DNA from: Paracyclopina nana
Lineage: Eukaryota > Arthropoda > Copepoda > Cyclopoida > Cyclopettidae
Length of the DNA stretch: 64,000 nt
Direction: 5' to 3'
NCBI GenBank assembly: GCA_019096065.1
Contig: JAGUCH010000007.1
Location: 1,510,501-1,574,500 of the forward strand
Positions 1-64,000 of this stretch are shown piece by piece (position 1 is the stretch's first letter; each line of letters begins with the position of its first letter). The position numbers were made by a program, and so were the translations under genes. The notes below the pieces were generated by a model. The model saw only the letters and a list, made by a program, of their open reading frames with translations. It was not told where the DNA came from and searched no databases.

Positions 1-40
1 TCCGTCGCGGCAAGGCCTCGGCTGTCGATTACAATAAAAA
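1..40 (+). CDS. 3' end of an exon cut by the window edge
   Basis: The GC-rich first 40 bases end at a strong donor (GTAAGT at 41). Frame 1 is open ([13 protein letters not shown]) and leaves phase 1, which fits the exon at 4257. Frame 3 is also open. It is probably an upstream exon of the RhoGEF, but a 5' UTR or another gene cannot be excluded. Confidence 0.4.
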
Positions 41-3000
41 GTAAGTAAAATGTTCATATTTTTTGAAAATGGCGCCAAACCTTGCAGTTTTTCGCGTACA
101 GAGTGTCATAGACAGTTTCTCCCGTCAAATAGTGCTTCAAAGGAATGGCTTTTTTGGCTTCAGCAGTTGTCATGATTGCTTTTTTTATATCTAGCTCAAC
201 TTTTCGTGGGGGGCTTTAGTGAACTGAGCCGTTTGCCTGTTTAATATCTGTCTAAAATAGAGTTTCAGGATTTCCTTTTTGTCAAGTCCTTGATTAAGCC
301 GAATGCAACATGCTTATCGCAAGCTATAATGCACTGTCTTCATTTTTCGCATTGTTCTACAAAAGGAAGGAGTTTAACCTGTCAAGCTGAAGCTTACTTT
401 GCTAATAATGTATGATGATTATTTTTAGCCTTGTTTGCGGTTGGTGGTGGTCATCAACTGTAATGTATAGTGTGTTTTTTTGTGAAATTTCTGTCATTGG
501 GATGCCAGTAGGAGTGGAAGGAGAATAATGTGCAATTTTCCGGTGCTAAGTGAGAAATTCTCAAAGAAGCGCTTCTCTTTGGTTGCTGTGCAGTGTGTGT
601 TCACCTGTTCTACATCTAATGCTTATACCTCTTCTTTAGTTGAGAATTTCTTGCAGCACAGACCAGAGTGTGGTGCATGACTCCTTGCTTTTTTGCTGTA
701 GCAAGTACAGTAACACAATTTTAGTGCTTGTGTCAGTCGATGATAATTTCTCCACCCTCTGCAAAGGAGCTTTGGTAAGCTGCAAAAGTTGCATATATTT
801 TCAAAATGAAGAAATGAGCCATTCACACCTGGCTTAATTCTGCACCCTTTTCCTCATTAAGGAAGTAAATCTTGCTGATCTTAATTAAGATTACAAGTCT
901 GCCCTTTAACTGGTTATGCTGAAGCCAACTCCCTTTATTTCTTGTATCCATAGCATTGGAATAACCAGCCAAAAAATGCTCATTTTTTGTGATTTATTCT
1001 GGGAAAATGGCACAGATTTCAATTGTTTTTAGCTGATGGCAATCCCAGCTAATTATTTAAACGCTGCTCTGCAGTTAGCTGCTAATTTTAATTCCCATGG
1101 TGTCACGTCTCTGTGAAAATGGAGCCAAGATGACTCTTCTGAATTTGTCATTTTAGCTATGCGTGACTGATCCAAGATAAGCTCTTAATAAATTAGTCCA
1201 CTGCCAAACAGCTCTTCTTTTTTTTTGGCTTGCCAAAAAAGCACGAAAAAAGGTTTTCCCCTTGATGTGATGTGAGAAACAGTCATGCACAGTTAAGCCT
1301 AGTTTAACACTTGAAAATCAAGACACTCAATTTGACAAGAAATTTTAATTCCTACAAATTGAATGCTGCATTGTTGCCAGAAAAGCGGAATTAGCTTTGT
1401 AAATATCTATTTTTATGGGGAAGTGGGTGATAAAAGGAAGATGGTCATTTTCAAACCAATCACTAAAATCATAAAAAATCTCTTTTGCCAAGCAATATTT
1501 CAAATTGATAAATTTTCCAAAATAACCTAAATAATCATGGTATAAACCGCTTTTTAATTGACATCTCGCATTTTCTCACTCATCTCCTTTGTTCGTTTTC
1601 GTGGCGTTATTACAATTGTTGCTTTATCCGGAAATGTCGAATTAAACGCGTTGTGTATTGATTTCTCGGTGCCTGCATCCTAAAATTATTTGATCATTTT
1701 CCATGGGAAGAACACATCATTTTGATCATTGTCCAAAAACCTTCGTTATTTCAAATGCTCAATTCCGATTTTTTTTCTTCTAAAAAATCCTAAAATCCAC
1801 AGTGGACTCTTTTACCCCATTTCCGCGCATAGCATTCAAATCAAATTCTGAATTTGAAAACCGGCAAATCTTAATGGGATGACTACTTAGTAAAAGAGCC
1901 AAAAAGTTGAAGAAAAAGCCTCTTTTGTTAAATGTTAACGGTTGTTTCAATGAAAAAAGTAAACAACCTTGTTTTTCGCTCGAATAATCCGCGGCAAATA
2001 AAAGTAGGAGTTACAAAGGAAAACAATGTCGTCATTTCTTAGTGAATTGTGAAACATTTCAATGTAGGGCGTTTTTTGAAGACAATTTTGAATGACAGTG
2101 CAAAAAACCAAGTCCATTTATGCAACAGCTGTGCCTTCAGCTTTTTTTAATGCCCTTTTTTATTATCTTGCAGAATCCTCAAAAAATGATTTCAACGTTG
2201 ACGAGATCTTACTCATGCCATGGCCCAATCGATCCTCAAAGAAGGAGATTTTACCACAACAATCACAACACTGCAAATCATAATTTGATTGGTGTAGCAA
2301 AAAAGGAGGAAAGTCAGCAGCAGCCCAATTCTCGATTTTTTGTGCACCAAGGACGAACAATAGTGCGGAAAAAGAAGAGAAAATGCATCAAATGTGAGTA
2401 TTTCAATATTGTCTATATTTTTTCGTGAACTCACGACTGCGACGCGTTTTGACGCATTCTCTGGTATTGGCCCCAAAAACACGTGCGCGGATTTCTCCCC
2501 TCTTTGTGCTACGTACGCGAGTACATGGATAATTTTGCTCCTCAAAAAGAAAAAAGTGAAAATCTGCTTAATTGTCCCATGACACACATGTTGTTGCCAT
2601 GAAAGAAATAATTATTTTTATGCCTGACCATAATGGCCTTAGAAGGGAAATAATTTCATATTTGGAGATCCTGGGGCAAGGAGGGATTTAAATTTGCAAA
2701 TATCTTGTGACAAATGAGTTAGGGGGAAAATATGACCTTTCATTGCAGGCATGAAATCGAAGGGTCAGATCTTCCTTGGAATTTATAGGCTCGCTTCACT
2801 TTTCAATGGAGTGATAATATTCCATGTCAAGATTATTCGTCAAATGAAGCGGAGCATCATCATTACTTTTCGTGCCTCTCTCGCGCGCATTTTAAATGCA
2901 ACCGTGAAGGTTAGCATTAAAAGTCCCGAAATTTTTGCCATTTCATGCTCAACTTGAAAATCAATCAGAGCTCTGCGACCGAGTACACAGTGGAGTATTT

Positions 3001-6000
3001 ACCTCTTTCAGCGCGCATCTTGAGCTTGTCTTCAATTCCTAAAATATTCTTTTTGCCAAAAAAATATAACTGTGTTCTTCTGAGCAAGCTAATTTTTGCA
3101 GCATTTGAACTAAAAAATATTCAGTTTTCAGTTCAAGTTTTGTTTCTGTTTTCAGCACTGCACTGGCCACATAAGAGTAATATTTGAATTTATTTTTTAG
3201 AAGTAAGACTTTTTTTAAAAAACCTCTTTTTAAGATGAGCTTCAAAATACAAGTTTATAGTTGAAAAATTCAGAAAAATTATTTTTTATGGGCATATTTG
3301 CTACAAGTTTTGTCTCTGTTTTCAGCACTGGCCACATAAAAGAAATATTTGAATTTATTTTTTAAAACAGTTCAAAAAAATCACTTTTACTTTTAGATGA
3401 GCTTCAAATTACTAGTTTATAGTTGAAAAATTGAGAAAAAGTATTTTTTATGGGCACATTAGCTGCTGCCAATATTCTTGGGACTTGTGGTACGGAAGGA
3501 TCCTTAAAATTGATCGGATCGCTGTAAGCTCGTGTTGATTTGTGATAGTGATATGCTCACATGCAGCAAATTAAACTTTCTATGCTTTGTATGATTGGCA
3601 GATGTGGAGGCATATGAAATGGCGCCAAAGTGCATTATCACACTGCAAAACTCTGGCTGTGAATTAATAATAGTAACAGCAACAGCAGCAGTGAGAGTTT
3701 CTTTCGATTTTACCACATTTTGTGGTGGCCATAATTTAATGATGCTTCAAATCAGGTTATGTAGTGGTTTTCATAGTTTCCAAATGTTGGTATTTCTCCT
3801 GTCATCTGGTGCAAATTTTGCCAAGGGGTTAATTTTTGACATATTTATACTAGAGCTGGTACACACAAAGTAGAGCAGCAGCAAAATGCCATAGGACAGG
3901 CTGCAAAAAAATAAACAAAATTATGTAGTTTTTTTTTTGAAGAGATTGACCATAATGTGCATTTTTTACTGTCTTACAGTGGTGTGTGACAATTACAAGC
4001 AAAGAAGAAGAATGGCCAAAAATGCAATAATTGCTTTTCTTGAATAGCTTTGGCCAAGGATAACTATGGCAAAATTGCTGGGTCAGTCTGTATAACTTGT
4101 GAAAATGTGCATCGTTTTCAAATTGTATGGTTGATACTTTCTTTGTGTCCTTGGCTCAGTGGTCTAGGGGTATGATTCGCGCTTCGGGTGCGCGAGGTCC
4201 CGGGTTCAAATCCCGGCTGAGCCCACCATCCTTTTTTCATTTTTTTTCATTTGCAGGTCACAGTGGGCATGAGTGCAATAATCGGCTTTCGCCTGAAAGA
4301 ATCAAAAAAGAGCTTTTATCCAGTGTGTCAAAAAGTGAAACGGACTCCTCTGAAGGTAAGAATGATTTATTTTGGTACCTACATAATACTATAGGTGGCG
4401 CCACTGAGCTTTTCTCGCGAAACAACGCGTGGCGCCACCTAGCGGTGAAACTCGGCATTTAATCTTCTTTTTAACTTTTCCCACATCTTTCTTAATGTTT
4501 TCTGCATGGCTGAACTTTCCCATTGTTTCTTCTTCTTGGTTAGAAAGTTGCTCAAAACTGTTTATTTTTCCTGTTTTTGTTCGCGTTGACATTTTGACAA
4601 ATAAATGAAGTAGTAATACAGCAGCAGATGCCATATTGCATTTCTTTTGTGTCTTTATTGACTATTTTTCTTGGCTGGCTTCGCTACCTGATGAAAAATG
4701 TAGAATTTTCGTCTCCTCATTTCCTTAAGTGCATCCTGTTTTTTCCTCAAAAAAAAAAAAAAAAAAAAAATACCTACAAAACTATATTTTCTGCTAAAAC
4801 CACAAAAAATACAGCTATTCAGCTGCTAAAAGCTCACGTATACAAACCAGTAATGGAATTATTATTAGTAACATTATTGATATGTGTCACCATTCATCAA
4901 GCAGCGCTGATTCAATTACAATTTTCACTGCTGCCAGCTAAATAAGCATAACTTGGTTATATTACTTGTGTGTATAATTAATCCTCAGCTAAAAAAAAGC
5001 CATTAAGCCTCCAACAAATTATTTGCTTATGCCAAGCTGCTGCTGCTGCTGCTACTTATTGTTGTTGGTCTAATTTTGGTTTAAATATGCTAGAAACCTC
5101 AGTCATTTTCCGGCAGTAGCAAAACGAAGATGACAGCTGAAAGGCGTGAGAAAAGGGTCGTGAGCATTCTTTTACCGTCTGTTCCAAAGTTGAAGGGGTA
5201 ATAAATGGCTGTACACAGAACGCCCACGAAATTCACGAGCTGGCAAAAAAATGGAGCACATGCAAGCCTAACTGCCATGGCAATCGTGGAAAATTTGAAT
5301 ACAAACCTTGAAGAATGATGTCAGCACTTGAATTAACCGGAAAAATGTCCTTTGGCGCTTTTTGACAACCCAGTTGGTGACAATTCTGGGGGGAAAAGTC
5401 AAAAATGAAATTTTGGCAATAATTTTGGGCTTAATTGAATGCACAAAACAAATAATAGCTCATTAATGAGATTTGATTGTCATCTCTCAATTTTGTTTTC
5501 AGTTTCCAAAACTGAAATAAACCCAGGAAGGAAAACGTTTCAGTACTTGATGATTTTGACTAGTATTGAATGGTGAATTTATGTAATAAGTGCTAGCTTG
5601 AGCACCATATGGTACAAAAAGGTAGCTACAATTATGAAAGGCAATTAGCTACTTAAGATGTCAATATCAACTCCTTAGCAGCTTCCTAATTGGTCTTGAT
5701 ATTTTTCTTGCATTAATGTACTGAATGTACTTTAAAGTTCATATTTTTGTGCTGACTTTTCCTTTGCATGCTGCATGTTTAATGGGCTCAATCGATGAAG
5801 TTGTTACTGCTTTCAATCATGTGAGATTGTTTGCTTTTGTATATTGTGTGTAATAATGTACTAATATGGAAAAAGGGCAAAATGCCTGAATTGTTCATGA
5901 GGAGAAGCTTTTGTCCATCATGGCTGTTTCTCCTCTCTTTATTCAATATATTAGCTTTCACTTGTGAAAATATGTCGGTCTTCCTAATTGAGCCAACTAG

Positions 6001-9000
6001 AGACAGACCCTTAATTAGTAGCACTTTTGATGTATTTACAAGGGGATATATAAATAAAACTCAAACTTCCTACTTTAATACAGCTTTAGAATTTTATACT
6101 CATATCTGCAAATCCAGGAAAATCTTGTGAACGATTTTCCTATTACAATTTCAATTTTGGAGACTGAAAAAAAATGGAATTCAGATGAACTGCACATTGA
6201 TCCACTATTTAACGAGACCTCTTGAGGTTGTCCTTCAATAGCCCAACCTGTTTGTGGCAACTCACCTAAGCCCCATAAAAAGGCTAATCCTTCGTTATTT
6301 TTTGGGGGGTCTTTTGGATTTGCTGTTTTTAGTGCTCATTTCAGTCAGTGGCTATCAAAGTTTCACAAGTGTTAGAACTTGTCCAAGATATGTAAAAAAA
6401 CATTTATGGAGGCTGGAAGCAAAATCTCCTAATTGAATAGCTTGTTTTGAGCACAATGTTTTGCCATGAAAATAAATGTTGGCTACTTCCAAATCGAAAA
6501 CATCATCAAAATGTAGCTTATCCAGAAAATGAAAATCTTGACGCAAAACAACCATTTCCTTCAGAGTTCATTTTCAGTTTTGAAGACTGAAAACAAATTG
6601 GGGAGATGACAACCAAGGCTCATTATCTTCCGCGTCTTTGATCGTGGCATGGTTGCGGTTGTTATCGGTTCTTATTTACTGACGAGGTTGCGATGTCAGT
6701 AAATAAAAGCGATAACAACCGTAAGCATGCCACGATCAAAGACGCGGAAGATAATGAGCCCAAGTCACATTAGTTAGCAATTTGATTTGAATTACTTGTA
6801 ATGCCACGAAAATTATTTATGCTTCTACCAAAGCAAAAAAAAACGTCATCCTTGATTTACATACAAAATTTCGATTAATCTTTGACGCACCCAATATTTT
6901 CTTTCATGGATTGATTTCAGTTTTACAAACTGACAAAAAATTGGGAGGATGACAAATGAGTCTCATTAACGAGCTATTTGTTTTGATATTATTGTTTTGC
7001 CAAAAAATTGAATGCAACCTTTGAAGCATAAACATCGTCAATTTGTAGCTTGTAACATTGAGTTGGTATTGAGGGGGCCCAGGACCAGGCCAGGAGCAGG
7101 CCAGGACATCATGGCTTAATAGCAGCAAGTGGAGATCAGAGAGCGCCCCTGTCTACAGCTACACACTCGTTTTCTCTGCAGCACACTCACACAGGAAATA
7201 AAGAAGTTCGTCTTCTTCCTCCACACAGCGCTGGAAATTGCTGTTCAGTTTTGCCTTTGGCTCCAACATGTAATTGCATATACTGCAAACTGTTAAGTGT
7301 GCCCATTGAGAGAAAAAAGTGCAGTGAATTGGCTGGAAAGCAAAAAAGGGATAATGTCCTAATAATGTGTGCCAAAGTGAGTTATTTTAGCTGCTGTTGC
7401 TGAATTTTTTATAAGCGTGAAAAATCACACTCATGGGTATGATTTAGGGTGAACTTATTGCATTGTCAGAAAACCTATTTTATTTCATCGAAACATATTG
7501 ACGTTACTTTTTATCTAATGACATACATTTTTTTGCCAAGATTAGAGGCACAAATCAAAAAGCTGATAAGTGAGACTCGATTGTCATCTTTCCAATTTGT
7601 GTTCAGTTTCTCAATATGAAATTGAACTCTTAGGTTAAACATTTCTCCAGGGCAAGATTTTCTTTGATTTTGCTTTAAGTTTTTACATTACAACTTAAAC
7701 TATTTAATTTCATCTGTTGACGATACTTTTTTCTATTCATACATTTTTTGGCACAACAAGAGGCACAAATCAAATAGCTGATAAATGAGACTCGATTGTC
7801 ATCTTTCCAATTTGTGTTCAGTTTCTCAAACTGAAATTGAACTCTTAGGTAAAATGTTTCTCCACGGCAAGATTTTCTTCAATTTTGCATACATCATTGT
7901 AGAATATTATTCTGCTCAATAGGCAATTTCATATTGGATGTTGGTTCCTGGTGCATTCCTGGCAAGATTTACTTTGATTTTGCTTAAACTTATTACAATA
8001 TCAAGTATTTTATTTCATTGAAACAGTTTGATGATACTTTTTATCTTGTAACATACATTTTTTGGCAAGATGAGGGGCACAAATCAAATAGCTGATTGAT
8101 GAGACTCGATTGTCATCTTTCCAATTTGTGTTCAGTTTATTTAACTGAAATTAAACTTTTAGGTTAAACATTTCTCCATGGCAAGATTTTCTTTGATTTT
8201 ACATTCATCATCGTAGATTATTATTCTGTTGAATGGGCAATTTTGGATTGGATGTTGGTTCCTGGTGCAGTTTCCAGACTTTTCCTACTTGGCTGTCATT
8301 TGGGCCAAGTTTTGACCAGTTCTATTATGGCCTATGTTAAGCCCCCTGATGCCAATGGCTGAGTCACAAAAGCAGGAAGCCTGATGAAATTCCAACTGCA
8401 GCAGCAGCCAACAACTTTTTTTCATTAACTCTCTTCACTGCTATTGATTTCACAACAACAAACTGAAGGCTCCTCTATTTCTGACAGACAGCCTTAATTT
8501 GGCTTGCAAATCTTTAGGAAATTGCTGAGAACCTTGGAAAAGGTCTTAGTTACCAACTTTTGCTGCTCTAAGCGACAATAGCGCTTTCAAAGGCTTTAGC
8601 AAAATCAGCTTTACCAACAGCTGCTATTTTAGACACTGTACTTTTTTTAAATAAAGCTCGGTTTCATGTAAGAGCTAAAGAGTCACTTTCTTTTGCTATT
8701 GATTAAAATGTCAGTGGCTTGTCTATCGCAAAATATTCTCTCTCCCTGATCTAGACATTGAATCTTTTTCAGCTGTCCTCTTTTATGTGATGTTCATCTA
8801 AATGTAAGGAAATTAATTTCTTTGCACTGCACTGCCACTGTAAAGAATTTTTGAAAAAGTTGAGTAATATAATTATCCTGATTTTTCCAGTTTTTTTTTA
8901 CTCCACATTAATAAGTAATCCTTAAGTTTAATTGAATTTTGGCTGCAAAAAAACTGGCTTACATTTAGGTTACTTTCTCGAGTGGTCCTCTAAAAACTGT

Positions 9001-12000
9001 TTTTTTCACCAAAAACTTAAAAATTTTGTAATAAGAGCATTAAAAAACATCTTGGTCTTAAAAAGGGCCTTAAAAAGAAATTGGGTTTTTCTGGCAAATG
9101 CAAGCCTAGAATGGCCTAGAGTTTTGATGGGAATCGTCGTTTAACCTTTATTTTTGTATGAGGAGATCATTTTCCATGATGGTGGCTTTTATGCATAAAG
9201 TTCGCATTTTTGACATGCATATCATGTGACACACTTTGCTACATATTGTGTGGTTTCTTCTCCTATATGCTTCACCAATCTGGATGATGATTGTCAGTTC
9301 AGGATGAGCTGCATCCTCAAAATATGAGGAATAGTTGGACAAGGACAAAAGTCCCTCTTTTTCAAACACAGAAAAAAAATTACAGTGCAGAAGGGTGAAT
9401 TTGAAAGAAAACAGAAGACGTAGCAAATCTCAGTGTGTGTGTGATTGAAGGAAGTTGTTACCACTTGCCATTTGACAGACAAAATGGAGGAAAATTTCAA
9501 TTTTTCCTCTTTTAGCACAAATTGAAAGATTGATCCCTTTATTGTGTAAAAAGAGGCTTAGTTTCTGTTTGTAGGAGGAAAAAGCCTTTTTTTCCTGTAA
9601 TGTCAAAGTCAAAAGTGCGCAGAAAAATACTTTGAAAAAGATTTTACCTGGCTTCTTATGGCACAAAAGAATGATTTTAATCTTGTAATGGCAAAAAAGT
9701 GGATTTTTCATAGTGAGCCTGAAAATTGACAGCTCAGTTCGATTTTTCACATTCTGGATCTCCAGTTTTTTCTCCCTAAAAAGTTTGCCTAACAAAGCTT
9801 ATATAGTATCATTTTTCTCATTTTTTCTTTCTTCTTTTGTTGAAATTCTGATTGATGTGAGGATAAAAAGCAGAGACGTTTTATCGTACCCTATGCAGTG
9901 AAATATTAGAAGATCCTATAAGACATGCAAATAAACTGTGCATGAAATATTGAAAATCAATTGCTACTGTTGTAAAACAAGGAATTTCTGTAGCACACGT
10001 GATCTAATTAGCTTTGTTGTGATTGATGAGAAATCAGCTGATTTTGGCTTGTTTTTTGGTCTAGTTGTGAAGGGCGTTACCAGAAAAAAGGGGATCCATT
10101 TTCTCTCAGCTAAGCACACTCTCACAGAGGGCTGCACAGTGGAAAAAAAGTTCTCTCGTTTAAGCAAACATCCTCTTGACATCCTCAAATACTTTCATGT
10201 GATCATCATCATTTTGGTAGCAGCAAGAAGTAATGATGAAAGTGTGAGAAAAAGAAATCAGTAGGAGCGGATGCCTCAAAAACCACCATAAGATGGCCAA
10301 TTAGTTGTAGCTATAATGCACCAAGTGTGGCACGAAACTAAAATAGTTCCTCTTCCAATTCGAGGAAAATATCAAAAATTTCAACTTGTTCCTTCGAAGG
10401 TCAATCTCAGTTTTGGGAACTGACAATACAATTGAAAACATACAAATGAGACTGGCGTAAAACTAATTTGATTTGAACGTACGATAATGAAAGAAATTGC
10501 CTAAAATGACGTCAAAACATAATTTCTAACTGACGGGATGTGTTTTCATAATTCTTTAAAGCAGTTAACTTTTTATATCGAACATAAACTAAGCCAAGCA
10601 AAATCATTATAAAAGACGAGCAACAATTTTTCTTTTGAATTTCAGTTTTGCAAACTGACATGAAAATTGAAGCCTAATCAATGAGACTCATTCAGGACTA
10701 ATTTGTCTTGGGTACATTATTTTACCAAAAAAATACTTGCAAAGAAAGTTTCCACCAATGTGTATACATGATCGCAGCTCTGCTACAATTTAGCTATAAA
10801 TAGGAATGATTGTATAAGACCAATCTAGGCACATCTTTATTTACATATGGGATGTGTACTAAAGATTGTTGATGCCAGAACACTTGGCACAGGCAGAGAA
10901 TGGGGGAAAAAAAGAAACCTGCTTCTGTTGTGGGTTTAATTGTTCTACTAAAGTAGCTAGCTCATTATTTTTGCTGACTTTCCCTGAAAATGGGAGCAGA
11001 TGAGTGCATAAATTGCTGACATCCTCACATATGCATCTAGCTACTATATAAACTTAGAGAGTGGCCAACGCCAAAATCAAGCATTGAGGTATCAGCTGTC
11101 AATTTCAATAGTGGTTCCTTTTGAATGCGATTAAAGAAATCTGAGGCAATTGCGTACCTTGAATTAGAGTCTAAAATGATTTTTTTGAAGGAAAAACCTG
11201 AATTCTAAGCTAGAGAATATAGCATTTAATTTTTCCGAAACAAAAGTATTAATTTGATTAATTATTCAAACAATTAAAATTGTGTTTTGGTTTTTCCCGC
11301 TCCCCATGCTGCTTCCTAGGTTTTGAAGACAGAAAAGATATCTTTCCGACTTGCTTAAAAGGTTACGTGAAAGGAACCAGCGCAAAATTGCGGATTTCGT
11401 TGTCCGCTCTCTAAGTTTATTTAGTAACTATATGCATCTATAATAATTACTATGTGGGCATAAAGCCAACAGAAAATATCTGCTTTTTCCACTTTTTTCC
11501 CTTTGCTGTTGTTTCCTTTATCCAGATTTCTCATAAGTGGCCATATCACAATTGCCTTTTTTGCTCTTCTGTGATCCTATTTCACAGCTTTGCTGCTGAG
11601 AGAAAGAATGCACTAAAGTATTGCACTTTTTCTCCCGCCAAAATAAAGTGGAATTATTACTATCTTGGTAAAAGTTTTGCTACCACGAAAATTTGAGCCC
11701 GCCCCTGGAAATGCGAGTTCCTGGCCCAGTCATGCACTTTATGACATACTAAAATATTAGAATATCTTCCTTTGAGCTCCCACTTTTATTTCCTAGTTAA
11801 CTTTTCCTACTTTTTTAATAGCTTATAACAACTTTTTTGCTTTCATTAGTTTTATGGCAAAGTAACGCCTCCAAATCAAATCAATAAAAAATGAGACTCA
11901 TTTGTTATCATTCCAATTTGGTTTCAGTCTTGGAAACTGAAATACAATTATGTCAACATGTACTATATATTTCAAAAAGCTTCTTAAATTAACATTAGAT

Positions 12001-15000
12001 CAATGATTTGTTATTGCATATTATAATTCAAAAAGTTATTATTTTTGTAGCGTATTTCAAAATTGTACATTTACGACATTTTAGCTTATGACAATTTTTG
12101 TCGACTGAACAGTTTCAAATCAAATTATCGATGAAATGGACTTATTTCCCACTTTTCAATTTTGTTGTCATTTGCCAAAACTGATATTGAGCTCAAAAGG
12201 AAGCAAGTTTCTTTCTGCCAATTTTTGCAAATGAACACCCAAAAACAACACCCGGATGGATTTTTGGCTCAAATTATAGCCTAGGATATTGCAAGCTCAT
12301 ATAGTTATTTGTATAGGGATTTTTTAACTTTCACTGCAGAACAGTGCAGTGAATGTGAGCTGGGGTGAGTAAAATGGTGCGAAATTGGGCCAACAATTTC
12401 ATGTTTCCAACTTTCACAACTCACACATGATGATGATGATGGTGATATGCCACCACCAATTCTGCACTAAAGACATTCACTGTGAAAAGTATGATCAGTG
12501 TTGATAGCCATACTAATTGCTTGGCTTACACTGTAAACATTTTTTGCTGTTGATGTCAAAAAACTGCTTTTACAAGTTTATGCATTTTTGAAGCCCTAAA
12601 AACTTGGAATTTGGAGCCATCTGTTGAAAACTTAATTAGGCATTCAAAAAGTACACTGGCGCCCTCTGGCGGCAGAAATCAGCAACAGCAGCGTTTATTG
12701 AAGTAAGAAAGGTGTATAAGCAATTATGAGCACCATGGATAAAACCATAACGAAGATCAAAACGTTGAAAAATCGCCGAAAATTGTCATTACCAGCCACT
12801 TCGCCGCTGAAGCAACAAGCTAATCATTCCAGCAGCTTCAACAATGAAAAGCACAACAGTGAGACACATTTGGAATATGATGAAGTTGGTGCAACTAAGC
12901 TTGAAATCCCAAGGGGAAAACCGAGAAGTTTGAGCCCAAGTGAGGAATTCTTCCGCAAAACAAGCTCCATCACCTCAAGGTTGGATTCATGCTGTGACGT
13001 TTTGAAAGGCCCTAATGTTTTTTCGTAAAACAATTCAACATCATGTTACTAAAAGTTTGAAATGTTAATGGGGAACATTCTTTCAAATCACGAAAACTTA
13101 CTCATTTCACGAAAATTTGTTCATTTCACGAAAATTCGTATACTTATCGAAAATTCCGAAATTCCACGAAAATTCATTCCAATCTCGAAAATTCGTTTTC
13201 TTTACGAAGATTCATTCACTTCACGAAAATTTGTTTACTTCATGTAAATTCCGTTATTTCATGAAAATTCATTCCTATCTCAAAAATTCATTTACTTCAC
13301 GAAAATTCGTTTACTTCAAGAAAATTCATTCATTTCACGAAAATTCCTCTATTTCACGAAAATTCCTCTATTTCACGAAAATTCCTCTATTTCACGAAAA
13401 TTCCTCTATTTCACGAAAATTCCTCTATTTTACGAAGATACATTTACTTCACGAAAATCAATACATTTCACGAAAATTCCTCTATTTTAGGAAGATACAT
13501 TTACTTCACGAAAATCAATTCATTTCACGAAAATTCCTCTATTTTACGAAGATACATTTACTTCACGAAAATCAATACATTTCACGAAAATTCGATTATT
13601 TCACGAAAAAATCATTCATTTCACGAAAATTCAAATTAACTTTCAAGGCAAAATCATTCATTTCACCGATCATTTCAAAAATCGTTTCCCAAGAGAACTG
13701 GCAAAAAAGAAAAGGCATATGGGCAGTTTTTCGTCTGGCATGAATCAAATCTTCTTTTCTGAAGCCACTTGAGAAAACAATCAGATGCCTCTCTGCAAGA
13801 AGAGGAGAGTGACTTTTACAGCATTGGCCAGCACCACGACGAAAAGTTGAATGCAATGCGAAAAAGTCTGCGTAGCAGAGGCTCCAGCCTGGCCCCGCCC
13901 CCTAGCGCGGCTCCTGGCGTAGCTCCGCCCCCTGGCGCTACTTTCAGCCTGATGGCGGGGCTGAAAGGGGTCAACAGCTTCGTGGCTGCGACCGGAAGCC
14001 ACATTTCTGGCCGAAGATTGAGCAATCCGCCCTCGATGGAGCCTCAGAGTGGGGAACAAAGGCCTTTTATGATGGTGGTGGCCAAAAATGGCCAAAGGTC
14101 AAAAAGAAGTGAAAGTGTTTCAACTGTTGAAGAGGAGGCTTTGAAGTTGAGAGCTTATATGGCTGGTAGGCATGCCAGCCTGCCCATCGTGGTGGTCAAT
14201 AATGCCAATTATGTCCTCACTTCCACTAGAAGTAAGTTCACCCAATTTCTTCCAGTGGCTCTTGGATTTTTTTTTTTGGGGGCACTGAAAGATGAACTGA
14301 AAGAATAATGTCCTGTTCATGTACGCCCCAAACTCCTTAGGAAAATGCACGAAAAACATCTCAAGGAAAGGAGAAAAATTGTCTTATGGCAAGCGCCAGC
14401 TGATACTAAAAAAATCAGATTCGCTTTAAGCCAACTTGAAAGTAAACAAAACTAATTTTGGCTATTAAGTGCTCCCCATTTTAGTTCTTCTGAGCAAAAT
14501 CAATAGTTAAACATCTTTTATCAAAGAAACGTGATGACCGATAGTTTGTTTTTGAAAGAAGCTGAAAACCATGAGACAAAATAGCAAACATTGCCATTAA
14601 AAATGATGCTCGAACCCAAGCTGAACTCGTAGAGTGGCAGTCAGCAACGGATTCACTTTTCCTTGTGACAATTTTTTCCATACCCTAAGGTTTTCTTAAT
14701 ACATGAACAGGGCATAAAACCAATTGAAGGTTTCCTTTTTGGTCAAGCTCTAATGACACCGAAGAACAACATTAAGTGGGGTGTCTTGCATAAGTTGGGT
14801 CTTCAATAAGGTCGTTTATATGCATCACCAGTGAAGGCTCTGGAAACACTTTGTACTTGCAAAGAATGCCTTATTACGCCCAATTGTTTGTCCTATGCAT
14901 ATGTACTATGAGGCAACCTTAGGCTCTTATCATTGATTGCACTCATAAATTAATGTGATGTCCATTTCTCTCAGTGAAATCCGGAAAAGAAAGCTTTTTC

Positions 15001-18000
15001 AGCCTTTCAAAATTGGAAGGAGGAAAATATTGCCAAAATTATTTAGGACTTTTGAAAATGTATATAGATGTGCTCCACATCAAGGTTTTATTATTGGCTC
15101 CTTAGAGCCTTTTATTGGCCTTTTTTGCTCGCAGGATGCAGTTGTAAAAAATGGCACAAAAGGTGTTTTTTCAGCAAAGTTGCTAATGATGCTACTACTT
15201 TTGATGATGGTCGCTTTTGGTGTGTTGCCTTCAAGAAGTTTCCACTATCTAGCAGAAGTTTTGCTTATGATATCTCTTTTCCCTTCTTTTAGCAACTCTT
15301 TCATCTGATAGTTGTGATCTTTCATGATTTCTTTATTTTCTACTATTTTTTTCCCTTCAACAGCTATTTTATTCTGTCCTATTTTTAGCCCTTGATTGTT
15401 GCACTTGGCACTAATTATTTGAAGTGCCCTTTTATCACACACACTCTTATGGCATTTTCCATTTTATTGAAAAAAAGGCCCTTATTTATGCTGTGCATTT
15501 TCTGTTGCAGATGGCGCTTCTTTCCTGCGAGAATCTCCAAGGCAAACAAATAAGGTAAGCGCGCCACCTGGCGGCCAACATTGGCATTTTTGAAGGTCAT
15601 TCACTCTTTGAGGTAGCAGACACTGGCATAATTTATTCAGCAATGTGACAACACATCCATATAGAAGTAGTGTACAAAATTCGATATTCAATGCCATGCT
15701 ATGTTAATGCCAAAATTAAAATTCGCCAAAATTTGAAGCAGACCGAGTCTTAAGAAGATAATTTATTACATGACTTGGCAAATCACGCGCGAGCGAGGAA
15801 TTTTATGCAAAATTCCTGCAAAGTAAATCAAATTTATAAAAACAGTTACATTTGTCTCCCATTTAATGTTGCCACGTAGCATCTAATTTTCCCATAAAAA
15901 TCTTGGTGCAAAGTCAAATTCAGCGAAAAATGAGCAAAATCCGAAAAGCTCAAATTTTCGCCAATGAGATATTACATTAAAAACCTCCTAAAATGATTGT
16001 ACTACAGCCTTCATGGAATTTTCAGTTAACGGATTTTTGCTGATCGGATTTGAACAATTCGGATTTTTGCGGACCCGGATTTGAACAGATATATCCCAAA
16101 AATGTTGATGAACGCCACATTAAATGGTCATCAGACCTTTAGTATGTACTGCATGGATACTTTGTAGTCCATGTTGTAAAGTGGCACAATTACCACCATT
16201 TCTGGAAGGCTTTCTAAAATGTTGTAGTAAGTAGAAGCGGCCTCATCGAGGTTCTCACTACACTCCATATATAGAGAGCGTCCTCCACCAAAAGAATCTC
16301 TGCTGTCAGTCCACCAAACTGAGCAAGTGAATTGAGTCGTGTTTTGACATCACCCCAATTATGCTCTAACCCAGATCACTCCAACTCAAGCCACTTTTTT
16401 CCCAGGGAAAAATGTGATAAGGTAAGGCCTTTTCAGCTGGCTTTAATGCACCACACAAAGAAGCCTTTTTGACTTGAGATTGACTTGTCAAGTATGCGAG
16501 AGGGATAAGAAGAAGGGCGGGATATAAACCCATTTTCTCACATAGAGGCCAAGGCTGGTGGCCTCTTTAGGACCTTTTTTCCATTGAATTATGCAATATT
16601 AGAAAAGTATTGGTTTGCATGGCACATTTTGCAAAGCTGCCAGAGAAGCAGACAGTCAACTTTTGGTGGCAAAACCACAAAGCTAGAGAGGTAAACATTG
16701 CTCTACTGAGAGCTCTGGAAGCTGTAAAAAAATATTGTAAGTTTAGGTTAAATCAAGAATTTTTAACTTTTTGAGGGGATTTAAAAGTGTTACCACTTTA
16801 AAATTAGAAGGTTGGTGTGTGTACTGCACATTTGCCTAATGTAATACACCACAAGTGTATTTGAAGTTAGCCAATTAAGGCCATCAAATAGCCTCAAAAA
16901 CAAGCACTGATCATCTAAATATATGGATCGTACTCAAGCCTAAATTAGTGTGTTCAAAATTATGTACAAACTTTAGCATTCAGTTTTTCATATTGTTTTA
17001 TGTATATTTTACTTTGAAGTTGGGGTTATTTGACAATATCTTAGAATTTACACATCATCCTATATAAAAAAAAGCACGATTCATCAAAACACTGTGTTGA
17101 ATTCATTATTTATTCACACAAGAGGAGCTGAGTGTTGTGCCTGCAGTTTCACTGCTGCATTGAATATTAATCAATTCTTTGAATTTGTTCACTCATCATC
17201 AACATGACTATTATTGGCAAGTTAATAGTTACAAGGGTACCACCATTGTGTGTGTTTTATCGAATTCTCGAGCCTCGAATGGAAGTTGGTTAGGCTAGAA
17301 GTTGATACATAATTAATGTGAAACAGGCCATTTGGCTTCGAAAAAGATGCATCTGTCTGAGCCAAAGAGAGAGAAATAAGCCCGCGAGGAAATTGTCTCA
17401 AAACCTTCACACACAAACACACATGTGTTATATCTTGATTTGTCAACTGTATAAATTGCCCACAATGATGTCCTCACTTCCACAGTAAAATTTTACGAGA
17501 TGGCTCGTAAAAAAGGTTCCATAAATGTGGCCACAAAGTGTTCATCTGGATTGACAATGCGAGCAATTGAAAAAAGTTAACGTTCTCAGCAAAACAACAT
17601 TTTCAGTATCGAGAACTGAAAGCAGCTTGGGAAAAAGTCACTTGGTTCACATTAATCATGCCAATGATTGAGAAGAGATTTTCTGCCAAAAAATTGTTCT
17701 GCGCTCCAAAAAATAATTTAATTAAGCAATGTTAGTTTTCCTTCTCGTAATGATGTATGACATTAATGAACACTACATTAAGGTAAATAGCGAACCTCAA
17801 AGAGATGGAGTTGACATCATCAGAGGGAAAGTCTCATCGTAGTGGTGTCATTTCCTAAATTATTCCGAATCCAGTTCAGTTCTGGCTTCAAATCAATTCT
17901 TTAGCATGGCATGCCAGAAGGTCAAAGCTTCAAGCCGTCAGCTCTATCTAATAATAAAAAGAAGGCCAAAAACTCCTCTGCTGTGATCAAGGATGCGTAA

Positions 18001-21000
18001 AATTGAATAACATAATTTATAACCAATGCTGGTACAGCAGCCTTCTTTTTTTTTGCCGTGAAATTGCTTGTAGCGGGAAAAATCCTTGCCTCCATGTAAT
18101 TCATCGTCATGTTTCATAATTGAAAAGAAAAAAAAGATGATTTTGAAGGATTGCAATTTTTTGTCACTGTGAACAATTTTGTGGCAAAAAATCTGCACAC
18201 AATCAGAGCAAAGTGCAATGTGAACCAAGTGACTTTTTCTCAAGCTGCTTTCAGTTCTCGATACTGAAAATATCGAAAGAGTTCTCGTCAATTTTTTCTT
18301 TTTGGATATCGTCAATTATGTAGCATTTAGGCACTAGTTCATGGCCAGTCCTATTGTTCCATAAGGTGCCAAAAAACTTGGCTACCAAGGAAGCTCATTA
18401 GGCAAATCTTCCTACACTTCCTTCCACACATCACAGTGGCACTTTTTGACGGGACACACTGTATATAAGCACGAAAAGAGTGAACTGTCACTGTACTGCG
18501 TGAGTGATTGTTGCACTTGCTATTTTTCGGGTCTAAAAAATGGCACATGCTGTTGTTGTTGTTATTGTTGTACTTGGCATTTGCCTTCTTCTTTTACTAT
18601 GTAGTTTTAACGTGTTTCGTGATTGAACATATTGCCCAATTTTATGCACGATACTTGTTTCCCTGCTGAAAATAGCAGGCTAAATAATTTGGCACAGCAT
18701 ATCGGTATAAGGCGTTGTTGTTGTCACTTTTGGCCGCTAGGTGGCGCTCTGTCAGCCTCTTCATGGTGCGCAGCATACGATTACCCAAATTGAAGGCCGT
18801 GGGAGTTTTTTAAGGCTCAATTTCTTCATTGTCAATGAATTCATTGGCAGGTGTCACTGGCTGCATTATTATTACTATTATTATTGGTATACTTCCTGGT
18901 ATACTATGGCATCTTTTTGTGCCTCTTCAAGTGATCTCAGCTAGGCCTCGATTTTTTGTCCGCTGAACAGCTGACTGAGCAGCAAAAAACCATGTAAAAT
19001 TGATAACAAAACCCACTACCAAAGCTGTTTGTTGTATGTCCCCTTTTTTTGGCGTTGAACGCCCTGTTTGAATCGTGTGAATGATATCATTTGGCATCGC
19101 ATATTTCAGGTCGTTCTCATTATCCAAATCAGTGAAGCGAAGCATCTTGAAATGCCGCCCTCAATCAGAGCAAAAACTTGTTATTTAATTCATTTTTATC
19201 AGTTTTACCTTGAGATTATTTTTGCCTTCATTTCGACTGAAATAATCAGTGCTCATAATTACTAAATATTTTTATCTCATTACTGAATTTTTAAATATGA
19301 CAAGTTCTTTGTAAAACTTACTTTTCAAACTTTCAGTTAAATATTCTTCTTTTAAAAAGTATTTTTCACTGAAAATTACATTCAAAAAGCTATTTTGTGC
19401 TATTGATGAATTTAGGCTGAAATCCGCATATTTGCTCCATTGGAAATGATCTTTATGTCAGCTGACATTTTCCCTGTTGGGTAACAAAATACAGAGTAGT
19501 GGTGGGCCGCAAAATATCTCTTCAATTGAGAAGTAGTGTGCCTAATGGTCCACAAACCTTTTCCACCTCTCAATCCACTTAGTAACTTCCATCCATCCTG
19601 ATTTCTGGACCCTTGTACTCACGTACCACCATTTACAGATTTTATATCAGAATGTGCTAACAAACATTCCACGCCTGCTCCGGGGTGGCTTAATTCGAGC
19701 GAAGCGACGCTTATGTCCTGTTCATGTACGCCCCAAACTCCTTAGGAAAATGCACGAAAAACACCTCCATGAAAGGAGTAGAATTGTCTTTTGGCAAGCG
19801 CCAGCTGATACCAAAAAAATCCGATCGACTTTAAGCCAACTTGAAAGTAAACAAATCTAATTTCGGCTTTAAAGTGCTCCATATTTTAGTCCTTTTGAGA
19901 AAAATCAATCGTTAAATGTCGTCTTTTATCAAAGAAGTGTGATGACGATAGTTTGTTACGAAATATGCTGAAAACCATGAGACAAAACAGCAAAAATTGC
20001 CAATAAAAACGCTGCTCGGCCCCAAGCTGAACTCGTTGAGTGGCAGTCAGCAACAGATTCACTTTTCCTTATGACAATTTTTTCCATACCTTGAGGCATT
20101 CTTAATCCATGAACAGGGCATTAGATAGCGCATGTCACTCCGCTCGAGTAATCGAAGGCCTTCAGACATGGACATTTAAATGGTGTGACGTCATTCCCAA
20201 AGCTGGACTCGCATTCCGATCTCTTTTATCTTGGTTAAACAAAATGAAGTAATTGTTTGCTACCTGGGCGCCATTAATCATTCCCCCAAATAGAAGTGGA
20301 TTTGTTTGTTTTTTATGCGCAGCGCCCCCTGGTGAGTCATGTGTCGTTATGTAGTAGTGTAATCAATTCTTTCAAAGTGTGAATGCCGAGTTTTTTCCGA
20401 TAGGATAAAAACTTCAGGTTAAGTTTTTGCCAACAGCTCAAGGAAGTATTTATTATTATGGAGCATCTAACTAGAAGAACTTGCTAAACCAGATGGACGG
20501 AAAAAAAACCTGAGCCCTACTTTTTTCACATGAGTTGGTGGAGCGAGCCGCAATTTTTGAGGCTTCTCCTCACATCCAATCATAATTGATTTCCTGTCTA
20601 CATTGCCAAATGAGTGCTTGTGTGATTTCGTGATTTTGAGGCACTTTTGTCGTGATTTATCACTGAGCTGTCATTAATGATATCGTCTCATAGTGTGGAC
20701 CCCGTGAAGAATCTCGAGGTTAAATTTCTGCACCAGCCAAGATCGAGGCAATTAAAGTGCTACACTTCTCTGTTGTTCATCAAGCAAGTCATTTCCACAA
20801 TCATGGGCCATATTCAGCCTTCTTCTACAGCAGTTGAGCAAAGCTAACTTTAATTCACTCAGGTTGCTGCTGGATTTGATTGGCCCTGCTCATGTGCCCG
20901 AAAAAAAATATAAGTTATACTTTTGCCAAAATCTTTTTTACCTTTCTTCTAAATTCTAACGAGTTAAAATTCAGCTTTTGTGCAGCGTCAGCTAAATTTC

Positions 21001-24000
21001 TTGTGTCTTTTTTAGGCGAAATGAATATTTACTTTTTGCCCCTGCCATAAGTGAAAATTAATTAAAAATTATTAAAAAAAGTGCCAGCAATTTTTTTGGG
21101 TAACACAGATGAGCATCTCGAGTGTGCAATTCAACTTTCCTCCATTCAACTTTTATTCAACTCTGAAACAACCGCAAAGTTGCTCAATCAGAAACTCGAA
21201 TTCTGGATCTGTCCCATCATCCCGAATGCCGTGCTGAATTTCAATGGCTTCTTCTTGTCCCAGTGCAGCAAAGCTCTATATAGGTACGACAAGTGTTGTT
21301 GACACTGATTGCATGTGCCGTGCTCATGTGCGACAACGCCCAAGAATTATGCCCTCGGGTCCACATGAAAAAAAAAATTTATTTTGGCCGACTTGCAGCA
21401 GCAGATGAACGCCGCCACATCATCATCATATAGACTATAGATATTGAGTAGGTGTGTGGCTCGTTTTTTGCCCATTTTCCTAGTATGTGACCACCACACA
21501 TTCCCCACATGTCAATGAGAAGCATCAGCTATTTATCAGCCCATCTATCAAAAATGGTATCAGATAACAGCAACAATAACAACCCTTTTAGCACGATGTG
21601 GGTGACTGGGCCAAAAATAGGCTTTGCTCCAAATGTCCAGTTCATGTCAATTTCCTGCTAAAGAAGCATTATAAAAAATTACTTTTCTTACCACTTTTGC
21701 TTTTTTTGGCCTATGTATTTAGTTACTCTTGGGATACGGATATTTTTGGTTCTTTCAAGTCCATTTTAGGTCCACTTTTAGGTCCAATTTTGCTCAATAC
21801 TGACAATTTTTTGCTTCACTTGTTTTGCTCCAAGACCTTTTTTGGCTCATTTTAGGTGTATAATTTACTCCTATAAGTTTTCTTAAAAGGTCCTCTTTTT
21901 TTCCCAATTTCCCCATTTTTTCGGCCTTTTTGGTCCATTTTTGGGACCGTTTTTAGACCTACCTATCTTTATTAGCATTTAGCGATCCAAACTTTTTTGC
22001 TCTAATAGGGTGTTCATCTATGCCTCGTTTCCTTAAAATCTTACGACAGCCTTAAACGAAATGCTTAAGTTTTCGTACTTCTGATTAATCAAAATACTTC
22101 TAGCTCATATGACCAAAAGAGGTCGGAAAAGTGGTCTAATTGAAGCTATGAAAAGTGAGTAAAAATGATCAGTTCTGAAGTAGGAGGCTTAAGAAAAACG
22201 CAATTTAACGGAAGGAAAAAATTTCCTTGGTAGATGAACACAGCATAAATTCAAGACCTTTTATTTGCTAGGACAGTTATAGTGCACTTTTTTATTGAAA
22301 AAATTGTTTGCTAAATATTTTTTTTCGGGTAATGATTGCCCCAGTGTGTCAGCTGAGCAATGTGGTCTGTCCTGGAATGGTTTGGGCGTACGCTTCGCTC
22401 CATATGTGCTGTCGCGTAGCGTATGCGCGTTCCTTCGATCGGCGCGCTACGCTAGACCAAGATCTACAAAAACTTTCCAGTTGGCGTTACAAGTGCACCA
22501 AAATCGCATATTAATAATTGCTGACATGCTCGTGAAGCTTTAAAATAAGTGAGACAACCATTCGAAAGTGAAGTGAAATACACCCAAAATCAACGCAGAC
22601 TGTAAGAGTAGCAGCATATGTGACTGGATAGGTGTCCAAAGGCGGTGAACGTCACTGCCTTGGATTATTCGAGCGGGCCATTTGGATTCAGAAAGTGGAG
22701 CTAGAATTCAATTTTAAGGCTTTTTTTCTTACCCGCATAAAACTAGGGTGTTTTGAACTGTTGTTGGAAATTGTCCTGGGGCTGACAAAACGAGTCAAAC
22801 AAACTAGACCAACTTTTAAAGGAAACTTTACGCAGCTAATGAGTTGGTGCTTCTAATTATTTTCTTGTTCTATTGCCTTTTTTTTGGCTTATCATTGCAG
22901 CAACAAAATGCACATTGTTCATCTGATTCCAGGATGAAATGGCAAATTTAGCATTCCCCACAATCCATCAAATTATCCCAAAATCGTACATGACAAATCA
23001 GTTTTATCTTCAGCCCAGAATGACAAATCAGAATTTTTTTCCAAAAAAAACCAGCCTGTATAATTTGTAAATGATCCCAGTGTGTTCAATATATAGCATC
23101 GTCTTGAAAGTGATGCTCGGAAATTGATGGATCATCGTGTAAACTAAATACAGGTTGGAATCATATTTTGTTTTGTGTCCTCGTATTTATGCCTCAAGTT
23201 ATCTCAAATGTAGATCTTGATGACTGCAGTAGAACCTAACAAAAGCTCCTTTTTACTAAGCATACTACACCACACTTTTTAATCTTTAATGGAAAACTCC
23301 ATATGTTAAATGTTACTTTGGCTTGAAATGTAGGCCAAATTGAGTAGCCCACTTTCGCGCAAAAATGTTGATATGTTCTCAAGTAGCGTGAATCAATTTC
23401 ATTTTGAATTCATAGAAAGACCAACTTTTGGTCCATATTAGACCTACTTAAGCATAATTTATTTTTTTGTTAAGTTCACTTTAATTCCTTTTAAGGCCTA
23501 AAAAATAAGTGACAAATTGCTACTTTAGTTCTAATTTTAGGCCTACTTTAGGTCCAATTTTAAGGCTACTTTAAGCTATTTTGAAGTCCCATTCAGGCCT
23601 TCTTCAAAACCAACTTAGGCCCCAATTTAGACCTTCTGTAGGTCCAATTCGGCCTTACTTTTCTTGCCAACTGCACTTATGTTTAGGCTCAATTCAAACC
23701 TAACATATTTATTAATTCTATGTAATGGATTTGAAATGAGTTTTTTTGCGTTGCTTCGCTCAAAATGAGCCATGGGACTGGCCTAAGACTCAAGTAGTTC
23801 CCACAGTGAGCTAGTGCACTCGCACTGCTCTACTCTAAGCTATAGAACGGCTGTAGTTGGTTGCAGCAGCACGTTATCTTGTCATATAATCAAGGCCATG
23901 TGCTTCCTTGACTTTGGGCTGGGTCTACTTCCTTTTCTTCACTTTGTGAATTTGCTCTGTAACTTCATCATCAAGACAAATGATTGTCAACTTTTCAACC

Positions 24001-27000
24001 CCTTAAGTCTTATACTAAAAATAGCCTTTGCAAAGTGCGTCAAAAGCTCATATAAGGACATGCTACAACAACAGCTGACACCAGGCTAAATATGGGCCCA
24101 ATTTTGTGGGTGTCAAACCAGGAATTATTTTGCCTGAAAAAAGGGAAGTGAAGTCGTATTATCTTGGTTATCAGCAAGAAAAAGAGTTCTTTTGGGTCAC
24201 ACACACTTTTTTAGCCAGACCTCAAACCGGAAATTAATGCCTGGAAATTTCTCGGTTTTCTCCTTCTTTGCAAGATGGGGCAAGAAAAGTCCTTACAAAA
24301 AATTTGCATGTTAACCACTCGCGTTTGAAGCTGCCATCATTTTACTCAGCGCCCTCTAGCGGCAGAATTAGTTCCTTCATTAAAAAAAGCCGCGCAAAGA
24401 GTTTGTTTACTTTTTGACCACGTGGCTTTTTCCCGTACGTTGTTGTCATTCCCTCAATTTTCCAAATTCACACATCTGCTCCAGGAAAGTTAGGGTTTGA
24501 AAAAGGGCCATTTTTTCTGCCTTCAAGCTTCTGCTAATAATGCTGTCGTCATCTGAAAATTGGAGGAATTTCGGCTCTGTGTGTTGATATTGACAAATCG
24601 TTTTTTACTCTAATGATGGTCACGTGCTTGGACCTTCTCTCAGTGTGTGCGCTACTCTGTGCTACCAAACAGTGAAGAGTGGCCCTCGAGAAGACAGTAA
24701 TTGGCTGGAAAAGTATGAAGGATGATGAGAGCCATGAAATTCCATTTTCCCCTACTTTTTTGCAACCTATCCGAAATAGAAAAGTGGGAGCATTTGATAA
24801 AAGGCCAACTTCAGCATTTTTCGCCTGGCTGAGCCCTTCTCAGCTCCCAAAGGAGAAAGAACCTAAAAAAATCTGGCCACTCTCTCAAATTAAAAGTGTA
24901 GGAAATGTCCAATATTGAATTGGTATACTGATACCTGCACTGACATCCTAATAATACCAAAGATAAGTATCAGTGTTGGCAGTAAATATTGAGCAGCCAA
25001 AGTCAGGTTTTTGGTGCTGCCTCAAATTTGGAGGAAAGAAGATCATCATTATTTGCATTATTATTGTCATGTTTTTTGTTGTGTGTGTGTGTGAGAGTAA
25101 AAAATACGGTACTTTATTATGATGGCTTTGGTGTATAGCAGGAGTAGACCAAAAAGGTACTTTAAAAGAGAGGAAAAGGATCTTTAGGAGTCGTCTTCAA
25201 GCCAATATCCCATGGAGCTTTAAGAGCCACCAAGCTTTTTCCGGGAATCATTTTGTAAACAACCACACAATGCTCAAGATAGACGTCCAACTTCTTGCCT
25301 TCGATCATTTCTAAAATATGAAGAAAATTGCAAAGGTCCTGCTTAAAATTCGCAACATTTATTTATTTTAAGTGAAATTCTTTTTTGTTCAAAAATCAAA
25401 TACATTAAGCCTTCAGTGAGGCTCGCGCTCCGCGAGAGGTTTCGCTCCGCTCGAAATTCAAATATGCTGCTACTTGACTTGCTATCTTGTGAAAAAGGGC
25501 CTACAAAAGTGCCCATGATTAACCCGTTGCTGCACCCACACGCCTCCAGTGCCCCAACCAGCCCAAGATGCACGAGGTCAGCCCTGGCAGCTGGTGGCGG
25601 ATCGAAACCCAGACTCATCCTCGTGAACTCCACCAACTCTGTCATTTTGCGAGCTGTGCCCAGAAAATATCGTGATGTGAGCCCGGCTGCTGCAGCCAAT
25701 AATAGATCTCGTAGATTGTCGCGAGTGGTAAAGTGTCGAACCGTGGATTTTATGGAATTTCCAGAAGGCATGAGAGATTACTCAAATCTCCATGGAAAAC
25801 TGAGGCAAATCCAGAGCCAACCAGGATCACCTGTCATACCCAGAATAGAAATCCACGACTTTGGCTCTGAGGTATTCGAAATTGCCATATAGAAGGAATA
25901 TGGTTTTGATGACATCTTTTCGTATTTGAGCTTATATTGGGTCATTTTTTGAGACAAATTTCAATTTCAATTCAGTTTCCATAGATGAAATTGAATTTGC
26001 TTGTTTTGACGTTCAGTCTCAACAACTGAAATTGCTAATATTATAAGCAATTTTTTTAATTACTTTCATTATCAATTCTACTTTCAGTCTGCAAAACTGA
26101 AATCAAGCAAAAAAGGGGAAATTATGTAACTTTGCGAATACTACCCATTAATGCTCAAATTTGCCGCCAGGTGGCGCAGCAGCTGTCATATAAAGAAAAG
26201 TTAAAGTCCCACATATCTTAATAGCGTATTTCTTTTTGTGCTCTACAGAGCTGAAGGAGCTGGTGAGGATTTAGTTTTTCTTCTAATCCTTTTGAACTGG
26301 TGTTCCTCCTTTTCCTCGCGAATCTCGCATGAGATTACGCCCCAACTTGGCTGATCTTTTCCATCAAGTTTTTCCATCAGCAGCCAGCTCCCTTATAGAG
26401 CAGTATATAACAAAATATGGAGGTCACCGCCTCGCTCTAGGACTGACCTAGCCAAAAATAGCCAAGAATGCAAGGAAAACAATTTTCCAATAAATAACCA
26501 GTCGAGGGAGGCGAGCCACCTTTTTTAGGGCCGCTCAGAGGAAAAATGGCCTTGAAGTGCGAAAATCAATTGGCAAAACAAAAAGATTTCTAAGCTAGGT
26601 AGAAGAAGAAGTGTGTGAGCTCAAAATTGCTCCAAATTAGTTTGGCATTGAACTTTCAACTCAGTAATGATAGTTTTGCACATTTCCTTGGAACCAACTC
26701 TTATTCGGGCTAACTGGAAGCCCGAATGCAACTTTTTTTCGTTTTGCTTCTTCTTACTCTGAGTGGCAACTGCAAATGAATCGAAAGAATCAAATGGGAT
26801 CAAATGCAACAGGAAACATTCAAGGTTGGCTCGGGTTGAATTAATGATAACAATATTAACGAGGTTGTGTGTGATTTCCTTGCATTTCTTATAAAGCTTC
26901 CTTGAAATGCTTGCATATACTTGTGTAGAGGTTAGATTTCCATCTATTAATGGATGCGTTTATCGTGAATACGCCTATCTCAGCCTGTGCTCTGTATTTA

Positions 27001-30000
27001 TTATCTGATTTACTTAATGGGCCGTTCATCTACGTCCATTTTTTATCCCGAGTAAACAGACGCTTTGACAAAAACTTTGATTCTTTTGTCAAGTCTTCTG
27101 GACTGAAAAAATAAATTTATGAATCGAAAACATAAAAGTTATTTGATGATAATTTAACTTTTTGGCCAAAATTGCCCTTTTTGGCTCATAAGTTAGCTAA
27201 TCATCATTATAATTCTAAAAAAAACAATCGGAATTCTAAAAAAGCTTTCCTTTTTGGCCAAATATTGCTATCAAACTAAGGCATGGTTCGCCTGCTCATA
27301 ATATCAGATATTTTGACAAAATATCGGAGCGAAATACTGAGAAACTGAGAAATTAGATACTGTTGTAGGATGGCTTTTGGCGCCAAAAGACCGAATCCGA
27401 AGAAAAAAATTAAAAAATGATTTTGGAAGTACCTGATATTTGCAAATATGAGCATAATATCGCTCGATATTTTGATCATAATATCGCAGGTGAACCAGGC
27501 CTAACTTAGTAATAAATGAGACTCAAATTTAATCTTTACAAGTAGCTGTCAGTTTTCAAAACTAAATTCAAGCATGCGTCAAGATTTTTTCCCTAGGCTG
27601 AATTAGTAGATGAACGCCACATCATCATAGTTACGGATAAGTCTGCTACTGCTTATGTTGAATAAAAGTTGCCGTGTTGGCAGTCACATTCAGGAGATCT
27701 GCATCGATCGAGGAATTATTAGCCATCTCTATTAAGGGTTGGTATGACGTATGTACACAGTAAAGCTGAATGAGAAAGCTCAGATTTATCATCTTACATC
27801 ATGTATAAGCATTATTTTAAGCTGTGCACTATATGTGCCCTTAAAAGGGGACCTGCTCTGGCAATGTTGAATGCACAATAAATAGACGTGTATATGTATA
27901 AATTGCAGCAAATTAGCATGAAATTAATGGGCGCTAATCGTGTTTGGCCAAAATATGAACGCCCCTCTTCAATCATCACCTTAACTTACACAACATGTAT
28001 CAATTTCCTGCTTTGTTCCCAAAGCACGAAAACCTCTTTGCGTAATAGTTAAATTCATGCTGATAGCATGCATAAAATCTAGTTTTTATCAAGTCCAATA
28101 ATTGCATATTTTGATGCTGAGCAAGTTCCGCCAAAAGATGGCGCGCGAGATTTAGGCGAAAGTTGGAGTGATCGAGGCGAGCGCCACCTAGCGGATTTCT
28201 CATGCATTTTCTCCTCTTTGCAGCCTCCACCTACGCCACCTTGTAGTAGAACACCTTGTGCCTCTTCTGACCGGAAAAACTGGGACTTTTCGACCTCGGC
28301 CGCGACCTCGGAGGCCAATCATCGCATTTTGGACAAATCCACAACTGCTGACTCACGTGGAGGTAAAAACATTCCAAATATTTACTTTGCCAGCAAAATT
28401 CCAATTTGAAAATTATCGATTTTCGTTTTTATCTTTTTAATTGCTTGTTTTCAGGACTGTCACATCAGCTTTCGAGTGCCTCGACTCATTCGCTGCCCTC
28501 TCGAATTGACCATTTGACGGATTGTGAGGATGATTATGAGGATGACTCGTCCTCAGCTCTAGACATTTACGATGAATCAGCCTCTAATAGTCCTGTTATC
28601 TCAGCCTCTTCTGTCCTCCATGAGATAGGCAGTAGCAGCGATGTGGCAGCAGCAGGCCCTGGCCACAAATACAGCAGGGCCTCACACCAATTCACCAGTT
28701 GGTAAGCAAGGACTTTTCAATTGTATTTTTCCCATTTGGCTTTCAGTTTATGACACTGAAGTTCAATTATTGATGATTAATGCTGTCGTTAAAAGATGTT
28801 CCAATGCAATGTTTTTAAAATGTATTGGTCGCATGAATTTTTTACATTGTCTTGGCAATACTTTTTTATTTTTGGTGTGAGAAACTCTTTTTTGGCTTGA
28901 TTTTGTGTTCAAATCAAGTTGTGAAGTCATTAGACGTGATTGTGTTGTTCCCATTTGGCTTTCAGTTTATGATACTGAAGTTCAATTATTGATGATTAAT
29001 GCTGTCGTTAAAAGATGGTCCAATGTAATGTTTATAAAATGTATTGGTCACATGAATTTTTTACATTGTCTTGGCAATACTTTTTTATTTTTGGTGCAAA
29101 AAACTCTTTTTTGGCTTGATTTTGTGTTCAAATCAAGTTGTGAGGGCATTAGACATGATTGTGTTGTTCCCATTTGGCTTTCAGTTTATGATACTGAAGT
29201 TCAATTATTGATGATTTACACTGTCGTTAAAAGATGTTCCAATGTAATGTTTTTAAAATGTATTGGTCACATGAATTTTTTACATTGTCTTGGCAATACT
29301 TTTTTATTTTTGGTGTAAAAAACTCTTTTTTGGCTTGATTTTGTGTTCAAATCAAGTTGTGAAGTCATGAGATGTAATTGTGTTGGTCCCATTTGGCTTT
29401 CAGATTATGACACTGAAGTTCAATTTTCGATGATCTATGCTGTAGTGAAAAGATGTTGGAATAGGGCGTTCTCATATTGCATTTTAGTTTAACCAAAACT
29501 GATACTGGTTAGACCAAACTGATTGTTGCCCGGACAAAAGTCAGCATTCTTGTAGTGTTTAGTTTAACCAGAACCAGTGTGGTTTAACTCAAACCAGTTT
29601 TGGTTAGACCAAACTGCAATATGAGAACGCCCTAATGTAATGTTTATAAAATGTATTGGTCACAGGAATTTTTTATTGGCGATACTTTTTTATTTTTGGT
29701 GTGAGAAACGCTTATTTGGCTTCATTTTGTGTTCAAATCAAGTTGTGAAGTCATAAGAAGTGATTGTATTTTGCCCATTTGGCTTTCAGTTAAAGATACT
29801 GAAGTTCAATTCCTGATGATTGTTAGAAAGCAGATGTAAAACATTTTCAAGACAAAATTTAGCTAATGTGATTTGAATATGTCATTTCACCAGATTGCTT
29901 CCAGTCACCCAAACTGAAATTAAATTGTGAGGAAGGAAAGTTTCTTGCTTTGAGATTAAATAAGCCCTTTTTTCTCTTCTACTTTCGCAGCATTAGTGAC

Positions 30001-33000
30001 AAATCGTCGCATAATTCAAGTCGCAGAGGCAATAAGTTGAAACGTAGAAAGGCCTACTATCACCGCCAAAGAAAGGACGTCTCGGTAAGATACATTTCTT
30101 TTCATGGAGCACAATAGCAGTATTTTACAAATACACAACAACAACATCATCACACAGTTTTGCCTTGCCCCAACTTGGTCCCTACCCCTGGAGCAGCCCC
30201 TTCAACCACAGCAAAACAACCTGAGTGTCTTTTATAGCTTGATGGTATGTAAAAGAAAGCTTCAGCTTCAGATTAATTCCATTATAATGACTCCTAACCA
30301 ATTAACTCCGTTTATGGCTTAATTGTTTCCGCTTGCAATGAAGATCTTCAGCTCAGATTTCAGCTGTAAAAAAAGGGCTGCTACTTTTGAGAATAATCTC
30401 AATCAAATTGCAAGTATTAGTGCGTAATACACATGCTGCATAATTTACAATGTGCCCAGCTGATTTATGATGCTGATGGGAAACGTGTATGTGTCAACTT
30501 TTTTATTTGCCTCTCAATGTCAGTCTTGTTTGCTACTTTTTCCTTGTACTAGTACACTAATAATTAGTGCCATGAATTTATAGCTCATTTGTTGATCTCT
30601 CCTCCCTGAAAGTGGAAACAGCTAGGAAATTATTCAAATGTGTTTCCATTGTGTGTAGAAATGCGTATTTTCATCCACGCCTTGGAATGTGTTTCCATAT
30701 TCCATTCAGAGGCTCTAAAATGCGAGATCATTTAACACCAACTGCATTTCATTCTCTGCAGTAAAATGCAATTTATGAGGTGGCCACCAGGTGGCAGCAG
30801 CAGCATGGCATGCATCCTATCGGGTGATCTCATATTTGCCAGCTATTCATAATATAAAAAAAGAGTTTAATTTTGAAGTAACATTGTGTATTCTTGAGAA
30901 TTTTCAAATTCAAAAAACTAGCTTTATCCAGCTTTGACAAGAGTGTGCAGTTTTTTCACAAGCCAATTGTGCATTTCTCGCTATTTATTAAAAAAAAATA
31001 TTTTATATAAAAGACAAGAAATGCATTTTCTAGAGGAGCTAACTTTATTAATGAGAAAGAGGTCATCAATCAGGTAGTAATTGGTAAAACAGGCCCCATA
31101 ATTAACAATGATATGCGTAATACATGTACCGTCATAAGCTAAGGTAGAAATAGCCCGCAAAATGCTTGCTCCAGCCAAATGAGTTAAGCAAGCTGCTTGG
31201 GTTCATAATCCGTAATCCTGCCCATTTCCTCAGCTGCGTACAAACAGCCTATTTGTGATAGTCTCAGCTCTTCAGTGAAGTATAGACAGCAGCATCATAA
31301 CAAAGACACGCCATCTACCGACTTTTTTGAAGAAACACTTGGGAGTCGAGTTCAAAGTCATGTTTTGCTTTGATCAGCCACTTTTTGAGGGCAAATAAAT
31401 TTTTTTTAAATAGCTACTTTTATTTTACTTATTCTTAGCATCAGGACTCTTAACATCTTGATGTCAAGAATGAAATGTAATATTTTAGCGTCATGACGCT
31501 TTAAAAAGTTTGATTGCACTTATTTGCTGGGCTCTTAATTTGGAACTGCAGCTCAAGTCGCAAAAACGCGGCAACTCAGCTTATTTCTCAAGTAGCGTCA
31601 GCTCAAAGTCCCAGATGTTGCCCATTCAGGCCGCTAGGATCGCCCTGCGCCAATGTTGTTGTTATGCTACTAATGTGTATAAGTGAATGGGAATAAGGAG
31701 GCGCAAGCTGTATCCTCGCACGTAATTCTGGAAGAAGAGCTGCTCTTCATTCAGCAGCAGCGGCGGCTTCGTAGCTTGGCGGAGCTCGCTGCAGTAGTCA
31801 TAGTGTCTTTCAATCGGTGAAGGTGTCAAGTATTGCAGCCATTAAAAAAAACATCCTTGAGAAGAATGCTAGAAATTGAGTGTTATGCCGCTGGACCATG
31901 ATGATGTCTTCCTCATCCATGATGCTTGATTTTGGCGACCTCCTCCGCTCAAGATCATCCAGTTTTCGCCAGCAGAAAAAGGCGTCTGGTGGGGTAGGAG
32001 GTGACGGCTCAAGAGCTTCGTCTCGTCGGGCTTCGTCCTCCCAAAGCTCGACCTCTTCGAGGCCGACCTCGCCGGAAAAGATGTCTTCTTCCTACAAAGA
32101 TGTCCACCTTTTGCCTCCACTGGGCATGTTTCTCATCGTGCCTGCAGTTCACTCCAGAAGCCATTCGGTATACAGGCTAAAAACTGCTTCCAATTAACCT
32201 TGAGCTAACAGTACACACACACAGAGACTTTTTGCTGCTAATCATGACCTCGAAAATTGCAACAAGTGTCTTTGCAGCAACTGGGCTAATAGTAATCCTT
32301 CCTTCTTCTTCTTGATTCTGCTGCAGGGACGAAGCAAAAGCCTCACGAGTATAGACACTCTAGAGCCTTCGATGTCAGGTGGGAGCCACCACCAGTCCAA
32401 GTTGGAGCCGAGGTCGGCTGCTGGCCTCGACCTCGACTGCAGTGGGAGGCTGTCAGTGCCCATCAGGTCAGAAAATGCCAGTGTGGATCATTCACCCACT
32501 TCACCAGGCTTCTACAGAAGGAGAAAACTGTCCACAGCTAGCAAGGTAAGAAGCATACAGAATGCCCCACTGAATTTGCATTGTAAATGTGAATTTGGAG
32601 GGACGCTCTGTATACAGTTTGGTGTGCATTTAATAGACATCCTTATCATAACATTACGCTGCCCTCTAGTGATGAAACATGGAAGTTTTGGGTAGGGAAA
32701 GGATTTATGATCGGTTTGACGTCAAAAGTGTAATACTTATTTTAAGGCCGAATCAGTACAGAGTTAAGTAGAGTATTAGTAGAAAAAGGTGTTAAATAAA
32801 TTCAAGGATTGTTCAAAAATAAAAAGAGGCTTCTCTTTTGGTGTTTGCTAGTTTGAGGCTCCGAAATTTGATGATAAAGTTGAATTTCTGTTAGCGACAT
32901 GAAAATCGGATTTTTTCGATACCAACTTGTTGGCCAGAAATAAACTGAGCAAAAACAGTGCTACTCAAGATTTTGGTGGTGAATTCCTCGCAAAATTAAC

Positions 33001-36000
33001 TCAAAAGCCAAATTGGGGATTTATTTGGAGTGTTTCCGATTTTCCTGGTAGCTATGACTCACAATTTCACCCTTGAATTTATGAAGGAATCCCCATGGTC
33101 AATGTTGATGCTATGATCAGGATGTCTATACAACTTGACCCAATTTCGATCCCTTTTTTCAGGTCTCAAGCTCCGAGTTCTTCACTGTCTACTTTGAGTG
33201 CATCGATGACTTGACAGACAGAGGTGGAGGCTGCTATGAGGAATTTGTCCCTGCCACAAGAGGAACTTGTTTAAGGTAAGCATCAGCCAAGTAGCGCCAC
33301 TCCTTTCCATTTTTTGCCCACGTCACACAAAAATGAAAAAGAAAGGCTGCCTCCAATTTGCTGCGCTCGGATTCAAAATGGGAGCTTTTGCTTCCCTAAT
33401 AAATTAAGCCAGGATTTAGGTTATTTTTAGCGTGATTTTTTCAGCAGTGTCTGAGTCATCAGATGAATGTGTGTGCGACACTTTGGTGTCAACTAATAAA
33501 GCCTCAACAGCGAGTTGACATTCAGTTCTTCGCTGGGTTCTTAGCCCAACTTTACTGCTGTAGTGTGTAGCTCCTATAAATCGACTCCTTATACATGGGA
33601 ATAATTTCCAACTTTCTGCTCTGGGCTAATTGGATCTTCAGTTCCACAGTTCCACAGTTATATTGGTGAAAAATGAAGAAAGCCAGCTCAGAGCTCTGTG
33701 TCATTCTCAGCCTCAAAAACGAGGATCATTTTGGACATGACAGTAAAATAATAATCACACAGTGATGGAGGAGAACACCAAAAAAAAGATAAAAACAACC
33801 TCCAAAATATGTTTTTCAATGGAAAATTACTCTCAGCACTTTTGCCCATTAGTGAATATAGCTCATTAATTTCACTATAAGAAAAAAACTATTTTTTGTT
33901 CATACTTCCCATTTTGAGCATAAGTTTGTAATTTGATTGGATCCACATATGGGAAAATTGGCAAACATTAGGCTTTTTCCTTGCTCGTTAGGAAAGGCTT
34001 TTTTGTTTAGCTAAGCACCCTTGAAAAGTGGTGAAAGGCCTTCAACTACTTCAGTAGTAATTTCAATTAAGCGGTTTTAGCAATTAACTTTGGCCTTTAT
34101 TTGATGGCCTCTTTTGTTGTATAGTTGTTGTGCTGGTGAAAAGCCATGCATTCTACATTCAGAATGTACAGCATTGACAAAAAGTCGATCCATTTGCTGA
34201 ACCTAATTAGCAAACGATATATACATAAAGACGAGCATGCAGCACGAAAAAAGCATTTTTTCATTTCCAGGGATTCTGTGGGTCGTTCTCATGTTTGCAT
34301 AAGTTGAGCAAAGTGAACCGTTTTCCACTTAGGCATGGTTCACCTGCTTATAATATCTGATATTTATTTTGTCAAAATATCGGAGTTAAATACTGAAAAA
34401 CTGAGAATTTAGATACTGTTGTAGGATGGCTTTTGGTTCCAAAAGACCGAATCCGATAAAAAATCTAAAAAATGATTTTGGAAGTACCTGATATTTGCAA
34501 ATATCAGCATAATATCGCTCGATATTTTGATCATAATTGCTCGGTTCCAACAACAAAATAAGTATATTATAAGTACGATTAACCAGTATAGTATGGCACA
34601 GCTGAGCGCGCGAGCTAGCAGGCACCATACTATACTTATAAGTATAAGTAAGGTGTCCATACTGTACTGATTTTCATTGTTGGAACTGGGCTAATATCGC
34701 AGGTGAACCAGGCCTTTGTTTTTATGCGATGTTCATCTATGGCACAAATCGTCAAAACTTTTTTTAAGTCATTTGACAGCTTTTTTTTGACAATTTTGCC
34801 TTTTTAGTCATTTTAAATTCTCAATCCCACATTTTGACGACATTTTAAACTTAGGCCCTGTTCACCTGCATTATTATGAGCTAAATTTATAACGCGCGAT
34901 ATTACGCTGGAATTTGCAAATATCTGGTATTTGTAAAATCATTTTTCAGATTTTGACTTCGGAATCCGTCTATTGGTACCAAAAGCCATCCTACACCTAT
35001 ATAAAAATTCTCAGTTTCTTAATATTTCTCTCCAATATTTTGCCAAAATAAGGGCCATAATAAGCAGGTGAACAGGGCCTTAATCGTAATATGCAATTTT
35101 TTGACGCAAAAATATGATTCAATCAAAGTCAAAGATCAGTTGAAATCGTTCAATTTTGCTTTCAGTTTGCAAAACTGAAAGAAAACTCCCAAAGAGAAAT
35201 ATTTGCCAACATCGATGATATTTTGTTATAATTGAAGTCTTGCTTCGCTAGATCGTTGAATGAGAACGACCTCATATCCCATGCAGCATCTTCTTCGAAT
35301 GTAAATTATTTCTGGGTATCTCTCTGCCAACCTGATCAGGTTTCACGGAGGATTGAATTACCCAGTTACCCACTACTACACTACTAGCTCAACCCAGCTG
35401 CAAGCAGATTGAAATTACTGAATACCTAATACATCCATTCACAATCCAATTATAGGCCTATTTTTCGCCTGAAAAAAATTGACTCTGATTTTGCATGTCC
35501 TGATCCATTCAGCTCAATAGATTACTGTAGATTTCCTACATTGACAACAAAAAATGTCCTCCATCACTGTACACAAAATAATGTGAAAAGCTCTGCTACG
35601 AGAGAGTCAATCATGTTGGAGCCTCAATGCTTCCACGACGAGAAAATCGAAATCACCTTCCTCCATTTTGAGGCATTTCCAAAGGAGTCAGTCAATAGAA
35701 TTTATCCGGGCCAAGATCCGAAGATCACCGTCTTCTACTCTGATACACCACAAGGCTCAGGGTCTCTTTTTAAAAAGGCTCATTCACTGTTATATAAGGA
35801 AGAAACTTGGCCGTTGCCTTGGCAACTCAGCCTTCTTACTTTCAAGCCATCAAAGTACTATGGAAGCTCATTTGGTGGTCATCTTTTTTTTTCCTTTTAA
35901 GCCTCAATTCAGTCTAGGTAACTGAAAACAAAACTGAGACGATTACAACAAGTCTCATTAATTGCTAATTTGATTTGACCTCATTTAAGCCGTCAAAAAA

Positions 36001-39000
36001 ATTGCTTACATTCAAAATATCGTCAAAACGAAGGATGGATTTGCGCAAAGTTTGAAATATTTGAAATATGGACAAAAAACGATTATCATGCTGGTGAACA
36101 CCGCATAAAATGAAAGAACTGTCATTTAAGCATCATGCTTATTGCACTCAATTATTTTTTCCAGTTTTGTGGAAGAGAAAGCATCCGAGCAAACCAATTA
36201 TTTCAGCTGAGGAGCAAAGCAAGCACATTTTTTCTGCTCCTTTTTATAGACCACAGTAGTAGTGGAAGATGTGTTTTTTGTGAAGAGTTGGCAGTAATAG
36301 TTTTTCCCAACAAATCGATCATTTATTTGCTTTCCCTCTCTGTCTCCCTATTTCCCAAAAAAGAAAGAAGACGAAATTGACCTAAACTTTTTGCAGCTTC
36401 TTGCTCAGCTGCTATTGTTGCAAAAATAATCCTCATGGCGTGATTCCTCAGGAATCTTGCAAAAAGCCAGGAAAAACAACTGTTTGCAAAAAAGGCATCA
36501 ACTGCATTTTATCGATTATTTGCATTAATTCAAATCTTCACAATAATATCCGTTCTATTTTTATTTTTTAGAACTGAAAGCAATATTAAAAAGCACCAAT
36601 TGAGTCCCATTTACCAGCAATTTGATTTTAAAAGGGTACTTTAAAAAAAAAGTATTTTACTAGATGAACACCACATGCAAGAACTGTTTGAATAGTAAAA
36701 AATATTTTCTGTTAGCACCACGAAAAAACTCAGTAGATGAACTTCACATTTGAATTTAAATGATTATGCGAGTAGGTGAACGTCACATTAGAATTAAAAG
36801 AAAATGCGAGTAGGTGAACGTCACATTAGAATTTAAAAGAAAATGCGAGTTGGTGAACGTCACATTAGAATTTAAAAGAAAATGCGAGTTGGTGAACGTC
36901 ACATTAGAATTTTAGGCCCTGTTCACCTGCATTATTATCAGCAAAATAACGCGCGATATTATGATGAAATTTGCAAATATCTGGTATTTGTAAAATCATT
37001 TTTCAGATTTTGACTTCGGAATCGGTCTATTGGCACCAAAAGCCATCCTGCACCATTATAAAAATTCTCAGTTTCTCAGTATTTCTCACCAATATTTTGC
37101 CATAATAACGCACATTGACTTGAAGGAGGTCCTAACCCAAACTCTTTACAACACCCAAAAAATATACATTTTCTGAAGGCTTATATTCTCAGGGTTCATT
37201 TGGTAGTAATTTTAAAATCCTGGCCTATGGCTTCCCATAACATAAAATTTTCAAAAACGTCTAGCACCTACAGTTTATTATTTTTTGAGATTATTCATAG
37301 CAATGACCCCCCTCTGAAAAATGAAGATCTAACTTTTTGTATTTCATAAGCAAGTCTGTAGGGCGTTCTCATATTGGACTTTACCTTACCAAAACCTGAT
37401 TTTGGTTAACCAAAAACTGGTTTTAGTAAAGCTGTATGTAGTGGCTACCTACCGAAAACTGGTTTTTGGTTAACCAAAATCAGGTTTTGGTAAGCTAAAG
37501 TCCAATATGAGAACGCCCTTGTAAAATGCACTCAAATTGAGATATTTGCTACCAAACTTAGGGCCTGTTCACCTGCTTATTATGGCCGTTATTTTGGCAA
37601 AATATTGGAGAGAAATACTGAGAAATTGAGAATTTTTATTTTGGTGCAGGATGGCTTTTGGTACCAATAGGTCGATTCCAAAGTGAAAATCTCAAAAATG
37701 ATTTTACAAATACCAGATATTTGCAAATTTCATCAAAATATCGGGCGTTATTTTGCCGATAATAATGCAGGTGAACAGGGCCTTATTATGCAAAATTTAT
37801 CCAGTTGGCAGTAATCCACTTTTAGCATAGCTATAACTCCGTTTCTGTTGATGCTAGCGATTTTACTATGAAGTAATTTAAGTTTTATTTTTGAATTTTA
37901 GTGGGGGTCATTGAAGCTAACTATCCCCAAAAAATGAGCCGTTTTTGCGCTAAACGTTTTTTAAAATTTTATGTTATTGGAAGCGATAGGCCAGGATTTT
38001 TATTTTATCACCAAATGAACCCTTGGGACATAAGCTTTCAGAAAATATTTAATTCTTGGGTGTTGTAAGTAGTTTGGGTTAGGTCCTTAGTCAAGTCAAT
38101 GTGAACGGTCATAATAAGCAGGTGAACAGGCCCTTAAATAAAATGCGAGTAGGTGAACGTCGCATTTGAATTTTAAAGAAAATGCGAGTAGGTGAACGTC
38201 ATATCAGAGAGCCTTTTTAAGAAGGCTCCTTAAAATTACAGAAGCTGAGCATGATGACAGCAGTGGTGGTAATAACCATAAAATTCGACAATTGGGCCTT
38301 CAATGGAAGGAGAGAGCCCGAAAACATTCACTTCGAAGGTTTGTCTGCTGGAAAAATCCGCCATTTCGCGGACTCGTTAGCAGATTTTTAACACAACTTT
38401 TGATATTAAGGCAGCCTTTCTTTTATCGAGTTTTCCCCCTCGGCATATCGCTATTCGATGCTGCTGTTCTCCCGTCATTTTATGAGCTGTTAAAAATTGT
38501 GCGTGTGTGTGATTTTTGCAGGGAAGCAATATCGGCTGTTTGTGAAAGGCGTGGTGTGGATGTCGACTCCATCAATGTTTACCTTGAGCAATCAAGGACG
38601 CCATTGCCACTTTTGACAACAGAAACTGCATGGTTGGGTGGAAGACACATCAGAGTCAGAGGTGAGTTACTTTTATTGGGTGTTCATCTACATGGGGGAA
38701 AAACACGACTTTTTTTGCTAACCACACAGAATTGGCAATTATTTGTTTTCTTCATCAATAAATTGTCGAAAGAGTGCCAAATTCCTTGGTTTGTTAGTAA
38801 ATTAGTCAAAACTGATTAATTATAGCTTTTTGCCATAGACGTTCTCTAAATATGTAGATGAACTGGACATTATCGTGGCTATATTACAATGTTACTGTAA
38901 AGTAAGTTTGGAAATCAGCATTTTGCCAAAATTGTCAAATTACAATTTTTTGTGATATTCATCTTGTCAATTTTGCATTTGCAATTGATCAGCCCGTTCT

Positions 39001-42000
39001 CATATTTAAGTTAAGCAAGGCTCTTTGGTAGCAAATACCTCAGCAGTTGCTGAGCCGACTGAAACCAAACTTGGCAGGATTCTGCAATGAGACCCTCTAT
39101 TGCTGTGTGCCAAATTTGGTTGAGATCCGAGGCCGCCTACTGGAGGCCGTTTAAAATATTTCGCAAAGCAGCTTTGCTTCACATTTATGGCGGGAAAAAA
39201 TGGCCTCTGCTAATCGGCCTTCAATCCCGATGATTTTGGCTTACAGAATAATTAGATCCAAGTTTGGTACCAATCGGCTCAGTAGTTGTTGAGATATGCG
39301 CCTCCAAAGAGCCTTGCTCAACATCATTGGAGCCTAGCTAGAAAAATATGAGAACGGGCTAGCATTGTATTTATGAGCTGTAAAAAGAGCTCAGATTCTT
39401 CACTTATTGCTAGTTGGAACCCAGCACATCTTATGAAAAAGGCCTTATCTAAGGCCTGGATCAGCTGGTCCTGATTGCAGCGCAATTTCGGTTATAATTT
39501 CAGCTGCTGTTTGTAATTGCGCTGCAATTTAAGTGGATCAGCTACTACAGATAATTGCAGTGCAATTTCGGCGAGCAAAGCAGCGGCGGAACTTTAAGAG
39601 TAAAGTCAACCAAACCTTTGCAATTTAAGTTGGTCTTATTTTTTGGCCTTATTTGTCATAACAGAGGCTGTTTTTGATAGTTTAAGCTCTAATGATCCCA
39701 TTTTTGAATTTTGGTCTTAAAGTTTTACTTTAAACCCGCTACAGAAGTAATTTTTGCACATAGCAAAAATTGGATTACAATTACCAGCTGATCGCTGTTA
39801 TGTTGACAATTGCATCGCAATTACGGCCCTTAAAATTGCGGTGAAATAACCAGCTGATCCAGGCCTAAGAGATTTTTTGCACTTTTCAGCCAAAGATGAC
39901 AGCAAGTCCCCGGTGAGGGGTGGAGGCCGGATCTCAGTGACGGCACCGCCATCTAGGAAAACCTCTGCTGCCAATAATGTAAGCTAGCCCCAAAACTCAT
40001 CCAAATTCGAGCGAAGCGTTCCTAGCCCCAAAAAAAAGTCATGCATTTCATGCAATTTGTAATTATTGATCATCCTTTTTCACACCACTGCCCCTCAGTG
40101 CTCCCAAAAAAGCACATTTTTCCAAGAAAGTAAACAACGCACGCTCCGCTCAAATCATCCGAGTCGGCAAAGCTCCACTCCCGGCCGCCTTGGACACCTA
40201 TATTTTTTGCCTTTTTTTCAGAGCTACCGCAGCAAGTCGAAATTATTCAGTCCTTCAGTGAGCACATCGGATGACGTGCTCCAACCTTCTTTGGGCTCGG
40301 GCTCGAGTCCGGGCCATCACCAGCCTCCCTTGAGCCAGTCCTTGAGTGTGGGCGGGTTGCAAAGTGCCACGCCCACTTTGGCTGCTCTCCATGCCAATTC
40401 TTGCGGGTCGCCCAGCTTGGGCGGATCTAAGGAGATTTTAGGCAATTCCACGGAAGGCTCGCTCAAAGTGGGCAAAAGCGGAAAGCCGGCCAACCGATGG
40501 AGTGGCCTTTGGGGATCTTCTTCAAAGGTAGCGAATAAAAAAGCCAGTGATGGATCGAATCATGGCTCGAACCGACTTTTTTCACAACCTGTCCTTGCCG
40601 TCCCATTTAGAGTGCAATCCTCTGTTGCTGCCTTTTTTAATTAATCCACTGATGTGATACGAGACGCGAAATTGCTTCTTTTTTTTACCTTGGTCCACAG
40701 TGGATTATTTTGACCTCAATTTGTCATCAAGTACAGTTCTTGCACAGAATTCTAAGATTTTTATCAGCTATCGAATTAGTACAGAATTACACACTTTTTT
40801 TTGAGTGAAGTCAAGATGATCTATAATATAAGGTGACATACTAGCTGAGCTTCACTTCTATGAGCTGTCGGACTATACTGTGGTACCCCGTCTGACGAAA
40901 AAAATTGAACACTGTGAATTTTATCAATATCAACAATTTCATTTTTTGCCATAGTTTCACAGAAAACGCCAAAATAGAGAGCTTTTGAGAAGTAAAAAAA
41001 ATCTGGCAACACTGACTTCAAAACAAAATAGTTTCAGCCAGTGCCGTAAATAAAGAGGGTTTCGTGAACAGCTTACTCAGCTTTTGCTGAATATAAGGTT
41101 TTGCCGAAATATCAGTGCATTGCTGCCATTAGGTGTTTGGCCGGCCTGTGCTAGGAGGCAAGCTGCCAAGTACACTAGAAATTGCCAAAAACAAGCCCTT
41201 TAACTGAAACTATGTTGCTATTTTTGACTGGGGATTGCATTTTTTCACTAATGCCTTCCTACAACTACCTTCCATGCAGTGAAAAAGTCTAGAAATTATA
41301 AATAAAATCATTGCTGGTTTTCATCCCACCCTCACTAATTCCTCACCCCCCTCTCAATTGCTTCAGTGTGACATGAGTCTCAAACAAAGTTTCAAAATGT
41401 GCCAGGTCTAAGGCTTGATTTTTTACAGAAATTGAGCTTCCCTGCATTACTTAAAGTAGTATTTTATTCTCTTTGTAATGACACCCTTTTAAGACATTTC
41501 TAACCTGTAATTTTTCTGTTTCAATCCAATTTTGCTAGAACTATTTGCAGAGAACCAAGACAGCTAGCCAACATTCCATGCCATGCCAGTACAAAAACTG
41601 TAGCATGAGCAACAGCATTTCTTGATAGCAATGTTTTAGGGGAATATCTAAATATATGGCTTTTTTATCAAAAAAGTGGCCAATTTAGAACCATAGTGTC
41701 CAAAGCTACAAGTTTGTTGTGAACTCTTGAGCTATCTGATCAACTAAATGTAAGGCAATTTTCATCATAATTCGATCTGTCATGCCAAAGACAGGTTTCT
41801 GGATATGAAGTGACTGAATGAAGCAAATTGCCTTGACTTTCATGAAAATTGACCTAAAGTATGCCAAATGAATCCTAAAATAATTAGAAAAGCTACAAGC
41901 TTAGTCACAGCTCTTTTCTTGGCCAGTTAAATGAGGAAATAGGCAAAAAACATTTGTTTACTTTTCAAAAGTGATGTGATGACATCACGAATGGGTGGGC

Positions 42001-45000
42001 AAATGGTGTAAGAATTTGCCCTACTTTCATAATGGCTGCTGTGGTATGGGATGGCAGTGTTTTAGACACATCCTTTTAGAGACAAATTTTACTGCAATTT
42101 TGGCACTTCTTGGAACAAAATAAGAATTTGCAACTAATAGTTCAGAGCTCCACTTCATGCTAATTTGGCGGAAATTTTAAAAATCAAAGCAAATGCAAAA
42201 ATGCAAATATTTCCTTGAGATTCAATCAGAACTTGACTTTAGTTAAATATTTACGTACTTATTTCACAATTACTTAATTCCTTGACAATTTTTTCTTCAG
42301 CAAAGTTGTTTTTTGCCTTCTGTTGTAGTATTTTATTTTTCCATCACTGACTTTTAGCTGCTCGGTTTGTTATACTCTAATATCTACAGCTCTGGTTTCA
42401 GCAAAAATTAGCCACATTGGATTTAAAGGAGTAGATGAGAAAAGTAGCAAAGATGCTGATAGTAGCACTTCCTGTTTTTAAAGCCTGGGCTGGAAAATTC
42501 AATGTCATTGAAGTTTAAGTTGATTATGTTACAAATTGATAATTCATAGCCAAGCTAAAAATGCATTTCAAAATGAAAAATTTTAGGAATAATATTAGAA
42601 ATCATTAGCTCCAGCATCTGCATTACTTTCTACTTTAGTTCCCTCTTTTAGTGGTAGCAGCGCCGCCGCAGTTATGACGAACAGATTTCGTGATTTTATG
42701 TCTTTTTGTTCCGTCAAGAATAGCCTTACGAGATGGGGCTGAGTGAAGTAAAATTCAGCAATTTTTATGCACGTTCATATTGCAATGAATTCCAGTGTGG
42801 AATTTTTTTTAATTTGGCCTTTTCAGTGTTTGTTAAATAAAAAGTAACCCAAATCGACCTAAAATTAATTTAAGGGTTATTGAAGATGTGCGGGCCACAG
42901 ATGGAAATAATCCACTGTGCACGCTTGGCCAGTCTATAAAAGGGATTTTGGCAATATTATAGGAAATTGACCAAGTTTTTGCTGGGCCTTCTTCTTCTTT
43001 TTGCTATCGCATGTCTGGCTGCCATTTGACATTTTTTCACTTTTTAATTGCAGGATACGAAAATGGACCTGCTCGTGACTCATTTAGACACTTATTCCAG
43101 GCTGGGCATTCCCAAACTCCACCATTTGGTGGCTTTTGAGGCCGAGGATGAAGTTGAAGAGGGTAAAATGGCTTTTGCGCGAAAACTTGCATTTTTGCAT
43201 TTCATGCATTATTTTTGCAGCTCTCTACAGCCTTGAAGAGGACTGGACTGAAATCGTGCAGAATTCGCACAGTCTCAGCGAAAAAGGGCGAAATCAGCAA
43301 ACTGCTCTGTGGGAGCTCGTGGAAACCGAAGTGGCCTACATTCGAACCCTCAAAGTCATCCAAGATGTAAGGCACATTTTATAATGGCGCGTTCATCTGC
43401 TGCTTCTCATGAAAATATTCAATGCGAGATATTTTTTCCGCCAGCCTTGATTTTCAGTCTTGAGAACTGAAAGTGAATTGGAGAGTTATCAAATGTTTCA
43501 CATTTATCGACAAAAATCTATAATGCGGAATGTCACGCATAAATTAGTTCATGATTCCTCCTTTATTCCAATAGCAAAAAAACATACTTAAATCCAAGTG
43601 ATGACATGAAATGATGTTATTTTTGCATCATTAAAGCGTTATTTTTAATAATAACAAGAGTTGATAACTTGTGATTTGAATGACGAAATACGAAATCAAA
43701 CGCAAGTTTGAAAAGAAACTCTAATCGATTGTCATTCCTCCAATTGACTTTCAGTTTGCTAAACTGAATTCCCACATTGACGGAAAAAGTATCCTCTCAG
43801 AGATATTTTCATGACCGACAGCAGATGAACGTCACATTTTCAAATGATGTTGCGTATCAACTAATGCTTATTGCCTTCACTTGCAGCTCTTCCTTAATTG
43901 CTTGTGCAACCTTCAAAATAACATGGTGCTGACTGAGATCGACACTGAGAAGCTGTTTTGCAACATTCCTGAAATTTATGCAGCAAATCGAGTGTTCTGG
44001 CACGACTACATTATGCCCATGTTGACCGTTTCGCGGGAAACGGGCGAGCCCCTTAATCCCATCTTGATGAAAGAAGGCTTCTTAAGGGTAAGCTCAAAGC
44101 AATGCAAAATGCATCATAAAAGCAGAAATAAACTGGCCAAAACTAAAGTTGAGCCAAACTTTTCTCTAACTTTGCCTCCCTATTGACTTTCCAGCTCTTT
44201 CCGAGGCAATTTTCAAAAGCAGCAATAATTTGTCTCCTCCTTGGCCTTCAGACTGTTTTTTATCATCTTGTTTTCCTTTTCAATTTTCAGTTCGAGGTGA
44301 TTTTCAACCCCTATTCAAGATACTGCTCAGAGCAGACCAATTGTCAGGAATATTGCAAGGAGCAGGACAGAAACAGTGAGGTTTTCAAGGCCTACTTGGC
44401 TGTAAGTGTTTCTCTTTTTGGCTGCTAGAAGTGAGACTTTTTTAAAGTGGATTTTTTCCCTCAGTGGTGCGAGACTCAAAAGGATTGCAATCGACTTCGG
44501 CTCATCGATATTTTGGTGAGGCCAATGCAGAGGCTGACCAAGTACTCACTCTTGCTCAAAGCCATCCTCAAAAAGACTGAGGATGAGGTGCAGCAAGACA
44601 CCCTCAAATCAATGGTACGTAACTGATCATCCGTGCTGGGTCGGCACCTGCTGATTTTGCCTTAAAAGCGCCCTCTACAATTCATAGCCTTATGAGCTAC
44701 TTCAAATATTAGAAATACTCTGCTAAGTTAAAATAAAACGTATTTTTACCATCTAAAATTCACATTATATTTGCAAAAAGGCAATTTTCATTATGTATTA
44801 TATAAATTGATTTATGCTCATTAAAATATGAATAAATTGTAGAGGGCGCTTTGCAAAATATATATGTATCAAGCAAAGTGACCCAGCACGCCAGTTTGCT
44901 TAACATAGGCAGTATGAGTCATAAGTAACAAAGTGCTGATGCCTTCAAGGATTAATGCTGACTATCTTCATTTCAGGCCAAGAAAGTTGAGTCATTTGTA

Positions 45001-48000
45001 AGCCATGTCAACTCACATTTACGTCAGAGGCAAGAAAACGAGCGGCTGAATACCATCATAGCCAGAATCGACTCGTACGAACCTGTGGTAAGAGTATTAT
45101 TTATAATGTAAATTTTTGCACTAGAAGCATGAAAAAGTCTCCTATTGGAATTGTTGTCTTCTTCTTCTGTTGAGGTTTGATTCAGCTATTTGCGGAATTT
45201 CATCCTTGTAAAAGCTCTCTTCAATCTTCGTTCCTCCTAATTTGATTGGACACATTTTGTTGAAATTTCAGCCTAGAAAAAAGCTTTCTTTTTCTGCCAA
45301 GTAAAATAAAATTGTTCAGCTCATTCGGAATGTTTGGGAGAAAATCAAAAGAATCCGGATCAAGAAGATCCAGAGTTTCCACATACTTTGTGCTCAATCC
45401 CACGATTGCTGCAAAGTTGGAGAAAAAAAGCCTCCCTTCCAGATTTTTCAGTATCTGAGTGAATTGAGCAAAATGACAGATCGGGCTCCAAGTCGAGCTA
45501 TTTTATTCTGTACACGTGCGTTGTCTCCTTTAATGCCTTAGAAAAATAGGCTCGATTCAAATAACAGGTTATTGACTCCTGAAAAGGTTGTCTTTATGAA
45601 TTTTTTGGAGAAAGCCCCTTTTTTCTTACTTCAATTTAGTCAAAGTCAGAAAATTGTTTGTTCTTCCAGTTATGCAGTTACAAGGCTAAATATAGAAATT
45701 GATATTGCCTTATGTCATATCCCTGTTATTTTCCTGAGAATGTGCACCATATCGAGTTGATACCAGTTTTTCTCACAAAATTATTTTTATCATGAATTAT
45801 GGCTAAGTAATTTGATTTCATATCATTTTTGGATTTGAACTCAAAATGCCATTTCAAGCCATGCCATAAATGGAGTATTGTTATGCTTTCAAAATGTTCA
45901 AATGGCTGCCTTTGTCCCCTTTTTTCTGTAGCTTGAATTGGCTGACAATAACAAATTGCCTCAAATTATGCCAAAAAAGAGGCAAAAAAAGAAAGCTAGT
46001 TGGCTGCATAAAGGCAGTTGATAAAGAAAGGAGATAAAGCTGCATTATGGGCCTTACACAACTTGTACAATATGTAACTAGTCCCTCTTGAGATATGCAA
46101 CAATAATTAATCTCGTTATTTTGTACAAACAATAACTGAAACTTCTGCTGCCTTTTTCCCTCAGGAAACCAAAGATGAAGACTTGGAAAAGTTGGTCCAG
46201 TCCCATTGTCGTCTGGATTTGACTGCCCCCATGCCCGGATGCTCGGCCAACCATCAAAGGAACCTTTTGTTTGAGGGCGACCTCAAATTAAAAGAAGGCA
46301 CCTCATCAAAGGTACAAAAATACATGAAAATCGGAGGCATTTCCTAAATGAAATTCACATTGGTATCATAACAACAACATTGACGTAGGGCGATCCTAGC
46401 GGCCTTTTGAGGCAACATCTGGGATTTTCAGCTGGTGCTTCTCGAGAAAAAACACTGAGTCACCGCGTTTTTGCAACTTGAGTAGCAGTTTGAATTAAAG
46501 ATCCAAGCAAATTAGTGTAATCAAACTTTTTTTAAAAAGGATTACTTCATGACGCAAAAACGAAGTGGTTTTAAATCCATCATAAACATTAGATACTTAA
46601 TATCAAAATCTTAAGATTACTTATGCTAAGCATATGTAAAATAAAAGTAGTCATGTATTATAATTAAAACAGTGACTCGACTCATCGAAACGAAGCTTGA
46701 TTTTGAGCTCAACTCCCAAATGTTTCTTCAAAAAAGTCGGTAGATGGCATGTCTTTGTTATGATACTGTTGTCTACGAAATCGCAGCAGATGAACGTCAC
46801 ATTCAAGAGTTTCTCATTGTAGATGGACGTGCACGCGTTTCTGTTCAGCGATATGCTTCTGTTGTGCAAAGTTCTGACCAAGAAGTCCCATTCGAGCAAT
46901 CCTGAGGCTCGCATGAAAATCATAAGGCAGCCTTTCATCGTGGATCGCCTCCTGGTGAGCGAGATCAACAAAGACAATCAGTCCCTGGCAGTTATTTACC
47001 TCAATGAATACCACGTGGCCTCTGCAGCCTTCACACTCCACAGCACTGAGGCCAAAGTGCTCAAGGTCAGCAATTTTTTCCCAAATTTTTTTAATTGCTT
47101 CAATTCTTCCAAATTTTTTTTTTCAACTTTTGCCAATTATTGCATAATTTTCTGATTTTAAATTTTCCACTTGTAGGTGTGGAAGGAGCAAATTTCAAAA
47201 GCCAAAGAAATCTACGAGACGGCCAAGAATCATAGTCGGTATTATTGGCAGACTCAGTACTCAGCAGCCTCAGCTGATGGTGATGAAGAGGCTGCTGCGG
47301 CCTCCTCGAATCACTACTTGTCCTCAGCACCGGTGGGCCAACGCAAGGGCTCGTTGAGAGGCTCCAGGATCTCCAGCGTGGCCCATTCACATTCTGGCTC
47401 CATGGATTTGATGGAAGTTGGATCCCTGCCCAATCCTGGTTTCAGGTAGACATCAAAAGCATTTTTTCATCACTGTGAGTGCGGCCACTCGCTTCAATTA
47501 AAATTTGGACGTCCAAGCGCATTGGCCTCTGGCTATTTCAAGCTTTACTTTTACTGGGTGAAGAATGCCATTGATATCCCAAGTTCGACCAGTAATAAGT
47601 CCGCTTCACTCCGCTACTAGTATATGTTAATGTTAAAGAGCTCCGCTACAAATTAGCTTGAGACTTCAATGCGTCACTTCACTCAAAAAGAAAGCAGTCG
47701 TTGCAAGTCAAAAATAGCTCCGCTTCAAAATTTCTCAAAGAGTGCTAGAGAAGAGTAATGCAGCTCCGCTACACTCCGCTACAAATTAACTTAAGACTTT
47801 TATGTGTCACTTCGCTCAACAAGAAAGCCTTCATTGAAGCTTAAAAATAAATAGCTCCGCTTCAATCTGCTGCAAAATCTCTTAACATGTGCAAGAGAAG
47901 AGTAATGCAGCTCCGCTACAAATTAGCTTAAGACTTTGATGTGTCACTTCGCTCAATACGAAATCCTTCATTGCAAGTCAAAAATAGCTCCGCTTCACTC

Positions 48001-50395
48001 CGCTACAAATGAACTTTAAAATGAGTCACTTTGCTCAATAAGAAAGCCTTCTTTGCGAGTCAAAAGAAGCTCCGCTTCACTCCGCTACAAAATCTCTCTA
48101 GATGAGATAGAGAAGAGAATGTAGCTCCGCTACACTCCGCTACACTCCGCTACAAATCAAATTTAAAAGACCATAGTTTCATTCATTAAATTTGAAAAAA
48201 AACTCCGCTTCACTTCGCTACCATGTAACCTCTAGTAGTAGACCCTTAGGACGCGAGCTCGCTCCGCTCGAAACGGAGAAGCCTCCATAGAGGGTCATTC
48301 ATGCAAACCTTAAGCAGAAATGCGATGTTTCTGCAAGGGGGCTTTTCTTTTAATGTGCTTTTTCCATGTCTCTTAGGAGAGATGTGAGCTTGGAGCTGTC
48401 TCACGGGTATAGCGTGGGAAGTGTGGCCACTGAGCAAAATCGTGCCTCAAGTTTGAGCTCTGAGGAGGGTGGACATCAACAGCAAAACAACTCCCTCGAG
48501 GTCTCCTCCTCCTCGGCACCACCACCCACAAAAAGCCAATCTTCATACCCTTCATCGCCGAGGGCAGAAAGGTAGCAGAAAAACCAATTCAAGTCTAAGA
48601 AACCATGAATTTTTTCCCATTTTGAAGGAGGGCCCAACTCATCAAAGGAAATTCCCCCAACACGTTGACCGTGCAAATTCCATATGGGCCAGTCCAATCT
48701 CTTCCAACCTCACCTCTGGCACCTCCGAGTAGCGGCGAGAATCCCACCACCGAGGCCACGCCCCCTCATGCCCCACAGAGGGGCATCTCGTACCCGCCCC
48801 TGTCGCCAAAGTCCTCACTCAAGAGGGGCATGGCACTCCAGCAGCAATCCTGCTCCATCAAGTTGGCCTCTGATGGAATTACAATCCCTGTCATCACTGG
48901 AGTGCCAACTCCTAATGAAGATGAAGATGATCCGGATGCTCTTGAGGACAAAGCCATCACCACTCAGCCCATGATGATCTCCAATAATGAGGAGAAGCCT
49001 CAGCGAAAAGGCCGAATGGAAAGGGCGGATGCCAGGAGGTATCATACAGCTGGTGCCATTGAGGACATCAAGGTATGAATAAAAAATAATCTTAAAACCT
49101 GCCTAAGACCAAAGAGTGGCATGTTTATTTGCGTACGACATTTCGATACTTTTTTTTGGCTGCCCAATGTATTCAAATCAAATTACTTTGTGATGAGACT
49201 TGATTGCCATCTTTCAATTTGGCTTTCAGTCTGTGATACTGAATTGCTATACTATGACTTATTTGCGTATCTGCAGCTGTATTCATGAGGAATACGACGT
49301 TGGAGGTTGCGTGATTTATCATAGTGCCACTCTCTGGAATCTCAGCGTCTTTAGCAGCAAATTCATAGAACTATGTGTAGTAGTATATTGAGAAAAACAT
49401 CGTAGTAAGACTTGTATGTTCTTGGCTCCAACTTTTTTCAAAGGAGAATAGTGAAAAACTTTTATGTGCCACCGCAAGACTTTGCTTGGCTGGAATGAAT
49501 AATGGCATATTTTTGGACTCTATACTGATTTTTATTTCAGAAACAAGATGTAAAGGATGCAAGCATACAAAAGCGCCTGTCTTGGAATTATGGCCAACAT
49601 ATAGCCAACCATGAGCTGACTTTACAGCAGAAAAAGAATAATACCAAGTGCCTCAGTTCAGACTCAATGCATTCCTCTTCTGGTGTCAGCTCCACAGGAT
49701 CACTTCACTTGTCCATTGGAGGCAGCAGCGAATTTGAAGACTCCACTGCTTCCACTGGAACTGTGGTCACAGCTACACATATCTACAGAAACTTGTCATC
49801 TTCAAATGCTTCTTCATCCAAAGAAGAAAATGGTAACATCCCTTTTTCTCATAATATAACCATCTACAATTCACATTTTATCAAATGTGCTCATTTCAAA
49901 CATTCAAAATTGGTATAAAAAACAAGCTTATGACGACATTTTGAGTTAATGTATTAATGTGTATTTTTTTACTTTTCTATGTATTCAAATCAAATTACTT
50001 TGTAATGAGACTCGATTTGCATCTGCCCAATTTGCTTTCAGTTTGCCAGACTGAAATTAATCAAAGCGTAGAAAAAATATTGCTGATGACTGATATTACC
50101 TTTTTCAGTACCTGATCCTTCAAGCATGGGGCAACTGCAACAGCAGCAATCTGGAGGTGGCTCCAGCCTCAATTTGTCTGTGAACAATGAGAAATCTAAG
50201 GCTGGCTGTCCTCCACCTGTTCCACCAAGGACTAACCAGAGCCACCACGTGACTACCACTTACATAACCCAGGATGAGGTCACTGTGACCTCGTCCTCTT
50301 CTACAGTTGCTGCAGTTGACCCCACGAAAAAGAAGACAGAAATTCACAAGTTGAGGGAGATGCTGCTGTCAGACAATTCAGTTGAATCCTCGTAA
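1..50395 (+). CDS. Plekhg5: PLEKHG5/Syx-type Rho guanine nucleotide exchange factor (multi-exon, 5' partial)
   Basis: The product is expected to activate RhoA-type GTPases by nucleotide exchange, at membranes or cell junctions. Coding exons I assign: 12735-12979, 13774-14231, 15511-15554, 28224-28362, 28455-28701, 29991-30084, 32327-32545, 33163-33275, 38522-38661, 39890-39978, 40222-40527, 43054-43162, 43221-43366, 43887-44087, 44291-44401, 44465-44614, 44977-45087, 46165-46311, 46823-47065, 47177-47445, 48377-48571, 48628-49072, 49541-49832, 50109-50395. They sum to 4800 nt, all junctions agree in phase, and the product is 1599 aa. Order of parts: a Ser-rich N-terminus, a Ras-binding-like domain at about 485-566, a DH domain at about 760-970, a PH domain at about 995-1105, then a long Ser/Pro-rich tail. 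Match to vertebrate PLEKHG5 is clear in the RBD, DH and PH. The protein is longer than human PLEKHG5. It ends in SVESS and so lacks the hydrophobic last residue of a classical PDZ ligand. The start at 12735 is chosen for its CACCATGG context and for in-frame stops upstream. Alternative first exons are listed separately. Confidence 0.88.
41..4152. other. Intron-like AT-rich DNA with no recognised gene
   Basis: No coding exon or RNA gene is supported here. It holds a two-copy tandem duplication of about 170 bp (3134-3464) and otherwise unremarkable AT-rich sequence. Short open frames such as 2213-2587 on the minus strand show no family similarity or splice context. Confidence 0.6.
3134..3464. 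repeat. Two-copy tandem duplication, period about 170 bp
   Basis: The block starting CAAGTTTTGT at 3134 recurs from 3304. Both copies share the run through TTCAGCACTG, the GATGAGCTTCAAA segment and TTTTTTATGGGCA near the end. They differ by small indels, so the duplication is not recent. Confidence 0.75.
4153..4224 (+). tRNA. tRNA-Pro (anticodon CGG)
   Basis: This 72-nt gene folds into a complete cloverleaf. The acceptor stem pairs GGCTCAG with CTGAGCC. The anticodon loop TTCGGGT presents CGG, which reads the proline codon CCG. The T-arm is CCGGGTTCAAATCCCGG, with the standard internal B box, and GGTCTAGGGG matches the A-box region. The 3' CCA is not encoded. A T-run (TTTTTT) starting nine bases after the gene is the expected pol III terminator. 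It lies in the intron space of the RhoGEF gene, on the same strand, just upstream of a candidate exon at 4257. Confidence 0.95.
4257..4355 (+). CDS. Plekhg5: Candidate upstream coding exon of the RhoGEF gene
   Basis: The 99 bp sit between TTTGCAG and GTAAGA and are open as [18 protein letters not shown] and onward, rich in Ser/Lys/Glu. The exon begins needing one base from the previous exon and ends in phase 1. It therefore fits the exon ending at 40 (frame 1) and can splice straight to 15511, which also accepts phase 1. It cannot join the exon at 12735 in frame, so it would belong to a longer alternative N-terminus. No domain is recognisable. Confidence 0.45.
4393..4445. promoter_or_regulatory. 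Inverted pair of CTCF-like motifs
   Basis: AGGTGGCGCCAC (4393-4404) and GTGGCGCCACCT (4429-4440) form a 12-bp inverted repeat about 24 bp apart. The right one extends to a perfect GCGCCMYCTRGYGG match at 4432-4445. The two point in opposite directions and start about 40 bp after the donor of the candidate exon at 4257. Confidence 0.5.
5461..5519 (+). repeat. Copy of the dispersed palindromic repeat (TTCAGT-n-ACTGAA)
   Basis: This is a typical copy: CTCATTAATGAG, then GATTGTCATCTCTCAATTTT, then TTCAGTTTCCAAAACTGAA. The same order of blocks recurs on both strands through the window. Other clear cores lie near 6571, 6917, 7811, 8130, 10407, 10642, 11922, 17601, 18250, 26023, 26083, 35160, 35909, 43453, 43752, 49225 and 50038. 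Some copies are subterminal parts of larger inverted-repeat elements. Confidence 0.8.
6617..6760. mobile_element. Near-perfect 144-bp hairpin MITE
   Basis: The arms 6617-6651 and 6726-6760 are reverse complements (outer end GGCTCATTATCTTCCGCG), and complementarity continues inward with few mismatches around a short loop. It is flanked by CAA on both sides, a probable 3-bp target duplication, and it interrupts a copy of the dispersed TTCAGT repeat. There is no coding capacity. The high arm identity suggests recent origin. Confidence 0.75.
7470..8280. repeat. Three-copy degenerate tandem repeat containing the TTCAGT palindrome
   Basis: GGCACAAATCAAA begins near 7547, 7762 and 8077. Each time it is followed by a GAGACTCGATTGTCATC block, CCAATTTGTGTTCAG and a GGCAAGATTTTCTT block. 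Spacings are about 216 and 314 bp. The last two copies also share a downstream GGATGTTGGTTCCTGGTGCA block. Confidence 0.75.
12659..12672 (+). promoter_or_regulatory. CTCF-like motif at the internal promoter
   Basis: GCGCCCTCTGGCGG matches the CTCF core with no mismatch and is followed by CAG. It lies 63 bp upstream of the start codon at 12735, so it is inside or beside the presumed promoter or 5' UTR of the shorter RhoGEF isoform. Confidence 0.55.
12735..12979 (+). CDS. Plekhg5: Alternative first coding exon of the RhoGEF gene
   Basis: The start is [20 protein letters not shown], Lys-rich then Ser-rich. The ATG has the strong context CACCATGG; another in-frame ATG lies nine bases upstream at 12726. 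In-frame stops lie just before, so this is a first exon rather than an internal one. The donor AG|GTTGGA is weak in sequence. It leaves phase 2, and the acceptor at 13774 supplies the missing base to give an Arg codon, so the join is supported by phase and by the continuing Ser/Arg-rich composition. Confidence 0.7.
13070..13640. repeat. 19-bp minisatellite in the first intron
   Basis: About 29 imperfect copies of ATTTCACGAAAATTCCTCT occur, most regular at 13330-13440. The unit has no stop codon in any forward frame, so the array creates a spurious open frame of about 200 codons (13117-13743). The period is not a multiple of three. It lies entirely between the donor at 12979 and the acceptor at 13774. 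Confidence 0.9.
13774..15554 (+). CDS. Plekhg5: RhoGEF exons 2 (13774-14231) and 3 (15511-15554)
   Basis: Exon 2 encodes [20 protein letters not shown] and a Ser/Pro/Ala-rich segment with [16 protein letters not shown], ending YVLTSTR before GTAAGT. Exon 3 is only 44 bp between TGTTGCAG and GTAAGC and encodes [14 protein letters not shown]. It accepts phase 1 from exon 2 or from the upstream exon at 4257 and leaves phase 0 for the exon at 28224. No domain is recognised; the region is predicted to be disordered. Confidence 0.65.
14309..14714. mobile_element. MITE family E, copy 1 (TIR TGTCCTGTTCATG)
   Basis: A 406-bp element in the intron after exon 2. It has terminal inverted repeats TGTCCTGTTCATG and CATGAACAGGGCA and a TAA duplication on both sides (14306-14308 and 14715-14717). 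It is non-coding. A second copy at 19714-20120 aligns along its full length. The 3-bp TWA target points to the PIF/Harbinger superfamily. Confidence 0.85.
15561..15574 (+). promoter_or_regulatory. CTCF-like motif beside exon 3
   Basis: GCGCCACCTGGCGG is a perfect consensus match starting six bases into the intron after exon 3. A further partial motif, AGATGGCGC, spans the acceptor of the same 44-bp exon, so the exon is bracketed. Confidence 0.5.
17598..18271. mobile_element. Inverted-repeat pair with 54-bp arms
   Basis: The left arm 17598-17652 and right arm 18217-18271 are reverse complements with about one mismatch. Each contains the TTCAGTATCGAGAACTGAA palindrome and GTGAACCAAGTGAC. The 560 bp between shows no coding gene. 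Weak complementarity continues outside the arms, so the true element may be larger. Confidence 0.7.
18734..18747 (-). promoter_or_regulatory. CTCF-like motif
   Basis: CCGCTAGGTGGCGC is a perfect consensus match in the reverse orientation, deep in the long intron after exon 3. Confidence 0.45.
19714..20120. mobile_element. MITE family E, copy 2
   Basis: A 407-bp copy of the element at 14309, in the same orientation, with terminal repeats TGTCCTGTTCATG and CATGAACAGGGCA. TTA flanks both ends (19711-19713 and 20121-20123). The two copies differ by scattered substitutions and small indels, so they inserted independently. Confidence 0.85.
20322..20335 (+). promoter_or_regulatory. CTCF-like motif (one mismatch)
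   Basis: GCGCCCCCTGGTGA matches 13 of 14 positions of the consensus and resembles the common vertebrate core. Confidence 0.4.
22005..22246. mobile_element. MITE family G copy (TIR GTGTTCATCTA)
   Basis: GTGTTCATCTA at 22010 is matched by TAGATGAACAC at 22231-22241. The interior has no gene. The same terminal sequence recurs at 27017/27608, 38680/38855 and 43387/43819, and singly near 16105, 21408, 36661, 36733 and 46785. Confidence 0.6.
24349..24362 (+). promoter_or_regulatory. CTCF-like motif
   Basis: GCGCCCTCTAGCGG is a perfect consensus match followed by CAG. With the motif at 26164 it flanks the candidate exon at 25510-25871, in the opposite orientation. Confidence 0.5.
25510..25871 (+). 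CDS. Candidate alternative coding exon of the RhoGEF gene
   Basis: A GC-rich open segment in AT-rich surroundings reads [20 protein letters not shown] and on through [20 protein letters not shown] to EIHDFGSE, ending at GAG|GTATTC. From an acceptor at 25509 (or 25497) it takes phase 1 and leaves phase 0. That is exactly the phase pair of exon 3, so it could replace exon 3 between exon 2 (or the 4257 exon) and the exon at 28224. If the donor is not used, the frame stops at 25892 and it could be a terminal exon. The acceptor has a poor pyrimidine tract. No domain is recognised. Confidence 0.4.
26164..26177 (-). promoter_or_regulatory. CTCF-like motif
   Basis: CCGCCAGGTGGCGC is a perfect consensus match in reverse orientation, 290 bp after the candidate exon at 25510-25871. 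Confidence 0.5.
27017..27623. mobile_element. MITE family G element hosting a family B insertion
   Basis: The left end CCGTTCATCTAC (27022) is matched by GTAGATGAACG ending in CCACAT near 27623. Inside lies a degenerate TTCAGT palindrome copy near the right end and a complete family B MITE (27280-27501), so this element is the older of the two. Confidence 0.6.
27280..27501. mobile_element. MITE family B copy (TIR GGCATGGTTCGCCTGC)
   Basis: A 222-bp element with ends GGCATGGTTCGCCTGC and GCAGGTGAACCAGGCC, and TAA duplicated at 27277-27279 and 27502-27504. It is internally similar to the copies at 34332, 34854, 36915 and 37561. The TWA target and short TIRs fit PIF/Harbinger-derived, Tourist-like elements. 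Confidence 0.88.
28181..28194 (+). promoter_or_regulatory. CTCF-like motif just upstream of exon 4
   Basis: GCGCCACCTAGCGG is a perfect consensus match that ends 29 bp before exon 4, inside the acceptor region. A partial motif, AAGATGGCGC, lies about 45 bp further upstream in the opposite orientation. Confidence 0.5.
28224..30084 (+). CDS. Plekhg5: RhoGEF exons 4-6 (28224-28362, 28455-28701, 29991-30084)
   Basis: Exon 4 starts [20 protein letters not shown]. Exon 5 is acidic and Ser-rich ([20 protein letters not shown]). Exon 6 is strongly basic ([19 protein letters not shown]). Borders are CAG| and |GT throughout, and phases 0-1, 1-2 and 2-0 agree. This segment corresponds to the variable N-terminal part of PLEKHG5 proteins. 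The basic patch could bind membranes or act as a nuclear signal, which is inference only. Confidence 0.75.
28725..29830. repeat. 219-bp tandem repeat array in intron 5
   Basis: CCATTTGGCTTTCAG recurs at 28732, 28951, 29170 and 29389 with an exact period of 219 bp. It recurs again near 29774 after the MITE inserted in the fourth unit is removed. Each unit includes the TTCAGT palindrome family (TTCAGTTTATGATACTGAA). Because 219 is 73 codons, the open frame repeats too, but stops break it and it lies inside an intron. Confidence 0.92.
29463..29633. mobile_element. MITE family A copy (TIR AGGGCGTTCTCATATTG) in the tandem array
   Basis: A 171-bp element with ends AGGGCGTTCTCATATTGC and GCAATATGAGAACGCCCT. 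AAT is duplicated at 29460-29462 and 29634-29636. The other repeat units give the empty site, and removing the element plus one AAT restores the unit, so the boundaries are certain. The interior is itself partly palindromic (GGTTAGACCAAACTG motifs). Confidence 0.92.
30784..30797 (-). promoter_or_regulatory. CTCF-like motif (vertebrate-type core)
   Basis: CCACCAGGTGGCAG equals the textbook vertebrate CTCF core. It lies about 1.1 kb upstream of the alternative first exon at 31898. Confidence 0.5.
31289..31670. mobile_element. Inverted-repeat element family F, copy 1
   Basis: Its ends, GCATCATAACAA and TTGTTATGCTAC, are inverted repeats. A second copy lies in the opposite orientation at 46363-46766. 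They share ACGCCATCTACCGACTTTTT, the CCCAGATGTTGCC block and GCCGCTAGGATCGCCCT. There is no coding capacity. Confidence 0.75.
31898..32167 (+). CDS. Plekhg5: Alternative first exon of the RhoGEF gene (internal promoter)
   Basis: The ATG at 31898 opens [20 protein letters not shown], followed by a Gly/Ser/Arg-rich stretch. An in-frame stop lies seven codons upstream. The frame remains open to CATTCG|GTATAC, phase 0, which joins the exon at 32327 ([15 protein letters not shown]). GC content and Ser/Arg codon use resemble the other exons of this gene. The isoform would lack the residues encoded by exons 1-6 but keep the RBD, DH and PH. Vertebrate PLEKHG5 also uses several first exons. Confidence 0.55.
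32327..32545 (+). CDS. Plekhg5: RhoGEF exon 7
   Basis: It encodes [20 protein letters not shown] to [12 protein letters not shown], between CTGCTGCAG and GTAAGA, phase 0 to 0. It is Ser-rich with likely basophilic kinase sites (RRRKLSTAS). It is the first exon shared by the long and internal-promoter isoforms. Confidence 0.8.
32546..33162. other. Intron 7
   Basis: Nothing coding is seen. A partial CTCF-like motif, GCCCTCTAGTGA, lies near 32661. Confidence 0.6.
33163..38661 (+). CDS. Plekhg5: RhoGEF Ras-binding-like domain (exons 8 and 9: 33163-33275, 38522-38661)
   Basis: The two exons read [20 protein letters not shown] then [32 protein letters not shown] and [10 protein letters not shown]. 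This aligns with the ubiquitin-like RBD of vertebrate PLEKHG5: a beta strand, the helix with the VCERRG pattern, the YLEQS-TPLPL strand and the GGRHI ending. The domain is split by a 5.2-kb intron full of MITEs. The junction is phase 2 to 1, giving an Arg codon. Confidence 0.85.
34332..34714. mobile_element. MITE family B copy interrupted by a family H MITE
   Basis: The ends are GGCATGGTTCACCTGC and GCAGGTGAACCAGGCC. It is flanked by TTA on the left and TTT on the right, one base off a perfect duplication. The uninterrupted copy at 27280 gives the empty site and shows that 34538-34691 is a later insertion. Confidence 0.88.
34538..34691. mobile_element. MITE family H (TIR GCYCRGTTCCAAC) nested in family B
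   Basis: A 154-bp insert with inverted ends GCTCGGTTCCAAC and GTTGGAACTGGGC and TAAT duplicated on both sides (34534-34537, 34692-34695). The interior holds a second palindrome around AGTATAGTATGG and CCATACTATACT. The comparison copy at 27280 lacks it. Confidence 0.85.
34854..35079. mobile_element. MITE family B copy (TIR GGCCCTGTTCACCTGC)
   Basis: 226 bp, ends GGCCCTGTTCACCTGC and GCAGGTGAACAGGGCC, TTA duplicated at 34851-34853 and 35080-35082. It contains the family's GCCATCCTACACC and TCAGATTTTGACTTCGGAAT blocks. Confidence 0.92.
37360..37519. mobile_element. MITE family A copy inside the fold-back element
   Basis: 160 bp, ends AGGGCGTTCTCATATTGGA and TCCAATATGAGAACGCCCT, TGT duplicated at 37357-37359 and 37520-37522. 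The interior is nearly palindromic (ACCAAAACCTGATTTTGGT and ACTGGTTTTTGGTTAACC). Confidence 0.9.
37561..37782. mobile_element. MITE family B copy inside the fold-back element
   Basis: 222 bp, ends GGGCCTGTTCACCTGC and GCAGGTGAACAGGGCC, TTA duplicated at 37558-37560 and 37783-37785. It lies in the opposite orientation to the outer family B copy that hosts the whole block. Confidence 0.9.
38991..39360. mobile_element. Element related to family A (TIR AGCCCGTTCTCATATTT)
   Basis: 370 bp with perfect 17-bp inverted ends AGCCCGTTCTCATATTT and AAATATGAGAACGGGCT. The flanks do not show a matching 3-bp duplication. It also has inner matching segments (GCAAGGCTCTTTGG and CCAAAGAGCCTTGC). Confidence 0.85.
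39453..39865. mobile_element. MITE family D (TIR GGCCTGGATCAGCTGG)
   Basis: 413 bp, ends GGCCTGGATCAGCTGGT and ACCAGCTGATCCAGGCC, TAA duplicated at 39450-39452 and 39866-39868. Internal repeats of AATTGCAGCGCAATT type are present. The TWA target suggests PIF/Harbinger. It ends 24 bp before exon 10 and so lies within the acceptor region. Confidence 0.9.
39890..40527 (+). CDS. Plekhg5: RhoGEF exons 10-11 (39890-39978, 40222-40527)
   Basis: Exon 10 ([20 protein letters not shown]) and exon 11 ([20 protein letters not shown] through [12 protein letters not shown]) form the Ser/Gly/Pro-rich linker between the RBD and DH. The [12 protein letters not shown] ending parallels the NRAASRFSGFF region at the same place in human PLEKHG5. 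Phases are 1-0 and 0-0. Confidence 0.8.
40528..43053. other. Intron 11, no recognised element
   Basis: 2.5 kb of AT-rich sequence with no supported exon, RNA gene or clear transposon. It is the least repetitive long intron of the gene. Confidence 0.5.
43054..45087 (+). CDS. Plekhg5: RhoGEF DH domain exons 12-17
   Basis: Exons 43054-43162, 43221-43366, 43887-44087, 44291-44401, 44465-44614 and 44977-45087 encode the catalytic Dbl-homology region. Exon 12 has the conserved lead-in [19 protein letters not shown]. Exon 13 opens CR1 with [20 protein letters not shown]. Exon 14 has [12 protein letters not shown] and LFCNIPEIY. Exon 16 carries the CR3 helix [19 protein letters not shown], which contacts the GTPase. 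Exon 17 closes with the helix leading to the PH domain. All core exchange-helix residues expected of the family are visible, so it should be active. Confidence 0.93.
43367..43886. mobile_element. Intron 13, largely a family G MITE (43383-43845)
   Basis: The outer ends CGTTCATCTGCTG (43390) and CAGCAGATGAACG (43819) are inverted repeats. Each end is followed inward by a TTCAGT-n-ACTGAA copy in inverted order (43453 and 43752). The palindromic repeat is therefore subterminal in this family. The element makes up almost the whole intron. Confidence 0.75.
44632..44890. mobile_element. MITE family J in intron 16 (TIR CGTGCTGGGTC)
   Basis: CGTGCTGGGTC (44632-44642) and GACCCAGCACG (44880-44890) are inverted ends. 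Inside, AAGCGCCCTCTACAATT and TTGTAGAGGGCGCTTT form a second inverted pair that contains half-CTCF-like GCGCCCTCTA. The intron is 362 bp. Confidence 0.75.
45088..46164. other. Intron 17
   Basis: Nothing beyond AT-rich unique sequence. Open frames on both strands here have no splice or family support. Confidence 0.5.
46165..47065 (+). CDS. Plekhg5: RhoGEF PH domain exons 18-19 (46165-46311, 46823-47065)
   Basis: Exon 18 carries the DH-PH linker ([18 protein letters not shown]) and the first PH strand ([12 protein letters not shown]). Exon 19 continues with [20 protein letters not shown] and [17 protein letters not shown], the core of the PH fold. The match to human PLEKHG5 is close. The domain binds phosphoinositides and positions the DH domain. 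Its final helix is in exon 20 ([18 protein letters not shown]). Confidence 0.92.
46363..46766. mobile_element. Inverted-repeat element family F, copy 2
   Basis: The ends GTATCATAACAA and TTGTTATGATAC are a perfect 12-bp inverted pair. The element matches 31289-31670 in reverse orientation over most of its length. It occupies most of intron 18, and a family G-type end (GCAGATGAACGTCACATT) follows it directly before exon 19. Confidence 0.8.
47177..50395 (+). CDS. Plekhg5: RhoGEF C-terminal exons 20-24
   Basis: Exons 47177-47445, 48377-48571, 48628-49072, 49541-49832 and 50109-50395 complete the PH helix and encode a tail of about 490 residues rich in Ser, Pro and acidic stretches ([12 protein letters not shown]). 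It includes the proline motif [13 protein letters not shown], a good SH3 ligand. The ending [15 protein letters not shown] resembles the vertebrate tail but lacks its hydrophobic C-terminal residue. Phase chain 2, 2, 0, 1 is consistent. The stop is TAA at 50393. No clear AATAAA follows within several hundred bases. Confidence 0.85.
47446..48376. repeat. Tandem array rich in GCTCCGCTACA / GCTCCGCTTCACTCC (intron 20)
   Basis: Within 47595-48275 a degenerate unit of about 130-138 bp repeats roughly three and a half times. Each unit has AGCTCCGCTACAAATTA, then GTCACTTCGCTCAA, then AGTCAAAAATAGCTCCGCTT. The same GCTCCGCTC / GCTTCGCTC words occur singly near 19698, 22391, 25437, 40006 and 48248. 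Confidence 0.8.
49073..49540. other. Intron 22
   Basis: It holds one TTCAGT-type palindrome copy (core near 49225, with GTGATGAGACTTGATTGCCA upstream). A sister copy lies in intron 23 near 50038. Nothing else is seen. Confidence 0.6.
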
Positions 50396-51551
50396 TTACA
50401 CATATGCTTTTTAGTAGAAAAGTAGAAGTGATGGAACGAGCTGCAAAAAATAGGGCATAAGATTATTACTTCCAGTAACCTCTTGTGAAAGAGGCTCTTA
50501 AAGGATTTGGAGCAGTACAAATGCACTAATGTGCTTGGTGCACGTGGGAGTTTGTTGTTATGAAAAAAACCAAAGAAAAAATAACCTCGTAAAACTGGTT
50601 TATGCTATGACAGTTCGGTTTAGCCCACTTCTAGCATGAAAATTTACTTTTTATTTAATTGCTGGCTATAAAAAATTTGTGAGCTGTTCCATCACTTTGC
50701 TTTACTTGAGTTGCCTTACTTAGCTTTGCTTTTCTAGGAATGTGTAATAAGGACCTGCTTCTGCAACTACCCACAAGCTACTGTGTGATTTTTCAGTTCC
50801 TGGCTGCAACCATCATTATTTTTTTTAATTGGCCTCATTTGTTACTGGATTTTTTTGCTTTTCTTCTTCCATAATGGGGAACACTTGCGCTTTGTCAGAA
50901 TTACTTAAAAAGAAGAAGAAGAAGAAAAACACTGAGAAAATAATAATGATGATGATGATAATGATGACCCATATCATATTAATATTGGAAATAATTAGTG
51001 CATGATCATAATAATATTGTGATGATAGAACAATTAGTGATCCATAAAACCAATGTGCAAGTTGTCATGCACAAGTCATGAAATATACTTAATTCATTCT
51101 ATTATCGTAGAGTTTGAATTTCCGCGCGCTTTATTTTCTCGTCAAATGGCAAGGCGCACTCGGCGCTTTGTTTACTTTTCGTTACTTGCCTTCTTTTTTG
51201 CTCAAGCGCACCTGATTCAGCTGCCAGATTTCCTAATTTTCTTTCCGGCGTTAAAACTCTAAAGTTTTGGCCCTTTTCATCTGTGTAATCTGGTAGCGAT
51301 GGTGAAAAAGTAAAAGAAAACAATGAACGTCTGCTAATGGCGCCCAGTCGCCATATTACTCGGAATTTTGGCTGATTTCGACCTATTTTGACTACTTCGA
51401 AGCCAGAGCCAAGAGTATTAACGCTGTCACTTGTGCAGTGTGACAAGAGATGCTTGAAAAAACTCTTGGCCAAGTTGTGATGTGAAAATAGTGACATTTA
51501 TTGCAATTCTGCTAGTATTTATTCCCGAATTCGTCGGATTGAGGCGTCAAA
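50396..51551. other. Intergenic: RhoGEF 3' end and corkscrew promoter region
   Basis: The left part should be the RhoGEF 3' UTR, with a simple GATGATGATGATAATGATGA tract near 50948. From about 51120 to 51550 CpG dinucleotides become frequent (CCGCGCGCTT, CACTCGGCGC), which suggests the corkscrew promoter and 5' UTR. The minus-strand open frame 51102-51497 looks incidental. Confidence 0.45.
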
Positions 51552-54500
51552 ATGTCTTCCGGATCTTCAAGAAGGTAACTTTTCCTGCTATTTCACACCT
51601 GACCCAATTTTAACCCTGTTGCTAAGCGACTTTTTGCTTCTTAAGAAAGTTCGATAACACATGAGATTTCTGCTTCTAAAAAAAGCAAGGTCCTAATTAT
51701 CATTTTCTCCTTTTTCATGCAACTAATTGTTGAACTCTTTTTTACTCTAGTCTTTTAAATTCACGATTCTGAAATTATTTCCTGTTATATTTTTAAAAAA
51801 GTTTGAAAAAGTTTTCTTAAGGTTTTAAAGGTAGTTCTGCTAATTATCAGGCAACAAATTTTCAGTGACTTCTTATAAACCAGGCTAAGCTTTTATTTTG
51901 TTCTAATTGGCACCAATTTCTGACATAATATCTGTCTGCCAAGGAATGCAATATGATACAGTTTATAGTAATACTTCACATGAATTTATTATGGATCCTT
52001 GAACTATTTCCCAAAATGCACCGATGTTTTGTCGCGTTGAAAAGTCTCCATAGTGACACTAAACTATTTAACCATAAACATCCTGCTCATTTCAATATTT
52101 GCTTACTTCCTAATGTCTACACAAATTTAAAATTCATTGATGTATATTTAATACTAGAAAAGCCTTCTCAAGCTGAACTTTATTGAACTCTGCAAAAATA
52201 GATTTCTACATTGCTATTTCAAAATAGCATGAGAAAATGGCATTAAGATGTGAAACTCACTGCACCCTATATTACCTATATTTAAACAGTAAAGAAAACT
52301 TAACTAAGATAAATAAAACAAGATAAATCTGCTTATTAACTCTCCACCTTTTGAAGTGCTTAATTTACCTTAACTGACATGACAGGAGCAGCAGCAGTTG
52401 CAGGATATTTAAGAGTGAGCGGAAATCCTCTTCCGTTGTTTTTGGCTCCGCCCTTCGATCATTACACAGATTTCAGTTAGTAGTTGTAGGTACACTTGAG
52501 CAGCTTCACCATGGATTTTGCATGGCTGGAAAGTCCAAGCGTTCATAAAAGGCATCTTTTGTGTCATTTGCCCAAGTGTACTTCGGGCAGCGCCATTTCC
52601 CCGCCCAAATCAATCACCAATTCGTTGCCTAGCAAAGGTTTCCAATTAAAAATGACCACTTGTGGCAACAAGGAAAATTGCAGGCCAATCACGACAAGCA
52701 GCAGCCTGAAAATGCCCAATTTAAGGCCAAATAAATCGAGGCCGAATCCTAGGCCTAGATCAAGGCTGTTGGGTGAATCGGACTGCATGACAGCTAAAAG
52801 CAACAGTTTACCTCGGAGTCGGTTAGTTAAACAAAAATCAACATGTTACGTAATCACTGCTGACACCCACGTGCTTTTTTTTACACCTGCTTTTTGGTTG
52901 CGCGCGCGTGCTGCGTTCTTCATTTAATCTTCATCTTCTTGCTCTTTTGTGGGCTGACCTTGAACTTATTGGTATTTTTCGTGATTTTGCAGATGGTTTC
53001 ATCCCAATATTCATGGCATTGAGGCCGAACATGTGCTTTTGCACCGAGGCGTGGATGGCAGCTTTTTAGCCCGACCCTCGAAGACAAATCCTGGTGATTT
53101 CACTCTTTCAGTGAGGTAAAAGATTCATTTATGCAAATTAATTAGTTGCACACGTGTATCGATATGTATTTTGCATAGGCGCAATGGCCAAATTACTCAC
53201 ATCAAAATCCAAAACACTGGAGACTTTTACGACTTGTACGGTGGCGAAAAGTTTGCCACTTTGTCCGAGTTGGTCCAATTCTACATGGAAAATCAGGGCC
53301 AATTGCGAGAGAAGAACGGGGAAGTGATCGAGCTTAGATTTCCTTTGAATTGCGCTGACCCAACCACAGAACGGTGGTTTCACGGTCACCTCACGGGTAA
53401 AGAGGCTGAAAAGTTGCTGAACAAGGGCAAAAATGGAAGTTTCCTCGTGAGAGAGTCTCAGTCCAAGCCAGGAGATTACGTACTCAGCGTACGAAATGAC
53501 GACAGGGTCACGCATGTCATGATTCGATGCAGGGATGCCAAATTCGACATTGGGGAAAAGGGTGACAGGTGAGCATTTCTATCCAAATGGCAACAATTGA
53601 ACAAAGTGTGGAATCAGCCTTACTGGATTGATGATGACCTTCTCAACAACTTTGGCCAGACTCAATTGATATGCTGGCTGTGCAGTTGTAAAGGTCAACG
53701 TTGGCTCTTCGAAGGCCATTTTGTATTACGTTGATGTGACAACGTCTGACATTTCGTATGCCTCATTAGCCTTAGTAACAGCATTAGTAGTGGACCAGGA
53801 AATTATTGTCTCTGTTTCAGGTTCGATACCCTCACCGAGCTGATAGAGCATTACAAGAAAAATCCGATGGTCGAAACGACAGGAAATGTCATACACCTCA
53901 AGCAGCCTTTTAACAACACTCGCATCAATGCCTCAGACATTGGCAGAAGAGTGCAAGAGCTCCAGAAGGAGTATGCCACATTGGCCAGCTTGAACCAGTC
54001 GGCATCCAACATGGCAGCTCCGTCAAATGGCAACAATGGAGCCATGTGTGACATCAGCCTTTCCGGATCAACGATGACCTTGTCTTCAACCTTGACCAGC
54101 CTCAGCTCATCTGCTACGGCTGCAGCTGGACAGGTCAAGGCTGGCTTTTGGGAGGAGTTTGAGTCGCTGCAGCAGCAAGAGTGCAAGCATCTGTATTCGA
54201 GGAAGGAAGGCCAAAGGCCAGACAACAGGGCCAAAAATCGCTACAAGAACATCTTGCCATGTGAGTCATGGTGAAACATATCAAAAATGCATCTTATTAT
54301 TGGTTGATTTTTTTTCACAGTTGACCACACTCGTGTCATTCTGCAAGATGTTGAGGCTGGAAACACCGACTACATCAATGCCAACCGAATTGTGCCCGAC
54401 GAGGATCATTTAGCATTGATCACAAAAAAGGAATATATTGCAACTCAGGGTTGCATGCCCAACACAAAGGCAGACTTTTGGCAAATGGTGTGGCAAGAGA

Positions 54501-55574
54501 AGACACGTGTCATTGTCATGACAACAAAGGAGTACGAGAGGGGCAAGCCCAAGTGTGTAAAATATTGGCCAGATCTCGAAGGCTGCGAAACCTTTGGCCC
54601 GTTTCAAGTGAAGAACGTCAACGAGGAAGCCCTGCATGATTATACATTACGAGAGTTTGTGTTGACGAAAAGCCACCAAAAAGAGGAGAGGAAGATTTAC
54701 CACTATCATTTCCAGGTAATTTTACAGCTTGTCGCACTTGCTCAGCGTCCATGTGCGGCCTTATTATTTAAATGTGCAATGCACGTTTCATGCTCACCAA
54801 AATTCTTTTGTTTCAGGCCTGGCCGGATCATGGTGTCCCTGGAGATCCTGGATGCGTACTCAACTTCTTGCATGATGTCAACTCGATGCAAGAGAGCCTT
54901 GAGCCCAATCCTGGTCCAATCGTGGTCCACTGCTCCGCTGGCATCGGCCGCACTGGAACCTTCATTGTCATTGACATGATCATTGATCAGATCAAGCGAC
55001 ACGGCCTCGACTGTGAGATTGACATTCAGCGTACGATCCAGATGGTTCGTAGTCAGAGATCGGGAATGGTGCAAACTGAGGCCCAGTACAAATTTGTGTA
55101 CATGGCAGTCCAGCATTACATCGAAACCATCAGGCATCGCATGGAGGCTGAGCAAGTATGACAAGCCTCGATATTGTTTTCCGCTGTTTTTAATTTCTCG
55201 TTCCCTATTTAAGAAAAGCACTCGCGAGTACACAAATATCAAATACACAAATGAGGCCATTGGAGGTGCTGATGCCTTGAAGCCAATTCTACCAGTGACC
55301 CCTGGAGCCAAGCAGATTTGCTCGGCAACTTTGCCAGCTAGGAGGTCCCCAGCAATGCCCAGGTTACTCCTTGACTTTTAGTTCAGCTATGAAAGATCGT
55401 AACTTAGTCATTTACATATATAGGCCTCCTGATGAGATTCCACGTCAGATATTCGCAACAATGCAACGAGAAAGTGGCTCAAGCAATGGCAGCAGCATGA
55501 GCACCCAGTTCAACTTGAACATTGGCCCACCGCCCTCATGTGCCCCACCGACACCCCCGAAGAAGACACTGTAA
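51552..55574 (+). CDS. csw: Tyrosine-protein phosphatase corkscrew / SHP2 (non-receptor type 11)
   Basis: An SH2-SH2-PTP phosphatase that works downstream of receptor tyrosine kinases to promote Ras/MAPK signalling. Exons: 51552-51574, 52993-53115, 53179-53568, 53821-54260, 54321-54715, 54817-55155, 55214-55362, 55424-55574; 2010 nt, 669 aa, all phases consistent. The N-SH2 begins [19 protein letters not shown]. The C-SH2 begins [17 protein letters not shown] and has [18 protein letters not shown]. The PTP domain has the KNRYKNILP entry, YINAN, the WPDHG loop, the P-loop [10 protein letters not shown] (Cys about 496) and the Q-loop QTEAQ. The C-tail keeps a REYTNIKYT site equivalent to vertebrate Tyr542 and ends in a proline-rich [14 protein letters not shown] Ser/Ala/Thr-rich insert of about 50 residues separates the C-SH2 from the PTP. 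The large PTP insert of fly Csw is absent. An ATTAAA signal lies at 55765. Confidence 0.96.
51575..52992. other. First intron of csw (long form)
   Basis: Apart from the alternative first exon at 52511, nothing coding is seen. AT-rich sequence fills 51575-52380. A more GC-rich stretch just before 52511 (GGCTCCGCCC near 52444) may be the second promoter. Confidence 0.5.
52511..52821 (+). CDS. csw: Alternative first exon of csw with a 103-residue N-terminal extension
   Basis: The ATG in TTCACCATGG opens [20 protein letters not shown] and runs to NSLPRSR at AGTCG|GTTAGT. It leaves phase 2, which fits the acceptor at 52993 exactly as the short exon at 51552 does, so both can precede the first SH2 domain. 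The product would be 765 aa. The extension is Lys/Arg/Pro/Ser-rich and probably disordered. It contains NKENC (a KEN sequence at residues 54-56) and several RxxL-like and PRPRSR stretches. I know of no such extension in SHP2 of other animals, but I could not search. Confidence 0.65.
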
Positions 55575-55829
55575 AAGCCAAGGCCAAACTACTACTACTA
55601 CTACTAAGAAGCGTTACATCCTGCATTTTTCCTGTGTTGGCAACAAGAATTTCATTTGATGACTATTTTCAGTAGCTTACTTAGTTCATCGTTAAAAGCC
55701 TAAGTATGTAACTATGTATGCTGCAAGTGTGATGAAATACAGGAATTCAACTATGAAGATGATGATTAAAACTGGGTATAAACTGGTTCTTTATTGTCAG
55801 TAATTGTTGCAAGGTATTATTAGTTACTA
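55575..55829. terminator. Overlapping convergent 3' ends of csw and LRRFIP
   Basis: The csw polyadenylation signal ATTAAA is at 55765-55770 on the plus strand. The minus-strand gene has AATAAA at 55790-55795 (TTTATT on plus). Cleavage 10-30 bp beyond each would make the two transcripts overlap tail to tail. An ACTACTACTACTACTA tract follows the csw stop. Confidence 0.6.
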
Positions 55830-58800
55830 CTACAAGTCTTTGAGAAGGTTTGATTTGGCCGTTTTGAGTTTGCCTAAGCGAGTCTCCAGGTGTTTGTTGG
55901 CTGTTTCCAGCTCCTCAATCCGACTCATGGCTTCTCGATTCTGAAACAACGATGAAATGAGAAATCGACATTTTTTAGCTATGCCATAATAGCAAATAAC
56001 ATTTCAATCCATCCGATTCGAGTTCAGTCTTCCTGAATCCAAACATTTTAAGCAAGATTTCTTTACCTCTCGTTGAAGCTTCCTTCGATCAGTTTTGAGC
56101 TCTTCTTCTGACCTTTCGGCTGTCTCGGCCGCAGTCTGGAATCGGATCACTTGACTCTCCAACCTGGCCACCTATTGAGAAGTAATACTTTAGGCTTAGA
56201 GTACTTTGATATTTTTAATAATCATCAATTACTGTGGTCTGAAGGGTGATGATGTCCTGCTCGGACTTTTGCAGCTTGAACTTGTAGTCATCGACCACCT
56301 TTTTCGTCTCCCAATCCGCCTCTTCCGGACTGGTCCTCTCGACCCTTTGGCTTTGATTCTTTTCCTCCTCCAGATCCAATTTCAGCCTGTGCCAAATCTG
56401 ATTCAGTTTCTGTACTTTTTAATGGTGATTGAATTGAAGTACCTGCGAACCGTGTCCATGAGGTCATCCCTCTGGTCAGCCAACCGCTTGATCCGGACGT
56501 CCAGAGGCCCGGACCCAAGGCCAGACAAAATAGTGGCCGTCTCGTTGGACACGATGGCTCTGGTCCTCTTCTCCTGGACCTCGGCGTCTTCCTCTTGCTC
56601 CTCTTCCTCATTGCCAACGAGTATCATGCCTCTTTCTGCCACCAATCTGGCCTGCTCGTCCAGTTGCATTTGGAGGAGTTGTACTGCTCGCTGCGTCTCC
56701 GCGTGGCTCCGCTTCAGCAGCTCCAATTCGCGAGACTTTTCACGAAGCTCTTTGGCCACCAAAGTGCTCTGCTCTTCGCACTCCTCCAATTGGTCCTTGA
56801 GGAGCTCCACCTGATATGTAAGCGCACTTTTCTCATTGTCCAAGCATGCATTGGCAATCATGGCCTTGCGGAATTTCTCTTCCATTTCCTTCAGCTCATT
56901 CTGGAAAACGTTGCATTGTCAAGCTTTGAATTATATTTAATCCATGTCATTTTACCTTCAGGTCACGTAGGTTGGGATTTGATCCTTCTTCGGAGGAGTC
57001 CACTGAACTTCGCCTCGATGAGTAACTTTGCTGTTCTCTTTGCTGTCGTCGAAGATCCTCGTGGAGTTGAGCACCATCTAAATAAAAAATTGATGTTATT
57101 ATTTTTTAGTGTCAAATGAGAGTAGGTCAAATTGGGCAAACAATAATAATTGCCTTGCAAGAAGAAATCAGCCCCTATGTCCATATAGCCAAACTTTTTG
57201 GAAAAAACCACAAGTGCTTCATCCAGACTCATCTCTTTTTTGGCAGGCTCATCATAGTCATCATCATCGTAGTCATCATCATCATCCAGTTTCTTGTCCT
57301 CTGAGATTCCAGAGTCTGATTTGGCCAAATTTGCCTCTGGACTTGTCAAGCCCATTATCTCTGGTTTTTCCGAAGGTTTGAAGATTTGAGAAAGTGCAAC
57401 CGGATTGTTCACCACTTGTTTACACTGATTTTCAGCTAAATTTGCGCCATTGGAATGTGATTCTGGAGCAGTCAAATCCTCAGTTTCTTCATCTGGATTG
57501 GACACTGAGCTCAAAGATGTAATTGACAATTTAGCTTGGCAGTCATCTTCTTCAATTGGAGTTTTCACTGTTTCTATGCTGGAATGTGATTCAATCACAA
57601 TTTTCGGTTGGTGATCCAAAGTTAATCCAGAGGATCGATCACGAGGATTTCTGATGTTAGTTTCATCAACAGTCGAGTGCGAAGCTACTGAATTAGATTA
57701 GCCTTATCTTTTGTGACTTTGAGGCTGGAATTTCCAACTGAACTTTTTCACATAAAAATCTTTAAAGCTTTGAAAAAATCAGCTGATTTTTAAAGGCCAA
57801 TTTATGATGGACATAAAAATAGCTGCGAAATTTGAGCTCCTGTTGAAACATTCCAGTATTGAAGCATGTTTCCATAGTTGCTTTTCATTATCATAATTGT
57901 TGCCTTATCTCTCCAAATGAACAGGAAATATTGCACTAGTATTTTGCATTGATAAATGGAAAAATCCTAGATGTGAAATTTGAAGTCAAATCAGAGGGGC
58001 GAAAATTCCCATGAATTTCAACACGTGAGTGACAGAAGCTGCAATTTGACAAAACGGTACTTATCGAAACTCAAAAAAAAATGCTAATAAAATGTGAAAC
58101 TCGACTGTTGATGCCAACCTTTTAGTTTTGAGCTGAGCTTTAAGAAAACACAGTAAATCTGGATCTTCCAAAGACTCGAATTCTTCAATTAAGGCAGTTT
58201 CAAAGGCTGCTGAAATTGACGGCCTTTGATCAAATGTTCCAACTGAAGGTGGTGGAGGTGGAGGTGGTGGAGGTGGAATCACAGGTTTTTCAGCTTCATT
58301 TGTGTCACTTGAGCAATGATCATTTTCACAGGATCTTGCCTCACTCGCAGCTCGGCTTTGACTAGAAATTTGTTGTGAACTTGGAGAAACTTCCTCTGCA
58401 CAAGAGGAAATGTCAGTTACAACAAAAGAATGCCTTGTCGTAACAATTTCCAAGTTATCTGCATTACATTGTTGCGAATCATCTTGATCATCTACTTGAG
58501 TTTCAATTTGAGGCTGTTTGACTAGAGGCTCCATGATTTGAGGCTGAGGACCGAGAGGCTTTTCAATTAGAGGTTCTTCAATTTGAGGTGCCTCAATTTG
58601 AAATTCTTCAATTTGAGGTTCCTCAACTTGAGGCTCTTCAACTTTAATTTGAGGCTCCTTAATTTGACAGTCATTAAGTTGAGACTCAATAATTTGAAGC
58701 TTTTCGGCTTGAAGCTCTTTTATTAGAGTCGGTTCAGTTTGAAGCATATCAGCTCGTTCAGTAGCTTGAGGCACTTCCATTGGATGCTCGTTGTGAAGTT

Positions 58801-60051
58801 TAGAATTTTGAGCAGCTTCGTGTTTATCACCCAAACCATCATTATCCCATGATCTTGCCTCATCTTGGGAAAGACTTGCTCTAGAAGTTTGATGCAAATC
58901 TGGAGAAATTTCCTCTGCACAAGAGCAAGCATCAGTGAAAACCATTGAGCTCCTCGCCGTTACAAATCCTTCAGAGTCCTCAGGAACTTTTAGATTGTCA
59001 TCGATGCACCTCTTAGTACGTTTACCATCATTCTCTCTATCCTTTCTAGATTTGACATCAGTTTTTATGGATTCAGTGGCCAGCGTTGAAGTCTCCAAAG
59101 TTCCTTCGGGGCCATTCAAAATAGTTTTGCTTTCACTGAGTTTATCAAAGTGTTCTAAAGTTTGGCAGGTGTGGTCAAAGCCTTTCAAGTCCTTAGGTAT
59201 AATATTGGAAACACAAGAGTTTTTAGCTACTCTGCATTCATCAGCATAGTTTAAGGTTTCTTGGAAAACTCTATCATTTTTTGTAATCTTGATGCTTTCG
59301 CAAGATCCTTCACAATCTTTAGAAGTTGTTCGACATTCCTCAAGGACTTTGCAATCTGTCAAAGTCTTCTTTGCATCACTGAAGTCTTTGAGGGCTTTAG
59401 AAGTATTAGAGTCAGATCTGGATTTCAAAGTTTCATGGAATCCTGTAGAGTCATTTGCAATCAGTTTGCTTTCATCAAATTCTTTGCACATCTTTCGACA
59501 TTCCCCAGAGCTGTCCTTTACATTTTTCTTGGTATCACTGAACCCTTTGCTTTTTCTGCCTTCCTCAAGAGATGTTCTTGAGTCCAGAGTTTGTCTCAAG
59601 CCTTTGGACTCATTCGAAATCTTTTCGCTTTCACTGAGGTCTTCGCAGTCTTTTGCAGTTCTTCGACATTCCTCAAAGCCTTCGCTGTCCTTCGCAGTCT
59701 TCTCAATTTCACTTGGAATGTCTGGCTCTTTCCTGTTGCTGCTGCTGCTATTGCCCACAAAGAAGTTCAAGATGGACTTTCCAAAGTCCCCCAATTTGGC
59801 AGCTGCCATTTGTGTGCTCAGGTCTTGTTCGCTAGATGACTTTTTCGTGGCTTTTCTTCGCTTACTTTTTGAGGCATGATTTCGCTTTCGAGGCATGACA
59901 ACAATGAACTTGACTGGACACTTGCCAAGGTATCTGCTTGCCAAAAACGCTTATGGATACTTTTCTTACCTGGATAGTTATTTTCCTCCTGCTTTTTATC
60001 AATCTCCCTCATCCGAACATTTCTTGACCGGGCTTGCCTTGTCATTTTCAT
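55830..60051 (-). CDS. Lrrfip: LRRFIP1/2-type coiled-coil protein (leucine-rich repeat flightless-interacting)
   Basis: Known family members bind Flightless-I and take part in actin, Wnt and innate-immune signalling. Exons on the minus strand: 60051-59970, 59913-58119, 57650-57154, 57077-56956, 56900-56443, 56386-56233, 56171-56067, 55940-55830; 3324 nt, 1107 aa, with phases consistent. The first exon ([20 protein letters not shown]) matches the family's N-terminal AARAEARDIRMREL motif. The last five exons encode the long coiled coil ([57 protein letters not shown]). The start at 60051 gives MKMTRQ. The junction of exons 5 and 6 uses a 56-bp intron whose acceptor was fixed by alignment to the family. 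The donor at 57153 reads GC instead of GT. AATAAA lies 35 bp past the stop. Confidence 0.85.
57154..57650 (-). CDS. Lrrfip: LRRFIP exon 3, acidic, with a probable GC-AG intron
   Basis: It encodes an acidic disordered segment with [20 protein letters not shown] and ends [20 protein letters not shown] before CAAG|GCAATT. The GC donor keeps phase 1 with the next exon ([16 protein letters not shown]). No GT donor nearby preserves the frame well. The acceptor at 57651 is the one that fits the phase of the upstream exon; a second acceptor at 57685 would shift it. Confidence 0.6.
57651..58118. other. LRRFIP intron 2
   Basis: AT-rich, with no additional exon supported. Confidence 0.5.
58119..59913 (-). 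CDS. Lrrfip: Giant low-complexity exon of LRRFIP (about 598 residues)
   Basis: A single exon carries three kinds of internal repeat. The N-terminal half has degenerate units around [18 protein letters not shown] and [13 protein letters not shown]. The middle has a duplicated segment of about 45 residues with TD-x-x-SCAEE(I/V)SP. Then comes an array of [17 protein letters not shown] type. It ends with ten prolines before [19 protein letters not shown] and [19 protein letters not shown]. The beginning is basic ([18 protein letters not shown]), a likely nuclear signal. The acceptor at 59914 was chosen by phase; an own ATG (MPRKRNHAS) at 59896 could also start an alternative transcript. Confidence 0.75.
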
Positions 60052-60297
60052 GACATTATTTGGGCTAAAAATGTTGTCAAATGGAACAGCCAGATTGGCT
60101 TTTCTAAGGTTTACTACTCTCAACAAATACAACACCCCGGCAGCTGGCCCAACTTGAGGGGAAAAGCGTTACCAGACTGTCTTCTTCATTAAAGGCCGTA
60201 TGGTGCCTAAAAATGCCACTTACGCGTTAATTAGTATAAAAGTATCTGGTAACACTGTGTGAAAGTCTGACTGAAAATTTCGCGCGAAAATTCAAAA

Positions 60298-60365
60298 ATG
60301 TTAAAAAGTGTAAATGACTCAGGTGTGCGATTCATGAGTAAAAAACAGAGTAGAGATGATTCATG
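60298..60365 (+). CDS. Possible short first exon of an unidentified divergent transcript
   Basis: ATG, 22 codons and a GTAAGT donor sit 247 bp from the LRRFIP start on the opposite strand. The next acceptor I can see (61180) would end the frame after about 15 codons, giving a microprotein of roughly 37 residues. It may be a divergent non-coding RNA instead. Confidence 0.25.
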
Positions 60366-61338
60366 GTAAGTTTGCGATGTGTAATGGATAATTTTTAAGT
60401 CAACTTTGCTTCGTAGTGAATTATTAGCGATATGTTACAAGTGGAAATACGTTATTTATGCTGTGAATGCGTTTGTTTCTGTGTTCTACGCAAAATTAAA
60501 GTTAGTGAAGCCTAGTGAAGCCTAGTGAAGCCTGCCGATTTTCCAATTGTTGTTTACATATTAACAGAGAAAAGTCTAAAGTAAAAGATAATTAGCGCTT
60601 TAATTGTAAATTACACAATAAATGCTGAAATATAATTATAAGCTAAACAGTCTTAAGTTTGGGCATCCAAATTCTCAATAACGTCATTGGCTGGTTTATC
60701 TCATTTTTGAGCATGAATTTATACTAAAAGACAATATTCAAAATATCTAACTTTCATTAGTTACTTACTTTATGCATCAAGTGGAAAAATCTAGAAAATT
60801 GATTACTCTTATTGAAAATAACTTTTTTCTACATATACACAATGAAGTACAGATATCAGCTAATTGTACTCCATGATATACCCGCACTTTGACATAAAAT
60901 GTATGTTTGCACAATTTGCAAAAAATATAGGTAAATATAGGGATAAATGGCGCATTTTAAAAGGATAGCATTCACATAATTTTCAATAATCACAGATACA
61001 AACCCTTTGTCATGGTGGCTATTTAGGGGTAGCCCCTCAAGATGGTCCATAAGATTTTTCAAAAAGCTATCAGTGCCACTAGAGTGTTTATGGAATATTA
61101 TGCGAATGCTTTCCTTAAAAACTTTTAAATAAAAAAAAATAACCAAGTCATATTACATTTTAAATAAGCTTAAAATATAGCAATGTTCTTAAGTGTACAT
61201 CAGATGAAGCCATGTTCAAACAGTAAAACAAAGAGATTTTTTGCTGAATCTAAAAAATTGGACATGAAGCAACTGTTTGTTAGCAAATATTTTCAGCAAA
61301 AAAAATTGTCCCCATTAGAAATAGATAAGTGTCCTTGC

Positions 61339-61345
61339 TATAAAA
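61339..61345 (+). promoter_or_regulatory. TATA box of the tail-fibre-like gene
   Basis: TATAAAA within GCTATAAAAGC lies 34 bp before the start codon, so the 5' UTR would be only a few bases long. Clear TATA boxes are typical of strongly regulated, tissue-specific secreted-protein genes. Confidence 0.6.
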
Positions 61346-61372
61346 GCTTGATCCCTTTTCCTTGTCTTCAAA

Positions 61373-63232
61373 ATGAAAATGAGATTTGCACAATTAGGAG
61401 CTATTTTACTTTGCTCTCACTTGGCTTTTTCAGCCCCATTGGCTGAAAAGAGCCAAGTGTTGCCCATTGGTACCATTCTCACTTGGCATCCAATTAGCAA
61501 CACAGATATTCCCCAAGGTTGGGAATTGAGCAATGGTCAAGTTGTCACTGGTAAGCGCATTAATTGTATCCTTTGATAACTAACAATATCTTCTCTCATT
61601 AGACAAGGAGTCTCCCTTATTTGGACTTACACTTCCTCCTCTCAATACCAAAAATCTGTTTTTGAAAGGCGCTCAAGGTGACCAAGTTGGGCTGATCCAG
61701 GACGATACCCTCCCCCAACATGGCCATATTAGCAAAGGCCACACCCATAGAGATGCTGGCCACACCCATGAGGATTTGGGTCACACCCACCCTTTGAACT
61801 TGCCCAAGATTCCCCTCCCAGTTTTGCAAGAAGGTGGCAGTTACGGAGATGGGAGTGGTTCACCAAAGTGGGCCACTGCAGGCCATTGGCCTCCTAAAAG
61901 TTCAGATTTACTATATGCAAAGGCCAACATTGAAAAAGGTAATTGTAAAATCATACCTTTTCATATCTGGATCTAGCTAAGGTAATCATGTCTTTTAAAG
62001 GTTACGCTCAGCTCAGGCATGGACATGCGGATGTCACAAAGATGACTTCTGGATCATCTGGAGATGAAACAAGGCCAAAGAATGTCAAATTCCCTTTCAT
62101 CATCAAAATTAAGCATGTTGAGCAGTCACAAGTTGTCGACACAATTGTGGCCTCTTTAAGCCAAAAGACAACCAAGAATGTCAATCTTGTCGAACACTTG
62201 AACGAAGGCCACTTTTTCCTCAGGGCTGGCCTTTTGGCAGAGTTAGGCCAAGCTGAATCATTCGCTTTGCAGGACCACTCGCACGAGGATGAAGGCCACA
62301 CTCATGCAGATCTTGGGCATGGCCATGAAGACAAGGGTCATTTGCATGACTTTGAGGTACGCGATGAGCAAGGACAAAGGGCCTCCTATGATCTACTAAG
62401 GCCTGGTTCAACTTGGGGAGACAAGGATGGAGGTCCTCATTTCGGCGAAAAACTCAACATGGAAGGCAAGGTTGGAACTGGTCATGCCAACATCCAAGTA
62501 TGCTAGAATAACTTTAAAAAATTGTGTTTAACATAGCTCACTTTGCTTTTTTAAGATTTCTCAAGCTGAAATTGAGCCATCCAAGGAAATCATTGGAGCT
62601 CCAATTGGCACTAATGTAGGACTTGAAACAAGGCCCAAAAATATGAAGGTCAGGTTTCTGTTTGAGCAAATTCAGCTTCATCCGGATAACTTCCCTGTTG
62701 GAACCATCTTGCCATGGTTGTCTAACTTGGCCCAAGAGGACAAGGCTTTACCCAAAGGCTGGATAATTTACGAGCAATTGAACAGAGAGGGCAGATTTTT
62801 GAGGGGTGGATCGATCAGTGAGGTTGGAACCTTTGAGGAGTCCCAAATGCAATTCCACACCCACAAAGACAATGGACACACCCACATCGATGCTGGCCAC
62901 ACCCATCTGGATGCTGGCCACAAGGCCAAGGTAATTTAAATTAATTAATATTGATATTTAGCTCTTTACCAGCTACTTGTAAATTGAAGGTTTATGAAAT
63001 CCTTGTGCCCGGATCCAGCTATGGAGATAATGATGGCAGTCCTCGTTTTGCAAAGGATGGAACCATTTCGGTTGGCAGGTCATCCATCTCAGAGGCAAAG
63101 TCCAACCTGGCCAAGACAAGTGCCAACTTGCAGGAATCCAGGGCCCAAATTGGGAAGGTTCTGGAGGCCAATGCTGGCTCTGAAGTGACTCCCAAAAACA
63201 TTGGAGTCACTTACATTGTCAAAGTCTACTGA
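61373..63232 (+). CDS. Secreted protein with three phage tail-collar / tail-fibre-like units and His-rich heptads
   Basis: Five exons (61373-61550, 61603-61938, 62001-62497, 62556-62930, 62990-63232) give 1629 nt, 542 aa, all in phase. Residues 1-22 are a signal peptide (FAQLGAILLCSHLAFSA). Three related units follow. Each has some of these: PIGTILTW or PVGTILPW then a P-x-GW (tail-collar start, PF07484-like); FLKG / FFLRAG / RFLRGG; a run of GHTHxDx heptads; a WGD or YGD...G-P-F segment; and a closing ETRPKN...IIKI-type strand. In phage fibres this closing strand is typical (RPKN followed by an I/V-rich strand). Unit 2 has lost its GTILPW half. His-x-His clusters could bind metal. AATAAA is at 63258. 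The role in the animal is unknown; secretion is inferred from the signal peptide. Confidence 0.85.
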
Positions 63233-64000
63233 TTTTCCTTTTTTGCTCTGCACAAGCAATAAAGTTTTTTCTTTCTTACTTTTTCCATTTTTGAGTACTT
63301 GTATTTTATTGGTAGAAAAATGTTGTATGATACAAAATATCTAAATAACATTTGGCTTGTTGAATAATCAGTGATCACCAAATTTTCTCAAAATTTGGAC
63401 AGACAAAATCTACATGAGGATACATTTGTACACACAGATTATTGGAAATGGCTTTCAGCCATTGCATCTTCTAGCTTATTGACTCTTTTTTTGCTCGGAT
63501 ATGCGGTGAAAAAATGATTATTGCATTGCAAACAATTGCACACACATTATTAATAGTTGTATGGAATATTCAAAGGAACTTTTTTGGGACAAAGTCAAGC
63601 TCGAAACATTTTTTTGGCTTTTTCGTGGTTGGGTCAAGAGAGATCGATGAGGGAAAACATTTTTTGTTTTGAGCAAAGAAAGGAGATCTTTTTTCTTTTT
63701 TTTTCACCAGGAGGAGAGAAAGTGTGTGCAAAAATAGCGGAGCACTGTTGGGGGGAAAAGTCCAAACAAATTGGACTTTTCTCAACAGATATTTTACAGT
63801 ATTTTGTGGTGGGCTTATTAACTTGGTTTTTTTGGTAGAAAATGTACAAAAATGCTGCTTGAAGACATGATGATGACACACAATTGGTAGAGCTTCGTTG
63901 GTTTTTTGATCCCTTCAGTTGCAGTAGGTTTTCAGCCTTGTTCATTAAATATGGTTGGCAGTGAGATCAGCAAATACAAAATATTCTATATAAAAAATTT
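63233..64000. other. 3' flank; no gene recognised
   Basis: After the AATAAA at 63258 the sequence is AT-rich with no supported exon. A TATATAAAA sequence at 63988-63996 just before the window ends could be the TATA box of a further gene outside the window. Confidence 0.4.

Follow-up and report, generated by a model that had tools for sequence, protein, structure and literature searches.

A gene in the window (the whole stretch of 64,000 nt of Paracyclopina nana DNA analysed here) encodes a product that is best explained overall as a secreted animal protein made of three tandem receptor-binding modules of the phage tail-collar/needle type, a reading that we consider probable. Judging from profile searches, its units are almost certainly homologous to tail-collar fibres. 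Its introns, its paralogue and the purifying selection acting on it mark a nuclear gene and not a phage contaminant, as the initial annotation had held.

Gene structure, paralogue and genomic setting

The gene occupies positions 61373–63232 of the forward strand and, in the spliced reading, consists of five exons and four GT-AG introns of 52, 62, 58 and 59 bases (Table 1). The spliced coding sequence of 1629 nt translates into 542 amino acids plus a stop codon, with no internal stop. Coordinates, strand and the numbers of exons and introns had been given correctly in the initial annotation, as judged from the spliced frame and the exons of the paralogue, and the TATA promoter named there was found as well.

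Table 1. Features of the three-unit gene, with positions in the window and residues of the encoded protein
Feature	Position	Strand	Remarks
TATA box TATAAAA	61339..61345	+	34 bp 5' of ATG
Exon 1	61373..61550	+	hydrophobic N terminus, signal-peptide-like over residues 1 to about 21; unit 1 collar begins here
Exon 2	61603..61938	+	length 336, as in paralogue
Exon 3	62001..62497	+	length 497, as in paralogue
Exon 4	62556..62930	+	length 375, as in paralogue
Exon 5 with stop codon	62990..63232	+	length 243, as in paralogue
AATAAA polyadenylation signal	63258..63263	+	read from sequence, 3' of stop
Unit 1	61457..62113	+	residues about 29-209; spans introns 1 and 2; unit profile match 30-209
Unit 1 outgoing strand	61713..61793	+	four HxH: residues 99, 106, 113, 120
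Unit 1 tip loop, GDGSGSPKW	61794..61901	+	strand limits by eye
Unit 1 returning heptads	61902..62056	+	residues 160, 167, 174, 181; spans intron 2; A-x-I-type triplets
Unit 2	62123..62663	+	residues about 213-373; spans intron 3; unit profile match 233-373; collar half degenerate
Unit 2 outgoing strand	62270..62362	+	four HxH: residues 264, 271, 278, 285
Unit 2 tip loop, GDKDGGPHF	62363..62458	+	strand limits by eye
Unit 2 returning heptads	62459..62615	+	residues 334, 341; spans intron 3; A-x-I-type triplets
Unit 3	62691..63229	+	residues about 383-542; spans intron 4; unit profile match 383-542
Unit 3 outgoing strand	62850..62930	+	three HxH: residues 438, 445, 452
Unit 3 tip loop, GDNDGSPRF	62990..63061	+	strand limits by eye
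Unit 3 returning heptads	63062..63169	+	residues 500, 507, 514; A-x-I-type triplets

The N terminus is hydrophobic (11-residue hydropathy means up to 1.95), and past residue 25 no 19-residue mean exceeds 0.95, so that by this measure the protein has no membrane span. By hydropathy, the start of the chain agrees with the eukaryotic signal peptide proposed earlier and suggests that the protein is secreted.

Searches of the animal's own genome (92 Mb, 10 contigs) were run exon by exon, and the copy counts are lower bounds. The spliced protein gave at least nine matches and a single-unit relative at least six, all at the same two loci, namely the window gene and a paralogue on contig 5. The paralogue has the same five exons, with coding lengths of 172, 336, 497, 375 and 243 compared with 178, 336, 497, 375 and 243 in the window gene, a TATA box 43 bp ahead of its ATG, and a protein identical to the window protein at 388 of 540 residues (72%). 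Its exons align at 70–80% identity and its introns at 54–62%, vs 50–53% for shuffled introns. By NG86, dN is 0.199 and dS 0.780, and four methods gave a dN/dS of 0.26–0.29. This comparison supports every exon boundary as well as purifying selection. A first protein search recovered 19 proteins, seven of them 44–48% identical over 94–100% of the query; these seven full-length relatives come from contigs under 2 kb or have no contig data. Their frames read through splice junctions 1 to 3 uninterrupted. Junction 4 coincides with a gap in one relative (P0007) and with two extra residues in three of the remaining six. Thus, the gene model is supported by the paralogue and by the relatives' frames, which run across the junctions.

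Pfam matches were obtained for three of the nine other window ORFs submitted (SH2 domain, tyrosine phosphatase and LRRFIP), and the contig was therefore taken as animal nuclear. The phage-like sequence by itself would fit contamination by a bacterium or phage, or a virus that inserted recently. This explanation has a negligible probability in view of the four introns, the TATA box, the paralogue with the same exons on another contig at a dS of 0.78 and the nearby ORFs with the three matches just named; the introns, the same-exon paralogue and the animal-type window ORFs rule it out.

Other observations concern the surroundings of the gene. A BTB-domain protein lies just 3' of the window (L025:3327-4589, minus strand). 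By eye, the open frame at window positions 13069-13743 consists of a degenerate tandem repeat (FTKI/HENS-like units) and is probably a minisatellite and not a gene, and two near-identical copies within one open frame at 28881-29318 represent a local direct duplication.

Unit architecture and likeness to tail-collar fibres

Every unit follows the same order. A collar half is followed by a run of HxH (His-x-His) motifs and then by a tip loop that carries G-D; heptads of the A-x-I type lead back, and E(T/V)xPxN forms the closing strand. The collar half of unit 2 is degenerate and without GW..CNG, and unit 3 of the window protein is without the CNG part. Three tandem collar-like units had been proposed from the outset; the unit profile, whose seed includes window units 1, 2 and 3 themselves, and the PHROG matches given below bear this out, with the degenerate collar half of the middle unit as a qualification.

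The window protein contains 12 HxH motifs, in runs of four, four and three exactly seven residues apart, with one more outside the runs at residue 178. Composition shuffles reached neither 12 HxH (0/20000) nor eight seven-residue spacings (0/20000). Gly precedes eight of the 11 heptad HxH. The Gly-His-x-His heptads noticed initially are therefore present beyond chance, but they were misplaced: they lie inside each unit, from collar half to closing strand, and not between the units. In eight family rows, 20 of the 22 heptad His are invariant and the remaining two are kept in seven rows, as against 114 invariant positions among the 520 others (p 3e-11) and two among the 12 other His. The outgoing strands thus carry repeated and conserved HxH, as an HxH needle does, at a spacing unlike that of T4 gp37. 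A strict tip pattern, G-D followed by P-x-(F/W/Y/I), was found in all three units of five of nine proteins (window protein, paralogue, P0001, P0005 and P0006); the remaining four proteins show it in one or two of their units. Past residue 22, the window protein and its paralogue have no cysteine and no N-glycosylation sequon; in the seven full-length relatives, cysteines number 1 to 4 and sequons 0 to 3.

Between the paralogues, with the limits of tip, strand and collar drawn by eye, identity was lower in the tips (54/92) than in collar plus outgoing strand (252/322, p 0.0003). The returning strands are also more divergent (63/100, p 0.004; outgoing strands 66/85, collar 186/237), so faster change is not peculiar to the tips.

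The likeness to tail-collar fibres is most evident in PHROG, in which the five best matches all belong to the category tail and three are named tail collar fibre (E 1.5e-11 to 5.1e-8); by these matches the protein falls within the tail-collar fibre groups phrog_523 (1.5e-11), phrog_327 (5.7e-9) and phrog_910 (1.2e-8). When an 8-row family profile was run against the PDB, T4 gp12 (1ocy) was the best of five sequences at E up to 10, with a whole-sequence E of 1.7e-4. This match sums three pieces in collinear order, covering the collar half, the HxH and the closing strand with ETRP, with i-Evalues of 1.7, 740 and 5.4, none significant singly. A 17-row unit profile recovered gp12 and another short tail fibre, both at a whole-sequence E of 1.3e-7, and matched 1ocy in one stretch over profile positions 2-173 (i-Evalue 1.4e-4); this profile includes P0017 and P0018, and P0018 alone matches gp12 at 1.3e-6. 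P0018 alone also matches the long tail fibre 8kec (E 4.9e-10). A single-sequence PDB search with the window protein returned no fibre (best E 0.36, an unrelated chain), and the T4 gp37 structure 2XGF was absent among the matches listed in the single-sequence, family-profile, P0018 and unit-profile PDB searches. Hence the likeness to tail-collar fibres stated in the initial annotation is upheld by PHROG and by the family-profile match to gp12; of the checks suggested there, comparison with gp12 succeeded by family profile, with no piece significant alone, and failed by single sequence.

The PF07484 (Phage Tail Collar) profile, another of those checks, came out negative, with 13.4 bits and E 0.076 for the window protein at a cut-off of 24. 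PF14928 (Short tail fibre receptor-binding domain) likewise remained below its cut-off of 23.8 (12.4 bits, E 0.21). By Pfam's rule the protein is a member of neither family, and we class it as a homologue, not a Pfam member. Seven animal-type relatives all scored below the PF07484 gathering score as well (best P0001, 22.7). In the animal's own genome the PF07484 profile gave no hits though a control matched in four of 14 genomes, and the curated model is therefore too narrow here.

Relatives, needles in viruses and bacteria, and origin

Two further protein searches returned 43 and 101 proteins. Among the 101, an AIG1 GTPase precedes one collar unit in 12 of 36 scanned proteins. One relative, P0016, has COLFI (fibrillar-collagen C-terminal) and Fibrinogen_C matches above their cut-offs. 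Their domain partners suggest that these AIG1- and fibrinogen-joined collar proteins come from animals. The few names attached to recovered proteins include no animal. P0012, P0015, P0019, P0031 and, in part, P0044–P0067 combine an AIG1/GIMAP-like GTPase with one C-terminal collar, separated by a stretch that looks coiled-coil-like by eye and in weak Pfam matches, and are probably animal; several AIG1-collar proteins have a hydrophobic start and look like secreted GTPases with a phage-type tip. In the copepod's own genome, the AIG1-like part of P0015 has matches with no collar match beside them at C2:4467751-4468584, C8:2040334-2041197, C7:1616682-1617357 and C2:1963043-1963783. Ranking next behind the seven full-length relatives as a match to the window protein is P0008 (25% identity over 76%), a probably bacterial protein on a 101-kb contig with three tandem short-collar units and no His heptads.

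Scanning the DNA of predicted viral contigs for GHxHxDxGHxH yielded 117 stretches. The motif is held by 110 ORFs, some plainly in the wrong frame, with a run of two in 105 and of three to six in five; a return run is present in 19 of the 110. The clearest double-heptad builds are those of the viral-contig ORF L130 (six HxH and six return repeats) and of P0018 on a 42-kb contig (11 and five), and thus the double-heptad needle is not an animal invention. The collars of L130 and P0018 are of the long kind, those of the animal proteins of the short kind. The short collar is common to bacterial MAG proteins (Spirochaetales, SAR324, Elusimicrobia, Kapabacteria and others), with 14 of 30 bacterial loci at E 1e-23 or better (L143–L156) and four of 11 predicted viral-contig loci at 3e-21 or better (L173–L176). 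A SAR324 protein (L144:3785-4441) with a short collar, two HxH seven apart and a YANL triplet resembles a small version of the animal needle. Searching 50,697 phage records by tblastn with P0001 gave no match at E 1e-5, and P0018 matched 943 of them, none over more than 80% of its length; hence there is no close relative of the animal protein among the deposited phage proteins searched. Weak, sub-cut-off similarity to the Bdellovibrio MAT domain NF053851 was seen in nine of 13 bacterial-type collar proteins scanned (P0017, P0027, P0028, P0035, P0036, P0038, P0040, L146 and L155; none in P0008, P0018, P0039 and L144), a hint of MAT-like fibres with collar tips across several bacterial phyla. 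The window protein itself had no NCBIfam match at E up to 1 when tested for the MAT superfamily.

For phylogeny, 71 units were aligned over 129 columns. The tree leaves out all middle units, all units of P0002, P0007, P0026, P0040, L152, L159 and L175, all but one unit of P0041 and P0043, and eight of the ten GHxH viral-contig ORFs; outside it are also the weaker Bartonella and Leptospiraceae matches (L160–L172), L178–L183 and the 93 new proteins of the largest search. Unit 1 of seven three-unit proteins groups together (bootstrap 89), and so does unit 3 (99), which supports a triplication before the sampled relatives split. The nine long-collar rows, two bacterial MAG proteins among them, split off with a support of 100, and the animal units fall with the short-collar rows (27 from bacterial MAG or unplaced contigs, three from predicted viral contigs). 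Unit 3 joins the single-unit animal proteins with a support of 52. In the consensus of the full search, unit 1 lies outside a group of bacteria, unit 3 and single-unit animals (bootstrap 81), and a quick tree, 45 log units worse, has all animal units on one side (SH-aLRT 95). The AU test keeps both the best tree (p 0.54) and a tree constrained to one animal origin (p 0.46, 2.4 log units worse). The initial annotation had offered transfer from a phage or bacterium followed by triplication as one possible origin. The triplication before the split gains support, and a single animal origin is favoured neither way. As the animal units group with the short-collar rows, apart from the long-collar ones, a bacterium would be a donor candidate no weaker than a phage.

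Proposed fibre, its role and known systems

By analogy with solved fibres, the protein quite likely forms a trimer that holds metal. Three chains would intertwine, with the collar holding the base of a needle. Each chain would run out along the needle with one HxH per seven residues, turn in the tip loop, return along the A-x-I-type heptads and close in the collar with E(T/V)xPxN. In each HxH layer, one metal ion would be bound by six His from the three chains, an arrangement seen in T4 gp37 and R-pyocin fibres, and with one metal per layer a trimer could hold up to 11 ions. As the mature chain is without cysteine or sequon, metals and intertwining would replace disulphides, and the tips would be the likely binding surface. 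Such octahedral six-His iron sites are built from one HxH per chain, and gp12 carries zinc at its HxH, with some doubt as to whether this is the natural metal (both from excerpts of PMC6116203). AlphaFold2 monomer predictions gave a mean pLDDT of 27.7 for the relative P0002 (seven rows) and of 44.5 for P0018 (no alignment), in which the return heptads were drawn helical at a pLDDT of about 71-82; both models are too poor to judge the fold. No solved structure of a needle with strict seven-residue spacing is known to us.

Most likely the protein would serve in recognition or adhesion outside the cell, with microbial glycans met in defence of the gut or body fluid as a possible target, and surface recognition is favoured because related proteins join the collar to AIG1 GTPases or fibrinogen-like domains. 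Binding of microbes or glycans as such is plausible, if somewhat short of an even call. More tentatively, planktonic animals might possess a whole class of secreted recognition proteins in which domesticated phage or bacterial fibre tips grip microbes by metal-stapled needles; the tips would be triplicated on one chain, or carried by secreted AIG1/GIMAP-like GTPases, coiled coils or fibrinogen-like domains. If true, animals would have an innate-immune recognition fold derived from viruses or bacteria and so far not known in them, having adopted a host-gripping fibre of the virus type, triplicated it and retained it under selection. The protein can be tested for metal, trimer and ligand, and may represent an animal recognition class missed by the curated Pfam cut-off.

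The same trimeric fibre could instead be structural, part of an egg, cuticle, house or glue matrix held by metals and with no microbial ligand. Three repeated units per chain suit a strut, full-length relatives were kept over a long divergence, a TATA box with a short leader is compatible with strong expression, and P0016 carries its COLFI match. The commoner partner, the AIG1 GTPase, is not matrix-like, however, the genome searches recovered two gene copies and no more (a lower bound) and gp12-type collars are binding domains, so we regard a purely structural role as unlikely, though worth bearing in mind. That the protein is a secreted metal carrier or scavenger, its HxH ladder binding iron, zinc or copper and the fibre serving as a frame only, appears improbable: the 22 heptad His, 20 of them invariant, would suit it, but six-His sites of the HxH type are structural sites in solved fibres, and metal carriage leaves the conserved tip motif unexplained. 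The geometry of such sites (excerpts of PMC6116203) weighs on the same side, and the proposal that phage HxH fibres act as iron-binding ligands in sea water (excerpts of PMC11705849) speaks for the carrier.

We see just as little probability in an alpha-helical reading, with a collar on helical, coiled-coil stalks and no beta needle, to which the seven-residue period and the helical drawing of the P0018 return heptads by AlphaFold2 without alignment lend some weight. His at i/i+2 and A-x-I at i/i+2 put side chains on one face of a strand and not of a helix, Gly stands before most heptad HxH (8/11), and the homology is to gp12-type fibres.

Among the matches listed in the open-licence literature, viewed as titles, abstracts and excerpts, no animal gene of the three-unit needle kind was found described. 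Tail-collar domains do occur among eukaryotes and their viruses, in virophages, giant viruses and Plasmodiophora (PMC9530463, PMC3671162, PMC12724248); these cases are viral or protist, and the excerpts of the three papers mention neither an animal nor a three-unit needle. The units resemble the T4 gp12 short tail fibre (1ocy, 1pdi) in the order in which collar half, HxH and ETRP closing strand follow one another, but gp12 is a single unit with a longer collar and its sole HxH at residue 445, compared with three units of short collar, 11 heptad HxH in all and the gene structure of an animal here. The tip of the T4 gp37 long tail fibre (2XGF), solved with seven iron ions (excerpts of PMC11705849 and PMC6116203), shares the needle of repeated HxH, whose spacing is irregular in gp37 (141, 32, 14, 37, 14, 9, 9). 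The needle is shared with the long-collar fibres (viral-contig ORFs L130 and L127, P0018 and P0034), with GHxHxDx and A-N-I double heptads in a seven-residue register; unlike the animal protein they have a long collar with a G(D/N)GxTTFN(L/I/V)PD loop and one unit, and a Pfam scan of P0018 found a collar only. The secreted-looking bacterial proteins share the short collar and closing strand but mostly have one HxH and no needle, and some have a weakly NF053851-like N terminus (best 36.9 bits, cut-off 60) of the MAT-like kind that the animal protein is without. Another animal protein with a phage-type domain is MyRF, which carries S74. It is touched on in excerpts of PMC10769870, as is the MAT superfamily, with a conserved beta-rich domain of about 130 amino acids after the signal peptide. 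MAT fibres are trimers, one of which attaches to glycans on a surface (same excerpts), a precedent for cells that use phage-like trimeric fibres in this way; predatory bacteria with such fibres would be a parallel to the animal case.
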